64,000 nucleotides of DNA, from NCBI GenBank assembly GCA_015501585.1, contig JADNRY010000012.1, positions 124,001 through 188,000 on the forward strand, given 5' to 3'. The stretch is from Rhodocollybia butyracea (lineage: Eukaryota > Basidiomycota > Agaricomycetes > Agaricales > Omphalotaceae). Of this stretch, positions 1 through 64,000 are shown piece after piece. How positions within the stretch are numbered: the first letter of the stretch is position 1; each line of letters opens with the position of its first letter. The translations under genes were made by a program, and so were the position numbers. Under the pieces are notes generated by a model. The model saw nothing but the letters and a program-made list of their open reading frames with translations. It ran no database searches and was not told the DNA's origin.

Positions 1-1576
1 GATTCAGAAAAACTGCCCCTGAAGAACTGTTTTTACTGGTGAATGATATTTTTCTGGCCCCTCAACAGTGTCCTAGAATACTACTTATCTCGGGTCTGAA
101 CTATGATATCTAGCATGGCATGGGAGAAGTAGTCGGATTCTTTTCCGTGGAGGGGCCTACATATTCATAGGTACACGCTGAATATGAGTGTACCTATCCA
201 AACGGCGTGCCTCGAAGAACGCATCCATACTTCCCTTGGTGGACATAACGCAAATCATGCGGTTCCTGATTATACCCCATGGATATATATCATGACCTCT
301 GGAGGATTTATCGAGGGGTCATCGTCGTCATTAGAGACAGCGAAAATGTTGCGGGCCTCGGCCTCCCCGTCATGCACCGCATGGAACTCTCACTACTTAT
401 GAAAAAAGCTCATTAACTCCAAAAAAGAAACTCAAATCCGCTTTCCGATTTTTTGGCCCACGACGCATAACTTTGCACTCCACATTTTGGATATCTTGAC
501 ATAATGAAATGTAAGAATCAACTCACTAAGCTAGAACTGGTCTAGTATAGTCATCTCGACCGGGATGTCCTATCATCTTTACGGTTGTAAAGCACAGCTC
601 TCAGCTGTGATTTGCAGCCAATACTTACGGCCGTTTTGTACAGCCATTGGCCGTATCCAAGCCTGAGAAATTTTGCTGTGCTCAGAATAATGACGGAATT
701 GTGTTCCGTGTCGATTGTGTCGATTTTACATTCAAAAGACGAGCCAAGGCATGTATTCAAGGAGATCCAATTATCCATGTCACGGAGGACGGAGAACAGT
801 GATTTGGAAAGTGATTTTTTGGCTTGTTATCTTTCATTAAGCCTGCTTCATTTACTATGGTGATGTTAAGACGCCTTCAAGAGATTTTACGCCCATCGAT
901 GACGCGAAACCAATAACGGAAACTGATAAGTGCCGACTGTTTGGTGGCGTGAACAGACGAAGTATCCACTCTTCGAACTTACTGCGGGGCTCGACCTATA
1001 GCTAGAGGTACTAGTATAGGCGTATAATCATAGCATATAGTGCGTCGCCGGCCGATACAACGAAAAGGGTAGTATTTTCGGCATCTACTTCCGTTTCCGA
1101 ATTTCCCGTCATGTCACCTACCAGTAGATGGCTTGTACCTCGAAAGCTACAGTTTGATGGTCAGTGTCTCCCCTGGTGTTCCTCGACTGTCCTTCAGACA
1201 TCGGAACTCGGATTTGCAGCTGGGCTTGTTCTTATTTTCCTGCTTAGTTTCTGGCGCACTTTGGCTTTACTTTAGAAATTAATGTGAGGCGTATTGGCTC
1301 AGTCCGATCAGGGAGGTGGCTGAGAACATCGCTTCCCACGTCTGGTACCTTATACCTAAAGAATCGAGAAGCGCCCAAGCACGAAGGAACCTCACATCCG
1401 AGCTGTCAAAGCTTCTTTGATGATTCAATACAGCTTGTCCGACTACAGATCTTCTTCAATAACGCGCTGATTTCTTTATAAACCTCAGCCCTTGTTAACT
1501 ATGTCCCCGGCTTCTTTGTACTTTAGGTCCCCACCACGGCTCGCGGTCCTCAGCCAACACTAATCATTGGATCAGA
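1..1576. other. gene-poor left end / 5' flank of the GT2 gene
   Basis: Only short unrelated open frames occur here (longest about 80 codons), none with a recognisable motif, codon pattern or splice-linked extension. The last 300 bases are pyrimidine-rich, as fungal promoters often are, and precede the GT2 start codon. No tRNA, repeat or transposon remnant was recognised. Confidence 0.5.
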
Positions 1577-4500
1577 ATGGACTACGATAATTACGACGCC
1601 GTCCTACATTATCTCTGGGCTCGAGTAAGCTTTTAACACCATTGATAGGTTTTTTTGTTTTGACAATACTGTTGCTTCTAGACACAAGGTGATGCCTGGT
1701 TTAAACCCACCGAAGAAAACATCTCCGCAGGTGTTTGCCTTCGTGTTGAACAAGGTATTCACAATCCCTCGTCTTCTCTGTTCCTTTCCCTTATCTTGAA
1801 ACCATCAAGGTCATTTTAGGGTGTTTCCATACGAAAATCGGTATTTGGTACCATTCGAGAGCGGTGCGTGACAGAACTGTCTTGCATCTTGTCATCTGAC
1901 AGTCTTCTCTCAGCCGTCAGGCAGCTCAACCCTCTGGTGGCCATCAAAGTTCGCAGTGCGGCTGTACACGCTGCTCTTGCCACCGTGTATGATCTTATCA
2001 TATCCTGCAGACATATCATATTAACGTTATGTCTAGCCGGGATTCCGAAACTGCCATCTATCTAGATGTCACAACTCGTATCCAGATTCCTGGATACCAT
2101 GGCTCAGTTGCCAGCGGCGGACAAGGAACAATGTGGTGCCTTCATTGTACGTACTTACACCTGTTCAACAAATGGACGCTCATCTAGACACACAGCGTGA
2201 CGAACGCGTTCTCATAGTCTGGTCGGACGATCTCGATACCATTCTTTCCTTTTGCAGTGATTTTGAGATGAAGCTGGTAAAGCTCGTCTGGCGCTCACGC
2301 GCAAGTACTAGCGGAGCTGCATCACTTATCAGTAATGGAAGTGTATCCGGCTTGCCTTCGACTACTACCTCGGATGTCAACCTCACCGAAAAACCCAGCG
2401 TCCCATCCCAAGCCCCTCCCTTACCATCTCCGGCCGAGAAGACTGAGAAGCCGAAACCTAAATCGAAATGGAACATCTTCAGTTGGAAAATTTCGAAGAA
2501 AACTCCACAGCCTGCCTCTGATTTAGAGAAGGGATCAGCCCCTCCACCTCGGCCTACACGGCTTTACGCTCCTTTCTACGGCGGCTTCGGGGCCGGACTG
2601 TCTGTTTGTGAGTTGTTTTTACTTTGAAGGGACTTCGTGATCCCGACCAATCTTGATAGTCTTCATTGGATGTGGAACGTCGACCTTAATACAGGAATAT
2701 CGATTGGATCATGACTGGAGAAGGTTTTTGCTGCTGGTGACCACCCCATTCCTATTCTGCATATCCCTAGTGGGTCATTTTTTTCAGTGGTAATACTAAA
2801 TCTCATCTCATTGGCCATACGCAGTTCTTTGCCCTCCAAGCACTTTCTAGTGTCACCTTCCTGTGAGCGCAGGTCGTAGTCTTCCTCGATTCTTTTTTTT
2901 TTGACTTTACAAACTAGTTTTGGTCCGGTCTCTCAGTACGATGAGAACTCTCGTTACTACTCTGCAGTTCCCCCAGGTCCCAATCCTGAAGTAGATTCGC
3001 GTTTGCCCCACGTCACGGTAGAGTTGCCAGTCTATCGCGAGAGCCTTGAAGAAACAATGTAAGCTTGACGCCACCGCATTGGCCCCCCGAACTTCTCCGC
3101 CTAAAGGGCTCTTTGTTTCTCGGCCTTGCGCGAGATTTATTTGTTTCTCTTTCCCTTGGTTCCTCGGAGCTCTGCTAACATTTTGCCTTTGGCAGCGCCC
3201 CCTCGGTTCATTCTCTCAAAAAAGCTATGCAAACCTACGCCAGGCAAGGTGGAACCTCTTCCATCTTTGTTCACGACGACGGATTACAAATAATCAGCCC
3301 TGAAGAACGAGAAGAACGAATCCAGTTCTATGCTAATCATAACATCGGTTGGGTCGCACGACCACGTCATTCTAACGATGCTGACGGTTTCAAGCGGGCT
3401 GGTCGGTTCAAAAAGGCATCCAATATGAACTATGGATTAGCACTCTCGATGAAAATGGAGGCTAAACTCGTCGAATTGGAAGCGTTACAGGCGAGCGGGG
3501 CTTCAAACCAAGAAGCCGATGGTATATGTTTGGAGGACAAAGCACTACAGATGGCCATCGAAGAAGTCTACGAAGAAAACGGGAAAAAGTGGAAGCCTTG
3601 GGCTTGCAATGGTCGTTCCATTCGGATGGGGGATGTCATTTTAATCGTTGATTCTGACACGATTGTACCGGAAGTCAGTAAATCAATGATGTTGAAACAG
3701 GAAGGAACTGACACTTTTAATCAGGATTGCTTCCGGGACGCTGCTCGTGAGCTCGCAGAATGTCCCGATGTCGCTATCATTCAACACGAGTCTGGTGAGT
3801 GGCCTCGACAGCTACAATTTACACCTCTTACAGTATGTAACAGATGTCATGCAAGTCGCCCACCATTTCTTCGAAAACGGAATTGCCCATTTCACACGGC
3901 GTATTAACAAGTGGTACGAAAGTCATACATTCTATGTTACCGTGTTTTTAATATATGCTCTTCCCAGTATCTCTATGGGTTGTGCTAACGGTGAAGTCGC
4001 CCCGTTCGTTGGTCACAATGCTTTCCTGCGATGGTCTGCGATTCAAGATGCCGCCTTCATTGATCCTGATGATGGCGTGAAAAAGATCTGGTCAGAGTCA
4101 AACGTCTCAGAGGACTTTGACATGGCGTTGCGACTTCAGGTAGGATTTGGATCACATTTTTGTGATTTTGTTATAAATGATACATAATATATAGCTCCAA
4201 GGGTACATCATTCGTTGGGCAACATACTCAGATGGAGGATTTAAAGAGGGTGTCTCTCTGACGGTTGACGATGAACTAAATCGATGGCAAAAGTACGCCT
4301 ATGGTGTGTTGATCTTTGCTGTACAGTTACTGCTCTTTATACATTTTCATTTTCTAGGATGTAACGAATTGATGTTCAACCCCCTCTTTTCCTGGTGGAA
4401 AATGGGTCCGATTACAAAGCAACTTCGGACTTTCATCTGGTCTGAAGCGCCTGTACATTACAAGATCAGCATGTTCGTCTGATTAATTCATTCCTGTGAA

Positions 4501-5426
4501 CTCTCCGAATCCCTGACCTCCGTTCTCCATAGGATGTCCTACATGTTCTCTTATTACGGGCTTGCTGGTTCGGTGAGTTGCTTCTGTAATCTTCCATGAC
4601 CATTTCTTAATTCCCAAGCAGGCCATGCTCTCTGTCCTCAACTACTTCCTTCTCGGATGGGCCGCCGATATTGATGGCTATTACTTGCACAGTTTCGAAA
4701 TTTGGCTGGCCTGTTGCTTTGTCTTCCCGATAGCAGGGTGAGGCTCTATACACTATCAAAACACTGCGAGATTTATACTAAGATTCTCTTTAGAAATGTT
4801 GGTTTCACATTGCTCGAGTACCGCTTGGGCCGCCGCAGTATTTTATCTGGTTTGATCGAAAACTTCGCCTGGATTCCGTTCTTGTAAGTTTTCTTCATCC
4901 TGGGTTTACAGATGCATTCTGACGTTGGATGTAGCTTCTTCTTCTTTGGCGGACTAAGTATACATCTCTCAGCCGCCCTGCTCGCCCATATGTTCTCCTA
5001 CAACATCAAATGGGAAGCGACTAAAAAGGTTTGTATAATTTTATTTTTTGTTCTGTATAGTGCTGACTATCCCACGTAGGAAGTTGAACGATCAAATTTC
5101 TTTCATTGAAGTACCCCGTATCTGGAAGCGTTATCGACACATCATGATTCTCGGAGCTATTGCTATTGCCACCATGATTGTGCTAACCCTTGACTTCGTA
5201 CCGGAGGCGTGGCGTATTCCTTCTTCAGACTGGGCCATTATCCTCCCTTTATCGTGAGCCAACTCTCTAGTTTTTATCTTTTAAGACTAACATCTTGATT
5301 CAGCATCGTTACCTCTGGGCACATGTTGTTCCCTGTGAGTTTTAAACAGTCAAGTGGAGGCTGTTTACTGACCATTCCATTCTTTAGATCGTGCTTAACC
5401 CTTGGTTAATGATATTCTCATATTAA
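1577..5426 (+). CDS. GT2 family processive membrane glycosyltransferase
   Basis: Probable polysaccharide- or glycolipid-forming glycosyltransferase of family 2, embedded in a membrane, with cytosolic catalytic loop. The spliced protein is roughly 950 residues in many exons. Visible signatures are a DxD motif in VDSDTIVPE (near 3650), the catalytic ED in SEDFDMALRLQ (near 4110) and the processive-type RWQKYAYG (near 4285). Hydrophobic segments lie before the catalytic part and several more after it (4500-5400). The start is the ATG before MDYDNYDAVLHYLW, followed at once by a GTAAGC intron. The last exon ends NPWLMIFSY. Three places break the frame unless one base is changed: a missing G near 1754, an extra C near 2089 and an extra C near 5104. 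The acceptor sugar and product cannot be told from sequence. Confidence 0.8.
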
Positions 5427-5962
5427 GTTCTTCAAAGGTACACACCACTAGTTGGACAAACATTCCCTACAAATGTTACATTCATTATTGCGCTTGTGAT
5501 TGCTTTATCTTATGCTTGGTACACACTTGGACATCGGGTTTTTGCGTATTTTGGGCTATAATGACGACAAGGCGATTGGTAGTAGATGAAGTTTTGGCTA
5601 GTACTACTGATTAGCCTGTTCGTTGAAGGTTGGACATTATCATAGATTTCGTATCGTAAAATCTTATTTAACTTTTCGGCATTGTACATTCTATTACTAC
5701 ATACATAGTATATACACCACTAGCAATCCATGCGCTTATATATAGGCTACACTTTCAGGTGTTGGCTGCGCGCCGATTCTTTATACCGGTTCAAACTTTG
5801 AGGACTTTCATCGTCTAGAGCCTGCTTAAGAAAATTTCTCACAAGACAAAGCTGGATATAGCAAGCTTGTTAAACCCCTGGCAGCATGACTGACATAAGG
5901 AATCGAAACCCGAACGAACAGAGCAATCTTTAATACAGTCATCTTTCTCTGTTCAAAGATTT
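5427..5962. other. convergent intergenic region between GT2 and NUG1
   Basis: This 536-base gap separates two converging genes and so should hold both 3' UTRs and polyadenylation sites. It is AT-rich in its first half. I see no gene or repeat in it. Confidence 0.5.
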
Positions 5963-8094
5963 TCATGCCATAAAAGTCAACCCTAGATCCCCACCCCCGT
6001 CATCAATATCCATCCCTCCACCATCGACAGCCACATCTGCTCTATCTGTCTGTCTAGCCATCTTCCTGTTTTTCTTCCTCTCCTTCTTCAACACTCGTCT
6101 ATTCAAAGGATTACTTTTACTCATGCCCTCAAGCACATGCTTATCCGGAAGAGCATCGTACGCTGGAATGATTTTAGATTTCCGTTGACGTTTTGGTTGA
6201 CGTTGAAAAGTTTCGTAGGTTTGCGTTCCTGCTTGTGCTGATGGAGTTTGGGACTGGGATGATTCATGATGTATAGAGGGGGAACGCGCACGCTTTCCAA
6301 GAGAAGTTCGTCTAGATGTGAGTTCTTCAGCCGTGATCGTCCTACACGATACCGATGTCAGACACTGATAGGCATACGGAGCGAAAGAAAACCAACTCGT
6401 CTTGTTGCATCCCATTCTCGTTATCAAATTCTTCATTCGCATCCCAAAACATCTCATCGCCGTCGTCATTCATGTCAACATCGCCTCCAAAAGCACCAGC
6501 GTCAGCAGCACCAAATAAGCCCTCCAGTTCGAACGGTTTGGAGAATGATGATAGGATTTGCGCCTGACCGACATTTTCAGCGCCAGGAGCTATCGAGGAA
6601 GGTCCAGCACCGGCGGGAACCGTGGAGGGAATAGAGGAAGGGTGGATCGCAGGAGGGATAGAGAAGTAAGGAATTTTTTGATGATTCCAATCTGTGAGGA
6701 CTTGACGAGCAGCAGCGATTATGTCTGGAGTTCCACCCTTCAATAATCGACCACTACTGAGAGCGAGCATCGTGAGGAAATCAAGGGTGGCATTGTAATC
6801 AGGAAGAGAATAGATCTTTTGCATTGTCTCTTTCTCTGTACGGATTAAAATTTCCTCGACTGAGGTAGTGAATATGTTTCAACTGGGTACGTTTAAGAAA
6901 AAGGCTCACCAACTGCGATAGGATCGTCCACATCTTCGACCTTGACCACGTTTCGAAGAAGGACGCTTCCCTTCTTTTGACCTTTGAAATCTTCATCATC
7001 CTCGTCGAAGACGACTCCGGGGGAATCAACAATGCGCATGCCCCGTTCTAGTTGCACCGATTGAAGTTCCTTGGTATGACCAGGCTGAGCCGCCACAGGG
7101 CACACCTATATTTCGAGATTATTTTTGATATAACAACCTCTAGATAGAGAACAAACCTTGTTTCTCTTCAAGCTGTTGATGAGACTACTTTTACCGACAT
7201 TAGGATAGCCGACGACACCTATAGTAACGCTTCCGGCTTTTGGTTTATAAGCTTTGAGTAGCTTGATGAGCGATGGTGCCGTAGACGAAGAGATGTTCGT
7301 CCGCTGGTGTTGGGAAGAAGAAGGCGATAAGAATGGCAGAGTGGCGTATTATGTCGTAGATGTTTGAGCCATGCTTGGGCGTTAGATCGTGGGATAAGAT
7401 CTAAGGTTAAAGGAGTGAGTACGACGGTAACAGAAGAGTCATTGAACATGTTATAGGTCACTCACCGACCTTGTTTAACACGAAAACCAATTTTTTGCCT
7501 TCGCTCTCTCGTCTTCTTACTTCCTCTTCTACCAATCGACTACGACAGCCTTCTGGATCTCTCGCGTCCAAAACAAGGATCACGATATCAGCTTCATCAA
7601 TGACTTTGTGTAATGTTCGCAGATAATGTTTTCGGATCTGTTCTTTTGTCTTGCCTGTTATACCAGTGGATGATGAAGGGTCTTGGGTTTCGGCGCCTTG
7701 TGAAAACGTGAACGCGTTTTCTGCATCAGAAGCTTGTCTGGCTAGTGAAGACAATGTAGGTTCCGACGCCATGATAGAGTCAGGATCTGATTTATGGGTT
7801 GGAGGGGTCTAGAACCAGTTAGTTACGCTGAGCCTCATGGTAGATGCATGGAACGTACTGGACGACTTCGTAGTTTGGCTTCATTTCTCTGTTTCAGATC
7901 TGGAAGTCTGGGTATTCCGGGATCTTTCTTGAGTTCTGTAAAGGAAAAATTAGGTATTTGTTTCGAGAGAACAGAAATCTAGTGTACTCGATTTTAGTGG
8001 TACCGCTGGCTTTCTAGTTTCTGGAAATCCAATTTGGTTTGCTTTTAACAGAGCCAAAGGCAAAAATATACTCACTGGTTCTGCCCATCGTCAT
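5963..8094 (-). CDS. NUG1: nucleolar circularly permuted GTPase (NUG1/GNL3L/Grn1 type)
   Basis: GTPase needed for maturation and export of the 60S ribosomal subunit, acting in the nucleolus. The order of G motifs is permuted as in the YlqF/Nug1 group: G4 NKVDL first (split by an intron near 7460), then G1 GYPNVGKSS (near 7200), then G3 DSPGV (near 7025). The N-terminus has the family's basic KKDPGIP element (near 7920). The C-terminus is acidic, then basic with KRQRKSK and KKERKKNRK. The first exon codes MTMGRT, with a second possible ATG six bases later. About seven introns. One base is missing in the run near 7343: the frame changes between the conserved HNTP and TLPF, so the printed sequence is not translatable as it stands. 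It is divergent from MEF1 with 124 bases between start codons. Confidence 0.9.
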
Positions 8095-8218
8095 GATAGA
8101 GAAAGAAAGAAGGAAAGCTTTGAAGTACAAAGCAATGGGCAAGCGTCTAACGAGATTTTTTTTTGGCTCACGCGCGCTAATATTTTTCGGAACTCTCACC
8201 GGAAGCAGGGGGGGTAAA
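8095..8218. promoter_or_regulatory. NUG1-MEF1 bidirectional promoter
   Basis: Only 124 bases lie between the divergent start codons of NUG1 and MEF1, so both core promoters must share or overlap this segment. It contains no TATA box. Pairing a cytosolic ribosome-assembly GTPase with a mitochondrial translation factor suggests shared growth-linked expression, which is inference. Confidence 0.6.
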
Positions 8219-11084
8219 ATGCTTCGCAGCCAGCTTTCTCCCTTAATACGGTCAGCTCGACGTGGCCGGCGCTGGGCTTCCGCCGCGTCAAAACTCAAAC
8301 AGCCCCTCTGGCAGAGGACGAACTTCCTCACTATCCTCTTTCCGACGCGGACAAAATACGTCTAAGGCTACAGAGAAATATTGGTGTCTCTGCACATATT
8401 GATTCAGGAAAAACAACATTAACAGAACGTATCCTGTACTATACTGGCCGTATCAGGGAAATTCACGAAGTTTGCTTTTCAGTTACCTCTCGTATAATTT
8501 TCGGTTGACACTCAGCAGGTCAGAGGACGTGATAATGTCGGTGCAAAGATGGACAGTATGGATCTGGAGCGAGAAAAGGGTATTACTATTCAGAGTGCCG
8601 CTACTTTCTGTGATTGGGAGACTATGGACCCGATAAAGAACATTAAGGAAAAGTACGCGATTAATATCATTGATACACCTGGTATGCTGTTTCTTCCGTG
8701 AAAGTCATTGGCTAAGACTCATGCATTAGCTTTCAGGACACGTTGATTTCACCATAGAAGTAGAACGAGCACTGCGGGTTTTAGACGGTGCTATCTTGGT
8801 TTTATGTGCCGTGTCTGGGGTGCAGGTTCGTTTTTTTGCGTTTCCGTTTTGTACCATGGCTCATGTGTTGTCCAGAGTCAAACCACCACAGTTGACAGGC
8901 AAATGAAACGTTATGATGTTCCTAGGATTTCTTTCATTAATAAAATGGACCGGTGCGCATTCTGGATTCACATTCAAACGGCTATTTTATCTAGCACTCT
9001 AGACCCGGTGCAAACCCATGGCGAATCGTCAACCAAATTCGCTCCAAACTCCGGATACCTGCGGCTGCCGTTCACATACCCATCGGCGTAGAGGATGGAT
9101 TCCGCGGTGTTGTTGACCTGGTTCACTGGCGTTCGATCTACAACCAAGGTGTAAAAGGGTATGTGCTCAGTCGTATCACATCTACCGACGTACTAAATCC
9201 CCATTCTAGAACCGAAGTGGTTATCTCAGAAGAAATTCCTGCCGACCTCATTGAACTCGCCACTCAAAAACGTCGCGAACTTATCGAACAGCTAGCTGAC
9301 GTGGATGAAGAGATTGGTGACCTGATTCTGATAGACGAAACCCCCACCAACGCTCAAATTCATGATGCAATCCGACGCGCTACCATCAGTCTCAAATTCA
9401 CCCCAGTTTTCCTCGGTTCCGCAATCAAAAATACCGGTGTCCAGCCCCTCCTCGATGGTGTTTGTTCCTACCTGCCCAATCCCTCCGAAGCCGAAGCCCT
9501 TGCGCACGACACCGAAAAGCCACCAACCGCTCCTATGGTACCACTTACTCCCGCTGCAGAGGCACCTCTAGTAGGACTGGCATTCAAATTGGAAGAAGGT
9601 CGATTCGGTCAGTTGACATATATGCGGCTGTATCAGGGAACATTGAAAAAATCGACCACAATCTACAATGCTCGTACCGGAAAGAAGGTCAAGGTGCCCA
9701 GGTTGGTGCGGATGCACAGTGATGAAATGGAAGATGTCCCATCAATTGGGCCTGGTGAAATCTGTGCCATGTTTGGTGTTGAATGTTCTTCAGGAGATAC
9801 ATTCACTGATGGGTCGACTAGCTTCTCGATGGTTGGTGGATCAGGTTATCTCATACTACACCGTACTGACAATACCATAGACCTCCATGTTCGTCCCAGA
9901 ACCCGTTATATCGCTGGCGATAAAATCCAAAGGGATTGAAACACCGAACTTTTCTCGCGCTCTGAACCGTTTCCAGAAAGAAGATCCTACATTCCGAGTA
10001 CATGTTGACCACGAAAGCAAGGAGGTACAGTACCCGCCTACCGCTACACTCACTCACCTTAACTTACATCTCTCAGACCATCATCTCCGGCATGGGCGAA
10101 CTCCATCTCGAAATCTACGTCGAACGCATGCGTCGAGAATATAACGTAGACTGTGTCACAGGCAAACCACGCGTTGCTTTCCGTGAAACAATTACCACCC
10201 GCTCAAACTTCAACTATACCCATAAGAAACAAACGGGTGGTCAGGGCCAATTCGCCAAAGTCATTGGCTATATCGAACCTATGAAGGCTGATGAAGAGAA
10301 TGGCGGGAAGGATACAGAGTTCTTGAATGATGTGCTTGGTGGATCGGTTCCGGAGGGGTACATTCCCGGTGTCGAAAAGGTAAATTTATTCTGTTTTCTA
10401 ATGTGACTAATTCCAAGTACTGACTAACACTCTGCCTGTAGGGTTTCTTCGAAGCACTAGAAAAAGGTACCTTGTCGGGGAACCCCATCTCCGGATGCAG
10501 ATTTGTACTTCAGGATGGTGGATACCATATCGTCGATTCGTCCGAATTGGCGTTTAGATTGGCAACTATCAGTGCTTTCCGTGAAGCGTACAAGACCGCT
10601 GCCCCTGTTATTCTTGAACCTATTATGACTGTCGAAGTTGTTGCTCCGGTTGAGTTTCAAAGTACGTTTGTGCATTGATTTTTTGATTGTTGAGCTTGAC
10701 ATCCTTGTGGAATAGACGCTGTCATTGGTGGGTTAAACACTCGTCGCGGGACTATTGTCGACAGTGAAGTCCGCGATGATGAGTTTATGTGTATAGCGGA
10801 AGTTGCTCTTAATGATATGTTTGGCTATTCGAACCAACTACGTGGTTCTACTCAGGGAAAAGGTACGCCCAGTCTTTGTATCGTTATTTAGAACTGTCCC
10901 CTTGACGTTATTTCGTTCTCAGGCGAGTTCAGTATGGAATACAAGGTTCGTTTATCTGTTTCTCTGTTTGCTACCTTTGCCTGACTTTTTGCTTTTCTAG
11001 ACCCATCTGCCAGTTCTACCGCAGTTCCAAAAGGAAATTGAGGAAGCGTATAAGAAGACGATTCCGCAGGCGAAGACAAAGTAA
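8219..11084 (+). CDS. MEF1: mitochondrial elongation factor G1 (translocase)
   Basis: GTP-dependent ribosomal translocase of mitochondrial translation. Domain I has G1 AHIDSGKTT (near 8395), G3 DTPGHVDF (near 8740) and G4 NKMD (near 8940). Later parts match [17 protein letters not shown] segment near 10085, the domain [15 protein letters not shown] (near 10225) and the domain [10 protein letters not shown] (near 10730). The protein ends PQAKTK. About a dozen small introns. The ATG at 8219 opens an arginine/serine-rich N-terminus suited to mitochondrial import ([19 protein letters not shown]), but that frame does not join the conserved [13 protein letters not shown] from 8302 on: the downstream frame has a stop at 8215 and no ATG. 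One missing base between about 8250 and 8300 would explain it. Confidence 0.92.
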
Positions 11085-11727
11085 ACTAGATAGACCTTAT
11101 ACTTACTCCTAATTGTGTAGACTTAAACTGCACCATATCACATTATTCTCTAGACCTTTATGATCCGTAGGGAAGAGGCTCACCTGTCCCTCTCAGGTTT
11201 CTCGCAACTTCGTACAGGGTATTTAGTTCCTGGGCCAAAAGTGCGGGTTCAGCACTTCCTTTATTTTGAACTAAGATTCGTAATTGCTACCATCTCCCGC
11301 CCGGTTAAAGCTCGAGGAGGAATCACTTTCAACTTAGAACCTTTCCGGCCGATCCGCTTCCATTCAGAGGATGTGTCTGTTGTGGATCTTGGACTCGAAC
11401 CTGGACTTTCGGAGACAAAAAGTGTGAATAGTTAACGACAGGTACATATACTTGGTCCCAAGCCATCCCATTTCTTCGACTCGTCGTCATTTTGTGGGAC
11501 AGATACATTTTCGGTCTAAACATGGGGGTCTTTCTATCTGCCTGTGAACCAATCTCTCACCCCACAACCTCACAGGAAAGTCGACGGCAGTGGGCACTGG
11601 GAACTGACACCTTCAATGACTGATACTAAGAAAGGCTGAAGTATATTTGGGCGCTGGTCGCACTTCCTGGGCTTCCGTTGCTCATGCCAGTAGGTTTCAT
11701 AATGAAGTTCCGGAGTTGTATAGATAT
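11085..11727. other. convergent intergenic region between MEF1 and SEC13
   Basis: This 643-base gap lies between two converging genes and should contain both 3' UTRs. It holds an isolated match to a Pol III B box on the minus strand near 11390 that does not fold as a tRNA. No coding signal was recognised. Confidence 0.5.
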
Positions 11728-13036
11728 TCAGCTGTTCATATCGTTAACGCACTCCCAAATCCCCTTCAAGTTCTCCTTCCAAAGCGTGACTTTGCCATCG
11801 CCGCAGCTCACTGCAAGTAAATTACCAGCCAAACTCCAAGAGACTCGCCACACGACATCAGGGAACTTTCCCGTTGTAGTTCCTGCAGGCGAAGGAGAAG
11901 TAAGACCAGAGGATGGATCAAGAGCCACCTTCACCCAAGGAGCCGTCACAGTCTCCTTGGTCCAAATCAACACCGTTTTATCCTGAGATGCAGTGGCAAT
12001 ATAGCTCTTTGGCAGCCCAATGTTGGGAGCCCATGCAACGTCTCGAACCCAGTCAGCGTGTCCTTCCAGTATTTCTTCTTCCACCCATGACTGGGAATCT
12101 TCGCGGTATCCCCAGATTTTAACGAGGTTATCACAGCCGGCGCTAGCAAAGCGTTTTATGGATTGGGGTTGCATCTGTTGTTGACCTGGGATGGATTGTT
12201 GTTGTTGGGGAGAGGTGATAAGAGAACCGGGTAGGACAGCTGGAGCCCAGGAGACGGCATTGCAGCCAATTGCGTGGCCGTTGAAAATGTCGGCGACCCA
12301 GCTACCGTCATCTGTGAAATGTCGTTAACAAAAAAATAAAGAAGGGAGAAGTGTAAAGGCGGCGCGCCTTTGAAGGTAAGCACGGAGATTTTTCCGTCGG
12401 AAGATGCGCAAGCCAGCATAGCACCCAATTCGTGCGGAGCCCATGACACAGAGTTTACTGGAGTGGTTCGTTAGTTACTTTACGAGTAACCGAGCGGATT
12501 GAGTGTACCAGAAGCAGTATGCAACGTATGTTCGCCGACTTTCGACCAACCACCAGCTGCGCCTTGACCTTGCTGCTCCTTCCAGATTAAAACCTTGCCG
12601 TCGTACGAACAGGATGCCAGAATATGGCCGAATTTTGGATGGGCCCAGGCGACCTGCCAAACGGGACCTGTGTGTCTGTAGATTGGGTTTTAGCTGGGGG
12701 TGTTGTTGAGAAAACAACAATGCGCACCCTTTCAACGTATGGCTCGCAGAAGTTATTTTCGAAGAATCTCCCTCTACAACATCGAATACTTTGACTGTCC
12801 TATCTGAGGAGCATGTCGCGAGACGTTTTCCATAGTAATCTAGTTGTGCATCATGCTATACGAGAATGAAGAGGAAGAGGACATAAATTAGCTTGCAATA
12901 CAATATATTGTGGATAAACTGGACGGACAATCATGTCTTCATGAGCGGTTTCGAGTGGAACGGAGTCGGATACCGTCGCTGAGGGCTGGAGACTGTGTGA
13001 GTAGTCAGTAGGCGGGAAAGTGGATGAACGTACCAT
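11728..13036 (-). CDS. SEC13: COPII coat and nuclear pore WD40 protein Sec13
   Basis: Beta-propeller subunit shared by the outer COPII vesicle coat (with Sec31) and the Y-complex of the nuclear pore. WD repeats are readable in order: [20 protein letters not shown], the [11 protein letters not shown] blade, [71 protein letters not shown] and [12 protein letters not shown]. The protein ends CVNDMNS and is about 370 residues. The coding part of exon 1 is only the ATG: a GTACGT donor follows directly and a 48-nt intron (12986-13033) leads into [12 protein letters not shown]. The intron at 12312-12367 has a GC donor (GCGCGC) and is the only way to join LTFK to [10 protein letters not shown]. No frame break was found. 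Confidence 0.94.
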
Positions 13037-14287
13037 CGCGTTGTGATAGAAGAGGATAAGACGTGGCGTCACAAAAATCGGTGCGCGTGACAGTTCGTGA
13101 CACCTGTTACTCTTGTAAGTGTTATCGTTTCGTCTACGTCATGTTCGAGAAGGCCAGCCGATATATCCAGCCTTCATCGCGCGCAGCACACTCTACGTAT
13201 TTCGCGTTCCCAACCCACCCTCCCGCGAAATACTACAGTACTCGTTCACCTTTCCCGTCGCATTTCTTTGGGTTGCCCACCCACGCGCCGGACCAAGCCC
13301 AGGGCGAGGCAAAACATCTTTATTAAAGCATATACTGACTTTACCTGAGAGTTTCATACGACAGCTCCTTCGCAAAAGCCCGCACGTAGGACGTTTGCGC
13401 CTGATCATCGGTCGGCAAAGCCGGCATTATCTTCTCAGAACATATGCTAGTACTACAGTCTATTTAGATGCGCCACTCCATCCAGGTGCTCATACCGCAC
13501 TATGGGACCTTCGGCTGATCTGACGTTCAGATCTACTAGTACCATGCGAGTTATCCACTGCAATTTACCACCTTTCTTCCTTCCACCATACTATAAAGAG
13601 CCATATGTGTTCTGGAGTAATCGGGTATGCTGTAAATTCAACCCCCTAATTCACAATTCAAGTTCAAGAGCATGTGTTTCCGCAAAATCGCATTATTTCT
13701 CAGGGGGTATACAAGTATGGTCGAAATCAGACTGATAAGGAAGAGGTAGGACCAGGTATGAAGCAGAAATGTGTGGAAAAATTGAACTCAAATCTGATAT
13801 GGCATTGTATTAGAGATGGTAATATGCAGGAGAGTATGGTTCAAGACAGTGGTAGCAGGGGCTGGTCTTGTAAGAAAATTCTCGCAGAGGAAGTATGTCT
13901 AGTCATTCGCACAGGAACGGATATGTTCGGTATCTTTCACAAGGACTCGAGGAACAGCAAACTCAAAGATCCAGATGTGGCCTCGTAGGGCCTCGTAGGG
14001 CCTGGTATTGATTCAACTCTTGCATCAAACCTCTCCATCAGCCATGACTGACACTTGTATACTCAGCGACTAGTTCGGAAAATGGGCTGGCTAGACTTGT
14101 AAACCAAATACTCGGTTCCTACAAAACAGTATCAATCTCGGCGTTCGTTTTGTCCGTATGACCATGAAAGGTCATCATTCCACCACGACAAGGAATAAAT
14201 ACCTCTTTTGTGTGAGGAGAGATCCCCACAGTTCAACACTCCTCTATTCTCCTTCCACCTCTAGCCTCATTCTGCGACTCCACAAAG
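13037..14287. other. long intergenic region between SEC13 and the SDR gene
   Basis: About 1.25 kb between two divergent genes. It has an open frame of 134 codons (13119-13523, +) rich in Arg, Ser and Pro with no motif I recognise, overlapping other open frames, so I do not call it. The part near 13500-13980 is not convincingly coding. The last 100 bases before 14288 are pyrimidine-rich and form the SDR 5' leader, which is also found, mutated, in front of the SDR pseudogene. Confidence 0.45.
13981..14003 (+). repeat. short tandem direct repeat (10-nt unit, twice plus partial)
   Basis: The unit CCTCGTAGGG occurs twice in immediate succession and a third partial copy (CCT) follows. It lies in the non-coding stretch upstream of the SDR gene. 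No function is claimed. Confidence 0.6.
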
Positions 14288-15582
14288 ATGGTCTTGAAAT
14301 CTCTCGGTGTTGCTCTGGTGACCGGAGCTTCTCAAGGAATCGGAAAGGCAATTGCAACGCGCTTAGCCTCGGACGGATATAAGGTAGCAATTAACGACCT
14401 AGGGAGCAAGCGAGAGCAACTCGAAGAATTAGCCAAAGAAATCAAGAATAAATATGGACATGAGGTATCCACCGTTACAGGGGACGTTAGTAAAGAGAAG
14501 GATGTAGAAGGCATGGTAGAATTTGCATCTAAATCGTTGGGTGGTTTGGATGTAGTAAGTGATTTTACATAGTCCTATACTTGCAGCCTCAGGCGCACAT
14601 TTAACAGATGGTTGCGAATGCGGGAATTCTCAAAAATGACGCTTCTATTCTTTCGATGGGCAAGTACCTTTCTGGGAAGTGTTCCAAAATCATCTTCGCT
14701 AATCATTTCGTTTGGATAGCCGGAGATGAATGGGACAACATACTCAGAATCAATGCCAAAGGAACTTTTCTCTGCTATAAATACGCTGCTAAGCAGATGA
14801 TAGCACAAGGTCGACCAGGCGGAAGGCTCATTGGTGCGTCTTCGGTTGCTGGAAAGCAAGGTGTGTACCGCTTGTTAGTTCTGCTCTCCATTCTTAACTA
14901 CTACCTAAACATCAACTAGGCGCAACTCACGCTTGCGCTTACACTGCATCCAAGTTTGCTATTCGTGGACTGACACAGACTGCCGGTTAGTATCGAACTC
15001 TCGCCCGTAGAGAAAAGTACTGACAGCAAGATTATCTACTAGCAATGGAGTTTGGTCAATACGGTATCACGGTGAATGCATATGCTCCAGGTACGTTAGT
15101 CAACTGTATGTGAACCCTCCTGAAGCTGAGCCCACTTCCTCTCCTCAAGGCTTGATAGAAACCCCAATGTGTACGTCGTATGAGATACAACCTCAAACCT
15201 GTTATTTACCCCAGTACCTGGACCAGTGTCTAGCGCTAGCTCTTCACCTGAATCCTACAGCTCGGTATGCTCGCCAATAACCTGTCCGTAGAAGCCACTC
15301 CGTAATAAATACTTTTATAGCTCCTCCAGGCGCTACCCTCGTTCACGAAGCTGGGTCATCCAGAAGATATTGCAAGTCTTGTCTCTTACTTGGCTTCCAA
15401 GGAGGCGGGGTATATCACTGGTTAGTTGTATGACGTATTTCTTGAAGAGGATAGTACTCACTCTATTTTATTTCCCTGTGTAGGACAGACTGTATGTTCC
15501 TCTCCGCACGCAAAACATACAAATATGAAGACTGATCCTATTGTTGCAGATATCTGTCAATGGTGGAATGTTCTTCGACTGA
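14288..15582 (+). CDS. short-chain dehydrogenase/reductase (SDR)
   Basis: NAD(P)-dependent classical SDR of about 265 residues, close in style to acetoin/diacetyl reductases and sorbose reductases; substrate unknown. Seen: TGASQGIG cofactor loop (near 14325), NAG motif in VANAGILKND, active-site Ser in GASSVAGKQG, and the YxxxK pair in CAYTASKFAIRG (near 14940). It ends with the family's VNGGMFFD. Eight or so introns. The intron at 14660-14719 uses a GC donor (GCAAGT); with it ILSM joins AGDEWDNIL in frame. The start follows a pyrimidine-rich leader. A mutated second copy lies just downstream. An acetoin reductase role is only one option. Confidence 0.88.
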
Positions 15583-16120
15583 CGTTTATAATCCGTATAC
15601 TCCGCTTTGGCTTGTGTGAAAGGTTGTGGAATAAAATGGCGCTAGTTTTCTGCTTGACTTGCAATACATCGTCCCAAGGCCTGAATTAGAACAGCGCACG
15701 TTTACGTTACACGCGCTCGGTTTCTCCACGTCTTGAACGAGGATATGAGATTAAGCTGAAAAAAGGAACGAAGATATTACTCGAGTTAACCAAAGAAAGC
15801 GAAAATTGAGGGGTGGTATAGTCCACGTGTGAGAGCCAAGGCAGTAACGTTTAGCTGCATATGTGCTCTCAAAAGACGGGAATATCCCTGGGTTTGCCAG
15901 TGTATACTTCGTGCTAAGGATTGTAACGGTTGCTGTACCAGTGTTCATGGTGGATGGAGGATGGCTTAAGAGAGTCTAATCATTTGCTTGGAAAGAATAT
16001 CACCGAGCAGTAGTTGGAACGGGAATCGGGCTGGTTGTAATGGCGAGTGACGATGAACGCCTATGACCGTGAAATTTAGTTTCCACCACGCAGATAGGGA
16101 TGGTACGTCTTCAACTCTCC
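15583..16120. other. spacer between the SDR gene and its pseudogene copy
   Basis: The first 100 bases (to about 15680) are the SDR 3' flank, part of which recurs after the pseudogene at 16776-16870. The rest has no gene I can support. Confidence 0.5.
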
Positions 16121-16870
16121 GTGAGGAGAGACTCTCACCGTAGTAGTTCAACACCCCTCTATTCTCCTTTCACTTCTAGCCTCATATTGTGACTCCTCAA
16201 AGATGGTTTCAAACTCTCTTGGTGCTGATCTGGTGACCGGAGCTTCTCAAGGAATCGAAAGGCAATTGCAACGCGCTTAGCCTCGCATGAGTATAAGATA
16301 GCAATTAACAACTTAGTGAGCAAGCGAGAACAACTCAAAGAATTAGCCAATGACTCAAGTGGGGGGAGGCGTGGACATGAAGTATCTGCTGTTACATGAT
16401 GAGACGTTGGATATTTAACAGATATTGCAAGAATAATATTTCAATAGAAAACGCCGTGCTAATATGGCACTGGTACAGATATCTGTTAATGGTGGGATGT
16501 AACTCCACTGACCCGGAATTTGCTGTTGTAGATTTGAGTCTGTACTGGAATGTTCTAGTACTTTTGTTAGTATTACTCATTACTTACTCAGCTTACTTAC
16601 CAGTACTGTGTAGAATATTCTAGAAGGTATTGTAAGTAGTATAAATACTGTAGAGGTCCTGGGGGAGACCCAGACAATTGTACTAAAGGTCTAACAACCG
16701 AGTGCACAAGTGTACCAGATCACTTATTCCACAACATTTGCATCCCAGAAGAATAAGTTTGAGATGAAGAGTCACCATCATATACTCCGCTTTGGCCCGT
16801 GTGAATAAAACGGCTGTACTTACTACTTTGGCTCGTCAATTCCATTCCATCGCATCGTCCAAAGACCAAA
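16121..16870 (+). pseudogene. decayed tandem duplicate of the SDR gene
   Basis: The segment from 16121 repeats the SDR leader (GTGAGGAGAG, then GTTCAACAC and TCTATTCTCC) and the start region from the ATG at 16203. The coding copy keeps GGTGACCGGAGCTTCTCAAG exactly, but the cofactor loop has lost one G (GGAATCGAAAGG against GGAATCGGAAAGG in the intact gene). The shifted frame soon stops. Most middle exons are deleted. A fragment of the last exon is left near 16470-16500 (ATATCTGTTAATGGTGGGATG-like), and the 3' flank is matched at 16776-16870 (ATACTCCGCTTTGGC). Because leader, coding and trailing flank are all present in order, this is a DNA-level duplication, not a retrocopy. Confidence 0.85.
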
Positions 16871-16931
16871 AGACCCAGATAAAACACAGCCTATTTGTAT
16901 TTACTTACAAGTCCAAAATTCATTTCTTACA

Positions 16932-19017
16932 TCAATAAACATATCGAAAACTGAGAAAAGAAGCGAAGATGTCAGCTGATATCCAGAACAAATAAAACAA
17001 GACTCACTTGACGTTCTGCAAATCCGTTAGATCCGCAAATGCAGTCTCGTTTGAAAGACTATCTGTCTTTGTGGCAGCTTGTCCATCCCGTTTGCGGTTC
17101 TGGTGAATAAAATAGAACCGGAGAGCTACGAAGATGAGGACTTCAAGGCAATTGCTAACGAGCATACTACCAATACCGAGACGATAGGTTGGGGCGTCCT
17201 GGGTGCGGTAGAAGAAAGGTCCTGACGTTAAGATATCGTTAAGCAATGGGATATACATATGGGGGAGGAAAGAAAAAAAACACACCAGCTATATTACCCA
17301 CACATGCTCCAAGCCAGATCAAAGCACTCGTTAATTGTTTTTTGGTCTGTCCTGCGGTGTTACTGGTAATGATACTGAGTGCGAGTACGAAGGACGTCTG
17401 GTATGAACCAGTGAGGTAGTAGCATACAAGGCGACCGGCATGAGCATCTTGAGGTGCGAGGAGAAACCCGAGAGTTCCGGCGATGGTGGGAAGCATGAAG
17501 AGCATGCAGACTAGTGTCCTGGAATTCCGAGGAAGACGGGCGTTGAGGATGGCACTGAGGATACAAGTTGTGAAGAGAGCTCGAATAGAGTAGCCAGAGA
17601 TTAATCACCCCAATCCGATCCAGATACACACTAACGCTCCTTGGGGAATACCCAAAAGTGTGGTTTGAAGGGTATCAAAGCCAAGACCATTGATGATGAG
17701 AGTTGAGAACTATTTCAGGTAAATCTACGGTCTGAAGACAGAGCTCGAACTCACATTGCTGATTCCACCGTTCGGAACATTGCCCACGAAACCCAAGAAA
17801 AAGAACAACCAAGTTTTTGGGTCCATGAAGGTTTCCCGAAACTGGTCCCATTTGAATTTCTTGTTATCGACACCGGTCTGATTTCCACGAAGACGAGCTA
17901 CAGCTAGAAGGCGCTCATCTCTGGTAAAAGTCCGCGCCGTCGGTGGTGAATCGGGCAGTAAGAAGAAGAGGATTATTCCCCAAGCGGAACAGAGAGCGCC
18001 GACAATGAGGAACCTGTAAGCACATTAAACTTGCCTCCCCTCGGCATACTTGCGATCGTACGTACTCATATCTCCAACTAGCCAAAGAACCTTTGATATG
18101 ACCGATTCCATAACCAAGGAGCCCACCAACTGCAACTCCGATCCCATTTGCTGAGTACCACATAGATATACGGTTCGGCTGTTCCGACCGCCGATAGAAC
18201 ATTGAAGTGATGAGCATGAATCTGTTCGATGTCAGCCCGTGACCATCGAATGAAAGCTGTTTGACATACGCAGGGTCAGCGATAGCTTCGAAGGCACCCG
18301 ATAGAATACGCAAGATCGCGAGGTCAGTAAAATTACGCGAGGCTGCCTGTGCCCTACGTACCCAGGTTTGGATTAATTTGTGTCTTGAGTGAGGTGCAAA
18401 ACTCACATCAGAAGAGCACCCCAGAGAAAGATGTTAATTGAGAGGTATTTTCCACTCGGCGACCGTTGCATAAGCAGGTTGGAAGGTATGCCCCATACCA
18501 GCCAGCCAAAGTAAAAGATGGAGGACAGCCAGCTGTAGGAAGTTCGAACAGGATCAATAGATGATAATAATAAAAGTAAGAGAGATGTATACCTATATTC
18601 TTGTCCTTGAAGCCCTAGGTCTTTCTTGATTCCGAAAATGGCAGCGTAGGATAAGGTCGTCTTGTCGATATACTACGCAACATCAATATGATGGTATCGT
18701 ATGTCAGCAACAGACCTACATAAAATGCATAACAAACAGCGAGACTGCGCGTCCCACAAAAAATTAGCTTAAGACCTGTTGGTAAACACAAGATATACCT
18801 ACCAAGGAATAATCAGGCGGTCTATCTTCTGCCTTACGCGTTTCTCTTCCACTGCATCAATACTTTCCTCAGTGGGATACTTGTCCAAAGCCTCTCGGTA
18901 GAAATCATCCAGGGGCTCCCTATTCCACAAACGCTTGACAGAAAAGGGATGTGTGCCGATGAGGTCTTCATCAGCAATAATACGGTGATTCGCCTGTTCT
19001 GTATGGGAGATGTTCAT
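16932..19017 (-). CDS. MFS transporter, Dal5/allantoate permease-like anion carrier
   Basis: Major facilitator of the fungal anion:cation symporter group, which carries allantoate, nicotinate, pantothenate and similar organic anions across the plasma membrane. The cytosolic N-terminus (MNISHTEQANHRI) is followed by a KIDRLIIPW start of helix 1, a YIDKTTLSYAAIFGI loop, FYFGWLVWGIPSN, and later LPDSPPTARTFTRDERLLA between the two halves. The second half contains NGGISNFSTLIINGLGF and the tail ends DLQNVNFRYVY, the usual ending of this family. Around nine introns, all GT-AG, and no frame break. The last short exon (16932-16951) follows an intron with acceptor CTCAG. It is divergent from the RRM gene. 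Substrate cannot be named. Confidence 0.88.
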
Positions 19018-19728
19018 ATCTTGCCCAAGAAAGACATCTGCTGACCAGTTATAAAGGACAGTGGAACTTTGTGGGAACGGGTGAATAACGGGCCTGCTCG
19101 GTCCTTTTCGCCATCAGCTACCCGCCGGAATTTCTGCGTTCCGACTTTTCGATGCCTCTTGGCACGAAAAAACACACCGGCTGCAGCATTCTTTGCTTGG
19201 AAGTGAAAAGCATCAATTGAGGGACGAGAGGTTATTTTTCCGGGAGAAAGAGTATCACATTGCAAGCGGAAACTCGAACTCCTCCTTGTCCAACTGTCAA
19301 CCGCGGGAGAAGGCTAAGAAAGGGCAGAGAGTAATTAGGCTCGATAAAAATTCAAAGGAACCATGCAATGTAGTTCGAGGGAAGTGTATAACAGTTGTTT
19401 CTACAGCCGCTTTGAGTATTTAGGCCACCAAGAATCCAACTATGCGAACGCTGCTGGCTCGCCGTTCAATCACGTCGACGTTCTTCCCAGGAAACTTTTC
19501 AACAGTGCACATTCCGAGAACAACCTGTCCATCCCGCCAAGTTCATGTCGGTCTAATTGAAGTAATTCATTTGGAAATGGATGATCGCCTTCGGACCATC
19601 GGGGAACATGGGGGCGTCGAAGACTAAAATTTCTGCCGGCCCGTAGAGTGAACCGGTGTCGAATGTTTCGGCGCTAAAACTCTTTTACCTGAACCACATC
19701 ATCAAGTGAAGACAAGGACGGCATAACG
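19018..19728. other. divergent promoter region between the MFS1 and RRM genes
   Basis: A 711-base gap between divergently transcribed genes. Short open frames here have no recognisable features. A TTATAAAG on the plus strand near 19053 lies close to the MFS start but is in the wrong orientation to be its standard TATA box. Confidence 0.5.
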
Positions 19729-21012
19729 ATGGACAACGGTACGTATCCAACGTCGGCGACGACTCTCAGCAACGGCCCGACTTCTATTTCATCCCTTTCG
19801 GCTCGAAATGGTCGCAGGAATTCTGAAAAAATACGCCTTTTTCTTCCGACTTTTTTCCTTTTCACTTTTTTGTCTCTCTCTCTGTACCTACTTCCTGCAC
19901 ATCCTACATGAATGTCGGCTCAAGGCCAACAAATTGCACCCTTTCCGACAAAATAATTGTGTTATTTCGATTTTCGACCGAGTACTTCGACCTTAAACTC
20001 TCAGCTCCGCCATCCGCCTCCAAACGACCCTGACTTTTCTCACAATCATCAGCTTGGGACCCAAAAGAAGTTTCAAATAATACCAATGGAGGTATTAGCA
20101 TTCCTACCGACGACTTTCATAGAGGAACCAGCCCTGGAGCTGACGGTGAACCGTCGAGAAGAAGTAGGAGCAGAAGTCCTGGTGATAGAGGGTATGTCCG
20201 CTCTTGTGTGCTACAACCTATAGTAACTCCACTTTAGTCGTCGATCGACAGAAGAGGCCGAGAATCCAGGCAATAACCTTCACGTATCTGGTCTGAGTTA
20301 CAAAGTAGACACCCGGGAACTCGAGGCAGTATTTGTCAAAGTTGGCAGAGTATGTCCGCACTATCACTGACGTTACTCGCGTCTAACCATCACTTCCAGG
20401 TCCAAAAGGCCTCTGTCGTCTATGATCCACATACGAGAGAATCACGCCAGTTCGGTTTCGTCACGATGGAGAGTAGAGAGGAAGCTGACGCTGCTATTAC
20501 TGCGCTCAACGGTACTGAACTCATGGGGAAAGTCATAACTGTTGCCCGAGTGAGTCTGGCCAACATCATCTATGTACTCCCTCGTTAACCAAATTATGTA
20601 GGCCCGTCGCGGCAGAGCCAGGACTCCAACTCCAGGCAAGTATCATGGACCCAGTAAACGACGAGGTTGGCCTTTTTTCTCTCTCCTTTTCGTGATTTAC
20701 CATAATACCATCGATGGATTTTCCAGCAGAACGTGAACGCCCTTACGATCCTCGACCCTATGACAGTCGGTACGCCAGTGACTACGACGATCGTGGTCGT
20801 GGAAGAGGCCGCTATGATGATTATCGTGATAGGGATAGAGACCGTAGGAGAGATGACCGGTACAGAGATCGCGACCGATACGACGATAGGAGGTCGCGAG
20901 ATAGGTATGATAGGTATGTGGAGGGCTTTCCGTTCTCGTTTCATTCTCATTCGTTTTCTAAAATGATAGGTACGACAGGTACGATGATCGGGACAGGGAC
21001 AGGAGATATTAA
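19729..21012 (+). CDS. SR/Tra2-like RNA-binding protein with one RRM and an RD-rich tail
   Basis: Probable splicing regulator or mRNP protein in the nucleus. One RRM is complete: RNP2 NLHVSGLSY (near 20278) and RNP1 RQFGFVTME (near 20450), with ADAAITALNG in the last helix. Before it is a short RS stretch (SRRSRSRSPGDRG); after it ARRGRARTPTPGKYHG and a long tail of DR/DY/RD repeats ending DRDRDRRY. This layout is that of transformer-2/RNPS1-like proteins. The start is MDN: a 10-nt coding exon, then an unusually long intron (19739-20052, 314 nt against about 55 typical), which might hide another small exon. Before the tail a CAGCAG tandem acceptor near 20728 allows two isoforms differing by one residue. 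Confidence 0.82.
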
Positions 21013-21623
21013 GAGTCCTTTTCTTTTTCTTATGTTTATCTTGACTTCTGTTATCTTTCGTTCCGCCGTGTTATAGAGCCTTGGTCAAGTGATAATTACT
21101 TGGAATGTTAAAGCTTATTATAGCAATACAAGGCTGTTATATCTCTACAAGTACTTTTAAAATCAGTCTCTCTTTTCTTTGAGTCCTTCCGGTCCAATAG
21201 CTAATTTACTCACGAGTTTGGGGTTAAACGTTTGACGAAGCTCCCCAGAAACTTTCGCAAAAAAGTTTTTCTGGCCCTTTTACGCACTACTTTCTACGAG
21301 TAAGTTACTGGTAGCCTCTGGTAGCCCACATTTGAGTTATGGCATACTTCGCATATGTACTTGGTGCAATTCGGGTCCCTGGATGGTTTCCAATCTAACA
21401 AATATTTCCTAGCTTGGCATTTTGATGGGATTGATGCTATAGTATGAGCGCTCTTTGAAACCAGCTCCACGACTTTCCCTCAACTCGAGATTCAACGTTA
21501 TTCAACGTTTATTTACCTGGCCAACTTGACTTTCTCAAAGGAACTAAAGGTCTAACTCAAGTTACATAATTCTTCGAACACATCTGAAGAACTTGGAACA
21601 TTAAACTATATAGCTAAACCAGC
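21013..21623. other. intergenic region before the small membrane protein gene
   Basis: A 611-base AT-rich gap between two genes on the plus strand, holding the 3' UTR of the RRM gene and the promoter of the next. No gene, tRNA or repeat recognised. Confidence 0.5.
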
Positions 21624-22208
21624 ATGGCTACCTTGTGCGTTCAACGTTTAATTTTACTCTCGCACTGACTGTTTTCTTCAACAGGGGCGATTTCCTTGCG
21701 CTTATTACAGTGAGTCGTATTGAAAGAAAGGCTTGTATGATTTACGAATGCTTTGCTAGACTATCGCAGTGTTCGGAGGTGTAATCTATGTCATTTTAAA
21801 ACTATCTGGCTCAGTTTCTGAAGGGGTCAAGTCTACGAAAGTCAAGTGCGTTGGCTTGGGTTTATTGTTTTTGAACAGCTCTCAACTTTCCGCTAGGTTA
21901 AAGGAAAAGGGCTATGACATATCAGATAAGGGAGTGTCGGTCAAGACATCGAAACGCATGAACCGGGAAGACTACGTAGATGCAACGCAGAGGTACGTTT
22001 AGTTGAAATTTTTTCCTGACCAGCTACCAATCATCTTCTGTACAGAGGTCTAATACGCGCATTGGGAGCCTCGTCATTCGGCAACGGCCAAGACGGCAAC
22101 ACTCTTGCTCCACCCCAACAATCCACGCCGCCAACGCTGTCCCGGACCAGCTCATCAGACAAGAAAAAGAGAAGCTTTTTCACAAAAAAGAAACACGACG
22201 ACGAGTGA
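21624..22208 (+). CDS. small single-pass membrane protein with basic tail, unknown function
   Basis: About 126 residues from five exons; I do not recognise a named family. The N-terminus MATLGDFLALITT runs into one hydrophobic helix ending YVILKL, with no cleavable signal peptide, so the rest is probably cytosolic. The middle is charged (STKVKLKEKGYDISDKG, then MNREDYVDATQRGLIRAL). The end is Ser/Thr/Pro-rich, then very basic and acidic (KKKRSFFTKKKHDDE). The first coding exon is only 11 nt (ATGGCTACCTT) before a GTGCGT donor. Consistent splice sites and a continuous frame through four introns make a real gene likely. Confidence 0.7.
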
Positions 22209-22348
22209 GGAGCAGCGTGGAATGAGAAGTTTCAAACGCAGGGGTCGAAATTCATGTCTCAGACCTCTCTTTTTATTATGTATAATTATTGCATTCTGTA
22301 CTTGCGAACAGAAGCGGACAATTATTTCGCTTTAGCTCAAGGATCTAA

Positions 22349-23647
22349 CTAGGCTTTAGACGGAACGGAAGGATCACGAAGTACCTGTTGAACGGCTTGC
22401 AATAACTTTGCATGCGCGTCTTTTGCAGTGGCGATAACACCGTAGTTCTCGCCCAAAGTTTGGCCTAGTCCAAAATCGAGCCGTTGACCTTTAGAATCAC
22501 TCACGATTCCACCCGATTCTTCGATTATTAGGGATCCCGCAGCATGATCCTGTTGTAACATGAAAAGTGAACAAGCTAGGACGAAGATGGTAACAGACCC
22601 AAATTTTCTCCTTGTAGCCAACACCAGTAGGCATTCGCATATACGCCCCCCCGTCTCCGCGAGCTAAACAAGCATATTTGGCTTGACTATCCATTCGAAT
22701 AGGGGGTCGTGTGATACCCATCAAGCTCGAAATTTTATTAATGGTGGAATGTGAGGAATGGGCAGCTTCCACAGATTCGAGAAAGTTGAAGGCCGACGGA
22801 GAGTATGGAGGCATTGATAAAGGCGCCGGGTCAGCACCAGAGAGTTTCATCTATGGATAAAAATAAGTAAAGATACTGCCCAGACACTGTGAATTAGTAA
22901 ACACCTGTTGGGCACCTTGACCTCGAACAGCAACGAATATGCAACCTTTCTCTCCATCCGGTTTTGACGAGTCAACGGGTAGATTAGGGCATCCAAGTAC
23001 GCCAACTTGGACCTCTGCATCAACAAGCAAAGCCAGACACACGGCATATTGTTCCCCTCGTAGGAACCCCTTGGTTCCATCGATAGGATCAATTGTCCAC
23101 ATTCCTACGGATTACCAGTCAAGTTGTTGTCCAGATGCGAGTACGAAAAACGTACTGCCAGACCTTCCACCTTCATAGTTTCCTCTGTCAATCGCGTCCA
23201 ATAGCTGTTCAGAAGTTTGCTGAGATCCAGGTCCGATACCCCATTCAGCATAATCTCCTTGTCCAAGTTCTCTGACGAGAGCCTCGTTCGCGAGCTCGAC
23301 GATCCTACCCCGAAGTGTAGCACCGGCTTCCGCACGCAATTCAGCTGCATCTTCTTCACCGACAATGGGATCCTCCGGAAATGCACAATGCAGCATTGAA
23401 CTTATGACTGCTTGAGCAGAGTAATCTCCCACTATAATATTTCCGAGGTTAACTCATTGACTGCCTTGGAGACTAAAGGTTTACCAGTTACTGGCGACTT
23501 GTCTCCCTTGGTCAAGGTTTCATTTTTCACCAGTTTATTAAAGACAGATGAGGTTAAGGAGCATGCTCTCCTTACTGCAGATATTGCTAGCTGTTTTTCA
23601 GTTGTGAATGCAAGAGACATGGTTGTGGACAGGGATCGATAAAACAT
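22349..23647 (-). CDS. HAL2: 3'(2'),5'-bisphosphate nucleotidase (Hal2/Met22)
   Basis: Mg-dependent, Li/Na-sensitive phosphatase that converts 3'-phosphoadenosine 5'-phosphate (and PAPS) to AMP, protecting RNA-processing enzymes and sulfate assimilation. It has the two metal sites of the inositol monophosphatase superfamily: VGEEDAAEL (near 23370) and WTIDPIDGTKGFLRG (near 23080), and the third, DHAAGSLIIEESGG (near 22540). About 355 residues, five introns, ending DPSVPSKA. The start is ATG at 23647 (MFYRSLSTT) or the internal ATG at 23620 (MSLAFTTEKQLA); the second fits the usual yeast-type N-terminus, while the first adds nine residues. Convergent with the preceding gene, 140 bases apart. 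Confidence 0.93.
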
Positions 23648-25321
23648 TGGATCATTGGAGCACGTGACCCGTTTTGGGCGTTTAAATGAATTCAAAAGAA
23701 TCTCGAAAAGAATCAAGCGGATTCAAGCCCCTCTTCTCCCGCATTAGCATTACATCTATCCGCGTTTCTCGAGGGACTAATGCTTGGGAAATACACTGCA
23801 CTCGTGATGGATTCGAAGCGGCACACGATGAAATGTATGAGAAATTTGGCCAAGGATGGTCTTGCGTAGCTATTGCGGAGCGAGGAACTAATGGAAATCG
23901 CTCCGATGTTGACGTGGCAATAAAAAATTGTAAGTCTAGGAACGCAATCCATATGCTACATCGCTGCGTGAGACGGTGGACTTCAACGATAGGCTTTTGT
24001 GTATCTTTTCGAAGATACCTAAAATCCTCATTCGATTTGAGCAATCCAAACTTGGTTATGGATTTCTACCAATAAATATGGTAATAAGTAGCTGCCATGA
24101 TAATCAGTTTCTCTTCGCATCAGCGGGGGGACGAAGAAGAAATGTAACGGGTAGGGTAACTATGCCTTGTATCTGGCTTAGTTTCACCGGTCTTCATCCC
24201 GTCCTCTCTCAGCTTATGCGCCAGACAGAACGACCACAGTATGGTCTAGAAAATGTGAAGTATCTAATCGGGGCTAGACTCAGTCTTTAGGTGACCATGC
24301 TGGTCGTGATTATGGTTCTTGGATTTTTCTCCTATAGGCCGGGAATCAGATCTCTGTTCCCGGAACTTATGTCGACTGTTCCCAATGCAGTCAGGGAAGT
24401 TAAAGGCTACGATTTGGGTGAGATGGTAATAGCAAATGACACGAACTTGAATTCCTCAAGGCACATTTAAAAGAACTCCTGCCTCAAATCTGCAGTTCAA
24501 CAATGATCATGAAGAGTTTCAATACACTAATAAATCAGAAAACGAAAGCCTCGGAACTTCCTAGTACAATAGGCAACACCGGTCAACTATAGAGCGCAAA
24601 AATATCTGCCTGTGTAGAGATTACGGCCGTTCAGAGTTCGGCGGATTTATGACTGACGGTCCTCAGATTCGAGCAGTTGTGACGTATCCCGGTGGGATGG
24701 TAGGATTACACAACTTACGTTACTATCTTGCATATTCCATTGGCTTCCCAGTTCAAATTTTCCGAGCACCCAAAAATAAAGTTTACCAAGGTAAGTCTCA
24801 GTCCATTTTTGAGATGCAAGGATCCGGTGCCGTGTTCTGAAAGTCCACCAGATCCACATGATGAAAGCAGTCGTTCCTGTGGTATAGTCGCAATCTCAAC
24901 TTCCAAGCCCACTCGTGACCGCTTTCGATGTGGTTTAGGCAGCCCGTCGTAACTCGACGGTAACTATGAAATACCAAATATTAATTGGCATCAGTCTACG
25001 TTCTCCGTTTGAACGGAGTGTCAGGGGAATGTCAAAGTTCAGAAGTGGCTACTGCATGGGACCAGGAAATTTTTCACAAATCGGCACTTATCTTACGCAA
25101 ATAGCATTCTATTCTGCCACTCCGGACTAGGTAGTATCGTACTTCTGGGCATTTGATGTCACGTCACCGTGGGTTCCGAAGCTCCCGTTAGGTATATGCT
25201 TCTAGTGTTTGACCATATGTTCGAAGTGGCTCTTATCTTTCCCGAAACCCATAAAGGCAAGGGGTAGACACGGATTGCTGATTTCCGTCCTTTGCTCACT
25301 GGCTATAGGCTCCCTCACGCC
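23648..25321. other. 1.7-kb region between HAL2 and OPT1
   Basis: Divergent promoter space. An open frame of 129 codons (23686-24075, +) begins 39 bases after the HAL2 start on the other strand; it contains GWSCVAIAERGTNGNRSDVD but no motif I know, and I do not call it a gene. From 24100 to 25300 only short open frames occur. No repeat was recognised. Confidence 0.45.
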
Positions 25322-28300
25322 ATGTCTTTTGTTGAAGAAAAGCAGAGTGGAGACTTTATCGACGCCGAGAAGGGGCTCACCACGGGGGAACTGGGTACAT
25401 CACAATGAACTACTTACTACCAACAAATACTTACTCTCTTTACAGAGGCTATCGAAGCGGTTGCACACCCCGACTTCGATGATCCTAACATTGACAAGAA
25501 CGATGCAATCGAGGGAATACTAGGCGAGCTCATTCATTCTCCTCTTGTTACATGAGCTCATCATAATCTCAGAGGATGACTCCCCTTATCCAGAAGTGAG
25601 GTAAATATCGTGCTACGTCCGTCACTCCCTTCCCCTTCCCTGTCCCTCTCCGACCCCCGATATCCTAACTGATTTCTTTCTCCTTGTAGGAGCGCTGTGT
25701 CGAATACAGATGACTTCAACATGCCCGTGTCGACTTTGCGATCTTGGACCCTTGGTTTGATGGTGTCTAGTTCGTCCTTTCATACTACTTTCTCCTAATT
25801 TCATACTGACTGCCTTTTTCACCAGTCATTATTCCAGTAAGATTGGGTGCTCCATAAACTCTACCAGAAATTGACAACAGTTTGAATATCAGGGTCTAAA
25901 TCAATTCTTCTTCTTTCGCTACCCTTCGGTCACAATCACTGGAGTGTGTCAAGCACTCTTATGCCTCTTCAGTACAGTACTGAATTCATTTGTCAGATTG
26001 TTGCACAATTGCTTGCCTTCCCTGCTGGCCGTGCATGGGCAAAATTTGTCCCCAACGTGAAGGTGTTTGGTGTGGCATTAAACCCTGGACCTTTCAGCAT
26101 CAAAGAACATGTATGAATATCACTTTAGATTTTTGTGGGCAAAGGTTAACTTCTCGCTAGGTTCTTGTCACAATAATGGCTACAGTTGGTTACCAAAGTG
26201 CATATGCCACTGACATTGTTGCTGTACAGCGGGTCTTCTACGACCAAGTGTTCAACTTCAGCTATCAGTGGCTGATGGTCATGTCTACTCAGCTCATTGG
26301 TTTCTCCATTGGTGGTATCGCTCGAAGATTCCTGGTCCAACCGCCCTCAATGAGTGAGCCCACAAGTGACTCTAATCTTGCACATACTCACTGTCTGTAG
26401 TTTGGCCAACTAATCTTGTTACATGTGCCCTGTTCAAGTTAGTTTGTTTTAGCTATAGCATTTTGCACTTCGGGGTACTGATGTTTTATTTAGCACTCTC
26501 CATTCTACGCAATATGCAGGAGTAGGGTCGCGTGGGGGAGTTAATCGTGAACGATTTTTCCTTTATGCGTTCCTGGGCTCCTTCACATGGTATTTCTTCC
26601 CTGGATACTTATTCAAGGCGTTGAGCTACTTCACCTGGGTATGCTGGATTGCTCCCGAAAACATCAAAGTTAACCAAATGTTTGGTGTAAGATTCTTATT
26701 GTCATGCATGAGGTCACATGAATACTCAACGAGAAACAATATCGCAGTACATATCCGGCCTAGGAATGAGCACAATCACCTTTGACTGGGCTCAAGTAGC
26801 ATTCTTTATTAGCCTTTTGAGGAGGGACTGATTGATATCTTTAGATTGCATTCAATATCTCGCCCCTAGCTACACCTTGGTGGGCTGAGGCCAATGTCGC
26901 CTTTGCATTTGTCTTTTTCTACTGTGAGTGCGTCTGTGTACGTTGTGATACTGTGTCGATGACGCAATTTTCAGGGCTTATCGCTCCCATTCTTTATGTA
27001 TGTTTCCGATCGTTCCCACTCTGAATGAGAATTAACCGAATCAAAAGTACCGCAACACTTGGAACTCTGCATATCTACCGTATGTTCATTGCTCCTTTCG
27101 ATCATCCCAAGATTTACATATTTTTATCCACAGAGTGTTGAACGATGGGTCATTCGATAGACATGGCAATGCATATAACGTTACCGCGATTACTAATGTA
27201 GATGGTACATTCAACCAGGAAGCGTACACCGCATACAGTCCCTTGTACTTGTCAGTCACCTTTGCGCTTGCTTATGGTAAGACGTTGATAGAAATGCAAA
27301 GCTGAGTAAATCACTGACCTTTATTCGGTTAGGGTTGTCATTCGCAAGTGTCACTGCAACATTGACACACACCTTGTATGCAACGACTCAAGTCAGAAGA
27401 TAGAGCCCTGCTAACCTGTTTTTAGCCTCTTCTACCGGAAGCAAATTTGGCACCAAGCTCGCCGCTCCATCCATGAACAAGCTGATATTCATGCTAGGCT
27501 TATGGCCCGTTATCCCCAAGTACCAAACTGGTGGTTTGCGATTGTCTTCGGTAAGCATGTCTTTCTAGTCTCATTCGCTCCAGCTATTGAACAAAAATTC
27601 ATAGTGGTCATGTTCGTATTCGGTGTGATCTCCATCGAAGTGTGGGACACAAAATTCCCTGTACAGTATTTCATCCTTGCCCTTGTGATATGTAAGTACC
27701 TCACTCATGTGGGCCTGTTTTTGCTTATGCCATTGTAGCATTCGTGTACATCATCCCCATCGGTATCATCCAGGCTATTACTAACCAGCAAGGTGCGCCC
27801 GAAATCATTCCTCTTTATGCATTTGTTCACATCTATCTCAGTTGGACTCAACGTTATCACGGAGCTTATTATCGGGTATGCCCTTCCTGGTCAGTGAGCC
27901 GGACTAGATGATACTGTACAATGCTAATCAAAAACATAGGGAGGCCCATCGCCATGATGATGTTCAAGACTTGGGGGTACATTACAATGGCGCAAGGTAC
28001 GACCGAACACGCATGATGGTTGTCAGAAACGGTTCCTCACATCGCCCTTTAGCCTTACAGTTCACTCAGGACCTCAAGCTGGGTCACTACATGAAGATTC
28101 CACCAAGGACCATGTTTACTGCTCAGGTCATTGCCGCAGTCATTGCTGGAACCACCCAGCTGGGTGTTCAGGCCTGGATGTTCACTAATATCCAGGGTAT
28201 GTGTGACCAGGATCAACCCGACGGATTCAAGTGTCCAAGCACAACCGTATTTGGGACTGCTTCAATAATCTGGGGAGTCATAGGACCACGCCGAATTTTC

Positions 28301-28968
28301 TCTTCAGGAGCGACTTACAATGGTCAATTCGCTTTTGGGCTACCCAGATGATGTACTGATATTTTCCGCAGGCTTGTTATTCTTCTTCCTGGTTGGGTTC
28401 CTCGCACCCCTCGGAGCATGGCTTGTCCACTTGAAATGGCCTAACAGCTGGGTACGCTACGTCAAGTACGTATATCAAACCACATAATTCTGTAAAGCTC
28501 ACTGGTTATTTACAGCTTCCCTGTTGTCTTCACTGGTACCGGTAACCTTCCGCCTGCCACTTCCATTAACTATATACCGTGGGCCATTGTCGGATTTATC
28601 TTCAATTATGTTATTCGACGCAGACACTTTTCCTGGTGGACAAAGTACAACTATGTCCTTTCTGCTGCCATGGATTCTGGAGTCGCAGTTTCTACTGTTG
28701 TAATCTTCTTCTGCCTGCAATTCCCCTTGAAAGGTACGATTGGTGCAAACACTATACAAACCTGGTGGGGTAATACTGTAAGTCGAAATGGCACTCCTTA
28801 GCCCCAAAGTGGCGCTGATTCAGGTTCTCAAGGTATTTTTGAATACCGCTGACGGTCAAGAACTTTCGCTACTTACACCTCCGCCAGAAGGCTTTGGGTA
28901 AGTCTCCGAAATTATCTTCGACTATCATTGAATTTATCTTGCATCACAGACCGAACACCTGGAAATGA
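25322..28968 (+). CDS. OPT family oligopeptide transporter 1
   Basis: Proton-coupled plasma-membrane importer of small peptides (Isp4/Opt1 group). The N-terminal family signature is clear (EDDSPYPEVRSAVSNTDD, 25573-25720). Further family marks are NPGPFSIKEHVL (26090), NREKF-like NRERFFLYAFLGSF (26550), GYALPGRPIAMMMFKTWGY (27880-27980), KLGHYMKIPPRTMF (28075) and NYIPWAIVGFIFNYVIRR (28570). It ends PEGFGPNTWK. About 20 introns; that at 25524-25572 has a GC donor (GCGAGC). The junction near 25763-25878 is uncertain: an 11-nt exon TCATTATTCCA (25826-25836) codes the expected IIP but is one base short, whereas a single 116-nt intron would keep the frame and lose it. Start is MSFVEEKQSGDF. Which peptides it carries is unknown. 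Confidence 0.9.
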
Positions 28969-29141
28969 TTTGAACGAATGCAATGACAATGATACGTGTT
29001 GCTTTAAAGTCATTAGGAGAGTACTTATGTATAGTTTATGTTGTTTAGTGTAAGATATATCATGTTGAGCAGCTTTTTAAACAGCTTCTTAAATTCAGAA
29101 CGTGGTACAAAATACCATAGTACAGCGTGCTACGAATAATT

Positions 29142-30427
29142 TTAAGAATGCCCCCTAACAGGTTTCGGCTCATACCTGACCAAAGGTTGAGTAAATAATA
29201 TGCAGAGGACAAACGAAAACTCACGGCTCTTCCAAATATGTCACCTCTTTTTCATCCAGCGTCATTCCAGTAATAATATTTTCTTCGATCCGCTTGATAC
29301 TTGACATACCCACGATAGGACTAGCAACCTTCATCCCCACCCAGGCCAGCGCCACTTGGGTCATTGTCCATCCCTTTTTCTTTGCGAGCTCTTCTACTCG
29401 ATTGATGATGGTGCTATCAGCATCGGAGAATGTGCTTGACTTCCGAGTCTCGCCACGAGTAGTAGCATTAGATTCACTGAGAGGACGACACAGTACGCCG
29501 GCAGCAACCGGCGCCCAAGGAATTAGTCCGATGCCGTTGAAGTTGCAGTAGGCGTTCATTTCTCGCTCCTGGTACACATTGATTAAGGATAGTTTGGATT
29601 TTCAGAAAGCGACTAACCTCCTCCCGGTACAACAGTGAATACTCGTTTTGCATACTGACAAATTTGGTCCACCCGTGTTTCTCCGCAACTTCATTCATAC
29701 GGGCAAATTGCCAACATCTCATAGAGCTGGCCCCAATGTACCTGACTTTTCCGCTTTGTACCAAATCGTGCAGAGCCTTCATCGTCTCTTCAACGGGGAC
29801 CCTGGGATCAAATCGATGGATCTGCAGGAGGTCGATGTATGAGGTTTTCAAGCGCGCCAAGGAAGCGTCGACGGCGTTGAAGATAGCAGTTCGAGATAAG
29901 CCAGATTGATTGACATACTCGGGCAAGTCTCGCATTTGAGGATTAAAAACAGTTCGAGTTCCAGGATCCGATGCGACCAACCCGTTACACTTGGTCAAGA
30001 GAACAAGCTGGTGACGAGGAATATTGTGCTGGTATTCCGATAAAAGGTTAGAAAGTGACCGGAGAATCGATATTCCGGCAAACCTTTTCGATAAATTTAG
30101 CGATGATTTTCTCGCTCTCGCCGTTGCTGTACACATTCGCGGTATCCCAGGTGTTAATGCCTCGATCCCACGCAGCCTTAAGGATGGGGAGAGACTCTTC
30201 TTCTCCGAGGACCCAGGGCTAAGAACGACCATGAGAAAGATTAATGCAACCACGAAAAACCTCAACCTACAGCCCACGACGGTGATCCATAGCTCATTGC
30301 ACCTAGCTAGATATCGCATAAATCTCAGTTTTGTGTACGCACGATGGGAGCGTTTACTCACAATAGGTACAGAAACTCTCAGACCCGAAGAACCTAGCTG
30401 GCGGTATTCCACTGGTGTATTGACCAT
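29142..30427 (-). CDS. aldo-keto reductase 1 (versiconal hemiacetal acetate reductase-like)
   Basis: NADPH-dependent AKR of the aryl-alcohol dehydrogenase/versiconal reductase branch, about 345 residues, likely cytosolic. Seen: start [16 protein letters not shown]; catalytic Asp and Tyr in [13 protein letters not shown] (near 30130); catalytic Lys in LLTKCNG (near 30000); catalytic His in LQIHRFDPR (near 29810); cofactor segment [14 protein letters not shown] (near 29510); end [10 protein letters not shown]. Five introns, all GT-AG, frame intact. It lies 3' of AAO1 on the same strand, 314 bases away. A role in reducing aromatic aldehydes is inferred from family and neighbours. Confidence 0.9.
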
Positions 30428-30741
30428 GATGGTAGTGTTAGAGAGAGAGGTCTTAGCACGTCATCCTACTCATGAACGAGTTACTAAGCGCAAGCGGGAA
30501 AGCATATGCAAAGGTAGACCTGTTTACGGTCACAAGTTCACAGATGGGGTATCTTGGAAAGAGAACGCTTCTAAATTTAGAATGGAGGAAGAAAGGAAGG
30601 AATAACAGCTTATGGTTTGTGTCCGGAATAGGCTAGGCTTAAAATAACTGGCGCGGGCCCAATTAGACGCCAGCCAGCTTTAGCTTGGTGAGTTGTTCTC
30701 GTTTATGATTTAAGAGATCTTTGACCATAGCTTACTACCTA
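30428..30741. other. intergenic region between AAO1 (3') and AKR1 (5')
   Basis: A 314-base gap between two same-strand genes. It contains the AAO1 terminator region and the AKR1 promoter. I saw no TATA box in the first 70 bases upstream of the AKR1 start, unlike several neighbours. Confidence 0.5.
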
Positions 30742-33215
30742 TTACACTTCTTGCCAATACGCTGCGATCAATTTCGCAGCCCTTTCAGCGAAAACGTAGA
30801 CCGGCACCTGCGTATGACTACATGTAACAAAAGGCTGTACGCTCAGTTAGCACACTAAACAAATTGAAATTGAAGTTCAGCCTCACGAAAACAGAAGCAT
30901 CCACCACTCTCAGGCCATTCACCCCTTTGACCCTCAAATCTGGGTCGACAACCCCATAGCTTGCATTTACTGCACTCATCGCTACTGTGCCGACAGGATG
31001 TGCCGAGGTACCTGTCGAGTTACGGATGTAGGTCTCAAGTTGAAGATCCAAATCCGTAGCGTTCAATGTGAAAAACTCTGAGAGGCTTGGTAGGCCTTCT
31101 GGGGGCGCAAGAATGTAGCCGTCCCACACTGAAGCGTTGAAAAATCTGTAGACCATCGCGATGGCTTCTTTCATTGCGGCAATGTCAAAGTCAGCAGTGA
31201 GGTATGCTGGGTCGATCAGGGGCGGAGCGAAGGGATCTGAGCCATTGATAGTAATGGAACCGCCTGGGGAAAGAATTTAGTACAGTTTCTTGCGTCGAGA
31301 AAGTAGATGCATGCATACGAGAAGCTGGGCTCACAACTACAGTTGTCATTGACATATAAAAGCCAGTGGGAGGAGGAACAATGAAGAACCCATTCTGACA
31401 GTGACCAAAACAATCAGCAAAAGTAGAAGTAGAAAATTATATGCACAGCTCACTCCAGGATATATCTCCAAGTGTGGCGAAGTCACTCCAGCTGAAAAAT
31501 CCCCATACTTCTCTATCAACTCGTCGCTCACGCGATGGTACGAAATTTGATTTGCAAAGGTATCGCCCAGTGGACCTGCTCCCTGAACGTCTCCTGGTTG
31601 CCCACTTTCACCAAGCCATGTTGTTAGATCTTCATTCGAGACTGTATCATTACGATTGATGTCGTCGTAGGTGTCAGTGGTGTTTGCCAAAAATGCGTTG
31701 GCAATGAAAGCCTGGTCGGAGAGATTTTGGCCGACACTAGGGAGGTCAACGAGGGGGGGAATACCAGCAGCAAGGAGAGTTGTAGAGTTGCCTATACCAC
31801 TGTTGAGTAGGATCTAATGAACTGTAAACCATTGTTGCAAGTTTTATCCCATCGTAACATACCTGAGGAGAGCCAACAACACCGCCACAGATAATAACTT
31901 CTTTTGTCGCCGTTACTTGAAAGAAGGTACCTAAGATATTACCTTGAGCATCGAAAATATAGTGGGGGAATCATTATGTACTATTGGTAATATCCTGGCT
32001 AAATTCGACAGTACGAAATGAAAGACCGGAGGCGGAATTTTTTGAGTGGCTAGTCGGGGTGACACGAGCTACCCTTGCATTGACAAGGACATCCAAGTTA
32101 TTTTTTGCAGCATACCCCAGATACGCAGTAGCAGAACTAGACCGGCGGCCTTGTGAATCGATGGTCCTTGGGAGCCAACCTAAATATGTCACAATTACAA
32201 CCTGCAGGACTGATTACAGAGATGAAAATTACCAAGACCCAATGGCAAGCCCGAATTGACGTCGAGATTAAATGAGAATGACCCTCCTAGTTCGTCACCA
32301 GCTTGAAGGACTTTCGAGTCTATGCTTTGCGGGAAACTTGGTAGACTGACGTCTACTGTGCCATTAGTAAAGTGAACGGCGGGGTCGAATTCACCGTGAG
32401 TGTTGGGATTAGTTGCTGGAGGAACGAGATTTTCATTCTGATGCACACATATAAGAGCCATGTAACAGATGAGCTAGGAGATACGGACCAAAGCAAGATA
32501 TTGTTGAATACTATCCCAAGACCATCCTTCGTCTCCTGTTACCGCTGCAAAGCGGTCAAAGTCAGCCGCTGATCCACGCGTGTAGAACATTCCATCTTAT
32601 GAGAGTATACCATCAGCTTCCCAATAAACGCTTGACCGACATGAGAGCACTCACTAACGGAGCTGGACCCCCCTAAAATAAAACCTCTGGGAAAAAATGT
32701 TATTCGGTCGCCCAATCCAGATTGAACCGTAGTAGTGAGATTCCAGTCGAACTGTAGGCTTGGGCGGGTACTGAAGTATGGAACAGTGATATTGAAAACA
32801 CCGACGGACCTATACGGAAGCACGATGAGTCAAGATTGCGCGAATAGACATTGAAGTAGCATCAGGATCCAGAAAGAGGAAAAATCGGGAACATCAACAC
32901 CACCATCGACGCCCAGGAGCGAGTTGCCCAAAGAGAGCAGTGAAAGACATACGATGTCCCGGCCTCGAGTACTAGTACCCTGAAACTTGAGTTGGTCGAT
33001 AGCCTATCGGCGATTGCGAGTCCAGCGGTTCCCCCTGTCGCAATTCGTTTAGCCAAAGAACAGAACAATGTTCATGACGTACCTCCTGCAATGACAAAAT
33101 CATACTCTCTTCCCGCTGGAAGATCGCTATACTGGTCGTAGATAGCGGCGGAGGCTGGTGAAGCTGCCATCCATAATACTGCTATTGTGAGAGACCATGC
33201 TCGGCTGAGAACCAT
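30742..33215 (-). CDS. aryl-alcohol oxidase 1 (GMC flavoprotein, AA3 family)
   Basis: Secreted FAD enzyme that oxidises aromatic alcohols to aldehydes and passes electrons to O2, giving H2O2 for ligninolysis. Start MVLSRAWSL opens a hydrophobic signal peptide ending near SPASA. The FAD loop is IAGGGTAGLAIADRL (near 33060). GMC signature 1 is PRGFILGGSSSVNGMFYTRG, split by an intron near 32650; signature 2 is GSPQILLNSGIGN (near 31850). The catalytic His pair is in SAHPVGTVAMS (near 30990) and CSHTQVPVY (near 30820). About 600 residues, end AAYWQEV. About nine introns, all in frame. A TATA box lies about 50 bases upstream of the ATG. A paralogue is AAO2. Substrate range is not readable; other GMC alcohol oxidases are possible. 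Confidence 0.91.
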
Positions 33216-33261
33216 TGTAGAGTGAGATTGACTACCGGGAAATTTCTTCCTTCCTCGATAG

Positions 33262-33269
33262 CTTTTATA
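33262..33269 (-). promoter_or_regulatory. TATA box of AAO1
   Basis: TATAAAAG on the minus strand, about 47-54 nt upstream of the AAO1 start codon, a standard spacing for a fungal gene with a short leader. Confidence 0.6.
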
Positions 33270-34070
33270 TGTTTCCTATACATATTGCGCCCGATACAGG
33301 AGCCATCAGGCTTTTTGTGCGTGGGGGTATCATTTATTTTGATGGCGTGTACTGATATTTTACAGCATTGGTGATTGTCGGTGACCAAGAGGATGAAATT
33401 TCGGATGAAAAGAGATAAAAAAGGATGAAAGAAAGGTGGAAAGCCTAAGGAAGGAACACCGCTAGTCAATTTTGCGAGTCTGAACGATCTGGAATGTCCG
33501 AGGTGTGAGAGAAGCGCCAAGGAGCGTGACCAATTCATTTCTCACGGCCTCGGGGAACTGTTTATCCAAATTTCCGACGCCTTTATGCAATCTATATGAT
33601 GTTGCAATTATTGCTTGTTGCTTTCGCGTCGCTTGCTCGCTAATCAGACGTGGTGGCGCAATGACTACTTAGATTGCAACTTGCACTCTCATTACTTCCT
33701 TTTCAAATTTCAACCAGCTTTCTAGTGGCTTTTGATTCAACAACGTATCTTGCGATGTGCAGAGATGGCTTATTCGGAGTTCTAGTCTTCATTGCAAGAT
33801 TTCAACGTCTTTTTATATAATTAATCGTCTCTTTTCAACTTCTAGCTTCTACATAAGATTATTTTGGCCGGCCTACACTAATATCCTCCTTACGCTAACG
33901 AAGGACCATTGCCACTCAGGATTTTTGACGTCGTCGATTCCTCCGCTGTCACCAGCTGTCCAACATCCTTTGACTCCTGAAGGTAAACAACGTCCCACGA
34001 GGCAACTAAGTACTGACCGCTGTAGCCTCGTTTTTTCTCCGATCGGCACCATACTCTACTGTTAACACCC
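33270..34070. other. divergent promoter region of AAO1 and the RBR gene
   Basis: About 0.8 kb between divergent genes. The half nearer the RBR gene is rich in pyrimidine runs (33680-34060), typical of a fungal leader. No open frame of note and no repeat. Confidence 0.5.
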
Positions 34071-37000
34071 ATGTCGACGAACCCAAACGCAACCCGACGT
34101 CGTTCGAAACGAAATTCAGCCCCTGCTGCAGGTAACAGTGCTGGTAATGCCAATGGTACATTACGAAACGTCACCGACGCCACTACAAGCAACAATAGCC
34201 CTGGTGGCTCGGTTTCCGTAACTGACTCAACCCAATCCTGCCCCTTCTTTGCTCGAGGCCAATGTCGTTACGGCGATCGATGCAAATGGCGTCATGAATC
34301 AAGGACGGTGGTGGCTACAAGTATTAGTCCCTCAACCTCAGCAAGCATCGAGGTCGACTCAAAGGTGAACAACTTTACCTCGTTGTCGACTACATTCATT
34401 AACACACATTACCCACCAGTCTGAACCCCAGAGGTCGACTCAAAGACCATTCCGCATGAAGCCATGCTTTGCCTGGCGAAAGGGCTCCTGCGCCAAAGGT
34501 GACCAATGTCCTTATGCTCATGCGCATGTGCAAGGGCAAACACCATGCAGAAACCTCGTTCCGCAATCTGTAAGCGAGACCACAGTTCTGGCCACTCCAA
34601 ACGGGAATGCGGAACCACAGGGTTTGCGACAACTAGCGGTGGAGCAGGAGGCAGCGAGACAAGACCAGGAACAGGAGAACGAGAGAAAGACCAAGGTTGC
34701 TCGGGAAGCGGAAAGGAGGCAGGAGTTAGCTCGAAAGCGAACCGCGGCCTTGCAGAAAAAGAAGAAAGAGCTCGAGCTTGAAGCGAAGCGGAAAGTCGAA
34801 GAGACTTTGGCCCTCGAAAAGGTGCAGCTTCGTCAACTTCAGGCTCTCATCGCGCAGAAACATCGCGCCGATGCTCTGGTCACCATCCAGCGCATTCAGT
34901 TTGGGTCCACTATCGTCACCTTCAGTGCTGGCGCCAACATTGATTTGGTCATTCCTGGTTTCGAGACGTGCCGCGTGACAATTCGGAATATCCCCTTGGG
35001 GATACAGATGAACCAGCTCTGGGAGTCCATACAAGGTGACGATGAAACGAATAACAAGGGAAAGATCCATGTCGTCAGTTTAAAGCGATGGAATCAAGCT
35101 CAGGAAGGAACGGTTATCGCTGATGGAGAAGTGGGCAAGGATGTAGCTCGTAGATTGAATAGCACTAATCTCAAAGGCCAGATTCTCAAGATTGAAGTCG
35201 ACCAGACTGGAGGAGCAGCTGGAATGAATTCCCGTAGGAATGGTGTATCGTTGAAAATCTCTTGGAGAGCACCTTCTTCACGATACGCGATAACGTGCCG
35301 CGACATGCTCCACGCGAACGAAATGGTCAGGCAATTCAACGGGACGTCGGCTTTCGGTCGAAAAGTCCGGGCAGAACATGATACTGGATGCCGTAACGTC
35401 GGAAAAGCTCAGGTTCTGGTCAGTGGTCTTCCGGGCGAAATCGCAGATACTGCAGTCCAAGATTTTTTTCAAGCAGCAGCTGTCCGGAGGATATCTATTT
35501 TGGCATATGATGATGTGGCCGCCAAACCACAGCTAAAGGCATGCATATCCGATTTCTGCACCTCCAGGTATACTCATCTTCCCGAATTTGATGAGCCGCT
35601 TCAGACAGACCCAACTGCCGATCGGATAATCTTTGCGCGTTTCGACGAATGGCATTCTGCTAAGCAACTTCATGATTTTCTCGTGAATCGAAAGTTTCAT
35701 TGGATCGGCAACTCATCCTTCCGCCTATGGCTTCCAGATCCCATCCAGTACGAGATTTCCATTCCCTTCAATCAATATCAAGTCCAGTTCGCAAGCTGGA
35801 AGACGCTTCTGTCTAACACGGTGGACAAGAGGGATTTGAATTTGCGCATCATCGAGAGACGTGAAAAGGAAAAGGTCTTCATTCATGTTGGGGGGACTGG
35901 TGCGAAGGCCGTTGGAATGCTCAGAGTTCGCGTTGAAAATCTTTCGGCAGGGGAGAAGCTGGGGTATTGGCACCGGTCATTCATATTGGAATCGGGGCAG
36001 CTTTTTTTTCGCTCTTTGATATCCACTACCGGCGCGTTGGTCGTCCCAGATAGAAGGCTGAAGATTGTCCGGGCATACGGGGAATCGGCGGCTGTGGAGA
36101 AGGCCCGAAACGCGGTTAGCCAGGAAATCGAAAGGTTGGCGAGGCAGGAGTATACTGTGATCTTGAAACGCTCCAGTATACGATTCTTCGTCCAGAGAGG
36201 TGTTGCCTCCCTCAAGGAGCGGTTCGGAGAGGAAACTGTCTCCCTGGATATCTCATCCTCTCCTTGCCGTATCACTATCAGAGGAGGTGAAGATGCTCAG
36301 CACGCATTACACAGTCTCATTGAACAGTCTATTCATGAGGTCTTACCTGTGATCAACCACGGAGATTCCAACGCTCCTTGTCCGATTTGTTTGGATGAGA
36401 TATCTGCGCCTGTTCAATTCAGCTGTGGGCATCAGTACTGCTCTGCCTGCGCTCAACACTTCTTCACCGCTGACGTCAAAAACTTCCCAATGATCTGTGT
36501 TGGAGATGGGGCGCAATGTAGGGCTCCAGTTGCTTTACCCATCATCCAGAATTTTCTTACTGAAGCCCAGTTCAACTCTCTTCTCGAAGCTGCATTCGTT
36601 CAGTATGTGGAGAAGAATCCGAATATGTTCAAGTATTGTCCAACGCCAGATTGCGAAAGACTTTACCGGTGTACTCCTCGGGATACTCCCGGAGATCAAA
36701 CGAGGGTCTGCTGCCCATCTTGCATGTCTGGGATCTGTTCTCGTTGTCATGAAGATCACGAAGGCTTGACCTGTGACGAACGACAACGGGCACGTAATGA
36801 TCAAGTTAATAACGAAGACTTGAACACTCAGTGGGCAAAAACGACCGGAGTGAAGAAGTGTCCAGCATGTGACGTTTGGATAGAAAAGACAGAAGGGTGT
36901 AACCATATATCCTGTAAATGTGGGGTGCATATTTGTTGGAGCTGCATGGGCACTTTCGAAGCTCACGACATCTACGATCATATGAGGGAGAGACATGGTG

Positions 37001-37290
37001 GGATTGGTATTAATGATGGTGTTATCCACAATGTAGACTACGTTGCCCAGGCTCGTGAACTAGAGATGTGGAATACTCTGGCTGCTCGTAGGCTAGAAAG
37101 GGCCCCCTATCAGCATTTGGATGCTGTTCCAGCTCCTCGAGTTGCACCTGAGGTACACCATAGGAGAGTTGCAGATCTGGCAGAACAGCACAGAATTGAA
37201 CAACTGTATGGGCAACGTTTGCAGGATATGCAGGCAACCCGACGTCGGGCTCGTCAGGAGGAAGGTGGCAATTGGTGTACTATCATGTAG
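34071..37290 (+). CDS. CCCH zinc-finger plus RBR-type E3 ubiquitin ligase
   Basis: A 1,054-residue protein from two exons (intron 34365-34419). Domains in order: two CCCH fingers, CPFFARGQCRYGDRCKWRH (about residue 62) and CFAWRKGSCAKGDQCPYAH (about residue 115), the second completed across the intron; a long charged coiled coil (about 165-265); two segments that look like degenerate RRMs (VTIRNIPLG and VLVSGLPGEI); then a full RING1-IBR-RING2 from Cys752. RING1 has CPICLDEISAPVQFSCGHQY; the IBR has CPTPDCERLYRC; RING2 has CPACDVWIEKTEGCNHISC with the likely thioester-forming Cys925 in TEGCNH. It ends NWCTIM. RBR ligases pass ubiquitin through that cysteine. The C-terminal half resembles the RBR end of plant DEAH11/12 helicases, but no helicase is present. 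CCCH fingers suggest RNA binding; targets unknown. Confidence 0.9.
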
Positions 37291-37929
37291 TGGGACATAG
37301 TTTGGAAAAATATGCTTGCTTACTTGAGTATCTTCCGTTCGAACTCTTCCGAGATTGGATTCCGGAATGGCTGGTATGTGGCCATGATAGCCTGCTAGTT
37401 TATTAGCCTTGGGTGCTAGACGAGATAAGTAACTCCCCTTCATCAAAGCTGCTTGAGATCAAGGAATAAACACGATTAACACTGCGAACCTACTTAAACG
37501 TATAGTCAAAGACGATCGCTAGATTTATTGAAAAGGTTCGCGATTATCAGTTTTCATTTTCTGAACTTCTACTGATATACTAGAACGTCCCCATCACCAG
37601 ATCATGGTTAGGACCGAAATTTAAATGTCATAGGGTGTTGGCTCTTCACCTGGTCAGAAAACTTCTGTCTTCTTTTAAGATCAACGTTAGCTTTAAGGTA
37701 GTATGAACCCAAACCCTTGAACAGTCATTCTCGAGGATAGTAAGCAGAAGAGGAAGACCGATTTCAAAGTCCTATCTGGTACTAATAATTAAGGTAGTTA
37801 TACTTACAGTACATATGGCGAAATTGTCTTCCCACAAATCAAAGCCTAGTATTTCAATCGTCCGAAAGTGGAAATAGATCATTGATATGCATACTTAAGA
37901 CTACCACTATTGATATGGACGTCATTTAT
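37291..37929. other. convergent intergenic region between the RBR gene and AAO2
   Basis: A 639-base AT-rich gap with both 3' ends. No gene, tRNA or recognisable repeat. Confidence 0.5.
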
Positions 37930-40371
37930 TCATAGCCAATCAGATTTGATCAAAGCAGCAGCCCGCTCTGCAACTGCGTACACTGGTGCTTGGGTATGTC
38001 CGCTCGTAACAAATGGCTACAACACCTCTCAGTAAAAGAAGCCCACGCCATTGAGAGAGCCACTCACGAAAATCGAAGCATCCACTACTCTCAGACCTTC
38101 CACTCCCTTCACCTTCAAATTGGGATCCACGACTCCATAGTCTGCTCCCTTGGCACTCATTGCTACTGTACCAACAGGATGTGCGCTTGTCGCCGATGCG
38201 TCCCGAATATAATTATCCAATACGCTGTCGTCAGAGTCTGGCCTGATATCTGCCAAATCGCCGAACTGGGATAAGATGTAGCCGTCCCAGGCCGGCGCTG
38301 AAAGGTATTGGAACATGATCTGCAATGATTGACGCATAGCGGCGATATCGAAAGCGGAGGTGTAGTATCCGGGATTGATGAGAGGAGGCTCAAAGGGATT
38401 GGTACTGTTGATAGTAAGAGAGCCGCCTACAGTGATTCGATTTGAATGCAGCTTCAACAAACAAAAGCAAAGCAGTTATTGGGATAAGGAACTCACGAGA
38501 AGCCGGACTGACTATCAAGGTTGCCATTGTAAGAAAATTACCAGTGGCTGGAGGAATCAAGAAGAAACCATTCTGTAAAGAACATTAAACCGACTAGAAT
38601 AAAATTCAAGAGATCGCTTACTTCAGGATAGATCTCTATATGCGGTGAATGAGGCCCTGAAGATGGATCTCCAAACTTCTCTATCAAACTCTCATTCACC
38701 CTGAAATACGAGATCTGGTTTGCGAATGTATCCACTAATGGACCCATCCCTGTTTTATTGAACTCTGTATAAACCTCATTTGACACGGTCACATTTCGAT
38801 TTATTGCATCATCCGTTTTTGTTGAATTAACAACGAAAGTGTTTGCTATAAGAGGCTGGTCACTGAAATTTTGCCCAACGCTGGGGAGGTTGACGAGTGG
38901 AAGTATTCCGAGCGCGGATAGAGCAGTAGCGTTGCCAATACCGGAATTCAACAGAATCTGCGGGGAACCAATAACGCCAGCGGAGAGGATAACTTCCTTA
39001 GATGCGTTGATCTGGTGCAAGGGACCTACATGTATGCGCGAGATAGACTGACGATTCGGGAACGATTTATACCAGTCTACTCACCATCAAGATCTTGCGC
39101 AAATTCGACACTTCGAAACGCGTATACGGAAGAGGGGTTGTCTGACGGACTTGGAAGTACTCGAGCAACACGTGTGTTTAAAAGTACGTCTAAATTTTTT
39201 CGCTTTATAAACTCTGGCGCGAGGTATGATGTCGCAGAGGAGCTTCGACGCCCTTGGGTGGTGACGGTCCGCTGTAGCCATCCTACGGTGCAATTCAGTC
39301 AGCGGACTTCATCGTTATTAGCTAATAACTCGAAATCACCAAAACCCAATGGGCGACCCGAATTGACATCCAAATTGTAGTTGAAGATCCTCCGAGCTCT
39401 TGTGCTGCTTTTAGAGCCATAGAATCGATACTCTGGGAAAATCCATAGAGACTGACAGAATTTATGCCAGTGGTGCTATGTATGGCAGGGTTGAATTGAC
39501 CTCTGGTATTGTGCCTATCTGCCGGGGGTACCCATTTCTCGTTCTGTGCACGATTGGCATGCATTGAGACCAAATTTTTAAAGTGTACGGGATATTCACC
39601 AGTGCAATAAAAGGCTGCATATTATCCCAAGTCCATCCATCGTCTCCAGTGACAGCTGCGAAACGGTCGTAGTCATCTGCTGACCCACGGGTGTAAAACA
39701 TGCCGTCTGGAAGGAAATGTAAGTAAGGACTTTGGGAAGCCGCAAAAGACTTTTGAATGAGTGCAATATCAAGTGCAATATCACTTAACCGGAGCCACTT
39801 GCCAGGTAAATAAAAGGAACGGAAGGGCGGGAAGGACTCGAGGGAAGGCTCAAAGAAAAAGTGGACTGGAAATTCTATCTTCATAGCAAAGACTCACTGA
39901 CGGAGCTGGTTCCCCCTAGTATGAATCCCCTTGGCATCCCCGTTGAGCGATTGTTCAGTCCGCTCTGGATAGTAGTCGTGTAGTTCCAGTCATATTGGGA
40001 TTTAGGCCTGGTACAAAAGTATGGAACATCGATTTCGAATGCGTCGATGTTTCTGATTGGAAGGATTAGCAATGAGCTAGCTAACGGAATATTATTAGTT
40101 GCAGAAGAGGTAATAACTCACGTTCCACCAGCTTCGAGCAACAACACCGAGAACGTCGGGTTCTCCGTAAGCCTGTTTGCGAGAACGTTTCCTGCAGTTC
40201 CTCCTATCGAAACTAAGGTGTAGGGTGCAAGATACTACTATTCAGTCTGGACATACCTCCTACAACAATAAAATCATACTCCTTTGGCGGAAGGTCCTCG
40301 AAGCTGTCATACACAGCAGCTGAGCTTAATGAGAAGAGTAAAGGGAGACTGAAGAGTACCGAGATAAACAT
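37930..40371 (-). CDS. aryl-alcohol oxidase 2 (GMC flavoprotein, AA3 family)
   Basis: Paralogue of AAO1 with the same expected reaction: aromatic alcohol plus O2 gives aldehyde plus H2O2 outside the cell. Start MFISVLFSLPLLFSLSSAA is a signal peptide. FAD loop VGGGTAGNVLANRL (near 40190). Signature 1 PRGFILGGTSSV continues after an intron in GMFYTRGSADD (near 39690); signature 2 GSPQILLNSGIGN (near 38950). Catalytic His in SAHPVGTVAMS (near 38180) and SGHTQAPVY (near 38005). End AALIKSDWL. About eight introns. One base is missing near 39386: ELGGS must run into FNYNLDVNSGRPLGFG, as AAO1 does with ELGGSFSFNLDVNSG, but the printed frame changes there. If the lesion is real this copy is inactive. 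Confidence 0.88.
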
Positions 40372-41050
40372 TTAGGGAGTGAGAAGTTAGGTGCACGATC
40401 TATTGTAGCTATATATTTCAACAGTGCTAGATAAATTCTGTTGTCCTATTCATACATTCCAAGTCCTGCTAATTTGGTCTTCTGACTCCACCGTGAGTAA
40501 GAAATGCTATATACAGTACACAGTAGGATTGGCGTAATTGAAAACAGCGGAGACACGAGTGGCGACGTGAAGTTTGAAGGGACTCGGAAGGGGAGAGGAT
40601 CCCGGTTGTTCACGCGTTCAGAGCTAAAAACGTACTGACTCTACTTTCCTTTTTGGGATTGATCTGCAGCTTTGACCAGAACTCGATCACGTCGATTAGA
40701 TTCAAACCATCCCTACATCAATTAAGAGAACGCGAAGCTAGATAGAAAGTACAAATGTTATGAATAGGAGAAGCGTAAAGAAGACTTCTATTCCTGACCG
40801 CTTACCATAAGAGAGACCCGGGAAGCGTAAGTATACAGCCTGACGATTTCGTGTCTCGTGGTCTCTAGCCCTCACGCGTATACACAGAATTTGTGCTGGT
40901 TAACTCGGCAGTTCTTCCTATATATCGGACGTTGCGCTTTCAAGTTTGGCTTTTTAAATGACATTTATTCAGATCTATAGTAATACCTAGTACTATAGCA
41001 GTGGTACTTAGTGGTAAATAGATCATACAACGGGGCATACCACAGCTACT
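40372..41050. other. AAO2 promoter and AKR2 3' flank
   Basis: A 679-base gap. A TATATAG on the minus strand near 40410, about 40 nt before the AAO2 start, could be its TATA box. The rest has no recognisable coding sequence. Confidence 0.5.
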
Positions 41051-42462
41051 TTAATCTATAGGCTTGATCGGCTGAGAAATTTGAACTTTCTGGTATGTCA
41101 TTGCATTCATCATTCCAATGAAAGGTTTCGTTCCATCTCCCTAATAAAAAATCAGCATATTCAACCACACCCATTTCAAGAAGGGGTGATACGCACGAGT
41201 AAACTGTGGGGAAATCCTGCGTCGAACGGTATAACACCCTCCAAAAACTGGATTTGTTCCTCGCTGAGTGAGATTTTCAATGCCTGTACATTCGCTTGAA
41301 GGTGTTCGATTTTCCTTCCTCCTATGATAGGGAACACATATGGTGTCTTCTGCATCACATATGCAATAGCCACTGGAAAAATGTTTGATGAAGGTGAAAG
41401 TAATCTCGTGGAAGGGAAACGTACCGGCACCAATGTTGCTACCTACTCCGACCTCCGCGGCCACTTTTTCTAGAGCACGAGATACCTTCACTTCTGCTTC
41501 GTTCCTTTGCCAGTCACCCATCATGGTACGTCCGTTTTCTCCGCTTTCCTTGCGTCGTTGTTCTTCCGCATCAGTGCGCAATTTTCCCTGACCAAGAACA
41601 CCCCACGGTGCCAGAGCCAAACCTGCGAGTTAAAAAAGATTAACAAGATTTATGCGTGATCTGCAGGTGTATGTACCTAATGAACGAGCCATAGGAATAA
41701 TATCCCGTTCAAAAGAACGGTCAAGGACGTTCCAGAGCCCCTGGTAAACGACGAACGGGGTTTTTCCATTGCTTCGAGCATATTCGTTAGCTTGAGAAAC
41801 CACCCAAGCAGGAGTGTCGGATATTCCCTATGGTAGCCACGTTAGGAATATAGAGGAAAGTTGTAGGGAAATTTACTTACAAGATATAGAACCTTTCCTT
41901 GCGTCACAAGTGAATGTAGTCCGTCCATGACCTCTTTGACAGAGGTATCGTAGTCCCACCAATGCACATACAGCAAGTCAATATACGACGTGCGTAGCTT
42001 TTTCAAGCTAGCCTCAACACTGATGTGCATCGATTTAAGGTTGTTTCCCGTGTAATTGGCTTTCTGGGCAATGGAGTCATTGCCACGTTTGAAGTTTGTT
42101 GTGAACTGTACGCCAAGTTCAGCAAATTGGACGGGCGATATAACTAGATTCGTTTACCTTTGTGGCGACAAAAAGCTGGTCTCTGATCCCTCGTTTTTCC
42201 ATCCATTCGCCGATGAACTCTTCGGAAGATTCATCTTGATAATTATTCGCTGTGTCGATAAAATTACCTCCCATGTCAAAGTAGGTGTCGAGGAGCTTGA
42301 AACTGGCGTCCTTGTCCATCGAGCCCATGAAATCATTCCATTTGTCTCCGATGCTCATGGCCCAAGGCATAGAGGGGAGACATGCACTCCAGCATTGGGC
42401 GAAAGTACTCGAAGTACCCCGAGCTTGGTGGGTGGAGGAGGTGCTGTCTGAAAGATGGACAT
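41051..42462 (-). CDS. aldo-keto reductase 2 (aryl-alcohol dehydrogenase, AAD type)
   Basis: NADPH-dependent aryl-alcohol dehydrogenase of the AKR9 type; in decay fungi it reduces aromatic aldehydes back to alcohols inside the cell. Seen: start [20 protein letters not shown]; Asp/Tyr in [11 protein letters not shown] (near 42245); Lys in VATK (near 42165); His in YVHWWDYD (near 41950); [18 protein letters not shown] (near 41600); end QPIKPID. Six or so introns. One base is missing in the C run at 42361-42363: CLG and MSIGD sit in different frames, where the paralogue AKR3 reads CLGAMSIGD continuously. It is about 70-75 percent identical to AKR3 over the best aligned exon, judged by eye. A TATA box lies 67 nt upstream. 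Confidence 0.88.
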
Positions 42463-42528
42463 TGCTTTCTTGGAAGATGAGGTGTACTAGTGTGTTGTTT
42501 TGATTTTCCTTGTACTTTGAACGAACAT

Positions 42529-42536
42529 CTTTTATA
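42529..42536 (-). promoter_or_regulatory. TATA box of AKR2
   Basis: TATAAAAG on the minus strand, about 67-74 nt upstream of the AKR2 ATG. Confidence 0.6.
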
Positions 42537-43375
42537 GCCTAGGTGAGACTAACGCGGCCTTTCGGCAATTCGTCGTGTCGTCAGTATACTGCCGGACTGT
42601 GTAATTGTCCATAACGAAACTTTCTGGCACTTCAAGTTCCTCCTCCGGTTTGTCTCCGGTGTTACTATAAGCGTTGGTCAGCACAGTGTGCAGTCGCGGA
42701 TTGAAGTAGACTGTGATTCAAAGTCAGTGGAAGCTCCAGCAATTAAAGTGCAGATATCACTGGCATCGACCCATGAAAGTTGAAGAAAATCCGAATAGTT
42801 TCTGAAAGCCATCATCCCCAGCCTAGTCTAGTCAGGCTGGAGCAGTGGTGTTTACTGGTAAGTTGCAGGACAACGCTTCAGATTCGAATAATCAACAAGC
42901 GTCTGTACGTGATTGTGACTTGGAGTAGTGTTATTAGAGATGTACTGTTTTTTTGTATACTAATAGAATATACGCGTAAACTCTCAGCTGGAGGTCAGTC
43001 ATGTGCACAGGTCAAGGCTGCATCAACAAGCGTTAACGTACGGACCTGTTTGTCAATGAGAATATCGCCCACTCTGTGCGGCCGAGGCTGTCTGCTTATA
43101 TGTAGGTGCTTATGATGTATTTACATTTCTATACACATGGATATGTCTGTTTATAAGAGACTTATTCCGACTATCGCTGTCAATATCTACATGGGTTGTC
43201 TTGCAGAAAACTGTCAGGGTTTGATAAAAGCCCCAAGTTCAAAGAAAATAAACGCGTGTAGACAATCAATCGAGCCTCGAGCTCATCGACAACTGTACTG
43301 AGTTGGAATTCACTGCCATGTCAGAACGCGTTGCGGAATGAAAACTTTAGCTCGAAAATGAGTTATGTAATAAAA
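42537..43375. other. intergenic region upstream of AKR2
   Basis: About 0.84 kb with short open frames only. An open frame of 111 codons (42780-43115) has no motif and poor coding character. No transposon ends were seen although tRNA genes are common insertion targets. Confidence 0.45.
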
Positions 43376-43471
43376 TGATTCGACCCGGGCTCGAACCGGG
43401 GACCTTCTGTGAAAAGAGACACATGACTCAGGATGTTAGACAGATGCGATAACCAACTACGCCATCGAACC
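43376..43471 (-). tRNA. tRNA-Val(AAC) with a 22-nt intron
   Basis: Reads on the minus strand as a full cloverleaf. Acceptor GGTTCGA pairs with TCGAATC (one G-T pair) and A is the discriminator; D stem GCG/CGC; anticodon stem TCTGT/ACAGA; T stem CCCGG/CCGGG around TTCGAGC. The anticodon loop is C-T-AAC-A, then a 22-nt intron (43412-43433) in the canonical position after base 37, then C. The A box (TGGCGTAGTTGG) and B box (GGTTCGAGCCC) serve as internal Pol III promoter. A T-rich run follows the discriminator (TTTTATT) as terminator. Mature length is 74 nt before CCA. Confidence 0.93.
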
Positions 43472-43745
43472 GATCATGGCTATTGGTCGAACATAAATGC
43501 CATCCATTGACAAAGATTGAATGTGCAATGACGTAAATGACAACCACCAACGATCACGATGGTCTATTTCAACCCGGAATTCTGCCCAAGGTTTTCTGAT
43601 TCTTGCACAGTGACGTGAAGTAGTGAAGCTATGTTCCAGCCAATTTCTTCTCAAGAGGCGGCCCGGTTCGTTCGACCACGACTTTCTCATGATACTACTA
43701 CTGCTACTCTCACCAGTACATTCACAAGTAGACAAGTAGCAAGAA

Positions 43746-45079
43746 ATGCAAACCCCAACGTCGCTACAACCTGGCAAGTTGTTCCAGAGGACCGACATCA
43801 AAGTTCCCTCTTCTCGCTCAGGATGGAACCTAGATGCATGGATGTACACACCAACAACTTGCCAATCCCCAGTTCCTACTGTTATAATGTACGTCGATGC
43901 CTCTAAAATTAAAACTATCCATGCGCATTCTTCCAGGGCAAATGGTTTCGGTTTATGCAAAGCCCACGGATTGCCTGCTTATGCCGAGGAGTTCGCCGCA
44001 TCTGGATACGCTTGCATATTATTTGACTACAGACGTTGGGGCAACTCGGGTGCGTATTGTGCACAGCGTGCAACAAAACAGAACCCTCAAAAACCGATCA
44101 TCAACCAGATGGGACTCGTCGCAACTCGTTATACGTTTCAGAACAACTGGAAGACTATCGCGCAGTCTTCCATTGGGTCAGACAGAATCCCAATCTCGAC
44201 TCGGATAGAATCGTTCTTTGGGGGTTTAGTTTTGCTGGTAAGCGTATTTCTTGCGTATCTTTCAGGCTGCTGTCTCAGATTCCACGGATAGGTGGACATG
44301 TGTTGACCTTAGCAGCCGAGGTTCGGGTTCTACTCGATCCCCTCCGTTAATGTTAATACAATTTCATTCCTCAAAACTTAGCTTGGTACACAAGTGAAAG
44401 CCACCATCTCTCAGAGCCCCCATCTCGGTCGACCTTTGCCTTTCCTGATGACGATAAATTACTTCAAGTTATGGCTTCACGGTCTCATGGATTTGTTCAA
44501 GCAAGTACTGGGATTCAGCTCACCTTGGTATATCCCCATTGTTGCCCGGCCAGGTGAGCTTGGCGCAGTGACACGGTCTCATGCACTTGAAGGTTACCTT
44601 TGGGTATCAGAGGGTGTCGGGTACGTGCTTGTGGGACACAAACTGATCTACCTATGTATTTTCTCTTCCCTGTAGCTTTGACAACCGGGTGCGATTCCTT
44701 CCTACTTACCTCCTTTTGGAGTCCTTTCTGACATGAATCGTTTTCAAGATTTCTGCATCCGCTTTCTTCCGTGTTCCTCCTTACAAGCCCATACAAACAG
44801 CCCATCTCATCAAGTGTCCTGTGCTACTCGTCGCTCCAAAGAACGATGCTTCGAGACCGGCAAAAGCTACCATTGCAGCCAGTACTGTCGTTCCTAATTC
44901 AAGTGTCTTGCATCTGCTTGGAGGTTGTATTCTTTTCTTTTCCCTTTGTGCATTCAGATTTCATCGTGCTTGTTTTTTTAGGGCACTTTGACATGTTTAG
45001 AGGCGGAACTGACTACGAGCTATCTATTCGATCCCAAATCCAGTTTCTTCGGCAGCATGTACCGCTTGTTAGCTCGTAG
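43746..45079 (+). CDS. alpha/beta hydrolase (dienelactone hydrolase/X-Pro peptidase-like)
   Basis: Cytosolic-looking serine hydrolase of about 320 residues; the substrate is unknown. The nucleophile elbow is WGFSFAGGH (near 44225, completed across an intron), the acid is Asp in LVAPKNDASRP (near 44850), and the base is His in GGHFDMFRGG (near 44985). The oxyanion/HG region is MANGFGLCKAHGLPAYAEEF (near 43945), followed by GYACILFDYRRWGNSDGTRR across an intron. Six introns, all with good GT-AG sites. The chosen start gives MQTPTSLQPGKLFQRTDIKV; another ATG at 43631 is in a different frame with no clear splice to join it, so the N-terminus is uncertain. An aromatic ester role near AAO genes is only a guess. 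Confidence 0.78.
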
Positions 45080-45598
45080 GAATACCCTGATATTGAATTT
45101 GGCTTTCAAACCACATACTGAAGGTGCCCGCGAAAGTGCTTAGCTCACGTCAAAACCTCGCATGATAACCATCTTTCTTGGTACCTGTGTCCATTGAATA
45201 GTACTCTGGTCTAGTCATACGCCGCGAAAGTTCCTTTTTTTGTTTTTGTTTGAGTGCACACAAGACGTCATGAACCTTCAGGATTGGGGACACTATCGCC
45301 AAGTAGAGAGCTAGTGTCGATCATAGCGCTGCCAGTGTTGCATTAGAAAAAAGATCGAACCGGCCTAAGAACGCTGTGCGTGTGGATGCTAGGTGCGTGC
45401 AAGGTGTCATTAATGATATTAAACCCACAGAACTCAAGACTTTTCAAGAGAATCTGTCTGCACAGGTCTGCACTAGCAGGCACTAGCCTGTGCGATAATG
45501 AATTCAGAACCTCCGATCAAAGTGATATTAATTGTCCTGACTGACATTTATTGACGTATTCATCAGTGATATGCGCGAGCTACATACTGCTACTTATG
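45080..45598. other. intergenic region upstream of MFS2
   Basis: About 0.5 kb of non-coding sequence between two plus-strand genes. It includes the inverted repeat at 45460-45493 listed separately. No other feature. Confidence 0.5.
45460..45493. repeat. perfect 7-nt inverted repeat upstream of MFS2
   Basis: GCACAGG and CCTGTGC form perfect 7-nt arms around a 20-nt spacer; inside it CACTAG occurs twice. It lies 168 bases before the MFS2 ATG. It could be a dimeric transcription-factor site, but a chance palindrome is quite possible. Confidence 0.35.
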
Positions 45599-45606
45599 TT
45601 ATATAG
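45599..45606 (+). promoter_or_regulatory. TATA box of MFS2
   Basis: TTATATAG ending 55 nt before the MFS2 ATG, in a position typical for a fungal TATA element. Confidence 0.5.
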
Positions 45607-45660
45607 CCTCGAGCCAACTCGTACTCCCTCCAGACTTCTCTCGCTCAAGCCCCGTTCATC

Positions 45661-47453
45661 ATGCCCGTCTCTCCGTCTGATAGACCTCAAGAGGGTGATA
45701 TCGAAGCTGAAAAAGGTTCTTTGAATGAAAGCCCCAGCGAAGAGCTTCATTCTCTCAAGGGTATCGAGATAGAAAGTAGGGTTTGGAAAAAGCTCGATTC
45801 TCGCATTTTGCCAGTCGTTGCTTTGTTTTATCTTTTGTCCTTCCTGGTACGTCCGAATGAATGCTTATCGACTTCATCAGTACCAACGCTCTCTGCCGTC
45901 TAGGACAGGACAAACATAGGGAATGCACGTGTTGCCGGACTACAGAAAGACCTTGGAATGTCAAACAAGCAATATAGCATCGCACTTACGGTTACATATG
46001 TACCGTACATCGTCTCCGAGCTTCCGTCGAATCTCCTTCTCAAGGTGCGTCAGACTGTCACGACCGGAAGCATGACCTGATATCACTATGTCCAGGCCGT
46101 AGGGCCCAACTATATGCTTCCGACAATGTTAACTCTTTGGGGGATCGTGACCACACTTCAAGGTATTGTCACATCTTACTCGGGCTTACTCGCATGTCGG
46201 TTCTTCTTGGGCCTTCTCGAAGGGGGCATGTTCCCTGGACTAGTGCTATATCTCTCATACTTTTATCCTCGGTACAAGATGAGCACCCGGTACGCTAACA
46301 ACTCAAATTTTGGTGCTCTCCTGAGATCTTGTTAGTATAACTGCTTTCTTTTCCACTGCCTCTCTTTCGGGGGCTTTCGGTGGTATCTTAGCATATGGTA
46401 TCATCAGAATGGCCGGAGTGGGTAACCGACCAGTAAGCCTTCACCTCTTGCGTCTACTATTACAATTTCATGCCTCGTTCGCATCAGGGTTGGTCATGGA
46501 TTTTCATCCTTGAAGGCCTCTTTACCTTTCTGTTTGGACTTTCTTCATTCTTCATTCTTCCTCGCTCTATCGAGGCTTGCTCGTTCCTCACACTTGAAGA
46601 AAAGGAGTATGCGAACAACAAGCTACTGCAAGAGAATCTTTATCCGGATGAAAATAAGTTCTCTTGGAAGGAGGTCGTAGAAGCACTCAAATTGCCTCAC
46701 CTCGGGCTCATTAACGTCGTTTTCTTCTTGACTGGAACAAACCTTTTTGCTTTGGCTTAGTTTGTTTTTCATCGTGTTTCTGATTTTCGATGGTGTTAAC
46801 AGATATTTCAATAGCTTTGCCCCGTCAATCATCGTAAGCCTTGGGTACACAGCGGCAACGGCCCAGCTGATGAGTGTCCCACCATTTGCGGTTGCTTGTG
46901 CGATATCTATGCTTGTGGCCTACCTTTCTGATCGCTATCAATGTCGAGGGATCGTTGCTATGGGGACTTGCATTTTTTGTACTATTGGATTTGCGATGTT
47001 CTTAGGTACCTTTTCCTCTTCAAGTATCGGGACTGCCACAACTGATATTCGCTGATTCAAGGGTCAAAATCAGCTAGTGTGCAATATGGGTCTCTGTTCT
47101 TCTCGATTCCTGGCGCATACACTTCAGCACCTATATTGGCTGCTTGGAACTCGTCCAATATTTCGCCGCATACCCGTCGAGCAGCGTCGATTGCGCTCAA
47201 TTTCATGATGGCAAACTGTGGAGGAATCCTCGCCACTTGGCTGCTTGGATCGTTGAGCCCCGCACCAACTTATACCGAAGCTACGATTACGTTGCTTGTT
47301 TTCAGTGTTGTCGGGGGATTCACATGTGTTCTCAATATTTGGTATCTGTGGAGGCAGAATGTTGGGAAAGCAGGACGAAGAAAGGACATGCGAAGGGAGG
47401 ATGAAGAACCTGGTCTCGGGAACCGCAGTGCTTGGTATATATACAGCTTATAA
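45661..47453 (+). CDS. MFS transporter 2, Tna1/Dal5-like anion permease
   Basis: Anion:cation symporter of about 480 residues for a small organic anion (nicotinate, pantothenate, allantoate or similar). Acidic N-terminus MPVSPSDRPQEGDIEAEKGS, then helix 1 ILPVVALFYLLSFLDRTNIG with the family's DRTNIGNAR loop (split by an intron at 45846-45902), SELPSNLLLK, FLGLLEGGMFPGLVLYLSY and GWSWIFILEG. The second half has YFAPSIIVSLGYTAA and RRAASIALNFMMANCGG. End RSAWYIYSL. An apparent stop at 46758 disappears with the 55-nt intron 46760-46814 (donor GTTTGT), which joins LALAY to FAPSII. About six introns, no frame break. A TATA box precedes it. Confidence 0.88.
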
Positions 47454-48165
47454 TACCTTTATGCTTTACACTCCAAAATTTTGCAGGAATTACTTGTAGG
47501 TTGAATATAAGGTAGTACTTATACTAGTACCGTCTCTGAAGGGGCGGTAAAATTCCAGAACTTATTGGCTATTTATTTCCGGAGCTATTTACATCCTGAA
47601 CTGTTTACACCAGTAAAGACGCGTTTCTAGCAAGTTTCTAGGTTATTTTGATACAGGAACGAGCGTCGAGCGTCTGAAATCATCAGTCCTGCTACGGTTG
47701 CAATACCACGTCTTTCTATGCTAAATTATGAGAGATGGGATCACTTCAAAGTAAGGCTGATAGACCTAATGGGCTTCAGTCTACCACCAGCGCATGCACA
47801 TGGAGGACCAGTCCTCAGATGAGAGGGAAAAGACATTGAGAGGTACTATTCTGGGACCCAGAATAGGTACTAGCTACCATGCTTCCACACCAGAGCCTAC
47901 TTACCGGTGGCAAATCGTTGGATTAATTCAGGAAGAAGCTGGCTGCCTACTTTCACTCCACATACACTATTGGAGCGACCACTGATGTTCAGCATTCGAC
48001 TCATCCAAGTCAGACATTGTAACTTAAAATTTAACGTTACCGATCTACAATGCCATACACGTAGGAGGTAGATATAATCGAAGACTAGACTGGTATCTTG
48101 ATATAAAGGAACGTAAATTAAGCAGGCAAAAAGATGTATGGCTCTATGTAGCGCGAAAACTGTCA
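47454..48165. other. convergent intergenic region between MFS2 and the DUF4484 gene
   Basis: A 712-base AT-rich gap with both 3' ends. Short open frames only; no repeat or RNA gene recognised. Confidence 0.5.
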
Positions 48166-50193
48166 TCAGTAGCCGTAGCCAAATACGATACCAAAGAGAT
48201 CTCTCCAACTTCGCCGAACAGTGAGCGTCGTGCCACCACCGTATTCGGAAATGAGCCACTCGAGGTATCTCTCGTCCATTGAACTGAAAGGTCCTAGTTC
48301 AAACGCCAAGATACTCTTTGGTGTAAGCTGTATCGTGCCATTTGATCGCTCGGGGGGAGGTGGAAGTAGCGATTCCAGAGTTGACAACTGGAACAATGTA
48401 TGAGCATGGAAGGTCTGGAGTAGTGCTGATGTTGTTCGAAGCTGCGCGTCGTCGCGTTCCGGGGTATCGATTATACTTGTCTCTGGTTGGTTGTCTCCCA
48501 CATCGGTTATTGAGTTCTGAGGTGTCTTATTACTCCCAGATGCCTTTCCTGTGCCCAAGGACATCCCACTTGTCTTCTTCATTGGGTTGTTTATCGATGA
48601 AGACGCTACTGGTCTCCCCTCAATTCCAGCTCCAAGGTTTCGCATTTGGCCCCCTTCAGAGCTCCCAACCATTGTATTCATAGTCAGGTCATCGTCTCCT
48701 TCAAGTCTGACTGAACCCCAGTTCTCAGCGCCATTAGAAGTGGAGTATGACTGTATTGAATTGCCTCTCCACGAACCCATCCAAAGACCAGCGCAAACAA
48801 GACACACATCCTCATATACACGCCACACGTCGGTCCAAGCAGTGATTAGCTGGAATTTCTGGTCAGCCATATCAGACCCGCCTGTCGTGCAGCAGGATAA
48901 ATTTGAAGAATGATAACTGGACGAATCGAGACTAAGAATGCGGTCTAATTCGTTCCACTGTAATGACAGAATGTAAGCCATGAGTTTTAGGTCAAAGGAA
49001 ACCTCATTTACCAATTTTACATCACTCCAAGTAAATCGGATGGTAGAAAGACAATGCGTAGGACTCCTTGAACTTGATGCCTGCTGTGCAGGTATCGGTA
49101 GAGATGAATAGAACGTGGGCCGCGTCGCCTTGTCTGGTGTCGAGGTAGTCAGATCTATCAGAAGATCGTAGTAGGACGGTCGCTCTAGAAATATCGCATC
49201 TGTCGTGCAGGCGATCCACCCTCTTCCCGTTTTACCCACTGCCTCTAGCCTGTCAACATCGCTCAACGTAATCATGCCGAGAACGCTAATTCCTTCCTTG
49301 CTCTTTCCAGACAAACGGTTAGAACCAGTCTCAACCTGTTGTTCGTAGCAAAAGTCGGCAGCTACGTGGCAGAATATGCAAGCAGCTTCGACGGGGGGAA
49401 GGGTATATATTAGAATGCGTTTCCTGCCGATAACGTGCTTGTACAAAGTGAGGGTGGATGGTCCAGTATCCGCAACAGATGAGGAAGATGCAACGTTGGA
49501 TTTAATGGGTCCCGGTTTTCCTAACAAAAATTGTAGAGGAGACATATTATGCTCAGACCGAAATGCTCACCCCGTCCAGCTCATGGCTCCACCCAGACCA
49601 GGTGCCTGCACCTCCAAGGTCTGTAGATTCCATTTTATGCTCATCAAAGTATTCTCTCGTAGCCTCCCAGTCGGTCTCAGAAGGCTGCAGCGTATCTGTA
49701 AGTTCCATTCTCGCATAAAGCATTACCATGAGATTCTTGAGAGCAGCCACATGTCGCCAAGGCTTTGGTCTTGGTGATTTAGCAAGCAGAACACCCAAGG
49801 AAGAAAGCCGAAAGCCCCTATGGCCTTGCTCTGTTGACTTGACCCGCCGGAATGCGCAGACCCCTTGGTGGCCGTCTTTCGAAAAGTAGCTGAGAAAAGC
49901 AGTTCAGTCACATAATTTGAAAAGTCGAATTTGATTCACATAATATCCTGTTCTACGAGATGTAGACCACTAGGCAAAGCGTTGAATTCTAGGTTGTCAA
50001 GGTTGACATCTAGATGATATGTGAAGAAAATCCATGTAGCAATAAACACTGGAAAGGTACCTTCGCTAGATTTCAGTGACCAGTCTATGACATTTCCTCT
50101 TGTTGGGTGGAACGAAGCATGAAAGATTGCCACTAGGGAAAGTTAGGAAGAACATTTTCAACGCCATGACATCAACGGACCTAAGTCGTTCAT
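48166..50193 (-). CDS. DUF4484/LCHN-like (DENN-related) protein
   Basis: Large conserved fungal protein of the DUF4484/LCHN group, distantly related to DENN-domain Rab regulators; a membrane-traffic role is inference. Exon 1 codes MNDLV only, spliced by a 46-nt intron (branch CTAAC) to AIFHASFHPTRGNVIDWSLK, then LEFNALPSGLHLVEQDI and SKDGHQGVCAFRRV. The middle has LYKHVIGRKRILIYTLPPVE; the DUF4484 end has AGLWMGSWRGNS, NGAENWGSVRLEGDDD, LAFELGPFSSMDERYLEWL and VRRSWRDLFGIVFGYGY. One base is missing at the CC of 49463-49464: LHLPHLLRIL and GPSTLTLYKHV are in different frames with no intron signal between. About 640 residues. The start codon lies 61 bases from prefoldin subunit 5 on the other strand. 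Confidence 0.84.
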
Positions 50194-50254
50194 CAGGGTT
50201 TCGTTCAAGTGTGTCACGTCACGCTGCTACTTTTCACCTTCGCTTTTTGCCACC
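50194..50254. promoter_or_regulatory. very short bidirectional promoter (61 nt)
   Basis: The start codons of the DUF4484 gene (-) and prefoldin 5 (+) are only 61 bases apart, so the transcripts must either share this segment as leader or start within each other's leader. It has a pyrimidine-rich part (TTTTCACCTTCGCTTTTTGC) before the prefoldin ATG and no TATA box. Confidence 0.65.
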
Positions 50255-50856
50255 ATGGCCCAGCAGCAAATCAGTCTCAGCGATTTGGATATAAATCAGC
50301 TTGGGGAAATCAAGAAACAGTTTGAAGAGGTACTGTCTGTTTTCTTGTTCATAGATCTGAACCTCACGATCTATAGGAACTGAACCATCTCACAAATTCT
50401 TTTGCGCAATTAAAACAAGCTCAAGCGAAATTCAAGGCGTGTATCGAAAACGTAGCAGAGATAAAACCTCAAAATAAAAGCATGTCCTGTGCACTCTCCA
50501 TCTTGAATTCTGCTGATCTCTTTGTAGACAACACTATTCTTGTTCCTTTAACAAACTCGTTGTACGTTCCTGGAAAGCTCAGTGATACGGAGCACGTATT
50601 GGTAGACGTGGGCACGGGTTATTTTGTTCAAAAGGCAAGTGTATACAATGCCTACTTGCCAACTAGATGAATGCTTATTCTGCTTCAGACGCGTCCACAG
50701 GCAACGAAATACTATCAGGCCAAAGTCGATTATCTCCAGAAGAACCTCGAGACACTAGAGGACACGGTACAGAAGAAACGGGATAACATGAGTGCTGTCG
50801 TTAATGTAATTCAAGTGAAACTACAGGAGCAGACCAAAAATGCAGCCAAGGCTTGA
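50255..50856 (+). CDS. GIM5: prefoldin subunit 5 (Gim5/PFDN5)
   Basis: Alpha-class subunit of the hexameric prefoldin chaperone that hands actin and tubulin to CCT in the cytosol. Two coiled-coil helices flank a beta hairpin: MAQQQISLSDLDINQLGEIK and FAQLKQAQAKFKACIENVAE, then ILVPLTNSLYVPGKLSD with VLVDVGTGYFVQK, then ATKYYQAKVDYLQKNLETLE. The ATG is in a strong context (CACCATGGCC). Three introns; the second (50480-50527, GCATGT donor) and third (50635-50688, GCAAGT donor) are both GC-AG. The second is 48 nt, in frame and free of stops, so retaining it would insert 16 residues between PQNK and NNTILVPL. About 150 residues when fully spliced, the usual family length. Confidence 0.93.
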
Positions 50857-51049
50857 ACAACAACTTTTTTTTTCAAATTTTTCAGTGCGCGCCGAGGAAA
50901 TTGACAATACTTGGGCGCTTCTTCTCGCAACCCCTAGTTATTTAAAGCGCCTACCAATCGCGTATATCTCGCGTCGTCTAGAGGTGGGATTTATGAGGGT
51001 TAAAAGATGGTTGTTTCTTTTTCAATGAACTCAGAATCTCTCAATTTCC

Positions 51050-52460
51050 ATGGATCTCATAAAACGTCTCTGCTGTCCGCATACTCCCCGCCGAAAATCG
51101 GTTCTCGAACCAACTAGAGGGGGATTAGACAGTACCGAAGTTACTTCAGTCCGATTGCCTATTGAGCTTGTAGAGCTCATCATAGATAACCTTCGAGGAG
51201 ATAGAGTATCCCTCTCCAGGTGTTCCATCATCTGCAAATCCTGGTTCCCCCGTAGCAGAGCTAGAATATTGTCCTTTGCTATCAGCATCACCCGAGAGAA
51301 AGCAGAACAGATGTACATCCTCCTCCAGTGCTCGCACACCACGCTACCCGCCTCATTATTCACTTTTTCAATGGATATACCAGATGAACGACGATGGCCC
51401 GAGCTGTTCTTCAAGAACCTGCTCAAATGGAAAATCGTCACAAAGGAAATCCGCATTCATGTTTCTGCCACTCGGTTTATGACACTCAGACCCGTGTTGG
51501 AGACAGCTATCTGTGATTCCGTTCAGACGCTGCGACTAATGGTGATACGTTATTCCGATGAACCTGACAGATTTGACGATGAACCCATTGATCTTGTGGA
51601 GGAGGCGGGAGGGTGGCCGATTGTGAGTGGTGCTATCAGTAGACTTATTGCAAGCTGTTCGGGAAACCTTTTGAACCTGTACCTATCGGTTCCTAACCAT
51701 TATCAGTATCTCGACTCTCACCTGTGTAGACATCAGCAACCAGACGCACAGCTACGTATCCACACTTTGCGCATCTCTAACGGTGGTCCTGATGAGGTCC
51801 TCCCGATCTTGCTCTCTTCTGGAGTGGATACCACAAGTATTTTAGACCTTCGTTTTCCACTGGCTCCCTATCTTGACCATGACGGACACATTCAACAACA
51901 TTCATTGCAGAAGCTGCTTGGTAGCAACTTGGCAGGATTCAAAAATATAGAAAAACTTTCTCTTGATATACCCGACTATTACAGTGATCCGGTCTGTGAG
52001 TATTGTACACTGGTGGATAGACAAGCCCGCCTACTGACATTCATGTATGTTAGTACACTTGGATGTTCTTCACTTGAATAGTTTGCCAAACCTCCGCTCC
52101 CTACACCTGTTCCTTACCGTGTATGGAACTTACATCGGCCGTTCCAAAACTCTCCAGATCCAGCCTCTCCACCTTAAACCCGTTGTAACAATGCTTGTAG
52201 ACCTACTGTCCTGCGCGCACTCGTCGACACTTTTACACCTAGTTATCTACCACCAACCCTATTCTTCTAAATTCATCTGGGACAGTAGTGCAGAGAGCGT
52301 CACGCCCGATTTGCTTCGGTTGGACGGACTACTGAATGACGGTCGTTTTCCTAATCTTACCAATATCATGCTCCGAAGTCCAGGACTGGCACCACTATTT
52401 CCCATTAGTAACGGAAAAGGGTTGTTGACTGAGTTTTTCTCAGACGATGAAGCAATATAA
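51050..52460 (+). CDS. F-box protein of the large basidiomycete family
   Basis: A 450-residue protein with an N-terminal F-box-like segment (VRLPIELVELIIDNL, then CSIICKSWFPRSR, residues about 35-70) followed by leucine-rich, repeat-like sequence (LHLDVLHLNSLPNLRSLHLF). F-box proteins bring targets to SCF ubiquitin ligases through Skp1. The gene has one intron, 51996-52053 (GTGAGT donor, CTGAC branch point, TTAG acceptor); with it the apparent end of the first open frame at 52081 is bypassed and DPV joins LHLDV. Start MDLIKRLCCPHTPRRK. Target unknown. Such genes are numerous and fast-evolving in agaricomycetes. Confidence 0.72.
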
Positions 52461-52633
52461 TTCCTCTTGTACCTCGAATATTTAGCTCCGAAATACAATT
52501 AGCGCTGGACCTTGGTCCCATGCGGATTCTCATCGGTACGATCATGAAGTTGTTAGCGGGGTGTACTAGGATTTTGGACTGCTTACGAACCTGGTTAGTG
52601 AGACCGCCTCCTTTCTAACTTAGGGGTTCTCCC

Positions 52634-52640
52634 TATAAAA
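52634..52640 (+). promoter_or_regulatory. TATA box of AKR3
   Basis: TATAAAA ending 40 nt before the AKR3 ATG at 52680. Confidence 0.6.
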
Positions 52641-52679
52641 ACGTCAGTTCTTTTTTTCGAACCGACTCAACACTCGAGT

Positions 52680-54188
52680 ATGTCTTTTATGCAACCTGCT
52701 CCCGAACCCGCATCCAAGCTTGGTGTTTACCGAGTACTCTCCCCACGCGCTGGGGTAAGAGTCTCGCCCATATGCCTTGGAGCGATGAGTATCGGTGATT
52801 CTCAGTGGAAATCGGTATGCATAAATCTCCCCCGATTCGATAACTAGGCCCTGCTGACTGTTGTTGTTGTTGTTGTTGTTCAGTTCATGGGGTCGATGGA
52901 CAAGGAATCCAGCTTCAAGCTCCTCGATGCATACTATAACATGGGAGGCAACTTCATTGATACAGCCAATAATTATCAAGACGAGACCTCGGAGAAAATC
53001 ACTGGGGAGTGGATGGAGAAGCGAGGAAACCGCGATGAAATTGTTCTTGCTACAAAAGTAGCTCAGCCCTTCTATGTCTGTTGATAAGTTGGTCTAATGC
53101 TTCGGCTCATAGTACACAACCAACTTCAAAAACGCCAACGATTCTTCAGTCAAGCAGCGTGTCAACTATACAGGGAATAATGCCAAATCTCTGCATCTCA
53201 GTGTAGAGGCGAGTTTGAAAAAATTGCGCACCAACTATATCGATATCCTATACCTGCATTGGTGGGACTTTGATACCAGTGTGGAAGAGGTAATGGATAG
53301 CTTGCATCATCTGGTCGCATCGGGCAAAGTGATCTATCTCGTATGTGGCTTTTCTGATATAACAACCTCGTGAATCGACCTTTCTGTCCATGTTTAGGGC
53401 ATCTCCGATTCTCCAGCCTGGATTGTCGCGCAAGCAAACCAGTACGCCAAAGACCACGGAAAGACGCCGTTCGTGGTTTATCAAGGCAAATGGAATGTCA
53501 TGGACCGCTCCTTCGAACGAGATATCATTCCTATGGCCCGCCAACTGGGTAAGTACTACTGCCCTTCTGTGGCTGGACCATATCACCAATATCTGTCTGT
53601 AGGACTAGCACTGGCTCCTTGGGCTGTCCTTGCTGGAGGTAAATTGCGAACAGATGAGGAAGAAGAACGGCGCCGCGCTACCGGTGAACTTGGACGTACC
53701 TGGGCTGGTTTCGGCGGTTGGGAACGTACGGAAGATGAAACTAAAATGAGTCGTGCGCTAGGGAAAGTTGCAAGGGATATCGGAGCAAACAGTATCTCTG
53801 CGGGTATGTTAATCGATCTATTTCTCAGTCACAATCAAGTACATCTGACGGCTTTCCATAGTTGCGATTGCCTACGTGATGCAGAAAACTCCATACGTAT
53901 TCCCTATCATCGGAGGGAGGAAGGTAGAAAACCTCGTAGAGAACCTTGAAGCGTTGAACATCTCTCTTACCGATGAACATATCAAAGAGCTGGAGAGTGT
54001 TCTTCCCTTTGACGTCGGTTTTCCATCTGATTTCATTGTGAGTTTGAGCTACTCTTAACTTATGATTTTACCATGCAGTGACACTGATCAACTCATCACA
54101 ACAGGGAGATGGATCTTCACCCCACTTCTTGTTGGCGGCGACAGCCAAAATGCAGAGACTTCCATACCCAAAGGCGCTTCGGCCTTAG
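52680..54188 (+). CDS. aldo-keto reductase 3 (aryl-alcohol dehydrogenase, AAD type)
   Basis: Intact paralogue of AKR2, about 385 residues: reduces aromatic aldehydes with NADPH. Start [35 protein letters not shown] continuous across the site broken in AKR2; Asp/Tyr in [11 protein letters not shown] (52950); Lys in VLATK (53055); His in YLHWWDFD (53260); [20 protein letters not shown] (53610); [12 protein letters not shown] (53905); end YPKALRP. Six introns. Intron 1 (52815-52883) ends in a run of TTG units that directly forms the acceptor. A TATA box lies 40-46 nt upstream. It stands apart from the other AAO/AKR genes, 10 kb to the right of AKR2, separated by housekeeping genes. Confidence 0.93.
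52859..52880 (+). repeat. TTG microsatellite at an intron 3' splice site
   Basis: Seven units of TTG-type repeat fill the space right before CAG of AKR3 intron 1, replacing the usual pyrimidine tract. Length changes here would vary the tract without touching the reading frame. Confidence 0.8.
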
Positions 54189-54412
54189 GTGGATAGAGAT
54201 ATGACCTGTGACTGGCTAGCTCTCGTCTGGTAACTGGAACGAAGAAGAGGCTGCACGTCCAGCGTCCAGTATATAACGACGAAGACTTCGAGAGCTTCTA
54301 TGTTTCAAAAGCGTTCGTCGAGGGAATTCTTCGGAGGGAAGCATATATTAATATTATACAGCATTTCTTCTTACCCATATGAGGGAAACGAGCATACAGA
54401 GAGTGACAGTCA
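54189..54412. other. convergent intergenic region AKR3-OPT2
   Basis: 224 bases between two converging stop codons. Nothing beyond the 3' UTRs was recognised. Confidence 0.5.
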
Positions 54413-57400
54413 TTATAAATCTGGCGGCGGTGCGCACCTATCTGCTGAGAGACTAAAATCATTACCCCACCAATTGGGGAAAAATACCGTTGGCCCTGCG
54501 GCACCGAATATCTAAGGGTAAGTGTTTCAATAGCCAGGCTAAAGGAAAAAGAATGGGTGTCACTCACGGCCAAGTTGAGAATAAAGGAAATAACTTGTGT
54601 ACCACCATCAAGAGCTGGTATCCCGGAATTTCAGATAAGCAAACAAGATATCAACCAAAGTGTACACTTACCGCTAGGGGGAGGGGGGAAGGGAGGACAA
54701 AAAATGAGCATGATCATCGTCAAAGTTGTCTTGCTAGATGGCTCACCCGGCAATGATGTAATTATCTACAAATGATGTGGATGAGTTTCGAATGCGACAC
54801 CCAAAATTCGAGACATACACTTCGTAAACCACCTTGGGTACTTCCTCCGAACCCACCATTGCGACATTATACCCAGGAAAGTAGATGTATTTACAGATGA
54901 GTTGATTCCGACTGATCAAGGCATGCATTAGCCACTATCACAGTAACGACGCCAGGTAGCAAGTATTCACCCGACAAGAAGCAAGAGTATTGCATAACAA
55001 TGCCTGTGTTGAAGTTCGCCAAAAACTGGTTCTTCGGGAACTTGCGGTGAAGGAAATAATGGGGAATAGGCATAAGAGCACCGAGAGCGAGTGCAACTGG
55101 AACCATATAGTAGGTTTTTCCAGGACTAAACATTTCCCGACCCAAGGCTCCCCAGGCGATTGCGTTCGAGTTGAAGGACTGCGCGTTTTGGCCAGACCAG
55201 AGACGCGTTCCGGCTATAGTGAGTAACGCCGCACGTTGGTTTCTCACGATAGACAGCTCCATGACATAGTTCAAAAGAGCACCCTGTTGCCATATTAGAT
55301 GATTTTGAGTTTCCCATCGATATGAGTAAACTGAACGTACGACAACACAACCAAGAATCTGAACGAGGAAATTGATTTTCGGTGGGATCTGTTTCAATGC
55401 GGATTAGCAGACGACGCTCTGTTGAAATTTCAAGACCCGTCACCTTGATATACTGCCCGAGCTTCAAGTCGCCCAAAAGCAAGATACCCTGTACGGTGGG
55501 CTGACTTCCATAAAGCGCAGCATACATATTTGCAACTAAGAACAAGTTTTAGAAAGGGTAACGCTTAAGTATTGACACCTACTTGGATCTCCGGGAACCA
55601 TGTATGAAGCAATCCTATATGAGAAAATAATAAGTTGGTAGAGCCAAAGTGGTGATGTTCTATGGAACGCACATGGAGTAGAATCCATCCAACTGAGTAC
55701 TAAACTGCGCGAATCCAAGGATGGCGGATGTAGTACAATAGGCCATTGTCTAGCGGAGACTCAGAAGTAAGTTAACAGCCCCAGAAGAAAAATAGGAGAT
55801 GGTTGCGTACAAATACCAAGGAGATGATTAAGATCTATGAGTGAGATACCGTCAGCAGAACAGTATTGTAGCGAAGTGAAGCGTACAGACCACTGTAAGT
55901 TGCCACCAGGTGAAGTGGGAATCGCCAGTGTAATCAGTAGCCTGTTAATATCAGAGAGGGTAAATTTATCGCCTGATCATTAATAAACCAATATGACCTG
56001 TGCCATAGCATATGCAGCCACCAGTAATGCAACGAACCACCACCGGGGTACTTTTTCGTATCTATTTAGAAACTCAATTACCCGTTAAGTTAGGATGACA
56101 GACGATCTTGAACCAACCTCTTCATCACGATATAGTGCTCGTCATGAACAATTGTGACTGTCTTGTTCCACGGATTGAGAGCTCGCACAAACGGCTTCAA
56201 CTGTTCACGATAGAACAGACAGACATGACAAGTGTAGCACCCATTGCAAGATTAGCGGTAATAAAGTATAGAGCATTCGAAGCAGCAAAGTACGCCGGCT
56301 TTACAAGTCCAAATCAGTGAAAACATCCGAATGCAGAACACAGAGGACCTACTCCGATTGCTTCGAATTTGGCTTGATCAAATTTATTGTTCGTCAAAAT
56401 TGCGCTCTGGTTGTATTGATTACCTATCAGATATTGATTATATTGATTAAAGAGAGAGTTGAGTTTAAGAGAAAGGGAGACAAACCGTTGATGTCGAAAA
56501 TTGCTTGAGACATGAAAGGGAATCGACGTCCCTGCCAAATATTGCCGTAATACATCGCGCTCATAAGGCAATACTGCAAAAGGATGTGAGTACCTCGCTC
56601 TTTCCAGTAGTAATGATCTGAGCAGTCACCGTTAAGCAAATACCAATATTCTGGTTCAACTGAGTCCTAAAGTCCAAAAATTAAACAACAAGTACAGTCT
56701 TATGTATACTAGCAAAATCATACCAGAGGGGAGTGTAAAGGCAGGCGGATCCGATGAGATTCCAATCGAAACAGAAGGCAAAGAGCTATCAGAGTGTTCA
56801 ATGTCTAAGCCTAAGGAAAGTAATAACGACGACCTACCCCCATGCCTTCGTTGTTACTCGCCCCACCAAAGACGCTTTGAATTAGAATTAGAATCAGTCA
56901 GAAGTCGATACATCAAAGCGTTCCCTTACTTGCGGAAGACCTCCGACGTATTATCTGCTAGACAAAAGATGCTGAAACCAGTCATCAGAGGGAATATCCA
57001 TTGGGGAATGATCTCGTAGCAGAAAATGGTGGTGAATACAAGCCAGAAAAGCTTCGTCCGTTTGCTTGACAAACCACCATCGAAGTGGAGCCTGAGCACT
57101 TTTAGATAAGCTGTTCGCCGGATAACAAACACAAGGACGTACGCCTGAAACAAATTAGCAGGGCTAATGGCCGTGGGCCAGAAGGTAATCGAGGGATAAA
57201 CTAGTGCCTCTGTCAAAAATCCGGCAAAGCTGTAACCTGCAAAACGAATGGCCCATCAGATGTGAAGCAGGAACTGTGATAGATCGAGCAACCTATTAAC
57301 TGTGAACCAAGGAGTGTGAATATAGCGATTCCAGGGTTTAAGTTGTTGTTGCTGGAAATATATTTAGGAACTGTTTTTTGAATAAGAAATTTCATCTGAC

Positions 57401-58315
57401 TAGTAAAGGTTTTGGACAGAGATGACTTGAATAGCTGTCGCAGAAGAACTCGCCGTCGACGCCATGATTAAAGCGGAACCTATGGGATTAGTTCACGTTG
57501 GGACCAAGTGTACATGTGAGAAGCATACAGTGCTCCTTGATGTTGAACGGCCCAGGATTGATATGCCACCAAAACCCACGGGAAGGGAGGACCTTTTCCC
57601 AAGCTTTTCCGAAAAAGTATAGCATGATAAGAAGGAAACCTGTAATACGTTTATTCAGCCCTCGGCCCACACGATAGAAAAAGTAAGAAGGTTCACCCTG
57701 TGACACAAGGAGAGTTTGAGGCTTAAAATAGTAGAGTTGAGCCAAAACCGATCTATGAGTGGGGGGGCCAGGTTGTAGGGGAAGTTCCATATGAGTACTA
57801 ATTTACGCACCCGAAAGCGGAAAAGCCGAGTCCGAGAAAGAGCATACGGAAGGTGAGAACAGGGAGCTCGTAATCATCTCTAGTAGTTCGACATTAATAT
57901 CAACCCCTGGCAACGAAGAGCATAAAGTGGTCTCACCGAGTACTCAAGACTTGACATCGTAAGTAATGTTAGATTTCGAGAAAGAATGCGTGTCAGGCCC
58001 CACTATACCTTTGATAGCGATATCGTGCGCGTTCCGGACGAAGTACTCCTCGTCATCTGCGGTGCCGGCAGCGAGGCGAGCCTACGCAGAAGCGGCATTA
58101 ATCGTTCAAGCTTGTAGAAATAACGCAGCAAAGCGTACCTCGAGGTCCTCAACTTCCTTTAAGCGCAGCTGCTCTGATTCATTATCTGCTGGAACAGAGT
58201 CTGCAGTTTCCACATAGCCTAGTTTCTCATCGCTAGAGGTCTGAACATCCTTTTTCTCGACGTCATCGATGGAGGCGCTGTCTTGTCGTGCAGGAACTTC
58301 CTGTGTGCTTGTCAT
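54413..58315 (-). CDS. OPT family oligopeptide transporter 2
   Basis: Second proton-coupled oligopeptide transporter, distinct from OPT1. Start MTSTQEVPARQDSASIDD leads to an acidic cytosolic tail and a degenerate OPT entry motif (VLSTRDDYELPVLTFRMLF). Then LAQLYYFKPQTLLVSQ, FWWHINPGPFNIKEH, ALHFDGGLSSKRTKLFWLVF, FDWNLIGSACLYTPLW, YYGNIWQGRRFPFMSQ, KLGQYIKIPPKINFL, GTRLWSGQNAQSFNSNAIAW and YFLHRKFPKNQFLANFNTG. The end is FFPNWWGND then CAPPPDL. More than 20 small introns. Near the end, IIAG and ALDGGTQV can only be joined in frame through a 2-nt exon (54672-54673). With that the whole frame is open and no base change is needed. Substrate unknown. Confidence 0.88.
54672..54673 (-). other. 2-nt micro-exon (CG) of OPT2
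   Basis: The upstream exon ends ATT GCC GG at 54747 with a GTGAGC donor, and the downstream exon begins CT CTT GAT GGT at 54614. Direct splicing gives GCC GGC TCT TGA, a stop. Between them lies CCCCCTAG-CG-GTAAGT: a strong pyrimidine-tract acceptor, two bases, and a consensus donor. Including CG gives GCC GGC GCT CTT GAT, which is AGALDGG, as expected for OPT proteins. The flanking introns are 73 nt (54674-54746) and 57 nt (54615-54671), normal for this window. Confidence 0.75.
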
Positions 58316-60261
58316 CCTGCTCGTCTGAAGAGTGGAGCAGATAGGATGGGTGAGAAGCTACTCGCCTCTTATACGCAATATAAAATGTTCCGGTAAGATT
58401 ACGCACGTCGCACGCCCACAGGAACTTTTGGGATTTATCACCTAGTTCCGGACAGAGTTCTCAGGTGCATATTGGTATCCGCCATTCAATGTGAAGAGGG
58501 GGTAGATACGTGATAGCAAGAATAGTTGATGAAAGCTGAATGGACAACCGTATGGCGCAGGTCTTATCTGCCAAGTAATCGGGTCGGCAAGCCTCGCGGC
58601 CTTGAAAAGTTGTGTCATTTCAACAGTTATAAACGCCACTTTTCGATGCATTTTTAGTAGCCGATTGTCAAATTTGAGTAATCCATGTGTTAAGCGTCAA
58701 GTCAAGGAGCCTCCGCGCTTTTGTTCATGTGACCGAGCGTGAGAAAAGTTGCTATCTGAGATTAGTATCCATGTTTCCATTCAGTAAAGAACGCTTTGAC
58801 CTAGAAATCCGGGAAATCCTTAAGAAATCCCGGTTGCAAAATTCTACCAGGATCGGAGATAAAGCTCAAGGACTAGAGCGTCGGCGATAAATGGTTCCCT
58901 TAAACTCCAACTACGTACTAGTTAAATCGGTATCTCGTCTACCTTCAAGCAAGAGCCAGAAGGGGGCCTCAAAGCGGACCTGATTTCTCTTCCTCTCCTA
59001 CACTGCGTCTGTATCCTATTTTTATGCTTCACTTTCTCAGAATTGCCCTTCTTTCACTGCGAAAATCTACCCATAGTAAGCTGTGCTAGCTACCCACACC
59101 GCCATTGGAGCCGTACACCACCAATTGACAAGTGCCCTTAATGAGGCTTAGCACCTGGAGTTACTCACAGCCTATATGCGGTAAAACAGAGTCTTTTTAA
59201 AAAGAAAAAAAAGAGATACTCATCTCTACACAGATATTCTTATACCCCGATAAGGTTTCAGACTGCCAGACCCTGTGTCAAGATACTCCAAGTTTTATGG
59301 AGCCAAATAGGATGATATGACGTTCCGCAAATCTTGAACTTGTTCTCTTTGATCTCCAGAAAGAGTACTTCGTACAAGCTCCAAGTCCAGAGCGTGGTAG
59401 TAAGCTCGGAGGCTAGTTGTAAGACTCGGAACACGGAATAGAAAATTGGGGGAGACAAGGAGCTATGTATGGCAAACACCAGGGTCCGATTGGCAGAGAA
59501 ATTGTTGCGGTAACTATCGGACTAGGGGTAGAGTAGCGCGCTAGTTTATGGTACTTTGTTCTGTGCTCTCAGAGTTGGGGTCCCAAAAAACCGATGGTAA
59601 GCCACTGTTAGAGTGTGATATGTACGTAGGTGTTCGCTCGCTCGTTATATACATTACTTATGAATTGTGTACGTGAAGTTAAATCGCTTTCCTTTGTACC
59701 CCGTTGTCCCCATTTCCTCAAGTCCTAATATCGAGTCACCCGCTCTCTTGAAGTGAAAACCGAGTACAGCAACCATGTGCAGGAGTGGCTTAAAGTTGAA
59801 ACCTCTGACAAAAGTGATCACAAAGGCGGCATGACTGGTTTTTGAAAGGAGTGGAAAATCAGGGAACCGCACATGATGTATGAAGTTCCAAAGGTTCAAA
59901 TTTCAACGTTCAAGACGTATATGCAATTGGTGTCACGACGGCATACGTCCATGAGAACGTACGGTCGAGTTCGGAGCGATGATAGCCAAGTGGCGGGCCG
60001 GCTCTGGGCCGTTCAACTTGACTTCGAATGTCTCCATTTTTAAGCCTCATTTCGATTCTCTTCTACGTGAAATATCTTCTAGTGTCAGCATCAACTCCTA
60101 TCTTAGATTCTTCTTCGACCCGTTAGTCTGGATTTCATTCAAAACTCTAATAGTATTAGATGATCCACAGGAACTTTGAAAATTCACGAATGGACGCCAG
60201 GCAAAAGTCTTCAAGAAGATCTCATAGACCTGATCTTTACTGACCTCAAAAGTAGATTCCC
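58316..60261. other. gene-free 1.9-kb region between OPT2 and the KAR5-like gene
   Basis: Contains the OPT2 promoter (58316-58420) and presumably the N-terminal exons of the KAR5-like gene at its right end. In between only short open frames without motifs occur (for example 67 codons at 58687 and 81 codons on the minus strand at 59654). No repeat or RNA gene recognised. Confidence 0.45.
58365..58373 (-). promoter_or_regulatory. TATA box of OPT2
   Basis: TATAAGAGG on the minus strand, about 50-58 nt upstream of the OPT2 ATG. Confidence 0.45.
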
Positions 60262-62354
60262 TTGAAGACTATTCGCGCCGTTCGGACTGTTTCCGAAAAG
60301 CGGCTGGATCGATAAGAACGCGTTGTGCAGAGCTGAATATGAACGAAGAGGAGAGAGTAGTTGGTGAGTACATTTATTCTACGTGTAACCGATCAAGTAA
60401 GTAAGCTTGACCTTATAGCTGCCATTTCGATGACTCTATGCGAATTGGCAACTGCAAAACACCATGCGCCACCTTTGGAATGCAACATTTTCTCTCTTCA
60501 TCTACGTGAAGGCCTGGGATCCTACGGAGACAGGTCCGCGGAATCAGATGTCAGAGGCGACTGTGTCAAGTTCGATTAATTTTGGCCGCATACATCCCAA
60601 ATTGAAGATATGTTTCGCAGTGCTTTATCCCGTAGCGCCCAATTCTGGTCAAGCTATTCCGGGTATCTTCGAGAAGTTCGTGAGTCTGCTCGTCAATGTT
60701 GCCTTCGAAATTCAAAAGCTTACCGAAACGTTATCTAGCCCAATTGTGCTTTACTTTTCAAAGAGAGAATGATATTGGTGGGTCCTGCGGCTGCTTCCTT
60801 CCTCTCAGTTGACATCCTCGCTATAGACAACGCGAAAGATATTTTCCGCAACATCTCTTTGAACCAGGAAATTTTCCTTCGGAAGATAATCGACCGTGAA
60901 CAGGCCAATGAGCTTCACACAGAAAGGTGGTCCTTATCACTGGCTGTACGTTGTACAACGCATTCTTTCGCTATTACGAATATATCATCCCCAGGACCTG
61001 TCCATTATTGTGGACGAGTTACATTTGCTGCCTGGACAATTTCGATTTCAGTCTTCGGGTGCCGTAGAAGAGATTCAACGCCATAGTATAGAGGTTTGTT
61101 TACCCTCTTTATAGTGCGTATGAAGCTAATGATTTCCTGCAGGTGCTCGATACCCTAATGGGCTCGTTCAACGAGTTACGCAATCAGGCTGTGGAAGATC
61201 GCAAGGTTCAAGTGGTCCAGGTAAGGTCTCTTACATGGAAGATGGCTATCTCTGACTGGTTGCCAGATCAATTCAGCGTTGGGTAGCTTATCAGAACAGG
61301 TTGGTTCCCAATGCCTTCATCCCATCTGTATTTGATGAACCGTCTGGATGCAGCACACTCAGGAATTACAAGCTATTGTCCCGCGATTAGAGGACAGTCT
61401 GTATTCTCTCCTGAGCCAAACGTTTCAGCTTGCTCAACGGCGTCATGAAACCATCGTCGATGAGATGACGGTGCGTAACGCTTCGTTTCTGTGGGCTATC
61501 AATTTAACAGGAGCCAGGCTACGACGCGGGATCAATGGAGAATTTTATACAGCGAGTTTTCTGCCCTGCAAGAGGTCAGACTCGCTTTCACAATGTTCTC
61601 ATTCGGGTTGCCGATTTAACCATCTTTCCTTTGGGAACTCAGGTAATCTCTCAACTCTCGCTCTCTACGGCCTCTGCTGCTATCTCCCTGGACTCAGTCT
61701 CAAAGCAAACGGTGCAAGAAATGTATCAAGCTCGTCAACTTATTTTGGACTCAGCTCAGCAGTTTAACCACGTTCTCGTTGACCTGACCGGAAGGACACT
61801 CGAACACATGGTGGCACTTGACGTGGCAGCGATAGACCTCAAGGACAAGCTGCTCCCCCCGCATCCCAGGGGAGATTCGTTCTCATACGAGAATGTGAAC
61901 TCCGAGAGGTGGTGGAAATCGAATATGATCAGGGTGCTAGGATTTTTACTTGGAGGTGCGTTTTTATTTACTCTTTGCTCCACTGTAGGATTTTGTGTAT
62001 ATGACCTGAATGAGCGTTGACTAGGTACCTCCTTGTCCGCCTGGACCAACTCTCCGTTCCTCAAAATTCTTGAACTCGTTTGGATTATCGTTTTCTGGCT
62101 CTTAAGACGGAGCCTTTCTGCGGTTACTGTGTGTTATCAGTTTTTCCATGCTTATGATTGAAAGCTCGTTGATTTTTATCGTAGGGTTTTATTGTTCTGT
62201 GCTTTTCGTGTCGCAAGTACATCCACCAGCTGCTGGTATCGTCTTCAAGTCGGTCGTATCACGAGCAAAATCAACTTGTAGGAGAAGGAAGACTCTTCAG
62301 GTAAGCTCTCCAGGACAATTTCGAATTTATGTCCTTTGTTAACAGGAATTCTGA
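60262..62354 (+). CDS. KAR5/Tht1-like nuclear (membrane) fusion protein, 5' end unresolved
   Basis: Matches the pattern of Kar5/Tht1, the ER/nuclear-envelope protein needed for nuclear fusion after mating. The Cys-rich luminal start is readable: DCFRKAAGSIRTRCAELNMN (60285-60345), then AAISMTLCELATAKHHAPPL and ECN, then ALSRSAQFWSSYSGYLREV (60628-60690), and DNAKDIFRNISLNQEIF. A long coiled-coil-like middle follows (VLDTLMGSFNELRNQAVED, LQAIVPRLEDSLYSLLSQTF). The end has hydrophobic segments (MIRVLGFLLGGTSLSAW, ILELVWIIVFWLLRR, GFIVLCFSC) and stops at RKRRKTLQEF. About ten introns. The initiator ATG and signal peptide lie upstream of 60262 in exons I could not fix, and the piece near 60690-60830 is uncertain. 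Confidence 0.62.
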
Positions 62355-63256
62355 AGCAGGGATCATCACAACTCTCTTACTTCGTTATATGACACACCGT
62401 CGGTGCGCGGAAATGCTCAAGTCTTCTCTCCAACACGAATTACTCCAGCTCGAACTAAATATACTGTTGCTCGCACTAAGATTTCTCGGATTCCTGATAG
62501 ACTCTGCACGCCCCGTTCTTTTACTGGTTGACCGGACACTCTACCGTGCAATGACCATCAATATACCTCACTTCGCAAGCTTTCTTAGAATACTGTACTA
62601 TGGATATCAACGCTTATTAACGTTAAAGCAAATGAAGAGTAAACTCATGATTCACATTCTCTCAAATGACCATACATGTATCGGATAGGGAAGTGATTAA
62701 TAAATAAAGGGATGGATATGAACAATGAACAGGCGACAGAAAGGAAATACAGAGAAAACAAAGAGAAAAAGAAAAAAAAATTGGTTGATACCGCACAAAA
62801 CTTTGGGGCTGGCCGAGTTGAAAGATCGCACGTCCATTAACTGAGGGGCCTCAATGTATTCAAGCCACGCAAGGCTTCAATCCCGAGGCCATTGTTGACC
62901 CATCCCTAGTATTTGTCCCGGTGCATCCATGTGTCGTCCACGCAGAGGAAAGTACGTTTCATACCCTGGAAGGGGTTTACCTCGCAGGCCGACAAAGCTC
63001 TTCTCAAAACCTGTTCCATCAATAGGCTGTTGAAAGGTCCACGGCTACAAATGGATCAGAAACTCGGTCGTAAACGGCATATTAAAACACACCGTCAATG
63101 CGCCAACATTCCTCCTTCAAACCAAATCCAGTATAGCCAGGAATCTAGTAACAGAGAGAGAGAGTATAAAGGGGCGAAGTTAAGTGTGCGAAAGCCTGAC
63201 AAGATCCATTTCGTAGCGAATATGAAAAGTCCATTTGACGAGTAACTTATTGGGCC
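62355..63256. other. converg­ent region between the KAR5-like gene and the last gene
   Basis: About 0.9 kb. The frame at 62329-62688 is Leu-rich and runs on past the KAR5-like stop, but no splice arrangement makes it part of that protein. An A-rich stretch at 62750-62780 is followed by non-coding sequence. No RNA gene recognised. Confidence 0.45.
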
Positions 63257-64000
63257 TCAAGTATCGGGGTCGAGTTTCTCGCCACGAGCGAGGACTCTGA
63301 CCGCTTTGCTGTCTGGGCGCTGGACCATTTCCATCATCGCAAGAACAGCAGGCGAACGCTCAACGAGTCCGCCTTTAAGCTTGTTGCTCTCGTTAGAAGG
63401 TGGGCGACGTCCACCTTTGTTCAGAATTCGCTTGGGACGATCTTCCTCTGAAGAAGAACGAGGATTTCCCGAGTGACCAGAACTTCCATTTGTTCTGGAC
63501 GTAGATTGAGACGGCGGGGGCGAAGGTTTAAAGTCGATAACTGTTATACCAGCTTTGGTCGCCCAGTAGCCGACATGAGATCCCACAGTGCGAGGCTCAT
63601 GCTTGTTAGCATGACCATGATGGGAAGGCGCTGGCAAAGGGACAGGGGCCAAAAGTGTGGCGTGAGTTTCTCCATCTGGCAGCTTGGTAATGGAGGTGGA
63701 AGGAGATGATGTGATCGTAGTGCATATCGCAAGAGCGACTTTGAGCTTTGCAGCGTCTACATTAGCGGGTGTGAGTGCATGTTCAGCTTCCCAACGGGCG
63801 CAGCAGATAGTGCGGCGAACCCATTCAGGAGAGCTGTGGAATGGGGTTTTCTCGTCCGAATCATCGGTATCGGGTTGGAAGTCGATGTTATCCCAGAGGA
63901 CAAAAGCGTCATCTCGCTGTACACGGATCCGAGGATTATTGCCGACTTGAGCCTCAAGAATGCGAGAAGCTGCGCGAGCTCGTAAAGCCAGAGAGTTTGT
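63257..64000 (-). CDS. conserved protein of unknown function, C-terminal part (cut by window end)
   Basis: One continuous exon of about 247 codons runs from the window edge to a stop at 63257, so the N-terminus is outside. I do not recognise the family. The first part looks folded and conserved: ARAASRILEAQVGNNPRIRV, QRDDAFVLWDNIDFQPDTDD, then SPEWVRRTICCARWEAEHAL and AAKLKVALAICTTIT. Then comes a Pro/Ser/His-rich linker (APVPLPAPSHHGHANKHEP), VGSHVGYWATKAGITVIDF, a Ser-rich basic stretch (EEDRPKRILNKGGRRPP) and an ending VRVLARGEKLDPDT. No membrane segment. An internal ATG at 63652 would give only the tail and is unlikely to be the start. Confidence 0.75.
   Translation of the reverse strand, partial: TNSLALRARAASRILEAQVGNNPRIRVQRDDAFVLWDNIDFQPDTDDSDEKTPFHSSPEWVRRTICCARWEAEHALTPANVDAAKLKVALAICTTITSSPSTSITKLPDGETHATLLAPVPLPAPSHHGHANKHEPRTVGSHVGYWATKAGITVIDFKPSPPPSQSTSRTNGSSGHSGNPRSSSEEDRPKRILNKGGRRPPSNESNKLKGGLVERSPAVLAMMEMVQRPDSKAVRVLARGEKLDPDT

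Follow-up and report, generated by a model that had tools for sequence, protein, structure and literature searches.

Can an exon of two nucleotides be needed to keep a gene in frame, and how could such an exon be spliced? The question arises at a gene for an OPT oligopeptide transporter (OPT2) in the window, the whole 64,000-nt stretch of DNA analysed here, which is contig C223:124001-188000 of the Rhodocollybia butyracea assembly (95.6 Mb, 1381 contigs). An earlier note on this DNA had proposed that the bases CG form such an exon. Exons of one nucleotide have been published for plants and, since 2026, also for a fungal gene, and a single 2-nt exon in OPT2 would therefore be of a known sort.

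Gene structure and the splice junctions

The best protein match to OPT2 is P0001, itself named Rhodocollybia butyracea, and the gene model follows it (Table 1). The PF03169 profile scores over its cut-off, as fragments, at C223:178921-181637 and near-full-length OPT2 homologues also bear this domain, which places OPT2 in the OPT family. The protein is 79-81% identical over the full query to five of the six nearest orthologues from other genera, and the frame is open throughout except for an indel at 56227. The introns, the CG exon and the downstream exon lie, to the base, where the earlier note had put them. The coding strand at the site reads ..AATTACATCATTGCCGG^GTGAGC..(73 nt)..CCCTAG^CG^GTAAGT..(57 nt)..ATACCAG^CTCTTGATGG..

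A further small OPT2 exon, of 13 nt (TCTTGAGTACTCG), occupies positions 57937-57949 in the P0001-guided model. Plus-strand frames at 52690-54060 resemble, by eye, an aldo/keto reductase gene and face OPT2 tail to tail. Neither the Rfam nor the tRNA scan of the window gave a match.

Table 1. Features of OPT2 and of its paralogue. Positions are those of the window unless a contig is named.
Feature	Position or count	Strand	Details
OPT oligopeptide transporter gene 2 (OPT2)	54413..58315	-	ATG to TAA; spliced alignment to P0001
OPT2 exons and introns	30 exons, 29 introns	-	P0001-guided model; one intron merely bridges the frame break near 56227
OPT2 upstream exon, 19 nt	54747..54765	-	ends ..ATC ATT GCC GG (phase 2)
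OPT2 intron 1 of the pair, 73 nt	54674..54746	-	GTGAGC..CCCTAG
OPT2 putative micro-exon CG, 2 nt	54672..54673	-	in AGALDGG, completes the Gly codon and opens the Ala codon
OPT2 intron 2 of the pair, 57 nt	54615..54671	-	GTAAGT..ACCAG
OPT2 downstream exon, 47 nt	54568..54614	-	CT CTT GAT GGT GGT ACA CAA ..
OPT paralogue (L041)	C883:98800-104500	-	intervening stretch C883:99841-100138

Reading frame and family spacing

Joining 54747 straight to 54614 gives NYIIAGS followed by a stop, the immediate stop that had been foreseen, and retention of intron 2 leads to a stop as well. With CG included the product reads NYIIAGALDGG, and the AGALDGG segment is indeed restored without any base change. Five residues separate an aromatic-N-Y block from LDGG in all 104 motif-matching proteins among the best 120 of 199 matches to OPT2, P0001 counted and the 16 listed proteins without a pattern match left out. 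The same spacing is seen in 118 of 118 motif-matching proteins among the best 120 of 672 matches to a paralogue on contig C883, two without a pattern match being left out. The orthologues P0002 to P0012 have [IV][AS]GALDGG at this position.

Ten splicings with up to three consecutive introns (at least 20 nt each, GT or GC donors) leave OPT2 open, and one of them, 73 nt plus CG plus 57 nt, has the five-residue spacing. An alternative 8-nt exon (CGGTAAGT), which would give NYIIAGGKSLDGG, was rejected as two residues too long. A recursive, zero-nucleotide splice site does not fit either: the arrangement is AG^CG^GT and the frame requires both bases.

Spliced alignments with 12 homologous templates at three intron penalties used CG in 36 of 36 cases, and it was the sole exon of 8 nt or less in them. 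The aligner also recovered CG unprompted with the C517 paralogue as template, a result that is weak on its own because the aligner invents many tiny exons when introns are cheap and template identity is near 33%. Runs with remote templates gave many that were spurious and therefore the 12-template, three-penalty alignments alone should be weighed. At the level of sequence the CG exon has flanking introns with canonical ends, an intact frame and, among consecutive splicings, a unique place. A search for an OPT2 transcript found none, the 152-residue C-terminal query giving 57 matches among 101 candidate proteins, none of them near-identical.

Splice sites, intron length and chance

Splice sites were scored with a PWM derived from the remaining introns of the two genes, OPT2 and the C883 paralogue. 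These number 45, the 51 modelled less five that flank micro-exons and one frame bridge; the last C883 intron belongs to the set. The GTAAGT donor after CG, described from the outset as consensus, outscores 43 of the 45 regular donors. The acceptor before CG had been called strong and CT-rich. It has the pyrimidine-rich tract but not the strength, as it outscores one of the 45, and the same is true of the final CAG acceptor of intron 2. These low scores count against the micro-exon.

Regular introns in the two genes (n = 45) have a mean length of 55.3 nt (sd 4.2, range 47-66 nt), and an undivided OPT2 intron of 132 nt would therefore be far outside the range. The flanking introns had been considered normal in length; that of 57 nt fits, whilst that of 73 nt is somewhat long. 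Each intron flanking the ultra-small exons has GT-AG ends and a viable length (73 and 57 nt in OPT2; 92, 146 and 56 nt in C883), with the 92- and 146-nt introns outside the regular range.

How often might such an arrangement arise by chance? In 5000 dinucleotide shuffles of the OPT2 intervening stretch, with the outer donor and acceptor hexamers fixed, some five-spaced splicing was available in 444, family-like residues in 81, and family-like residues together with GTRAG donors and YAG acceptors in one. Frame rescue alone is therefore not rare (about 9%); it is the strong sites and the residues that make the OPT2 case unlikely by chance.

The first enumerations, for OPT2 and C883, covered consecutive introns. 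Nested splicing was enumerated separately, with GT and GC donors for OPT2 and GT alone for C883, and in OPT2, stepwise removal with a minimum intron length of 40 nt brings in a single competitor. This is a [D1,2] stwintron, recovered by an exhaustive two- and three-step search of GT-AG introns of that size, in which an internal 80-nt intron (GTGAGC..GGTAAG) would be excised first to create a new donor, G^TGTAC, followed by an external 53-nt intron (GTGTAC..ACCAG). The product, NYIIAALDGG, is in frame, one residue short and made without a micro-exon, and ascomycete fungi offer established examples of donor-disrupted stwintrons (PMC5639578). The stwintron would, however, leave four residues between NY and LD, a number found in none of the 104 OPT2 and none of the 118 C883 motif-matching proteins (best 120 matches each), and the deposited P0001 also has five. 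Its external donor outscores three of the 45 regular donors and its internal acceptor, TAAG, one of 45, as opposed to 43 for GTAAGT. Enumeration of nested GT-AG introns found no comparable alternative for C883. We consider the stwintron improbable.

The homologous site of the C883 paralogue

The paralogue on contig C883 is split at the homologous site by 298 nt, arranged GCAGCTG^(92)^CT^(146)^CT^(56)^GGACGG, and appears to carry two successive 2-nt exons. The middle intron is flanked by two stretches, GATAG^CT^GTAAGGT, that are identical over 14 bases (GATAGCTGTAAGGT). With the two CT exons both skipped there is an early stop, and with one of them included a frame shift. Open splicings number 54 under a limit of three introns, each at least 30 nt long and with a GT or GC donor; when a fourth intron is allowed but GT alone is accepted as donor they number 11. 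A length limit applies in both cases. Just one gives NYIIAAALDGG, that with both CT exons included, and its product is the sole one of family length among 613 from nested or consecutive GT-AG splicing. The exact product was obtained in 36 of 2000 shuffles, and with strong sites in one of 2000. All 24 alignments, with eight homologues, used both CT exons; three of these, each made at zero extra penalty, contained a further exon of 6-8 nt.

A C883 cDNA retaining both CT exons would read GCTGCTCTGGAC. The product is matched at the protein level by the transcript-like P0124 (JGI source, three member sequences). This protein has 682 aa, its contig is 2137 nt long, and it is identical to the C883 genome translation over the first 656 residues including the micro-exon site. 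The frame differs near the C-terminus, where P0124 shifts at the last C883 intron. Its contig has at most 88 nt beyond the coding sequence, leaving no room for the 298-nt stretch, and because it is too short for the C883 introns we infer that P0124, known from its protein sequence, represents a cDNA from R. butyracea. No protein named Rhodocollybia is present among the best 120 of 672 matches to C883.

Assembly quality and the deposited protein

The 3′ part of OPT2 has a second assembled copy, C149:14170-16561. Over the 2706 columns of its alignment with C223 (about 2.7 kb) there are 22 indels and not one substitution; three indels fall inside OPT2 intron 1 and none at the junctions, and the three junctions have the same bases in both. 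The C149 copy is probably the same locus with lower consensus quality. It reads through (MGATLVHVCLFYREQLKPFVRALN) at 56227, where the frame of the window copy is broken, and this comparison indicates that indel errors are present within OPT2.

Might an error of this kind mimic the micro-exon? If two more true bases belonged at the GCCGGGTGAGC donor, for example a run of five G read as three, a single 134-nt intron and an Ala codon would result. The indels and the broken frame are compatible with this, as is the production of the project's PacBio and Illumina genomes with Velvet, AllPathsLG or Falcon plus Quiver polishing (PMC8480192). However, GGG is present at the donor in both copies along with the identical junctions, and a double loss in both is unlikely. 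The single intron would exceed twice the longest of the 45 others, the well-placed TAG^CG^GTAAGT would go unexplained (one in 5000 shuffles) and the error is silent on C883. We judge it highly improbable.

RNA-seq served for annotation according to the genome project (PMC8480192). The earlier note had expected automatic annotation to break the gene or call a false C-terminus. This was not borne out, since P0001 has 766 aa and the expected C-terminus, although it reads AGSLDGG at the micro-exon site, with serine in place of alanine. To obtain that sequence from the window DNA requires a 130-nt intron with GA..AG ends. The AGS might faintly reflect a transcript that had two bases more and was made to fit the GA..AG junction. 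We give this little weight because P0001 is also non-canonical at QLTVVLIISL, although a GT-AG solution exists there, and bridges the frame break at 56227 with a 29-nt intron.

Least credible is a decaying gene or deliberate skipping, in which the usual mRNA, GCCGG-CTCTTG, would encode NYIIAGS-stop and be non-functional or targeted for decay, CG being included conditionally; the immediate stop on omission of CG and the low scores of both acceptors suit this, but the frame, open bar the 56227 indel, and the 79-81% identity to orthologues from other genera do not.

A proposed mechanism for splicing a 2-nt exon

We think it very probable that OPT2 has a 2-nt exon, CG, between two ordinary U2 introns of 73 and 57 nt, which would be recognised by intron definition and removed sequentially, with CG included in the predicted mRNA. 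This reading is supported because the splicing is the unique five-spaced one for consecutive introns, is robust to template and penalty, and because the C883 paralogue, with P0124 as its match, needs such exons twice. On these grounds the main proposal, in which the frame and family sequence of OPT2 depend on a 2-nt exon, is supported.

Under intron definition each OPT2 intron would be recognised as a unit and CG never bound as an exon. When two bases separate an acceptor from the next donor, the footprint of U1 on that donor extends over part of the acceptor. This makes simultaneous assembly unlikely and points to sequential removal, most simply 5′ to 3′. Were intron 1 removed first, CG would be welded to the upstream exon and the strong GTAAGT donor of intron 2 then used, and in this order every step would lengthen a normal upstream exon by two bases. 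Intron definition is documented in filamentous ascomycetes by work on stwintrons (PMC5639578). A combination of intron definition and recursive splicing has been proposed for the single-nucleotide exon of Arabidopsis APC11 (PMC4674806), and with that proposal already published the definition of so small an exon is less open a question than the earlier note had suggested.

Comparison with known systems

The 1-nt exon of Fusarium CYP621A is conserved in more than 20 orthologues and supported by 18 reads (PMC12940212). As in that gene, the predicted ultra-small exon of OPT2 lies between two short introns in a conserved motif, its omission breaks the phase, and gene models are wrong. In CYP621A, as described in the same source, the ultra-small exon is single and 1 nt long. 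The exons proposed here are of 2 nt; OPT2 has one and C883 a tandem pair, and transcript support, at the level of protein, is available for C883 alone. Plant APC11 (PMC4674806) and VPS55 (PMC8831610) likewise have a constitutive exon of less than 3 nt, with a strong GTRAGT donor in VPS55; in these papers there is a single ultra-small exon per site, unlike C883. A rice transcript has two successive micro-exons as in C883, but of 5 and 12 nt rather than 2 and 2 nt (PMC8831610). We found no precedent for tandem 2-nt exons in the open-access literature searched, the nearest being these adjacent rice exons. With 2-nt exons at the same site of two paralogues, and in tandem in one of them, the arrangement seems to be a new variation on ultra-small exons.

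Ascomycete donor-disrupted stwintrons are of types [D1,2], [D2,3] and [D5,6] (PMC5639578, PMC6616335). The OPT2 pair is similar in that the introns are so close that excision must be sequential, and in the reliance on intron definition. In stwintrons, as these two papers describe them, an internal intron lies within an external one and nothing is kept between, whereas OPT2 retains two bases in the predicted mRNA. The micro-exon of Trichoderma Xlr2 is also fungal and missed by gene models as here, but is 20 nt long and regulated (PMC11121469). The analysis gave no sign of regulated inclusion of CG or CT, nor evidence against it.

Origin of the introns

The site introns of OPT2 interrupt Gly in phase 2 and Ala in phase 1; those of C883 lie in Ala phase 1, between Ala and Leu, and in Leu phase 2. 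Ala phase 1 is the sole position common to the 29 introns of OPT2 and the 25 of C883. As 0.33 would be expected by chance, one common position is not significant by itself. Its coincidence with the micro-exon site hints at an old intron with neighbours gained beside it, or at a hot spot. In other OPT paralogues the surroundings of the site contain a single ordinary intron or no intron. An OPT-like locus (L037, C472:435000-440500) aligned poorly to 12 templates, with a best score of 179.5, and is possibly degenerate or from a remote subfamily.

Introner-like copies were sought in the whole genome with a search that skips very common words. The 132-nt stretch of OPT2 matched itself and C149 only, the 298-nt stretch of C883 matched itself only, and the C883 gene gave no second copy. 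A scan of viral contigs for relatives found none. When the five site introns were compared as ten pairs, OPT2 intron 1 and C883 intron B were the most alike. Their similarity was reached by 4 of 300 shuffles, and C/T-rich tracts may explain it.

Implications

Exons of one or two bases show that splicing by intron definition does not depend on recognition of exon sequence. In the deposited protein the OPT2 site is mis-modelled, and exons this small can hide or distort genes. The C883 series goes beyond the single 1-nt cases published in the literature searched. With three introns and two 2-nt exons it is a natural substrate for the question of ordered removal, as partly spliced intermediates differ in length. 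More tentatively, the A-L codons of xxALDGG in the OPT transporters may have been subject to repeated, closely spaced intron gain that always left 2-nt exons. If removal is strictly stepwise and lengthens the upstream exon each time, the number and size of exons at such a site may have no lower limit.
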